Source: Paramacrobiotus metropolitanus (lineage: Eukaryota > Tardigrada > Eutardigrada > Parachela > Macrobiotidae). Taken from it: a stretch of 33,676 nt of DNA. The DNA lies in NCBI RefSeq assembly GCF_019649055.1, contig NW_026570592.1, forward strand, positions 1 through 33,676, written 5' to 3'. The notes below the pieces were generated by a model. That model saw only the letters and a list, made by a program, of their open reading frames with translations. It was not told the DNA's origin and made no database searches. The first letter of the stretch is position 1; each line of letters begins with the position of its first letter. Below are positions 1 through 33,676 of the stretch, piece after piece. Both the position numbers and the translations under genes were made by a program.

Positions 1-2330
1 TGCTCCGGCCAACCGACTCCGGAGAAGAAACCGAGAGGATTACGCTAACATGGTGTGGAACACATCGCTGCGATGCTCAACACCATGTTTGCCAAGCACC
101 CGTAGCCAACTTCGGAACCGGGTAGCCGAGCAGCCTTCACCATTGTAAACAGCGGAAATCCCTCGGCCGAGCCGCCAACAGTGCAGGAAGACTCGGATTT
201 GACTAGGTACGGGAGCCGACCACAAAGGTCGACTTCGTACTTTGCCCATAACTTGGAGACATAATGGATACTGCTGCGCAAGTCGACCACAAAGGTCGGT
301 TGTGCAAGCCGATCACAAAGATCGGTTTTGGAGAACCAAACAGTTCGAACCGCAACGATGCAGATCGTTAAAACCACGATTCGCTACCTCTAGACGACCA
401 CAAAGATCGACTGAGTATGGTAGCCGACCGACAGAAGTCGATTATGGAGAATGGATGGAAGCTGGCAGTAGTCACGTGATAATTCAACCGGATTCTCCGT
501 TTGAATCCAGACCTACAGGCTCTGTACCTGGAGATCAACCGCAGTCTCCCCCGGACGACATCGGGTAAACCAGCCGATTCACCGGTGACCACGACTACGC
601 GCGTCTTTGAACGTGCTGCCATTCCCTGAAGAGGAACAGCGACGGTGATTTGGATACTGGTGTACCAACGACTCCGCCGCGACCTGCTTCATGTCTCCAA
701 TGGAACATCCTAGGCAGACCCAGTTAGAATACTTGATCTGCAACCCTTAACGAACCCCGATGACGATGACCACCTGCCCGCAACAGTACCGGCCAGTCGG
801 TCTTCGTCAGCGGCAAAGAAAATTTCCCGCGGACGTGAGTCGTCTACCCCAACAGAAGCGGCTAGGCGTCACAGGTTCGCGACAAAACAGAATGGAAGAA
901 TCGGATCTGACGACCCCAGGGACTTGCATGTGCATGAACTTTAAACCAAAGAGCTTGTCTTGTCAACCGGGGCCACAAAGACCCTTAGCGTTGTAAGCGA
1001 GCGCAGTGCATGATGAGACGCCAGCCAACCGGCCAACAGATGCCAAGAAACTCCTACCTCACAGGACTTGGCGACCCAGAAGCAAGCAATTCGGATTGAC
1101 CGACCTCAACAGTAGCTCGGATCCGACCTGGAGTTCACGTCAGAAATCACAGAAGGAACGGAGTTGTGTTGCCGAACATCCCTCTGCCAGTCCGAACTGA
1201 CCGAAGGATGTCCTGACACCAAGGACCCGGCCAACTGTAGCCGAACGCACAGAACTCCTAAAATGAAGTCGACAACCATCAGATGGAGGTCGGAAGTAGG
1301 CGACAACAAGTCGGAAAATCAACCAGAAGTACGAAATCGACCTCCTAGTGGAAGAATTTAGCCTTTCGTCGGATAAAACACCAAGTTTTTCCGACTTGAG
1401 GAAGTCGGAAAATAGCCGACCTCCGAACTTGGACATGGATATCCGACCTCAAGCTGAAGTTGGAAGTGACCGCACAGAAGCTGGAAGGATACGACAACAG
1501 GTCGGCAAAGGCATTTAGAAGTCGAGAATCGACCTCCTAACGGAAAAATCCGACCTTCGAACGGATGAAGACTCAGTTCATCCGACCTTCCGAAGTCGAC
1601 CAACCAAATACAAGTCGGAAATCGGCAACTTATTCAACATGACGGAAGAAGAATGACAACTGTCTGCGGTGGATGAATTCGACTTGAAGGAACTGTTTAG
1701 CCCCACATGGGCATGTTATTGCAGGTTAACCCTAGTCGACCAATGACGGATAGGACAACCGACCTCGACAGAAGGTCGGATAACAACGGAACAGACTGGA
1801 TGGAAGTCGACTGGACACTTCCATCGCTGAAACTCATAAATTCCGACCGGACCTTCGAGCCAGTTCGACTCGGATAGCCCCAAACTAGGCTCGTGGTAGC
1901 AGATTGAACGGTTGTAACCGACCACTTTTGAACGGAACCGCTGTACATGACGACCACACAGGCCGCATGACTTACATACAGCTTTCTCCGACCTGGACTT
2001 TAAGAATTCGGAACATAGCCGAATTTCCCCAGCCGCCGGTCGACTTACCGGTAGGCCGACCTTGGTCAAACCGACCTCGGTCCTATTCCCCATTCAGAGA
2101 GGATGCCTCGGCATTTGCAATTGCAACAGTGCCTCTCTATCCCTGACGGACGGATACGAGTCGGAAGTAAGTGTTTAACCGTGCTTATCCGACCTCGGTG
2201 AATGTAACCGGTCACGACGGGTAACCCGGGAACCGATGCCCCGGACCCAACTTACCGGATGAGAGTGGACAGGAGACCCCGTGGACGTCATCCTAGTCGT
2301 AATAGGACCCCCGGACAGATTTTTGCATTT
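1..2330. repeat. Degenerate short-motif repeat region (CCGACC / GGTCGG)
   Basis: The stretch is saturated with short related motifs on both strands, such as CCGACCTC, GAAGTCGG, CGACCACAAAGGTCG and AGAAGGTCGGA, at irregular spacing of roughly 15 to 40 bases. Pairs of CCGACC and GGTCGG lie close enough to form many small hairpins. Several reading frames are open for 60 to 125 codons, but their translations are repetitive, differ from frame to frame and show no domain, so I do not call genes here. The motif density falls away near 2230-2330. It may be the inside of a decayed transposable element or a diverged minisatellite; no terminal repeats are visible because the window starts inside it. Confidence 0.6.
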
Positions 2331-2879
2331 TTTTAGCATTTCTCCTAACAACCGGAATTGTATTTTTCTAGTTCGATCTCTTTAACAGATCTGTTTTTGT
2401 AACCCCCTTGCTCACTGGAATTGTGATTAAACTTTATTTCATACTTTCTTTCGCGCTGTATACAACTTTCATTACACTTTTCTTTCACATTGTTCTCCGT
2501 TGCCAACAGAAGCAAGAAGCCAGCCAACAGAAGCAACACCGGTCCAACGAAACGCCCGAGCGGCTTCCGGATTTTTCGGCCGTGAGTGGCTTCCACTCAT
2601 GGGTTCGGAAGTGAAGAAGGGACGGTCGACCAGACACCGGACTCCCACTGCCAGAGGACGCGTACTAGCGACCCCACATTGGGTCCGACTGGAGAGTTGT
2701 GCGGTACTGGTGCGGTACCGAGTCGGAGCATCCTTCGCAGGAGCTCGGATTCCCGCCCAGAGGCATGTCAGAGGCACATGACTGCGCCTGGTGCATACGG
2801 CCCACCATGGACGTACTTGCACCCATGCTTGCCATATCGCCTCTTTCGCTGTACGTACGTGTGCTGCTGCACTGCACTC

Positions 2880-2899
2880 ATATCCGCTGAAGCGGATAT
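2880..2899. repeat. Short perfect palindrome
   Basis: Arms ATATCCGCT and AGCGGATAT, nine bases each, are separated by GA. The role is unknown. It could be a small structured element in the LTR-like stretch around it. Confidence 0.7.
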
Positions 2900-3636
2900 A
2901 CGCGGCGCACACACTGAGCATACTTGCTCTCTCGTCCCTCTCTCGCGGTATGACTCAGCGTTCATACGCTCGCGTTGGATTGAGTCCAGTCTGCGCATCA
3001 TCACACAGCTGATGGCACACAGCACGTGCTTGCCGCCAGTTGCTTCTTTCACGCCTTGACGAACGCTCAAGAGCTCTTCTAGCATTCACTTGCTTGCTTA
3101 GCCATCAGTGCTTTGTTTTGCTTTCCCTGCTATTACGCAGCATTGTTCCCTTTATTTGTACAATAAAGCACACTCGTGATCTCCTCGCGCTTGCCTGTTA
3201 CATATATAAACTCGCCGCGTTTTTCTTGTCGTACTATCTGCAATGATTTTGTTGTCATATTATTATCTTGTTGTCGTACGATCTTAAAATTCAGTTTTAG
3301 TATTTCGTCATCATGTACAGTATTCGCTGGGACGAGTGACCGTACGCGTCCGAATACTTTTGTCAGTTGCAGTAATAAAGTGGCAGCAGTTCCTTATTTC
3401 ACTAGAGCGAATTTCGGCGGTGACCGTAGTGTTTGCAGTATCAGATTACTGCATTCAGACAGATACTGCAGTTTACTGGACGCGGGTCATGTAAAGGCGT
3501 AAGCGAAGAACAGCAAAATACGATTACTGCAAAAGACAAAAAAAAATAACCGAACTGCACGTTCAAGGCGTAATAACAGTTTCAGCCAAAAGATTTAGAC
3601 GCCTAAAAACTTGGAACGCAAAGCCAACAAGAGTCG

Positions 3637-3659
3637 GTAGCTAGCTAGTAGCTAGCTAC
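3637..3659. repeat. TAGC-based palindrome
   Basis: Two perfect 11-base arms, GTAGCTAGCTA and TAGCTAGCTAC, flank a single central G. It is built from TAGC repeats, so it may be a simple-sequence palindrome without function. Confidence 0.7.
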
Positions 3660-4254
3660 TACCCTTTTAGCTCATCCGCCTGCACTCTCATGCAAATTCT
3701 CTGCAATTCCAGCAAAGCTTTCTTTGTGCGCAGGGATGGAACCCAGTAGGGGCTACGAAGCATGTAAATGTATTCGAACCGATCTGACGAAGGAAGAGTT
3801 TTTTCGGACATCCGAATACACGTGCACTGCGACCCGACCGTTATTAGCAAGTACAGGAAAATGCAATTAGAAGACTTCCACGGCAAACCGAACCTGCAGG
3901 GGTGGCCCAGTACGCTGCTTCAGATCCGCAGACAACTATAGGCAGTAGCCAGGCAACCGCACTGCGGGGCCAGTTGCAGTCAGAAACTCCTCCATCAACC
4001 GTTGTAGCGTGCTGCGTTTTGTCACTTCCATCTTTGATGGTTCTTGGTTCCACTTTGCCAGTTCTGCGTGTTGTGACTTGTTGTCTTCATGAAAATCCTG
4101 TCAAGTTTTTACTGGTGAACGAAACACTTCATTGTGAATTGTTAGAATAATTCTGTAAGTGAAAGTAGAGTAGTAATGAGCAGAACCTGACATAATCTGG
4201 TGTGTGTGAGTTGTTGGCCCGATTATCCGTGTGTGTGTTGCAGTGAGCAGCGCC

Positions 4255-4458
4255 ATGTCGCTCGTGCCGAGACCCCGCCAGGATTGCAGCGAGAAACAGT
4301 TGGGGAAGCTGTCGTTATCCGACACGAAGCTGCCGTTTCGTCACCAGGAGTTCTCTGGCCGTAGTTCTCTGGGCAACAAGAACATGTCGTCGTTGGAAGG
4401 GGAGCATAACGCTAACGCTGTGGCGCGACACTTCTCGGGTGGATTCGGGCTTCTGCAG
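4255..4458 (+). CDS. Putative first exon of an unrecognised gene
   Basis: From the ATG at 4255 there are 68 open codons (MSLVPRPRQDC...) ending exactly at a good splice donor, CTGCAG|GTATTC, in phase 0. The peptide is polar and basic with no recognised domain or signal peptide. Without the splice it would run on to a stop near 4536. The next exon-like block begins at 5367, also in phase 0, behind an acceptor TTGGCAG. I infer that these belong together. The 908 bases between them are AT-rich and stop-rich, as expected of an intron. I do not recognise the family. Linkage to the later blocks is inferred from order, strand and codon use. Confidence 0.4.
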
Positions 4459-5366
4459 GTATTCCAACGGTTAACAGCACACTGGCTGACTGATCACATA
4501 GCGAGATTAGTTTCTGGGTGTCTGGTGTCAGGATGATTTGGCTAATTACTGCTTTTGTCTGTGTGAGCAATTAATCTCAATATTTATCGACCCCTGCACA
4601 GAAATGTTAGAAATGTTCACTCATGACTCATGAGTCATGAATCTTAGTTAGACTACGAGTAGAAATCCTCATATGAATTCAACACTAATCAATTCCGCTA
4701 GTGGCGGTGTTTTGGTATGTAAAAGAGCTTTTTAATTTAAAAATCAGGTGTAGGGGCGAAGTTTTCTTTTATTGTAATTGCGTTTCATCACGTATAGAGT
4801 ACTGAAACAGTTTCAGATTTAACAAATTTCATTTTAACAAATTTTTAACAAATTTAACTGTGCAACATAATTTCAGAATTATGAAAAAAATTTATAAAAT
4901 AATTTATTAACAATTTTGTTGAACGTTTTTTGAAACTTGCAAGTATACAACATGGCTGCGCCTGGCCGCGTACAAAGACGGGAAATAAAAAATGAAAAAT
5001 CCTTGAAAATCCCTTCTCTTTCACACAGGAAGGAACAGTTGTCGGCTCGTAAAGTCGTCATTACTAATTTCTTATTACTTTTCGAATTTTATCAGAACTT
5101 TTTTAATGGTTAAACTTTTTAAGACTAGAGAGAACGCACTGCGCCGATTCTCCACTAATACTAAATGGGTATCAGTTTTCAAATTTAACTGTTTTTAGTG
5201 TTCTGTAAAAATAATATAAACTAAAAAATTATTTTAATTGGGAAATTAAATTATACAGGCTGATGATGCTATTATGGAATCAAAATATCGATAAATAAAT
5301 GGATTAAATAACTGATTAATAATATTTCGTAAAATACTGTATTGGTATGGAGGTTGGTGTTGGCAG
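4459..5366 (+). other. AT-rich stretch, candidate intron
   Basis: This block is bounded by a GT donor at 4459 and an AG acceptor ending at 5366. It is strongly AT-rich, with TTTAACAAATTT-like runs around 4810-4920, and lacks coding bias. A small palindrome, ATGACTCATGAGTCAT, sits near 4621-4637. No other feature is seen. Confidence 0.4.
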
Positions 5367-5600
5367 GCAGGGAATGTAGCGGAGAATCTGGTGGCGGCCT
5401 TCCTGGGCGCCCACCGGCGCGTGCTGCAGAAGGTGCGGATTCTGCCGAATGCGCAGCAGCTGTTGGACGTCTGCGAGGGCTACCGGGGGGACGTCTTCGC
5501 CTTGCTGGCCGGCCGGTTCCTCCCCAGTTTGCCTTCTATGTGGACAACGGCGGCCGCACCATCCTTCGCTCCGGCCTTCCCCGGCCTGGATTTCTCACTG
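5367..5600 (+). pseudogene. Exon-like block of the same unrecognised gene, with apparent frameshift
   Basis: The block opens after an acceptor (TTGGCAG) and reads AGNVAENLVAAFLGAHRRVL in a GC-rich, CTG/GTG/GAG-rich codon style quite unlike its AT-rich surroundings. Around 5521-5526 (TTCCTCCCCAG) the frame with protein-like content changes: the first frame turns into an Ala/Pro/Ser-rich tail, while the other frame continues as FAFYVDNGGRTILRSG. One missing base would join them. TTCCTCCCCAG also looks like a splice acceptor, so a small exon boundary is an alternative. A possible donor is CTG|GTAGAC at 5601. The splice phase does not match the block at 7217, so either an exon is missing or the gene is broken. 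Product unknown. Confidence 0.45.
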
Positions 5601-5687
5601 GTAGACCCTAATTTTCCCGGTTTTTGTGGCGTAGGACGCTGTCAAGTCGAAATACGTAATTGCAAAATGCTGTCTAGTTACCATTAA

Positions 5688-7216
5688 TTTACCATTCGCT
5701 AACTGCTAAGTACCATTGCTAACTTGAAGCAGTAATATACCTATAATTTGAAGTAATATACTTATAATTTTTTTTCTGTGAATTTCTAAATAGCGTAATA
5801 ATTTTGGTACGGAATGTTGGGTCATTGCCGTAAACAGCGGTTTGTAAAGCAAATTTCTTCTGAACCACCGCTTCACATCGTCCATACGCCCTAAGAGACG
5901 GTATTACGTGTTGTGAAGTCTGCGTTCGGGTTTATTATTATTATTTTCATTAAATGGAATTTTCTTGTTGTACGCTCGCTGTAATATCATTTCTCTGAAA
6001 AGGCCAGTTCTCATCGTTCTTTTTGCACTTTGCTTTCGTATTTACTGAAAAATTGTTAGAGCAAAATGAGCACACTCTACTCCGGTAGTGCGTAAAATAA
6101 TACCCTAGGTAACACTGCTGTACGACATGTGGCATGTGCGATAGCGTTCATTTGGCCGGCACCGGTTGGCAGGCTCCTTATTCTGCAGTCCGTTTCCTAA
6201 TTTTTGATTGACATTATTTTACTATAGAGAATGCGGTCGTATGCGCTCTGTGCTTGCTATACCGGTACAGACGCACATCTTCTTTACCGCTGTACACTGA
6301 TTTTAATGTATGGGTACAAGTACCGTAAATGGATGTAAGTATTCATGTGAAATTGTGGACGCACATAGCCGAAAAGGAAAATTTAATATTGTCATTCTCT
6401 GTAAGTCTGTATAAGCCCCATCCTTATGGGATCTGAGGTACTGTATTGTTCCACTGATTTCGCTCCTTCTGCAGGTTGCCATGCATCGGATGTTGGGAAG
6501 CGTTAACAGCATGGTCGCGCACGAAAAGTAAGTTTCCTTTTTCCAGTTCAGCGATGCTTCGATTTTCCTCCGATTTGGTTACTTTCCGTATAAGTTTGAA
6601 TAAGTGTTCACGGGTCAGTTGTCGCCGCCCATGTAGACTGATGTAGTGCGCTCCTTCAGTTCTTGCCAGGCATCCGCTCCTGAGTTTTCCATTTGGCAAT
6701 TTCAGTTTGTATCTCGCGATAATATTACGATGATCTTTCTCGATGAATTTCATGCGCCAAAGTGTTTTACTTATCTATGCGATGGTTAAAAAAAGGAGAG
6801 AAAAAACACAGCCGTACTTTGCAATCAGTTTAAAGTTTAACCACGGTTTCACTACAACGTAAAGACTTCTCCGCTCCCGCCGCATTTAATCATTATGAGC
6901 AACTGTTAGTGTTTTCTTCTTAATGAGTTGGTTTGCTCAACGGTTCATTCGTAGTGTGGAAACCTTAAAGCCTTAAACCTTGAAGCCCTAACCTGAAAGC
7001 CTGTCACTGCTTTCGGCTTCTGTATCACTCGTACCAGTTAGCACATAATTCACTGAACGAAAAGGTGCCAAGTTGACCCGACGATACAGTACGGCCAACG
7101 ACGACAATTAAACATGGCGCGTGACAAGCGTTTTTTTTAAAATAAAGGTCATCGCTGCCACAGGTGCTGTAAGGTGCTGTAGTGCCATTGCATGGTTTCT
7201 TTCAATTGGTTTGTAG
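5688..7216. other. Mostly non-coding stretch between exon-like blocks
   Basis: AT-rich sequence with no strong coding signal on the plus strand. One minus-strand open frame at 6424-6753 has normal amino-acid composition and is listed separately. The 3' end, 7137-7216, leads through TTGTTTGTAG, a plausible splice acceptor, into the block at 7217. It could be an intron of the gene described at 4255-7814. Confidence 0.35.
6424..6753 (-). CDS. Hypothetical open frame on the opposite strand
   Basis: This 109-codon frame (MKFIEKDHRNIIARYKLKLP...) has balanced, lysine- and arginine-rich composition rather than the skewed look of a shadow frame, and it lies in AT-rich DNA where long open frames are less expected by chance. 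No domain is recognised. It may be an exon of an unknown gene or a decayed retroelement fragment. There is no supporting upstream signal. Confidence 0.22.
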   Translation of the reverse strand: MKFIEKDHRNIIARYKLKLPNGKLRSGCLARTEGAHYISLHGRRQLTREHLFKLIRKVTKSEENRSIAELEKGNLLFVRDHAVNASQHPMHGNLQKERNQWNNTVPQIP

Positions 7217-7814
7217 ACACCGGGAGTACTTGGGGACCTTAAATGTGGACTCCTGCTGGCGGACACGCGCTGTCATGGACCAGTACGCTGTGGATTTCCC
7301 GGACTGGAACTACGACTGGCTGGTTGTCTGGCTGAAAGTGCTGCGCGTCCTCTTCCCGCAATGGGCGGGCTACGTCGTCATGGAGGCAGTGGGCGACTTT
7401 GAGGGGGTGGAGCTGGATTACGGGGCCGTGCTGACGACGGATTCCCAGCCCAAAGTGGTGCTGATCGTCAAGGGGTTCTTGGGCCTGTGGCCGGGCTACG
7501 AACGGGCGGGGGAGTTTCGCCAGGAGTGGGACCTGCGCACGCTGTCGTAGCAGATGCGCGACAGCGGCGTCGCCCGCTTCCCTGAGCGCATGTTCTGGCT
7601 GTGCTTCCGCGGGGTGCACCCTGAGTGTGGCTGGCAGGAGGGAGCGACGTTCCCGCAACGCTTCTGGCCCGATGACGCCGACATGTACCACGACGTGCGC
7701 CAAGAGGAGTCGGTTAAAATGTTGTGCCGTTTCGCGCAGTTGGTGGTGGATCGAATGATGCGTGTCGATTGCATCCGCAATCGCGCTGTGCTCAGTTCCA
7801 CTGGGGATAAGTAA
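7217..7814 (+). pseudogene. Large exon of an unrecognised gene, interrupted by one in-frame TAG
   Basis: After a plausible acceptor (TTGTTTGTAG) the frame reads through about 198 codons to TAA at 7812-7814, broken only by TAG at 7548-7550. Both sides of the stop keep the same frame and the same codon preference, with C- or G-ending codons and frequent CTG, GTG, GAG and CAG, so the two halves were one protein. The first half contains FPDWNYDWLVVWLKVLRVLF and is rich in Trp and hydrophobic residues. The second half contains RFPERMFWLCFRG and ends in a charged segment. I recognise no family. The antisense strand is also open here, but its His/Pro/Val-rich translation looks like a shadow. The stop may be a recent mutation, a sequencing error or a readthrough site. 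With the apparent frameshift upstream, I favour a decaying gene. Confidence 0.5.
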
Positions 7815-8790
7815 TGGGAAAGAGGTTTTCGCTTGTGGTTGTTGCTGTAGTTGCAGCGGACAAGTGTTGCGCCATATTCCTCACTCTGTTGTAGCGCTCT
7901 TTAAGTCTGGACAGTTGCTGTTTTGTACAGTATTTTCCCGAATTTTCATGTTTCTAATTTGAGTAATTTGTATAGCATAGCGATCGGATTCACCAAAAGC
8001 TTTTGATGTTTTGTTTCGTTCTGTTCGAAGCTTTTCTTTGCACCAAGCAGACAGTGCAAGAAATGCGACGCCGAGAAAATATTGCAAAAAACGATACCAG
8101 CATTGTATTAAATCGTCAAAATGAATCCTGATAAAGTTTTCGAATTTACTTGGTAATTCGAAAAAGACGAAAGCGCTAGTGAAGGAAGTCGGAAACAGAT
8201 TCACATTACGAACCGGCGAGGTTCGCAGTCACGAGTATTTGAGACAGAACATTTCTGCAGCTGTGCCGTGAGATAATGCTGCTTGCGCCATTGGTACGGT
8301 CGAAAATTGTGTTTTCTTTATTCGGAAATACAGTGACAGTTACTATTGATACGGTAATGTTATCGCGATTCTGATTTTTTTTTTTTTTTGATAGCAATAA
8401 CGATTTTGGCTGTTTTTTTAACGTTTAAATTTGAATCATTTTAAGTAGTATTACGCGAATGCACTTTTTGTAACATTGATGGCCTTTGCCCAATAAAAAT
8501 GTTTTTAAAGTAAACGTGAGCACTCACTGATGCTACATATCCGTTTAAAAGCAGCATAATAATGCTTGCTAAGTTGTACACAACTAAATCCATAAAACAG
8601 CTATGCAAATATGCATTCACGCAGCTGCGTTTAAAAGCTATGAAAATACATGTGAAATGATAAACAAAGCAAGAAAATTATGATGGGAAAAATCACTTAA
8701 AAAAATGCGTGGCGAAAACAAGCAAATAGCTAGTAAAAGAGGCGGTGCCGCCAACAAGAAGCTGACCATAATAATTAACATCAACATTGA
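7815..8790. other. Non-coding stretch 3' of truncated copy D
   Basis: I looked on the minus strand for exons 2 and 3 of the Tudor-F-box family that should follow copy D and found neither the F-box nor the acidic tail. The DNA is AT-rich, with a run of 15 T at 8375-8389. No gene is supported. Confidence 0.5.
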
Positions 8791-9402
8791 CTGCACTTGC
8801 CACATTTAAACGCCACGCCCCGTCCATCCTCAGATAGTGTATCATCTGACTGAGAACCGTGACAAACCGCAGGTTGCACCGGCTCTCAACTTGCTTGAGC
8901 AGGAACGCCGAGTCGGACGCCTCCAGAGTCCAGTAGCCGTTGGGCACGCTACACGTCTGCATGACGAAATGGCCACCTGAACAAGTCCCGACCTGGCTGT
9001 TTGTCCCCCGGCATCGCGAATCTGATTGGTGGGAAGCAGTTCGTGACGTCACTGCCCGTCCACCAGCACTTTTACCAGCGCCATCTCATGCCGCCCGTCG
9101 AACTGCGGAATCAGCATTTTTCCGGGGGACCATGTCCAGTGAGAACCGTCATGCAGTAGCACCTCCACAGCAGCTCCCTCGATAGGCTTGATGGATCGCT
9201 GGCGGGAGCAGTCCCAGATCTTCCCGTATTCCACAAGCATCGCCTGTTGTCTTGGGCATCCGAAGTCGTCTAGCAGACGGGGGGAAGCGCTGTCGGTACC
9301 TTCCTGGCCGACCACGTAGCCAAGCAGCAACCGACCGTCAATCTCAACATCCACGGTGTTCCATGGGCACAACGATCATCCAGTGTCTTCGTAGAAGCGC
9401 AT
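8791..9402 (-). pseudogene. Copy D: Tudor-F-box family, exon 1 only (truncated, inverted)
   Basis: Read on the minus strand, the ATG at 9402-9400 opens with MRFYEDTG, as in copies A-C, then meets TGA at 9378-9376 where the others have CGA (Arg). Beyond it the exon continues (PWNTVDVEIDGRL...), keeping the landmarks VEYGKIWDC, HWTWSPGKMLIP and VESRCNLRFV. A frameshift near 9050 separates the two halves. The 3' end is diverged and has no GTAAGT-type donor, and exons 2 and 3 are absent. It is therefore a dead fragment of a family whose exon 1 encodes two Tudor/Agenet-like domains. Its 5' flank also matches those of A-C, so it arose by duplication of genomic DNA rather than by retroposition. Confidence 0.8.
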
Positions 9403-9960
9403 TCTTCTTAGATGTCAGTTTGAGGCGACGGATAATTGGCCGTGTAGGAAAGCGACTGACAACGCTAAATTAATTCCGTTGCACTAAAAAACTGCGAAGG
9501 ACCAAGGACTAAGGTACAGTATAAACAAGCTTTTATAAAGAACAAATAAAATGCCGGGCAAGTAACCAACGATAGATTCGCGTAGAGAGATGTTTATTAA
9601 GGAGGTAGCTAGAGACAGTAATTTTTTCTTCCTGCTGTTCGCTGAAGATTTCAAGCCTGGCGCAGACTGAATGACCTCCATCGCATGACCGTTATCAGCA
9701 ACCTAATCCGGATTCTGCTCCATCTTTTGCTGTTGTAAACCATCGGGTTCAAAGGATTTGCCTTGTCGCTATTGCTTTTGTCCCGGATTTGTTGTTACGC
9801 TGATCTCTTACATATCGGTTTGCTGTCTAAAGAACCGACTTTCGCAAGACCCTTAAAAACAGGGTCGTGCGTGTAGTGAGAAGAATGCTGACAACGGCTT
9901 GCCGCAAAAACCTAGCTTTGAAAAATTTCGTTTTAAGCGAACCCACGACAGCTGCGCTTT
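9403..9960 (-). repeat. Duplicated 5' flank of copy D
   Basis: Read in reverse this matches the sequence upstream of copies A, B and C. Shared landmarks are AATCCGGATTAGGTTG near 9700, AACCAGATGGTTTACA in diverged form near 9735-9755, and the ACAAATCCGGG block near 9785. This marks a segmental duplication and would include any promoter. No gene lies here. Confidence 0.7.
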
Positions 9961-10010
9961 ACGACATTTAAAAGGTGAGCAAGCTTATTTTAATAGGTTT
10001 ATTACTGGTG

Positions 10011-10178
10011 CTAAGCAGGGCGCCCTCCGAAGGAAACCGAGAAACGGCTGAAAAAGGCGCCGATGGAGAAATCGAACCCCGGTTACGTCGTAAGATCCGC
10101 GAAGGCAGTACCACTGCACCACGGCGCAATACGTTGAAAATACTTGTAAGACTTTGTCGCTGTACATGAGCCGGTTCT
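10011..10178 (-). mobile_element. SINE-1, tRNA-derived, minus orientation
   Basis: Read on the minus strand it has three parts. First is a leader of about 50 bases, GGCTCATGTACAGCGACAAA and onward. Second is a tRNA-like domain with an A-box-like TGGTGCAGTGGTACTG and a B-box-like GGTTCGATTTC. Third is a tail containing GCCGTTTCTCGGTTTCC and ending near GCGCCCTGCTTAG. The same three-part organisation occurs at 14795-14966 and, split, at 22491-24326. The tRNA-like part cannot fold as a normal tRNA because the anticodon loop is too long, which supports a SINE over a tRNA gene. Confidence 0.75.
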
Positions 10179-10473
10179 TTACAATGATGTTGCGTGTTTG
10201 CGCATGACGGATTTTATTGTTTAATTGCAATTTGTTCAACTGTTTGTGTGCATTAGAGCGAACGAGCACGAGTTATGGCTTTGGCCGTAACGCTTGACAA
10301 TCTAAGAATTGTTATGATGTTTAATATTCTCGAGAAGGCTACTGAACTTTCTTTCAGTAGATAGGTGTTATTCTGGTGTATGTGATGCCGATCATTTCAG
10401 CGACAGTCTGTTATTTCCTGTTGCATGTCATCTCATTGGGACTTGTGCTTGTCGTGTGGTTAAAGTTATCGAA
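10179..10473. other. Intergenic stretch, nothing recognised
   Basis: There is no coding signal and no repeat I can match elsewhere in the window. Confidence 0.4.
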
Positions 10474-10645
10474 GTGGCTATTTTGCCGCAGTGTTCGCGG
10501 CTAAATAGCCAGTTGGCTATCTTGCCGCACTAGGGTGGGCGAACTAGCTTGTTGGCTATTTTACCGCACACTGCGTTAAAATAGCTGCTAAGCTATTTTG
10601 CCGCACTATGGTCGGCAAAATAGTCAGTTGGCTATTTTGCCACAC
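10474..10645. repeat. Array of GCTATTTTGCCGCAC motifs in both orientations
   Basis: About six copies of GGCTATTTTGCCGCAC or its complement occur in 170 bases, with small changes (TATCTTGCC, TATTTTACC). The array overlaps the left terminal inverted repeat of the 10557-13659 element and looks like subterminal repeats of a DNA transposon. Confidence 0.7.
10557..10616 (+). repeat. Left terminal inverted repeat
   Basis: It begins TATTTTACCGCACACTGCG and ends near GCCGCACTATGG. It pairs with 13601-13659 on the opposite strand. Confidence 0.75.
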
Positions 10646-11076
10646 CATTATCGCAGCCTGTCTCACCGCCCGCTTTCAATCCGCTTTGTACGGTAAAGTG
10701 CCGGAAATTGTGTAAAACAGCGCTACTTACTCAAAACAGCGTCCAGAGGTTCTCCGGTGATGTCGGTTTCCGGACCGGTGAAGTTGGGTTAGTCACAGTT
10801 GACTTGCGTTGCAAAGTCGTCCTCTGGGACCGTGTAGTCGTTATTTTGGTTGACGTCCGGCTTAAGTTTGGTACCATGTTACCCTGTTGGGGTGACACCA
10901 AGTCGCCCTAGTTTCGCGAAGCCGCGGCACTAGTTGGCGCCTGGTGGAGCATTCCGCCCCTGAAGAAATCAGTTTACTGAGGCACCTACTGGATGCTCGA
11001 GACCGGATTAAGGTTTCACTTGGTTCACCGCATTCTCGTCAAAAGGGCAAGACATCATTCCGCGGTTTTGACCAGC

Positions 11077-11272
11077 GTTCCATCCGCTGTACACATGGTG
11101 AAGGGTCCAGAAGGCATTATTGCGTCCTGTGCCGTTCCATCCGCTATACACATGGTGAAGGGTCCTGAAGCCATTATTGCGTCCTGTGCCGTTCCATCCG
11201 CTATACACATGGTGAAGGGTCCTGAAGCCATTATTGCGTCCTGTGCCGTTCCATCCGCTATACACATGGTGA
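11077..11272. repeat. 57-bp tandem repeat, about 3.4 copies
   Basis: Units start at 11077, 11134, 11191 and 11248, an exact 57-base period. Each begins GTTCCATCCGCTATACACAT, and the first differs from the others at a few bases. As 57 is a multiple of three, the unit stays open in several frames and gives 19-residue repeats (for example SAIHMVKGPEAIIASC). I see no gene context for such a protein. The last copy is cut short after CATGGTGATG. Confidence 0.9.
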
Positions 11273-11299
11273 TGTCCTGAGGGTCTAGAAGCCGTGTGC

Positions 11300-12005
11300 G
11301 GAACGGCACAACCAGGTACAACACAATGAGACAGCACAATAAGAACAGCACAATAAGAACAACACAAGGGGACACACAACCAGTCGAACAACTGTCAGGT
11401 TTCAACACAATACAGGAACAACTGACCAAAACAACACAGCCGGAACAACCCCAATAGAACAAACAACTAAGAACAACACAATAAGAACAACAGAACAACT
11501 GTCAGGAACAACACAATCAGGAACAACTGACCAAGACAACACAACAGGAACAACACAGCCAGAACAACTGTCAGGAACAACCTGACAAAGACAACACAAG
11601 CCAGAACAACACAATAAAGAACAACACAACCGGAACAACACAGCCAGAACAACACAGCTTGAGAACAACTGTCAGGAACAACTGGGAACAACACAATGAA
11701 CAACACAGCCAGGAACAACACAATGGGGAACAACACCAGAACAACACAACCAGGAACAAGCACAGCGGAACAACACAACCAGGAACAGCATGCAATGGAA
11801 CAACACAATGGGAACAGCACAGCCGAAGAACAACACAATAGGAACAACACAACCGGAACAACACAACCGGGAACAGCACAATGGGAACAACACAGGAACA
11901 ACTGGCCGAACAACACCGGGAACAGCACAGCCAGAACAACAGCCGGGAACAAGCACAGCCGAACAGCACAGCCAGAACAGCACAGCCGGGAACGGCACAG
12001 CCGTC
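11300..12005. repeat. GGAACAACACA minisatellite
   Basis: About 700 bases are built from variants of GGAACAACACA, AACAACACAAC and GGAACAGCACAGCC, with units of roughly 9 to 13 bases. The plus strand is almost free of T for long stretches, a marked strand asymmetry. Frames on both strands stay open (Gln/Asn/Thr-rich on plus, Cys/Val/Leu-rich on minus), but only as a result of the repeat, so none is called a gene. Units become richer in GCACAGCC towards 12000, then the array dissolves. Confidence 0.9.
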
Positions 12006-12574
12006 GGAGAACAATGGCCAGCCTCGGTCCCACGACAACCGGAGGATGAACCCTGCCGACCAGAACGGACGGTGCGACAGCCCACGCTGGCGCGAATACG
12101 ACATCGGACCCAGGCAGGACGTCAGCAAAACCCGTCGGAAAGTGACAGCCGGACAATGGCGGCCAAGACTACGATGACCGACATCGAGAATGATCTTTGC
12201 CGCCGACGTAAATTGGTCCGGCCTCGGCGAGACGCCAGAAATACGGCGCCGGAGTAATTGACGGAAGAAGAATCGCGGTATTGAGGCGGCCGACCGGGTT
12301 TGGCAGCAAACCACCGGAAAATCCGGAAGGCGCCGTGCCGGACTGATATCGAAAGTTCATCTTGTCGGAAAAGCCGCAATCGTCCACCACGTCGATCAGG
12401 TTCCTCGTGTCAGGCTGTTCCTTCCGCCAGTTAGACCCATTGCTCAGGATGCGTTCGTGCGGCTGCGGCGTTTGATCTTGAATCCTCCTTTCTGTTCCAG
12501 TCTGTTTCGACTGTCCGTCCGTCTTCAGTGGGTTTGTCTGTCTCGCCGCATCGGTAGTCCGGGCACCGTGTCGT

Positions 12575-12974
12575 TCACTCCCACCGAACCAAGGAACCGT
12601 GGAGTAGCACTCCGCGGCGCCAGGCTGTCGTCAGATTCGTCTCCAAGCCGGCTACTCGTTTCTCAAGCTGTTCCGTCCGTGTATCGTTGTTCCCAGTTCC
12701 CGCTCTAGGTTGACGTATTTCAAAAAGGCATCCGTCTGCTCCTTCGGAGCTCTGACGGTTCATGCAATGAACTCGATTGAATCGACCAGAGAATTTTTAT
12801 CCTTGTGCGTGTCCCTTCTTTAGTTGCTGTCCGAAGCTGTAGCATCTCTAACGCTTCGGTTCTTTTGCTGCACTCCTGCCTAAGGTAGACGCTCTCGGTC
12901 GCGAAAGTGTCCACCCGCTTTTGGAGTCGGTCGTTGACTTCTGCCATGTCCGCATTCTTCGGTGATTGTCGCAT
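12575..12974 (-). pseudogene. Possible coiled-coil protein relic inside the 3.1-kb element
   Basis: Two overlapping minus-strand frames hold heptad-like stretches: VNDRLQKRVDTFATESVYLR in the upstream one and TEQLEKRVAGLETNL in the downstream one. A frame change near 12720-12763 would join them. Similar coiled coils occur in Gag-like and transposon accessory proteins, but there is no zinc knuckle, protease or catalytic domain, so I name no function. It could also be chance composition. Confidence 0.25.
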
Positions 12975-13600
12975 CCTTTTCTGCCAAGGTTGCCTTCTTT
13001 CGGTCGATCTAGTTCCGGGGGGCTGCTAACTGGACACCCAGATGTGCTAGTTATCCGTCTATCGTGCCATCGGTGATCCTGTCCGGCGCCCCGCTAAGTT
13101 TCGAGAACTGCTGTCCTTCCGGCGTCTGAAAAACCGGTTTCGGACGGTTACAGACGCGCACTATGCAAATGTCGCAATGAATGACTAATATCTGCCTGGT
13201 GTTAGTTCGTTATGGCGGACAAAATTAAATCTCGGGCATATAAAAACATTTCTTACCTTTGCCTAAATTTCAAATAACACGAACATTACTCTACAGCCTA
13301 ATGGAATCGACCTTTGATCGCAGGTGCACCTGAGGCGAAGGCGACAATGTCTCTTGTCTCGTCTATGCTAACGTAACCTGCGGTATAACCCAAAATACAT
13401 TTTACTTGCATGAATATCCAAACTCGTAGCGTAACTCGCTCTCTCGTTACACTTTTTAGCGAATCCAAAAAAACTTCCCGCACTAGTTGTTAGCCTCTTA
13501 TGTCGGGGGAACCGATAACCAGTGCGGGCGTTTAAGGAAATGGGTTGGCAGAGCTGCCCCTTATCATTACTTAGTGTTGCTTATTATAATTATCCTATTC

Positions 13601-13659
13601 CCGTCCATAGTGCGGCAAAATAGCTAACGAGCTGTTTTAACGCAGTGTGCGGTAAAATA
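13601..13659 (-). repeat. Right terminal inverted repeat
   Basis: This is the reverse complement of 10557-10616 with a few differences (CAGCTCGTTAG here against TAGCTGCTAAG on the left). It ends 33 bases before the duplicated 5' flank of copy A begins. Confidence 0.75.
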
Positions 13660-13691
13660 CTCTACATACGTTACGTTTCTCGGCATTTTCT

Positions 13692-13872
13692 GACATTGTT
13701 GACGCCAAGTTTAACAACTTGGCCGCTTGGTTCTGCTCGTTCGTTCAGTGAGAATTCCGGTACAGAAGGGAAAGGAATCGATCTGCGAATCGATTGGAAT
13801 TTGGCGCATACGCGTCACTTGTTTGCTAGTTGCTACGCGTAGGTGACGTAACCATCTTCAAACGAATAAAGT
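13692..13872 (+). repeat. Distal 5' flank of segment A (matches 28614-28808)
   Basis: The sequence from GACATTGTTGAC through AACTTGGCCGCTTGGTTC, GCGCATACGCGTCA and TCTTCAAACGAATA matches the block upstream of copy C. It marks the outer edge of the duplicated segment. The last nine bases (GAATAAAGT, 13864-13872) are also the target duplication of the LINE that follows. Confidence 0.8.
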
Positions 13873-14759
13873 CTACGATTCCGCATGGCGTCAGCTCAAC
13901 TGCTATAGAAACTGACTTATAACTGTTCTACTACCTACATATTATAAACTGGATGCAGCTTTCGTAACAATAGATCTAGAGCTGGCTTATATGATCATCA
14001 GGTAAAGCAACAAAGTTCAAAAAGGCAGTATTAAAAGGCTATAACAAAAATATTTCCTCTAGCTTCTCGTGATCCGCTATTGTGCCCATCACGAACAAAG
14101 CGTTCCCTCTCTGAATTTGTATGGAGATCCGGTGCCGGAAGAATTCTTTCGCGCGAGGTTGTCCGGTAGCGGCTGCGACGAGGTGTCCGATTCTATCGAC
14201 CAGCTTCTTAGCTCCGTCGCCCAAGGGTCCGTATATTTCAAAAGCCGCGGCGGCAAAATTATATCTTGGCTGAAGCCACGCATGTTTTGCGAGCTTTTTC
14301 GTTACCGCCAGCTCCGCTGCGGCACCGACGTTGACGGAGGTACGGTCAATATACGAACCTGCCAGGATGTCCACACAGGTCACGTCTATTGCGAGTGGTT
14401 TGCCATTTTCCCATGGGATAAGCGTAACAACATCCGGCCTTTTATTAACTGTTATGCCTAATCTCTTTGGTTCCATTCTGGCAGGGAAACCACACGTCGT
14501 TAGCGCGCGAGCGAACTCTCTGCTAATGCCATCATGTCTAGGTAAACGTCCAGCTGATCTTTTGCACCGCATTTCTGTGGCAGAGACACGGAGTGTCGAA
14601 AGGTCAGAGAGTGCACGCAGGGTTGCGACAGTGTCCCAGGCTTTTTGGGTGCTTTGGAGAGGTTCAGCTGGCACATCATCCGATCCGGTAAGTAACTTCC
14701 AAGCCACTGTTGCGGAGGTTGTATCGGTCGGTTTTAGCGTCGGGCATAGTTTAAATATA
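13873..14759 (-). mobile_element. 5'-truncated LINE fragment with 9-bp target duplication
   Basis: This 887-bp insert splits the 5' flank of copy A. GAATAAAGT is present at 13864-13872 and again at 14760-14768, while copy C has a single uninterrupted site (CGAATAGAGTTGTCCC near 28797). The insert carries the C-terminal part of a LINE open frame on the minus strand (see 14039-14707). The minus-strand 3' end, at 13873, lacks a poly(A) run; some LINE families end in other sequences. Truncation at the 5' end with a target duplication is typical of target-primed reverse transcription. Confidence 0.75.
14039..14707 (-). pseudogene. C-terminal fragment of a non-LTR retrotransposon polyprotein
   Basis: The 222-codon frame contains KRPDVVTLIPWENGKPLAID followed by VTCVD, then GAAAELAVTKKLAKHA, and ends near RHRISIQIQRGNALFVMGTI. 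This is the pattern I know from the region after the reverse transcriptase in many invertebrate LINE proteins, where RPD...D.T resembles a nuclease-like fold. The reverse transcriptase and 5' endonuclease domains are missing. The first in-frame stop upstream lies about 30 bases before the frame, close to the truncation point. The fragment is probably not expressed as a protein. The LINE clade cannot be assigned from this part alone. Confidence 0.7.
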
Positions 14760-14794
14760 GAATAAAGTTGTCTCTAGTTAACCATTCGGTGAAT

Positions 14795-14966
14795 CAGCAG
14801 GGCGCAATCCGAGGGAAACCGAGAAACGGCTAAAAAGGCGCCGATAGGGGAATCGAATCCCGGCTACTTCATTAGATCCGCGTAGGCAGTACCATTGCAC
14901 CGCGGCGCAATACGTTGAAATCATTTGAAAGATTTTGTCGCTGTACGTGAGCCGCTTCTCTCCTCA
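14795..14966 (-). mobile_element. SINE-2, tRNA-derived, minus orientation
   Basis: It has the same leader, tRNA-like domain and tail as SINE-1. Here the B box is canonical (GATTCGATTCCCC context) and the tail reads GCCGTTTCTCGGTTTCCCTC. Copy C has CATTCGGAGTAACTGCC at the matching place without the insert, so this is a discrete insertion. GGTG at both edges (about 14788 and 14969) may be a short target duplication. Confidence 0.8.
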
Positions 14967-15651
14967 CTGGTGTAACTGCTTGCTGCTTTCCCGCCATTTG
15001 CGGAATGGCGCAAAACCGCAGCTGCGTGACGACGAAACCGATAATCTTCGATATCCGCGCTGGAGGTTTACGCCTTTCTCATCTGGAATTTTAGGGACAA
15101 CATGCGCAGAGCCGGTAACTGCGAGAAAGTATCGCTTTCGATAGTACGAAATGTTGAATTCCAAAAAACAACCACCCTATGTCAGCATACATCTCACTAC
15201 ACGCACGGACCCGTTTTCACGGGCCATTCGAAAGTACGGTTTCGCCGACAGAAGACCGTTGTTTGTATAAAAGAACAGCGTAACAACAAATCCGGGTCAG
15301 AAGCAACAGCTGACAAGGCAAATCCTTTGAACCAGATGGTTTACAATAGCTCGACTAGGACACAAGAAAATCCGGATTAGGTTGTCGCTAGCGGTCATGC
15401 GTAGAGGTCATTTACTTTGCGCCAAGCTTAAATCAACAGCGATCAGTAGAAGCAGCAAATTACCGTCAGTTGCTACAAGTATCTCCATTGTAAACGCCTC
15501 TCTGCGCGAATCTATAGCTGGTTATTTGATTGATGGGAGTTCTCTTGCAAGCTTGTTTATCTTAATCCAACGCTATTAAATAACCTACTGTTGTCAATCA
15601 CTTTCACACACATTTCATTACCCGCCGCCTCAAAACAGACCGCAAAGAAGA
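14967..15651 (+). repeat. Proximal 5' flank of copy A
   Basis: It is shared with the flanks of B, C and, inverted, D. Landmarks are CTTTCCCGCCATTTGCGGAA, AACCAGATGGTTTACAATAG, AATCCGGATTAGGTTG, TCTGCGCGAATCTAT and an ATCACTTTC block just before the start codon. Conservation across four copies makes it the likeliest place for promoter and 5' untranslated sequence, but I cannot point to a transcription start. A TATAAAAG at 15266 is not conserved in B or C. Confidence 0.6.
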
Positions 15652-16263
15652 ATGCTCTTCTACGAAGATACTGGACGATCGCTGTACGCATGGAACGCTG
15701 TGAACGTAGAGATTGACGGTCGGCTGCAGCACGGCCACGTGGTCGGCCTGGAAGAGGCCGAGAGCGCTCCCACGCGTCTGCTGGTCGATTTTGGATGCCC
15801 GACAGAACAAACGGTGTCGGTGGAGTACGGGAAGATCTGGGACTGCTCCAGCCATCGACCCGCCAACCTTAACGAGGGAGCCGGTGTGGAAGTGCTGCTG
15901 CGTGACGGCCCGCACTGGACATGGTATCCCGGAAAAATGCTGATTCCGCACTTTGACGAGCTGTACGAGATGGTGCTGGTGGAGGTGATGGTGGACGGGC
16001 AGCGTCGTCGCGAACTGCTTCCCACCAATCAGATTCGCGATGCTTGGGGAGAAACAGACAGGTCGAAACTGCTTGGGCCTGGCCATTTCATTATGCAGGC
16101 GGATGATACGCCCAGTGGCTTCTGGTTTACGCCGCCGTCTGACCCGGTATTCCTGTGCAAACAAGTTGAGAGCCGGTGCAACCTCCGATTTGTCGCGGTT
16201 CTCAGTGATACGGTGCACTATCTGCGGAGGCACGGGGAGTGGTCTTTAAGTGGCCAGGCTCTG

Positions 16264-17670
16264 GTAAGACATGGACCAGTAGTTAATCGACCGGAGCGCA
16301 GCGAAGGTCCTCTAATTCAGACAAAATTAAAAAGGTGCTGTCTGTCTGTCCATTACGGAAGTAAGCAATGACGTCATACAAGGAAGTAAATGTCGTCATA
16401 TAAGGAAGTAAAGAAAACTATGTCATATAAGGGAGCCGGGAATGACTTCATATAGGGAAGTAAAAATGGTTTTCAGAGAAAGGTCACCTCAAAGGCTCAA
16501 AGGAGCACCAGCCGTTGTAAGGTCACCGTAAAATTTAAGATTTGCAGCAAACATTTCTTTATTAGCCCTGTTATCTGCCTTCTGAAAGGTTTAATTGATT
16601 GATTGATTGATTTAATTTCGAGTAGCCAAGCCCGTAAACGGGCACTCTCACATATCCTTATCCGTTGAAGAACATCAAATATGCTAAGGCTAGTCAAGTC
16701 ACCACAACTCGTTAAACACCAGTAATACGTACGCCAGAGAAGCAAAAACACGTCACAGAACTGCTGTAGGCTAATACGGGCACAAAACCACAGAACAACA
16801 AGGTCAGTATCACTCTAGGTATATCGCATCCGTATCAAAGTTGAGTCGAAGTTGAGGCCCCTTCGTACGTCCAGGTACGGAATCGAAGTGGTTGGTAGAT
16901 CCACGTAGAATCCGTATTGACCACAGGCATCGAGAAAACGTACACGCCACTCCGTACGGTCAGCGCTGGTGCCGACTAACCACTTCGCACACAGCCTTGC
17001 GGGCCATGCACTCGCAGCCTGAACTCAGAGTGGTCACCCATCCAAATCCAAACCGCGCTCGATGTAGGCTATCTTTCAAAATCCGAAGATCCATCCATTT
17101 AGCTACACGGAGTGTGACTAAATGGTTTGACACGGGTCTGGCACTGGAGTTGCCGAGAAATACTTAATTCAAGGCAGACATAACTGGTGCTGTTTAACTT
17201 TACTTTGGTGGTATATGACGTTGGCGAAGCCCTTTGTTTATGTTAAGGTTGATCTCAAAAACCGTTTCAGTCAGTGAAACAGCAAGCAGATATATTTTTC
17301 TTTTGGAATTCAAAAATCAGTCTTCAGCTCTCGATAAGAAGAATACTTATTGCTACTCCGACAACAATCTCCCTTTTAATTTTTCAGTGCAAACCCTCTG
17401 TATAGCTTCTACACTCCACGATTAATGCCCCAAACTTCGATCCCTCTCTGAGTAAGTTTTGGAATACATAGTTTTGGCAGGATTACGCCATATTGACGCT
17501 TGTGGCAGACAGATAACCGATTTCATAGGTGTAACACTTAAGTAAGCGACTAAGCTGCGCTCCGGTCTGCCTATGCACGTCAAAGTGCATTTTCCTAGTT
17601 ATTATTAGTATTGTGATGCTTCCACTGGTTGCCGTACTTATTGACGTCCTGCTCTCATTCCGCACCATAG
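16264..17670 (+). other. Enlarged intron 1 of copy A
   Basis: The first dozen and last roughly 45 bases match the 81-bp intron of copy C (the end shares GTACTTATTGA-GTCCT). The intervening 1.3 kb is extra. It contains the 25-bp-type repeats at 16351-16466, a GATT tetranucleotide run near 16590-16610 and otherwise unrecognised sequence. The borders of the insert are near 16275 and 17625. No terminal repeats or coding region were found. Confidence 0.6.
16351..16466 (+). repeat. Short tandem repeat, unit AAGGAAGTAA..GTCATAT
   Basis: GGAAGTAA and GTCATATAAGG recur about four times at spacings of roughly 22 to 27 bases, with the last units diverged (GGGAGCCGGG in place of GGAAGTAA). It is not present in the intron of copy C. 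Confidence 0.7.
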
Positions 17671-18837
17671 GAGACCATCTTCGAGAACGAGAGGGACAGG
17701 CATCATTTTGGCGGGAAAATTGAATTCCTTACAGAAAACGAAGAGCTGGATTTTGAGCGGAAGCATAGGTTGTCGTTAAGCCAATTGAATGTCGGAGAAA
17801 AAGACGATTTTTGGCTGCCGTTGGAAGTGCTGAAGGAGATCTTGCACTAACTGGACACCACCGATCGCGTGCGCTGCCGGCGCACCTGTCCACTGTGGGC
17901 AGACATTCTCACGGCGCCGGACATGTGCAGCGATGTAATTCTATCGCGGCCGCAGTACAGCTTCTGGGATAACTACCTCCTGTACGCTGGCCTCGCCAAG
18001 CACGTCACACCCGCCACACGCACCATCTGCATCCGCGAAGCGGCATGTATTCTAATGACGTGTTCGATGCTGTGCAGCTTCTCTTGCAGGACGCCGACAT
18101 CCTCCTGCACCGCTGCATTGTGCACCGGCGATCGCTTACTTACAGCGAGTCCACATTTACTCAATGGAAATTGGCCTTTTTTACCGACAGAATTACAGAT
18201 GCACGGTTCAGGCTAGAGTCGTGCTGGGGTCGTGTGATTTTCAAAGATCTCCTCGTCGTCGTGTACAACAAGTGGGAGATGCCCTTCTTAGAGTTCCGCG
18301 TTCCCCTGATCGTCTTCACCCGGGGACACCGTGACGAGGCGGGCATCGTGGACCTATTCGAGAAGCATTTGTATTGCTAGGGGCCGCCCGTGGATGTGCA
18401 GCGGATTGCGCATTGCATGGCCGACCTGATTGACAGCGAAGCGAAAGCCCGACAAGTGGAGAAGGTAATGCTACAACCATCATAAACAGTGCCAAAACTC
18501 GCACTGCCGAGAATTTGCTTGTTGGTTGTTCACCGGTACAGTAATGTGCTTAATCTGCTGATCGATTCCGCAGATTCTACGCGTGTACCAAGCCAGCGAT
18601 CCGCGTCCGTCGGCCCATTATCGGGGCCGCCGTTGGTCCTTGTACAATATGGCCAGCGTGGACGTCGGCAAGCTGAATAAATTCTGCCTGGCTGCCTTAG
18701 CTCACTGCGTGAAGGACTGGAGTCCGGGGTACGCATCCCAAGATGATAATGAGCACACTGAGCAATCCAGTGACTCCGAATCCGAAGACGAGGAGGAAGA
18801 GGATGAACACGATAACGAAGTGGCAGACTGGATTTAG

Positions 18838-19420
18838 CAAACAAATGTCAGTTTTCGAAGGCGATTATTTTGTGAAGTGTTAATCTCGTATCAGGAAGTA
18901 TATGTTTTGTAATTTGATCTGATTGGGTGCGGTTTCTTTTATCAGGGTTTGTGGTGTGTTAAGAAAACTGAATTGCAGTAGGATTTACAAATGCAATGGC
19001 CAAAGAACAAACGAGATATAGATAACCAATGAACTTCGTAAATGACATCCACACACGCTGCATGTTATCGCAGTGATGTTTCAAAAGTAGTCGATCAAAC
19101 TATGGATTTGCTACGAGATTATCAACAGTGGTTCTGTCATTATATCGTAAGCTGCCACATTGACGATACAATGTCCGGTGTATTTCCTTCCCCACGTAAC
19201 ATCCTCTGTATCAATTCCCATTTGCACCGTCTCCATGTCCTAACGCGGATCGCGTGTTGTTTCCTCGAATCACGGTGTCCGGTTACATACCACACTTACA
19301 TAATACACGTACTCAAAATCACTTTCGCGTGCGAAGATATCGTTAGCATCAATTTGCTACGACTGACGAGTATGCCGGATTTCCTGAATTGTTTTTTGTG
19401 AATGGTTGTGACCTTTGCAC
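18838..19420 (+). repeat. Duplicated 3' flank of copy A
   Basis: It matches the region after copy B (27745-28350) through TTAATCTCGTATCAGGAAGT, AACTGAATTGCAGTAGGATT, CTTCCCCACGTAACA and TGACCTTTGCAC. A 119-codon open frame at 19042-19401 lies in this flank. It is not conserved as a frame in B, so I do not call it a gene. I see no clear AATAAA. Confidence 0.7.
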
Positions 19421-21921
19421 ATGCATGAATGTTTTTAATGGACAACATAAGTGTTTTACCTTTCTGGAAAATCTCAATTTTGTTTTAATTTTCGGACGGA
19501 TAAAGTAAATGGACCGTTAAAGAAAACCATGCCCAGAAATAATATTGGGTTTAGTTTTAGAACGTCACCTTTTTAAGAAAAAATGAATCTTAAGCGTACA
19601 TACGTAATCATATTATTGCCTAAATCCTTTTTGGGTCGACTGGACAATATTTCTTAACGCGCACAAGGAGCCGTAGATACAGCACTGATCTCTTGTTGCC
19701 TCACAATTCACAAGACTATCCAAGGGTGATAACCATCCGGGCCTACACCAAATGTCAGAAATCCGGTTAAAAATAAAAAAGTTATCAATTCTAAAAAGAT
19801 GTATTTCTTTTTCATCGGGCCTAGTGTTGGGCTAGCGGCAGACAGGAAGTGAGAAATGGGTACACAAGTAATATTATGTCAAAATTCTAGGGTAGTTTTC
19901 ACGTACCGCAGTTATAGCGATAGTTGGGCCACGTGGTGGCGTTGAATTCATAGGTCACACCTCTGGAGGGGGTATTCATGTACATTTCTACAAATAATAA
20001 GATTTCCCAGGAACAGCGTTGCTTTACAGTTTACACTACACAGCTGTGTTCATCGGCCGCTTACTGCCGTCTTTGAGCAGACACCTAAAAGGTCTACCAA
20101 AACTAAGGGTCGTGTGTTGTCGAACTTGACGATGATGGGTAGCGCCAACGGCATCCGTTTCCCGGGTCAACCATGCATTCTTAGCCGGCTCTGATGATGG
20201 GGCAGACATCTGCAAGACAACAAAATAATACGAAACCGTGCACATTAGTACCGAAACCCACCTGTAATGTCGTATTGAATGACTTTACATTTTTTTGTTG
20301 TACTTCTGCCGTAGCAACAGGAATTTGTGATATTTGTATTGCTCAGATTCAGACATTCGGGTATCTTCCAACGCCTATGTAGGTTTTTTGTGCATTATGC
20401 GCAGTAGAAACGACTGGTAACGTCTGTCATCACGATCCGGAGCTTATCTATGCTCTGAATGGTCAAAGCAACTGTACCGCACGTATTCGAGATACCGCGC
20501 TGCAGAGCTCCGTTTTTTAACATACCCGTTCTTATCTCTATGAATCATAGCTTATGCACCATGGTGCGCTGCACTGGCCGTATACCAGCCAACAGAGAAA
20601 GATGTCTGACTCTTCGTATTATCTCTATAATATTTTCATGTCGTTCTACATCCGGGCTTTTTGCAGTTCATGCCTTATTAAAATACACGTACTTGAAGAC
20701 GTGACACTACCAGTAGAATACTGTGCTATCAGCTTAACCATACTGAACGCTTTGCCGTGGCAAACGTGCTCTCATGGCAATCCCGGACCTTTCCTCCACA
20801 CTTTTGCGGTAAATACACAATATAAAAGAATTCTAGTACATACCGTACGAGTAATGACCGGATCCAGATAAGCAAGGTAGCAGCGATCGTGTAGTACATT
20901 TTGGACTCAAGCGATTCAGAAGGTAGTACAAAAGGTTCTACTTTGTAGTTACCGGTATGTGCTGCAACGAAAGCTTTTCTAAATGGGTGAAAATATATAA
21001 ACTCACGGAAGCAGAGAAATGGCTTATATAATCTAGGAGAAACGGAAAACGTGATGTGAAATCTTGGCTAAAGAGCTGAGTGTGGTACTTCACTCAAAAG
21101 CTATTCAGAATAGCATGACTTTTGCGTTGCGATCTGAGCGCAGACATTCGCGGTAGCTATGCCTGACACGAATCCATGGCACCGCCAAGTCAGCGAATCA
21201 GCATAAATGTTTCTTATGATAAACTTGATTTTCTGGTAAAACACAGCCGGCAGTTGTTGCCGTTCTCAGCAACCACTTCAAAAATTCTGTGTATTTTCAA
21301 GTGCGCTAATGTAAGTGGACATGTTGCTTGGGAAGGAAAGAATGCTTCCAGTTCCTTTAAAGAATGCGTTTTATCCGAGTATGTACAGACCGCACTGCGC
21401 TTATGTCACGCATCAAAGGATCTATAGAATCTGATATGGACCACTTCGTACACATTAAATTTTCTAGGCATGCTGTTTTACTTGTATCCGCAGTATTCCA
21501 CCACACTCTCTGCATATTCTTCATGCATCCTCACAATTTTCTGACGTCTTTTGGTTCACCGCCGTATCCCGGCGTATCTTTCAGTATGCTTTATGTATTG
21601 TACATCAATCCCACTAAACGTCCTACTGAAACATAGGAAAAACGAAAGAAGACATAAGAAAATATAAGAAAACCGAAGAACCTAAGAATAGCAAAGGGAT
21701 ACATGAAGGGTAAATGAGGAATACTGTTGGGATACGGTAGGATACGTTTATTATAAAGGACGCCTGCGCGTGTACACTGAGTGCAGAGTATCTGCTCAAG
21801 AGATGGGACAGCAGCGGAAACAAAAGAGGCAACGAACAAGCCATCATTAAACTGTTCAATGCGCGGTTGCCGGTTGTTGAATGCTGAGCAATAGCTGGCT
21901 GTCTTCCCTGTTGTCTGAATC

Positions 21922-21997
21922 CATTGCCGTTGCTCTAGGAGTGCGAGAGGAATGAATGTTCACTCATTCCTCTCGCACTCCTAGAGCAACGGCAATG
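21922..21997. repeat. Perfect inverted repeat, 34-bp arms, 8-base loop
   Basis: The left arm (21922-21955, starting CATTGCCGTTGCTCTAGGAG) is the exact reverse complement of the right arm (21964-21997), with ATGTTCAC between them. CTGAATC occurs immediately outside both ends (21915-21921 and 21998-22004), like a 7-bp target duplication. It may be a tiny foldback element. A template-switch mutation or a palindromic assembly artefact is also possible. Confidence 0.9.
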
Positions 21998-22078
21998 CTG
22001 AATCAGTCTGGGTCTTTGTTGCTCCTTCAAAAGTTAAGCCAGAAGACAACCTGGTTAACAAACTTGTCGAGCTTCTTT

Positions 22079-22149
22079 GACAATACAGTCTGGGCTCAAA
22101 CAATACAGTCTGGATTAGGATACAGTCTGGCAATACAGTCTGGATTAGA
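22079..22149 (+). repeat. Short tandem array of ATACAGTCTGG
   Basis: Four copies of ATACAGTCTGG lie within about 70 bases, spaced 13 to 20 bases apart, with GATTAG spacers between some of them. Confidence 0.8.
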
Positions 22150-22296
22150 ATCAATCAACTTTAATAATTAGAATTAATCAGTTAATATAATGATATGATT
22201 AAGATAGCAGACGTTATCGTGCATGAACGAAGACTAGTGCTTTTGATCGACATTAGGCAGGGCACATAACAGTACGCCAGCACAAATTTGCACTAA

Positions 22297-22500
22297 TTAA
22301 AATGAAAATCTTTTAAACATTAAAAACGCATCAAAATCGTTATTGTCCTTCGTAATCTTCAGACGTACGTTCAGTACAATCACCTGCCCCCGCTGATCGG
22401 TCCAAGTGGCGGTCGTAGACCAAGGTACAGCCCAATTGGAAAGCGGTGATGGACCGCCAGAATAAGCAAGAACAGAAGTTGCAACATCTTGTGAAGCGAG
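22297..22500 (-). CDS. Possible exon of an unknown gene, cut by SINE-3
   Basis: The minus-strand frame reads through VLAYSGGPSPLSNWAVPWST and RGQVIVLNVRLKITKDNNDF to a stop at 22297. Its composition is protein-like. Upstream of about 22500 the frame enters the leader of SINE-3, so the original 5' part has been displaced or lost. No family is recognised. It may be a fragment of a host gene or an old element. Confidence 0.3.
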   Translation of the reverse strand, partial: LASQDVATSVLAYSGGPSPLSNWAVPWSTTATWTDQRGQVIVLNVRLKITKDNNDFDAFLMFKRFSF

Positions 22501-22611
22501 AAGCGGCTCATATACAGCGACAAAGTCTTTCAAGGATTTTCAACACTTTGCGTCGTGGTGCAGTGGTACTGCCTACGCGGATCTAACGACGTAGCCGGGG
22601 TTCGATTCCCC

Positions 22612-22942
22612 TGTGAGGAGGATTGGCCTCCCCGTACGCCCGCACTGGTGCGGGTGCTAAGTTGTTTTGCTGTATTTTGATGTTGAATTTCTTCATCAAC
22701 CAGATCTTCAATCTGGTAGATTCTTCAGTTGCTAGCCATCGTCGTCTGAATAACTTGCTGGTCTTTTAGCCCCGCAGCATTCTGCTGCGGGAGCTTCTGT
22801 AGTGCTATATGAATGGGATATGAAAGTGTGCAGTTGATCGTCGGGTGTCTTGCATTTCCGCATAGCTCGTAGTAAACAGCACTGCTCACTCTGCAGGATA
22901 GATTCCGTTTCTGTCTCTGTCCGTGGATTCTTACTAGATCCA
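22612..22942 (+). repeat. 5' LTR of the TRIM-like element (331 bp)
   Basis: It starts TG and ends CA, and contains small hairpins (CCCGCACTGGTGCGGG; ACCAGATCTTCAATCTGGT; CCCGCAGCATTCTGCTGCGGG). No clear TATA box or AATAAA is seen. Confidence 0.85.
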
Positions 22943-22950
22943 CCATCATA

Positions 22951-22960
22951 TGGTAGCAGA
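22951..22960 (+). other. Primer-binding site for initiator tRNA-Met
   Basis: TGGTAGCAGA is complementary to the last ten bases (TCTGCTACCA) of eukaryotic initiator tRNA-Met, and it lies eight bases inside the 5' LTR, where reverse transcription of LTR elements is primed. The match weakens after ten bases. Confidence 0.75.
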
Positions 22961-22994
22961 TCGTGTCGTTTATCCATTGGGACCATTTTTAATG

Positions 22995-23106
22995 GTTTAA
23001 GCGGTTATAAGGATACCGCAGCAGCAGCAGCAAAAGGGAACGGCTATACGGATGCCGTCATCGCGAAAAGAAGATGGAACGGTTATAAGGATACCGTCAC
23101 AGCGAT
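22995..23106 (+). repeat. Short repeats inside the TRIM-like element
   Basis: GCGGTTATAAGGATACCG, ACGGCTATACGGATGCCG and ACGGTTATAAGGATACCG occur in succession, separated by a CAG-rich and a purine-rich spacer. They may form alternative hairpins. No protein role is evident. Confidence 0.65.
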
Positions 23107-23269
23107 TTTCACCAGTAACGGACTGGTGTACCGTGGATATCGCACAACAAGAATGTCAGCAGCCAGCCAGCGACGACTACGCCAACTCCAGTCCACAGCA
23201 GCTCAAGGACTGCCATCCACTGAAGCCCACGTGAACTCGCCACTAAAGACGATGCAATGAGCTGCTCCG

Positions 23270-23452
23270 CAGGGTCACCAGTGTCATTTTGCCCCAAACC
23301 CCTGCCCGATTTTGCTGGGAGCACGACCTTTCCTGGACGGATGCAGCGGAATTTCCCCACCGAAGAAGCGTATTTTGCGTGTTTGCAGGGTCACCAGTGT
23401 TCAAATGCCCCAAACCCCTGCCCGATTTTACTCAGAATGTGACCTTTCCCGA
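23270..23452 (+). repeat. 116-bp-period duplication inside the TRIM-like element
   Basis: CAGGGTCACCAGTGT...GCCCCAAACCCCTGCCCGA...GACCTTTCC appears at 23270-23335 and again at 23386-23452. The two copies differ at several bases. It is a partial tandem duplication, possibly a structured packaging or leader region, but that is a guess. Confidence 0.8.
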
Positions 23453-23919
23453 CTGAAGAAAGAATGATGTCCCTAGTTCCGGGTTAAACCGTAGATATCG
23501 TCGCAGCCAGTGCGTTGACCCAAACAAGGTTAAAGAGGTCAGAGTGGACTGGATCCAAGCCGAACCGAAGCGAACCGTGAACCGATCCGAAGTGAAGCGT
23601 ACCGTAAACCGATGTGAAGCACGCCGTATACGACGTCTTTTCAGTACCGCAGACACCGGTGACGTCAGCGGATACAGAAACGAAACGAATCCGTAGCGAA
23701 GGTGCGAAAACAGTGAAACGAAAGTGTATGTGTCAGTTTTTCCAGTACCGCAGGCACGGGGCCGTGTCTGCAGTGTGAAGGGCATCGGCTATGTGGACTG
23801 GTGAGCGGAGGTTTACAGCCCCAGCGACCACCCAGGGCTTCAACCCGGGAAGACGTGGAGGGGAGTTCGCGACGCCGCGCGATACGCTCGGAGGACCTCA
23901 CGGGTTCCACCCGCAGGCA

Positions 23920-24268
23920 TGTGAGGAGGAGTGGCCTCCCCGTACGCCCGCACTGGTGCGGGTGCTAGGTTGTTTTGCTGTATTTTGATGTTGAATTTCT
24001 TCATCTACCAGATCTTCAATCTGGTAGATTCTTCAGTTGCTAGCCATCGTCGTCTGAATAACTTGCTGGTCTTTTAGCCCCGCAGCATTCTGCTGCGGAA
24101 GCTTCTGTAGTGCTATATGAATGGGATATGAAAGTGTGCAATTGATTGTCGGGTGTCTTGCGTTTTCGCATAGCTCGTAGTAAACAACACTGCTCACTCT
24201 GCAGGATAAATTCCGTTTCTGTCTCTGTCCGTGGATTCTTACTAGATCTACCATTCTTACTAGATCCA
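23920..24268 (+). repeat. 3' LTR of the TRIM-like element (349 bp)
   Basis: It matches the 5' LTR, with about ten single-base differences by eye. The last 18 bases (ATTCTTACTAGATCCA context) are duplicated in tandem, making this LTR longer. It is followed by CCCC and the rest of SINE-3. Confidence 0.85.
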
Positions 24269-24326
24269 CCCCTATCGGCGCATTTTTCGGCCGTTTCTCG
24301 GTTTCCCTCGGACTGCGCCTGCTTAG

Positions 24327-24880
24327 AATCTAATCGACTTTCTCTCACCCGTGGCAACTGAGAAACTCAAAAATTCCGCGGGGGAACGTCACTTTTAGCG
24401 CAGAGCTCGAGATCGAAACTTTTGTGGAACGTACTCCACCGGAATGACAGAGCCTTCTTTGACCATATCCACAAAAAAACAGGAGAACATCTCCTCCTCT
24501 CCGTGACCCTACTAAATAAATCTTTGTCGACTTTACTGTAAGTACAACATGTTAGCATGAGTGAAGTACAACATTTTTCCCCTTAGGCGCACATGCTTTG
24601 CTTTGTTAGCTGTCCCATTCCAAATGAAGTCGTCCTTATCTACCTATGGCACGGTTAGCACCTGTACGCATCAAATTTTTCTGGGCATGTGTTCCACTCG
24701 GATGCACAGTATCCCACAGTCCTATACGTATTCCTCATGTGCCCGCCAGAATTAATCAGTTTTTAATCACTACCGTATCCCAACGTATCTCTGCGGTATC
24801 CTTTATGCATCCCGAATGTATCCCACCATGAAACAAAAGTGAAAGAAAGATACTCGGCGGATACACGGGTCATCCAAAAT
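24327..24880. other. Intergenic stretch with an unclassified dispersed repeat
   Basis: No gene is supported. The part at 24640-24830 resembles 21440-21620 on the same strand. It ends at the edge of the duplicated flank of copy B. Confidence 0.45.
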
Positions 24881-25313
24881 TCGGTTTCGCAGACAGAAAA
24901 CCGCTGTGTTAGAGAACAGCGTAACAACAAATCCGGGTTAGAAGCAATAGCTGAAAAGGCGAATCCTTCGAACCAGATGGTTTACAATAGTTGACAACAG
25001 CGCGACAAGAACACCAGAGAATCCGGATTAGGTTGTTGGTAGGGTTCATGCGATAGAGGTCATTCAGTCTGCGCCAGGCTTAAAATCTTCAGCGATCAGT
25101 AGAAGAATAAAATCACCCTCTGACCTCTGTTGATAACTCCAGAAGAAACATCTCTACGCGAATCTATCGTTGATTACTTCATCGGCAAAGTTCTTTGTGC
25201 AAGCTTGTTTCCCTTATGCCAGGTTGTTTGACAGTGGAACCGAATAAACCTACTGTTTTGTGAGTCACTTTCACACACAGCTCTTCATCCAACTCAGAAA
25301 TAAGAAATAAAAA
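24881..25313 (+). repeat. 5' flank of copy B
   Basis: It matches the flanks of A and C from TTCGGTTTCGCAGACAGAAA onward (AACCAGATGGTTTACAATAG, AATCCGGATTAGGTTG, GCGAATCTATCGTT). Homology starts later than in A or C, so the duplicated segment of B is shorter at this end. Confidence 0.75.
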
Positions 25314-25966
25314 ATGCGCTTCTACGAAGACACTGGACGATCGGTATATGCATGGAACGCTGTGAACGTGGAGATTGATGGTCGGTTGCGACACGGCTAC
25401 GTGGTCGCCTTGGAGAGACCGAGAGCGGTTCCCTTGGTCTGATGGTGGATTTCGGATGCCCGACACCGAAGCCGCGGAATATGGGAAGATCTGGGGCTGC
25501 TCCAGTAATCCATCCAGCACTCCTGTCGAGGGAGCTGCTGTGGAGGTGCTACTGCATGACGGCCTGCACTGGACCTGCTATCCCGGAAAAATGCTGGTTC
25601 CGCACTTTGACGAGCTGCATGAGATGGCGGTGGTAAAATTTCTGGTGGACGGGCAGTGGCGTCACGAACTGCTTCCCACCAATCAGGTCCGCGATGCCTG
25701 GGGAGAAACAGCCAGGTCGAGATTTGTTCAGGTGGGCCATTTCGTCATTCAGACGTGTAGCGCGCCCAACGGCTACTGGACTACGGAGCCGTCCGGCACG
25801 GCATTCCTGCTCACACAAGTGGAGAGCCGGTGCAACCTGCGATTTGTCACAGGTCTCTGTCAGACGATGCACTATCTGCGGAGGCACGGGGTCAAGCTTT
25901 TAAGTGACAAGGATTTGGCAAGTCATGATTCTCGTACAACTTTCACTGTTTGGCATAGTATACTTG

Positions 25967-26130
25967 GGCCTCGTCCCGAATTCGAAGCGAATCTCGTTGC
26001 GATACAGCAACTCCGCCTCGCGAGGTGGCTTCGCGTAGCGTATCTGTAGGCGTGGCCACTGCATACAGCTACCTCGTGAGGTTGAGCAACCGTACGATAG
26101 CGAGATTCGCTTCGAATTCGGGACAAGGCC
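25967..26130. mobile_element. 164-bp palindromic MITE in intron 1 of copy B
   Basis: The ends are near-perfect inverted repeats of about 30 bases. GGCCTCGTCCCGAATTCGAA on the left pairs with the reverse complement of TTCGAATTCGGGACAAGGCC on the right, and weaker complementarity continues inwards (CCTCGCGAGG against CCTCGTGAGG). The matching intron of copy C lacks it. A target duplication is not clear. It looks like a miniature inverted-repeat element. Confidence 0.8.
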
Positions 26131-26334
26131 TTATTCTGTTACGTATTTGCTAACTCTGATTCTCATACCACAGGCGACCATCTTCGAGGACCTGAGGAAG
26201 AAGCATGATTTTGGCTGGCAAATTGAATTTTTTACTGAAAACGAAGAGCTGGATGTTGATCGGAAGTGGAAGATGCCGTTGAGCTTGTTGAATGTCGGTG
26301 AAGAAGGTGGTTGGGCGTTGCCGGTTGAAGTGCT

Positions 26335-26730
26335 GTAACGTAGGTTCTTACTAACTGCAACTCAAAGCTGGCTAGATGGTATAAGTCTTTATTGATCTAA
26401 AACTGACTAAAACTATCAACGATTTTTAGTATGGAAAACATAGGACTTATATATGAGAACAGTTGGACAAGACAACGTCCAGTTGCACAACGTTATTGGC
26501 GTATAGTGAATAGAAGTTATGACATTCAAACGGATGCACTTCCGTGTTGCGTAACGTGGCTTTGTTGGCCAGTGCGTTGTACAGCAACGCACTGTAGTTC
26601 GAACGCCAACTGGCACTTATGCATTGTGTAACAACTCTGTTGGCCAGTGAGTTGTGTAAAAACTCACTGTTACTGTTATGCCAACGACCAGTACGTACGT
26701 TGTGCATGTACACATGATAAATCATGTTAC
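26335..26730. mobile_element. 396-bp insertion in the F-box exon of copy B
   Basis: AGTGCT stands immediately on both sides (26329-26334 and 26731-26736), and copies A and C run straight through this place. The insert begins GTAACGTAGG and ends CATGTTAC, so its ends are short imperfect inverted repeats starting GTAAC. The inside has imperfect inverted and direct repeats (GTTGGCCAGTGCGTTGTACA and GTTGGCCAGTGAGTTGTGTA) and no coding region. I infer a small non-autonomous DNA transposon of unknown superfamily with a 6-bp target duplication. Confidence 0.7.
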
Positions 26731-27744
26731 AGTGCTGAAAAAAGATCTTGCACTCACTGGACAGCGTCGACCGCGTGCGCTGCAGTCGCACCTGTCATTT
26801 GTGGGCGGACATTCTTATTAAGCCGGAAATGTGCAGCGAAGTGGTTCTATCCCGGTCGCAATTCAGCTTCTGGGATAAGTACCTCTTTTACGCTAGCCTC
26901 ACCAGACTCGTCACTCCCGCAACACGCACCATCTGCATCGGCGAAAGCAGCGCGTATTGCGATGAAATGTTCAAGGTTATGAAGCGTCTCCTGCAGGACG
27001 CCGGCATCCACCTGGAACGCTGCATCGTGCACCGGCGATCGGTGTCGTACAGAGAGTCAAGATTTACTCGATGGAAATTCGCGCTCTTAACCGAGGAAAT
27101 CACGGATCCCCTGTCCAGACTGGGATCGTGCTGCTATCGTTTGATTTTCAAAGATTTCGATGCCGTCGTGGTAAGCAAGTGGGCGGTGCCCCTCTTCGAT
27201 TACCGCGTTCCCCTCGGCGTCTCTACTAGGGGACATGATGACGCCGAGATCGTGGACTTGTTGGAGAAGCATCTGCGTTGTCGGGAGCTGCTGGCGGATG
27301 TGCAGCGCATTGCCAACTGCATGGCTAAACTGATTGACAGCGAAGATAAGGCCCTGCAAGTGAAGAAGGTAATTAATACCCTGTAATGACACTCCGTCGT
27401 ATACTGCTTTAAAACTCGCGATGGGAATTTGCCTAGTGGTTGATTTCCGGCACAGTAATATTCTTAATCTGGCTATCGATTCCACAGATTTTGCGGGTGT
27501 ACCAAGCCAGCGATCCGCGTCCTTGGGCGCATTACCGTGGATATCGGTGGTCGCTGTACAATATGGCCAGTGTGGCAGGCTGAATAAATTCTGCCAGTGC
27601 GCCTTGTCGCACTGCATGCGAGACTGGGGTTACGCGTTCGAAGATGACAATGAGTCTGAGCAATCCACCGACGATGACTCCGAGAACGAAGAAGAAGACT
27701 GCGACGACGACGAACAAGACGAAGAGGAAGACGAGGATGAGTAG

Positions 27745-28350
27745 AACGAATTCAAATTTCCGAAGGCTGTCATTTTGTATCTATACAGTGTTAATCTCGT
27801 ATGAGGAAGTTGATTTTGTACTTAATTCTGATCAAAAACGGTATTTTACTTGTTTTTTGGGTCTTAGTGAAACTGAACTGTAGTGGCACTACCGTAGCAA
27901 GAGCGAAAAGAGACATAGCCGGCCGCAATGGAAATGGCCGAAGTGATCGGTAGCCGACGACCCTATAAAACTTGGTAGATGACACCCTTTCACGCGGGCA
28001 CCGAATCCTCGTTACCGTTAGTGCTTCCTGTGGTCTTATCTTATTTCTGCAAGGTGGATTTCAACAGTCGATAAAACTATGGATTCGCTACACAAGTGCT
28101 GTACGCTTGATTGTTACACGCCGCAACATTGGCGATAGACCTTCCAGTTTGATTCCTTCCCCACGTAACACCCTCCACATCCACGCGTCACGCGTGTGGT
28201 TGCCGCACGTCACGGTGTCCCGTTGTGTACAAGCACATAATTCTGTCAAATAATTGCGCATGCGAACAACTCACTGACGTTTGATGCTACGAGTAAGGCA
28301 AATATCCAAGAAATGTTTTCGTGGTAGCTTGGTAGTTTTGACCTTTGCAC
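27745..28350 (+). repeat. Duplicated 3' flank of copy B
   Basis: It matches the flank of A (18838-19420) throughout and the flank of C at its start (TTAATCTCGTATGAGGAAGT, AACTGAACTGTAGTGGCA, CACCGAATCCTCGTTACC). No gene is seen. The 260 bases after it, to 28613, are unique and unrecognised. Confidence 0.75.
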
Positions 28351-28613
28351 GTCCCAGGGTCTTTCTCGACAGATCTTTAAAGAATTTCTTTCTTTAAAGA
28401 ATTTAAAAAAAGTCAGCGGCCCAAAACTTCCCGTTGTTTCGAACGCCAGCTGTTGAACTATGTAACGGTCTGCCAGCCCGCAATACTTTCCTAACTTCCG
28501 GTTTTCCCGTTCTGCCGCTGCACTCCCCGGCACGCTAGACGTCTTGGTGATGAACGTTTGGGCTAGTATCGCACTGTACGTACAAGTACACTTTGGAGTA
28601 GTACATTTTAACG

Positions 28614-29524
28614 GACATTGTTGACAACAAGTTTAACAACTTGGCCGCTTGGTTCCGTTCGTTCGTTCAGCGAGACCTCCAGCTCGTCAAAGTTAAGGGA
28701 ATCTGGTACAAAAGGGAAAGGATCTGGAAATCGGTTGGAATTTGGCGCATACGCGTCATTTGTTTGCTACGCGTAGCTGACGTAACGATCTTCAAACGAA
28801 TAGAGTTGTCCCAACTCAGCCATTCGGAGTAACTGCCAGCCGCTTTCCCGCCATTTGCGGAATGGCGCAAAGTCACAGCTGCAGTGAAGACGAAACAGAT
28901 CATCCTTGATATCTACGCTGAAGGTTAACGCCCTCCTTATCGGGAATTCCAGTGACAACACGCGCAGAGCCGGTAATTGCGAAAAAGTATCGCTTTCGAT
29001 AAAACGAATTGTTGAATTCCGAAAAGCAACCAACCTATGGCAGCGTGCATATCGCCCCGTTTTCACCGGCCATCCGAGAGCCGGTTTCCCAGACAGAAGA
29101 CCGCTGTGTAAAAGAGCAGCATAACAGCAAATCCGGGTCAGAAGCAAAAGCTGACAAGTCAAATCTTCTTTGAACTTGAACCAGATGGTTTACAATAGCG
29201 CGACAAGGACAGAAGAGAATCCGGATTAGGTTGTTGCTAGCGGTCATGCGAAAGAGGTCATTCAGTCTGCTCCAGGGTCAAAATCTTCAGCGATGAGTAG
29301 AAGGAAAAAATTACCGTCTGTTGACACCTTCATAATATCCAAATCTTTACGCGAATCTATCGTTAATTAGTTGATCGTCAAAGTTCTCCGTGCAACGGTG
29401 CAAACTCGTTTACTCGTATCCTATTCCCCGCTGTTCGACAGTATGATTTAATAACCTACTGTTGTTAATCACTTTCCCACATATAGCTCATTATCCGCCA
29501 CCTCAAAACAGACAGAAAAGAAGA
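28614..29524 (+). repeat. 5' flank of copy C
   Basis: This is the most complete version of the family's upstream region. It matches 13692-13872, 14769-14794 and 14967-15651 of segment A in one uninterrupted run, and so serves as the empty site for the LINE and SINE-2 insertions. Landmarks include AACTTGGCCGCTTGGTTC, CTTTCCCGCCATTTGCGGAA and AATCCGGATTAGGTTG. Confidence 0.8.
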
Positions 29525-31447
29525 ATGTTCTTCTACGAAGATACTGGACGAACGCTGTACGCATGGAACGCTGTGGACGTGGAGATTGACGGTTGGTTAC
29601 AGCACGGCCACGTGGTCGGCCTGGACGAGACCGAGAGCGCTTCCCCCCGTCTGCTGGTGGATTTCGGATGGCCGACAGAACAGCCGGTGCCGGTGGAATA
29701 CGGGAAGATCTGGGACTGCTCCAGCCATCGACCCGGCAACCTTAGCGAGGGTGCTGCTGTGGAAGTGCTGCTGTGTGACGGCCCATACTGGACATGGTAT
29801 CCGGGCAAAATTACGATTGCGCGCTTTGACGAGCTGTACGGGATGGCGCTGGTGGAGGTGACGGTGGACGGGGAGCGGCTTCTCGAACTGCTGCCCACCA
29901 ATCAGATTCGCGACGCCGGGGGACAAACAGCCAGGTCGGGACTCCTCGAGGCGGGCCATTTCGTCATGCAGGCTAATGACTTGCCCAACGGTTTCTGGTT
30001 TACGGAGCCCTCTGACCCGGTATTTCTGCGCGAACAAGTCGAGAGTCGGTGCAACCTGTTATTTGTCGCGGATTTCGGTCAGACGGTGCACTATTTGCGG
30101 AGGCATAAGGATGCGCTTTTAAGCGGCCAGGTTCTGGTAAGTCATCATCGTTATTTCTGTACAGCATTCACTATTTGGCGTACTTATTGAGGTCCTACTT
30201 TTGTTCTCGTGCCGTAGGAGACCATCTTCGAGAACGAGAGGGACAAGCATCTGTTTGCCTGGGGTATTGAATTTTTTACTGCAAACGAACAGCTGCATTT
30301 CGAGCTTTTTACTGAAAACGAAGAGCTGGATTTTGAGCGGAATCGTGAGTTGTCGTTAAGCCAGCTGAAAGTCATAGAAGAAGAGGATTTTTGGCTGCCG
30401 TTGGAAGTTCTGAAGGAGATCTTCCACTCACTGGACACCATCGACCGCGTGCGCTGTCGCCTCACCTGCCCTCTGTGGGCAGATATTCTCACTGCGCCGG
30501 GCATGTGCAGCGATGTAATTCTATCGCGGCCGCAGTACAGCTTCTGGGATAACTATCTCCTGTACGCTGGCCTCGCCAAGCACGTCACACGCGCCACTCG
30601 CACCATCTGTATCCGCGAAAGCGGCATGCATACCAATGCGATCTTCGATGCTATGCAGCATCTCCTGCAGGACGCCGGCATCCGCCTGGACCGTTGCATC
30701 GTGCACGGGCGATAGCTGACGTATAGCGAGTCAACATTTACGCGATGGAAACTGGCCTTCTTTGCCGACAAAATCACGGAGCCTCGGTTCAGGCTGGAGT
30801 CGTGCTGCGCTCGTCTGATTTTCAAAGACTTTGTTGTCGTCGTGCTAAACAAGCGGGCGGTGCTAAACAAGTGGGAACTCTTTGAGTGCCGCGTTCCACT
30901 GATGGTCTTCACCCGGGGGCACGTCGATGTAGCGGACATTGTGGACTTGTTGGAGAAGCATCTGCAGTGCGAGGGACCGCCGGTGGATGTGCAACGAATT
31001 GCGCGCTGTCTGGCCGATCAGATTTACAGCGAAGAGCAGGCCAGGGCAGTGAGAAAGGTAAGGTCATGGCATCGTGTAACAGTTCTACAACTCGCCTTCG
31101 CTGTTTCCCTTGTAGTTAGCTTGGTAGTGTTTAATCTGATGCATTAGTGCTTTAACAAGCTTTAATGAGCGATTCTGCAGATTCTACGGGTGTACCAAGC
31201 CAGCGATCCGCGTCCGTCAGCGCATTACCGTGGACGTCGGTGGTCGCTGTACAATATGGCCGGCGTGGACGTCGGCAGGCTGAACAAATTTTGTCTGGCT
31301 GCCTTATCGCACTGCATGAACGACTGGGGTCACGCATCCGAACTTGACAATGAGCACGCTGAGCAATCCAGCGAATCTGAGGAGGAGGAGGACGAAGAAA
31401 ACCAAAACGAAGACGAAGAAGGCGAAGAGGATGACGAGGAGGAGTAA
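29525..31447 (+). pseudogene. Copy C: Tudor/Agenet-like plus F-box protein, one nonsense codon
   Basis: Exons are 29525-30136, 30218-31057 and 31181-31447, with introns of 81 and 123 bp, donors GTAAGT and GTAAGG, and acceptors GTGCCGTAG and GATTCTGCAG, all in phase 0. They would give 572 residues. Residues about 13-135 form two Tudor/Agenet-like units (VEIDGWLQHGHVVGL, VEYGKIWDC; YWTWYPGKITIA, ELLPTNQIRD). The F-box is at about 261-300 (FWLPLEVLKEIFHSLDTIDR, CPLWADIL), followed by a long conserved region and an Asp/Glu-rich tail. The only lesion is TAG at 30713-30715 (codon 370), where B has TCG. Translation to that point would keep the Tudor and F-box parts, so a shortened protein is conceivable. 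Two small in-frame tandem duplications are unique to this copy (30269-30334 and 30842-30877). A Tudor reader joined to an SCF-type F-box is the inferred role. Confidence 0.85.
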
Positions 31448-31675
31448 AAACGTTCAGATTTCCCAACTTTGTATAGTTTAAAATGTAAATCTTGTATCAG
31501 TAAGCTAATTTTGTACTTGCATGCGACTTTTTAATTTGGTTGCATTTGTCTTATCATACAACTGAATTGTAGTGGCATTTACAACTGCATTGACCAAGAG
31601 CCAAAGAGACACAGACCATCACTAAATCGGTAGAATGCATCTACGAACGCCGGCACCGAGTCCTCGTTACCATTA
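31448..31675 (+). repeat. Duplicated 3' flank of copy C
   Basis: It matches the flanks of A and B through AACTGAATTGTAGTGGCATT and CACCGAGTCCTCGTTACCAT. Homology ends near 31675, sooner than in A and B. Confidence 0.7.
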
Positions 31676-31789
31676 TAAGATCTTGCTGAATCTTATCGCA
31701 GTTCTGTGCAAAATATAAAAACAATGCCGGTGTTCTGTTTCTAAGACCATAACTGCGGCAAAACGCCGCTTCGCAAATAAAGTGCCGGT

Positions 31790-32240
31790 GGAGCGCTTGT
31801 CGGTCGGTCTGGTCGTGGCTGACCACCATCTTGCTGACCGACAACTTGCTCACGGCTCTCTGCTGACCGACAAAATGTTGACCCGACGGTTTGTTGAAAC
31901 GACAAATTGCTGAACGACGAGGCGGTGATCGACCGTTTCCTGAACACCGACAACTTGCTGACGACATTTTGTTGACTTGAAAAACCCTAAAGACCTTAGA
32001 AACCTAAGAATCGTAAGAATCCTAAGCAACTTAATAAACTTAAGAAAAAGCACAAATAACTTCAAAAACCAGCGTACAACCAAAAACCAGGGCAACTCAA
32101 AAACCAGCGTACCGAAGCGAACACAAAGTTGTCGGTCAACAAAAATATTTCAACAAAACGTTATTCAACAATTTTGCAGAAAAGCGAAGCGCCGGGCAAC
32201 AATTTGTCGGTCAGCGAATTGTAGGTCGGTGAACTGACTT
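31790..32240. mobile_element. Foldback-like repeat built on TTGCTGACCGACAA
   Basis: The left part (31800-31975) has several copies of TTGCTGACCGACAA and variants. The right part (32125-32235) has the complement (TTGTCGGTCAGC, TTGTCGGTCAAC). The middle is A-rich, with repeated CCTAAGAA and AAAAACCAGCGTAC. The overall plan, short repeats in opposite orientation at the two ends, resembles the array at 10474-10645. No target duplication is identified and the borders are approximate. Confidence 0.5.
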
Positions 32241-32999
32241 GCTACCAGTACCGGTGCGGGTGTGCGATGTTCACCCGAGGCCAACGGCGTCAGAGATATT
32301 TGCTCTTGTACTCGTACATTTGGAAATTTGGTTGAATATTTCGCTAGCATGCGGTGTCTTTCTCCTAAAATGCAATAAACTATGCGGAAAACGTACAATA
32401 CAACAGAACTCAGAAGGTCTTAGAATAAGCATCACTATTCTTGCACCTAGAGTCGCACAACTTTTCAAACTGACAGTGCCAAAGAAATAACGTTGCTTTG
32501 CTGACCCTACCCGATTTTCGGCAAACGTGATTGGATCGGGCGACCGGTAAGACGCGTGTATCCGGCTTTGCCGTTAAAGCGGTCAGCGTGTGCCCAGTGC
32601 GCGTACGGTACGTGTCTTTACCATAGTTGAACTACTTGTACCGTACGTATTTCGTTTACGTATAGCCGGCACCGTTTTTTCTCTGAACATGGCTAGTTTC
32701 TTTCTTCATTCTGACCACTTTTCATCGTTTAATTGAGGTCCGTTTACAGCGAGTAAAGTAACCACGGAAGCAAGCGTTTGAGCCGACGATATCTATTCGT
32801 ATGCTCCCACTAAACACGTAACACTGTTATCTGTTGCATGTGTTGTTATTATTATTGTACACGAACAGACCACAGTCTGGAAGAGAAAATACAAAAAAAA
32901 GCAAAGACCCAAGAGTTTGAATAAGAAATGTTAAAAGTTTACCAGTCTACCTCCAGGCCAACCATTTTCAAAGCAAATTTTAAAAAAGCCAACAGTTTA
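32241..32999. other. Intergenic stretch, nothing recognised
   Basis: No coding signal or repeat could be matched elsewhere. It lies between the foldback-like repeat and the convergent copy E, so it holds the 3' flank of E. That flank shows no obvious match to those of A-C. Confidence 0.45.
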
Positions 33000-33326
33000 T
33001 CAAAATTCCTCGTACAGATACCACCCGAATCCGAAGATTTCGCCAAAATCAATAGGCGACCGACTTCTTTCGTTCGGATAAGCGGAAGCCTCACTATCTC
33101 CGTCTGAATCAGCCCCAGAATCGATGCCTTGGTTCATACCAACAGAAGCATCACTACCTTCGTCTGAATCTGAATCAGCAGCAGGATCGATGCCCTCGCT
33201 CAAGGCCGCTGCTGCCATTACAGTCAGCTCATCGGCGTCCAGATCGCCTAACGTAGCCGGGGTCCATTTGCGATCGCGGTAACGGGTGGAGATGCGCGGA
33301 TCCGAACTCTGGTAATACTTCAGCGC
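33000..33326 (-). CDS. Copy E: last exon of a diverged family member (partial)
   Basis: On the minus strand, an acceptor CTACCGGTAG is followed by ALKYYQSSDPRISTRYRDRK and then a stretch with the same spacing as exon 3 of A-C (ILRVYQASDPRPSAHYRGRR). The exon starts at the same codon and ends in a tail rich in Asp, Glu and Ser that includes an internal repeat (GIDPAADSDSDEG and GIDSGADSDGDSE), finishing WYLYEEF. All 109 codons including the stop are open. The tail is less purely acidic than in C, and the protein is clearly more diverged than A-D. The rest of the gene lies beyond 33676, so whether it is functional cannot be judged here, but this exon shows no damage. Confidence 0.7.
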   Translation of the reverse strand, partial: ALKYYQSSDPRISTRYRDRKWTPATLGDLDADELTVMAAAALSEGIDPAADSDSDEGSDASVGMNQGIDSGADSDGDSEASAYPNERSRSPIDFGEIFGFGWYLYEEF

Positions 33327-33676
33327 CTACCGGTAGAGATGCGGATTGTTTCCAGCTATCGGTCGGTTTTCACACCAATGTGCAGATACTTACTGTACGT
33401 CAATCAATCAGTTAAAAACGTAATAAATCAATGAAACCAATTACTGGGAGTGGGCGAAAGCGAAAGTTCCTGTGGAAGTACACGAATTTGGTACGAGTAT
33501 CTTGTACTGTGATATTTTCGCATCGCGAGATTCTCGGCATAACGTAAATATCACGGTACAAGGGATGACCTAATAACTGCATATTGCATAATGCTTCCTG
33601 TTGCTGTGCCTTTAAATGATTTTCTTTTCTTTTAGTTGCTGTGTTGTACTGTTAAAAAAAAAAACGGTAACACTTT
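33327..33676 (-). other. Probable intron upstream of the last exon of copy E
   Basis: AT-rich, stop-rich sequence follows the acceptor at 33327-33336 on the minus strand. No donor or upstream exon could be placed before the end of the window, so the intron is at least 350 bases, longer than the second introns of A-C (109 to 123). Confidence 0.5.

Follow-up and report, generated by a model that had tools for sequence, protein, structure and literature searches.

The window, a 33,676-nucleotide stretch of contig NW_026570592.1 of the tardigrade Paramacrobiotus metropolitanus, contains a non-coding LTR element of 1,657 bp (22612-24268) nested in a tRNA-derived SINE, which confirms what was first observed in this stretch. 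It belongs to a family of small LTR elements (1.3-1.7 kb), non-coding and non-autonomous, which very probably use the machinery of a large Ty3/gypsy element. Read directly from the sequence are two LTRs, a primer-binding site, 4-bp target duplications, solo LTRs, five groups of copies, and many copies with identical LTRs.

A Non-coding LTR Element Nested in a SINE

The window copy and its target consist of the following features.

22491-22611, plus strand: 5′ part of the SINE target, from alignment to two SINE copies in the window; its B-box, GGTTCGATTCC, is located at the site (22599-22609)
22608-22611, strand not given: target-site duplication CCCC, left copy
22612-22950, plus strand: 5′ LTR, 339 bp, TGTGAGG...CCACCATCATA, with the boundary taken from other group A copies
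22951-22965, plus strand: primer-binding site TGGTAGCAGATCGTG, matching the complement of the initiator tRNA-Met 3′ end
23001-23097, plus strand: array of three hairpins (23001-23019, 23040-23058, 23079-23097) with 5-bp stems and loops TATAAGGAT or TATACGGAT
23110-23128, plus strand: possible hairpin CACCAGT-AACGG-ACTGGTG, resembling a site near the primer site of the large element L104 (26-bp match, 88%, E 6.6e-4)
23294-23523, plus strand: 230-bp module of two imperfect repeats, common to groups A, B, C, D, and F
23904-23919, plus strand: 16 bases preceding the 3′ LTR, GTTCCACCCGCAGGCA, without a purine tract
23920-24268, plus strand: 3′ LTR, 349 bp, rearranged at its 3′ end from about 24236 to 24268
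24269-24326, plus strand: CCCC, right copy (24269-24272), and 3′ part of the SINE

The original prediction gave the span as 22491-24326, which covers the feature but is the SINE plus the element; the element alone occupies 22612-24268. The predicted CCCC is found on both sides, at 22608-22611 and 24269-24272, and the SINE halves do rejoin: with one CCCC removed from the pair, they align across the joint, unbroken, with two minus-strand SINE copies elsewhere in the window (10011-10193 and 14796-14967) that represent the empty site. The direct repeats are equally real, with 96.7% identity over 335 aligned bases between 22612-22942 and 23920-24268. The 331-bp length and the terminal CA assigned to them were not correct, since the true LTR is 339 bp and ends in CATCATA. 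In other group A copies, the LTR extends 8 bp further (...CCACCATCATA), and the window 5′ LTR has the same CCACCATCATA end at 22950. The window 3′ LTR, unlike other group A copies, terminates in ...TAGATCTACCATTCTTACTAGATCCA ahead of CCCC. This altered end can be read, from the sequence, as an 18-bp tandem duplication (TTCTTACTAGATCYACCA) combined with an 8-bp loss between two ACC repeats next to the CCCC, and it is the damage to the 3′ LTR end that accounts for both the shorter length and a supposed eight-base spacer before the primer site.

Over their full lengths (22612-22950 and 23920-24268), the window LTRs differ by 13 mismatches and ten gap columns and are 96.2% identical without gaps. 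To call the insertion "not very old" was fair, but most of the copies measured are younger. The lack of coding capacity holds as well: the longest ATG frame is 117 aa, and neither of the two frames searched in the window element has a Pfam match at E 0.01.

Elsewhere in the window, diverged copies (73%-80%) of a gene-like unit lie at 8796-9893, 14969-18923, and 24864-31518; they include one frame with an F-box domain and form a local family with inverted members. Diverged repeats at 11300-12000 leave long frames on both strands.

The Primer-Binding Site Adjoins the LTR Directly

The ten bases TGGTAGCAGA, proposed as a primer site for initiator tRNA-Met, are located at 22951-22960. The type of site is supported, but the spacer is of 0 bases rather than eight, and in other group A copies too the site adjoins the LTR with 0 bases between. 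Nine other group A copies have TGGTAGCAGAGCGTG at this place in the alignment versus TGGTAGCAGATCGTG in the window. The assignment presumes the general sequence of the initiator tRNA-Met 3′ end; a pattern search of the genome did not find a host initiator tRNA gene.

At 33 loci examined, the relevant place was readable in 30, and TGGTAGCAG lies directly 3′ of the 5′ LTR end in 27 of these. The other three are L010 and L057, where GGTAGCAGAG is found with one or two bases missing at the joint between LTR and primer site, and L016, where the 5′ LTR end was not recognized. The sequence ATGGTAGCAGAKC has 299 matches in the genome versus four for the reversed control. Forty loci, drawn from the top of the 299 with known copies skipped, contain 41 sites beside several LTR types, two of which are frequent.

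Five Groups of Copies

The genome searched comprises 169,799,020 bases in 533 contigs. A pattern for the nematode spliced leader gave 0 hits, and a hit to the lipocalin family resembles an ordinary fatty-acid-binding protein, which does not settle the kind of organism. A 301-base query (62 SINE bases and most of the LTR) gave at least 41 matches, with 40 of 451 first-look candidates scored and one of the 41 matching in its SINE part only. An internal-region query gave at least 40 matches (40 scored of 168 candidates), and both copy counts are lower bounds. Further copies of the LTR had been suggested as a check, and the element is indeed multicopy, with the same anatomy recurring; the many matches and this recurrence together argue that the window element is not a product of chance.

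Assigned by their LTRs, the copies form five related groups, A-D and F, of 1.28-1.72 kb, accompanied by solo LTRs. Group A contains the window copy and L003-L011 (1.64-1.72 kb). Group B contains L012-L019, of about 1.51 kb if intact, and the first ~220 bases of its LTR match group A at 76%-79%, the remainder being without a match. Group C (L020-L022 and L052-L058, three of them incomplete) measures about 1.44 kb if intact, group D (L059-L062) about 1.43 kb, and group F is represented by a single full copy of 1.28 kb (L105). Among the best 40 of 285 candidates for the group C LTR are five same-strand pairs within 10 kb, all five spaced 1.17-1.19 kb. In one group C copy (L053:665-2639; 1,975 bp in total, insert included), the 3′ LTR apparently carries an insert of ~0.5 kb, while GTAG is duplicated without change on the outer sides.

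A further LTR type, E, was found only as solo LTRs (L027, L033, L043, and L044). Its first part is A-like and its 3′ part is nearer to that of the large element L104, a composition that suggests exchange between element families. The U3/R boundary may fall at LTR position 220-275, the region from which the LTR types diverge.

The longest ATG frame per element is 100-314 aa in 25 elements. Of six copies of the 230-bp module that were tested, four are interrupted by stops in all frames; the remaining two, L020 and L105, have one open reverse frame each. An RNA structure in the module was considered but not supported: with 15 of 33 modules, z was -1.9, six of 100 column shuffles scored as low or lower, and the covariation term was not above that of shuffled alignments.

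Insertion Signature and LTR Divergence

Exact 4-bp target duplications of differing sequence flank 25 of 26 copies with two LTRs and 26 of 29 solo LTRs, which makes 51 of the 55 insertions scored, where about 0.2 of 55 would be expected by chance. None is found at L004, L033, L044, and L045, and seven loci with unrecognized ends (L016-L019, L052, L056, and L058) had been set aside ahead of the count. The duplications have no AT bias. That the copies are segmental or tandem repeats multiplied without retrotransposition, the circumstance that would have spoken against the original prediction, is consistent with the repeated LTR and with nothing more. It is refuted by the duplications and by the empty-site SINE homologues that align unbroken across the joint, and its probability is practically nil.

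Among 26 LTR pairs, 16 are free of mismatches, with gap columns in three of the 16; the least similar pairs are those of L018 (86.5%) and L010 (92.8%). L018 is among the 26 pairs and outside the 55 insertions; for L053 the reverse applies. The diverged LTRs of these two copies, together with the 3.8% LTR mismatches and damaged 3′ end of the window copy, would fit dead relics of the large element that were deleted internally and became immobile once short. Such an origin is very improbable in view of the mismatch-free pairs, the near-uniform lengths within each group, and the single layout kept in five groups, all of which indicate amplification in the short form.

The window copy and L014, a group B copy in the opposite orientation, are inserted in the same register within a tRNA-like B-box, with the duplication starting at the last two bases of GGTTCGATTCC (window 22599-22611; L014 flanks). 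A B-box lies within 60 bp of two of 55 sites, with ~0.13 expected from a control that holds a single B-box in 48 kb; this hints, weakly, that tRNA-like targets may be preferred. No tRNA was detected by ARAGORN at the joined empty sites of the 55 insertions or in control flanks.

At the LTR hairpins of three solo LTRs, short stretches match in the inverted orientation as well, over 21-23 bp around LTR position 160-180 (L033, L040) and over 18 bp around 26-45 (L029, L040). In all three it is as if the hairpin loop had been flipped.

A Ty3/gypsy Element as Likely Partner of Group A

The original prediction also suggested a search for a larger LTR element with the same ends. A likely partner has the LTR 3′ end in common with group A. 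The end of the group A LTR, together with the primer site, is matched exactly at ten places in the genome: nine known small copies, including that of the window, and an inverted LTR at C25:252087. L010, with its differing joint, is absent from these ten. When one mismatch was allowed, 11 matches were obtained versus two in the reversed control; the additional one, at C11:874621, has no similarity to group A and was discarded. None of these matches belongs to a coding element bounded on both sides by group A LTRs.

Two 10-kb loci, L103 and L104, were taken from one site each of the two frequent primer-site classes and extended by the next 7 kb (L106 and L107, respectively). Both L103/L106 and L104/L107 contain open frames with aspartic protease, reverse transcriptase (RT), RNase H, and integrase domains (Pfam). 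Along L103 then L106, and L104 then L107, the order is protease, RT, RNase H, and then integrase, which is the domain order of Ty3/gypsy elements. No 3′ LTR was seen within about 17 kb of either copy, and no pairing of integrase matches with primer sites was evident by eye when 150 of 1,154 integrase candidates were set against 100 of 299 sites.

The partner LTR resembles the group A LTR in its last part only, where ~100 bp at the LTR 3′ end of group A and L103 are alike (77%). Besides this stretch of the LTR, the primer site and a hairpin array (described below) are common to group A and the large element. From these sequence features, an L103-type Ty3/gypsy element is likely to be the partner of group A, an argument that holds for group A alone, as the copies of groups B, C, D, and F that were scanned are without the array.

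After the integrase of the large element, several sequences resemble the complement of the primer site (L106:4507-4904, with three of them, and L108:829-925). These are possibly sites of mispriming.

A Hairpin Array Common to Group A and the Large Element

The array unit found in L103 and in group A has the form ACGGC-TATAAGGAT-GCCGT, for example; units in L104 have loops such as TAATAAGAT, and a further stem pair is altered there on both sides. The pattern VYGGYTATANGGATRCCRB has 378 matches in the genome and 0 in the reversed control; it replaced an earlier pattern that did not admit G at the second pair and that matched 13 times both in the genome and in the control. The 100 matches listed of the 378 form 33 arrays. 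Among these, eight are situated 48-57 bp from a primer site, all of them in copies of group A, another 23 are located downstream of a primer site at a distance of 3.2-5.6 kb, and two are without a primer site among the 100 listed of 299 sites. No array was found in the copies of groups B, C, D, and F that were scanned.

The array is a candidate cis signal of group A, for packaging or dimerization. It could equally be a mere leftover of a protein-coding repeat of the partner with no role in the small element, and we regard the chances of this as about even. The L103 array lies inside an open frame and encodes a peptide repeat, the scanned copies of the other four groups have no such array, and the diversity within group A does not single out the stems: at 0.017, hairpin columns are not better conserved than the upstream sequence (also 0.017), with spacers at 0.027 and downstream sequence at 0.083. 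Pointing the other way is the closing pair, which in the 100 matches listed of 378 is C-G in 80, T-A in 19, C-A in one, and T-G in 0, as is the two-sided change of a further pair in L104. Related copies inflate such counts, and the independent events behind them are perhaps few. The outer stem pair is paired (G-T counted) in 77 and unpaired in 23 of the 100 matches listed. In a shuffle test of stem pairs, 67 of 110 were paired and 0 of 20,000 shuffles scored as high, a result given little weight because unrelated loop matches and related copies were included.

An Apparent Chimera of Small and Large Elements

On the minus strand of contig C25, from 259994 to 251760, the group A copy L004 is followed by large-element sequence, from after the protease through the integrase, and then by an inverted primer site and group A LTR. 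This LTR, at C25:252087, is 95.6% identical to that of L005 and has the primer site; L004 has the opposite orientation, and its own flanks are unmatched (GAGC and GATA). Read on the reverse strand after the inverted primer site, the integrase region is 86.8% identical to L106 over 2 kb; beyond it, 3.6 kb match L103 with 89% identity, and the large-element sequence ends at the L004 3′ LTR. The inner joint is within ~20 bp of collinearity with one of the sequences in L106 that resemble the primer-site complement; ~85 bases beside the joint were left unaligned by BLAST. The outer flanks read ...TTTGAGC and TGAGCGG..., with TGAGC on either side.

The simplest account of this arrangement is one insertion of a molecule formed when both RNAs were copied together, the LTR-plus-primer-site DNA of the small element having primed on the partner. 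An assembly error or a later rearrangement is also possible; the locus sits, by eye, in a ~21-bp tandem repeat, and the outer duplication is of 5 bp, or of 4 bp and one base, versus 4 bp elsewhere.

The locus also bears on whether a special partner exists. The copies may be ordinary TRIM-like elements mobilized by whatever LTR element is active, as would suit small non-coding elements with LTRs, a primer site, and 4-bp duplications; with 299 such primer sites in the genome, several helpers are possible, and the array is absent from the scanned copies of groups B, C, D, and F. Such an account has to contend with three features common to group A and one large family and with a locus at which the two are joined, and we consider it possible, if somewhat unlikely.

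With a Ty3/gypsy partner, RNA of the small element would be transcribed from the 5′ LTR, packaged in particles of the large element, and copied there from an initiator tRNA-Met primer, and the resulting DNA would be inserted by the large element's integrase. Group A itself looks like a deletion derivative with another U3, because its array lies 48-57 bp from the primer site versus 3.2-5.6 kb. It seems to derive from an L103-type element that lost the 3-5.5 kb separating primer site and array, along with almost all of the sequence beyond the array, the U3 being different. A more speculative proposal, and in our estimate a rather doubtful one, is that the array (TATANGGAT) is a portable packaging or dimerization signal of the large family, located there within a coding region kilobases away from the primer site, that group A has kept along with LTRs and primer site. 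The C25 locus would then be a fossil of co-copying of both RNAs in one particle, where LTR-plus-primer-site DNA of the small element primed on an internal primer-site complement of the partner.

Relation to Known Small LTR Elements

We class the family as a small non-autonomous LTR retroelement, TRIM-like and probably of Ty3/gypsy type. The designation as a TRIM element stands in so far as the elements are non-autonomous and multicopy, with empty sites, two LTRs in direct orientation, no coding capacity (the two window frames being free of Pfam matches), a primer site after the 5′ LTR (27 of 30 readable loci), and target duplications within the 4-6 bp range (51 of 55). The strict definition does not apply, because the copies exceed the 1-kb limit and groups A-D have no purine tract. 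TRIMs are described as shorter than 1,000 bp in the accessible parts of two reports (PMC4717578; PMC10886601), the second of which has Helenus TRIMs reaching 1,263 bp; intact copies here measure 1,280-1,718 bp. In place of such a tract, the 3′ LTR is preceded by GTTCCACCCGCAGGCA in A and by TTGGACAGTACAGGGA in C; group F alone, with its one copy L105, has GCAAAAGGGG before the 3′ LTR.

The following comparisons refer to the accessible portions of the sources. PbTRIM of the harvester ant is likewise an animal non-coding element with two LTRs, an adjoining primer site, 4-bp duplications, and many solo LTRs (159 versus 67 complete copies; PMC3532108). It differs in its leucine-tRNA primer site, AT-rich targets, and 15-nt purine tract, and no partner was found according to that portion of the report (PMC3532108), whereas in the present family the primer site is of initiator-Met type, the duplications show no AT bias, groups A-D are devoid of a purine tract, and group A has a candidate partner. 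Ta-TRIM of taeniid tapeworms is also an animal non-coding LTR element with 4-5 bp duplications (PMC4558846), for which a putative partner has been proposed (PMC6934838); its internal part is ~590 bp (PMC4558846), in contrast to 0.79-1.06 kb here with a module shared between groups. The bivalve biv-TRIM resembles the present family as an animal TRIM with solo repeats but has, in the portion of the report at hand, no typical primer site and no identified partner (PMC6934838).

Helenus, another animal element with 4-bp duplications, is thought to depend on Gypsy elements (PMC10886601). The tRNA-like sequence that characterizes the Helenus LTR was not detected in the window by ARAGORN or by Rfam at gathering thresholds, and the hammerhead ribozyme of plant retrozyme LTRs has no Rfam match in the window or in five copies. 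With E up to 1, Rfam searches of L005, L013, L020, L059, and L044 returned one sub-threshold match, to Giardia U6, in L044. In plants, larger Copia or Gypsy elements were paired by sequence with 11 of 289 TRIM subfamilies, with LTR matches of 79%-98% (PMC4717578), compared with ~100 bp at the LTR 3′ end at 77% here.

Outside plants, TRIMs are recorded from hymenopterans, tapeworms, and bivalves, with Helenus and Ajax in further animals (PMC10886601). Curated tardigrade repeats include DIRS, Gypsy, Ngaro, and Pao LTR elements (PMC11071193, in its accessible part), and our literature search found, among the papers listed, no report of such small LTR elements in tardigrades. The present species would join the few animals with such elements. 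The partner of a small non-coding LTR element is rarely known, and putative ones have been proposed for some, including the tapeworm family. In the present case, several features link group A to a single large family, and at one locus both seem to be contained in a single insertion. How small elements are recognized thereby becomes testable, with a defined candidate signal.
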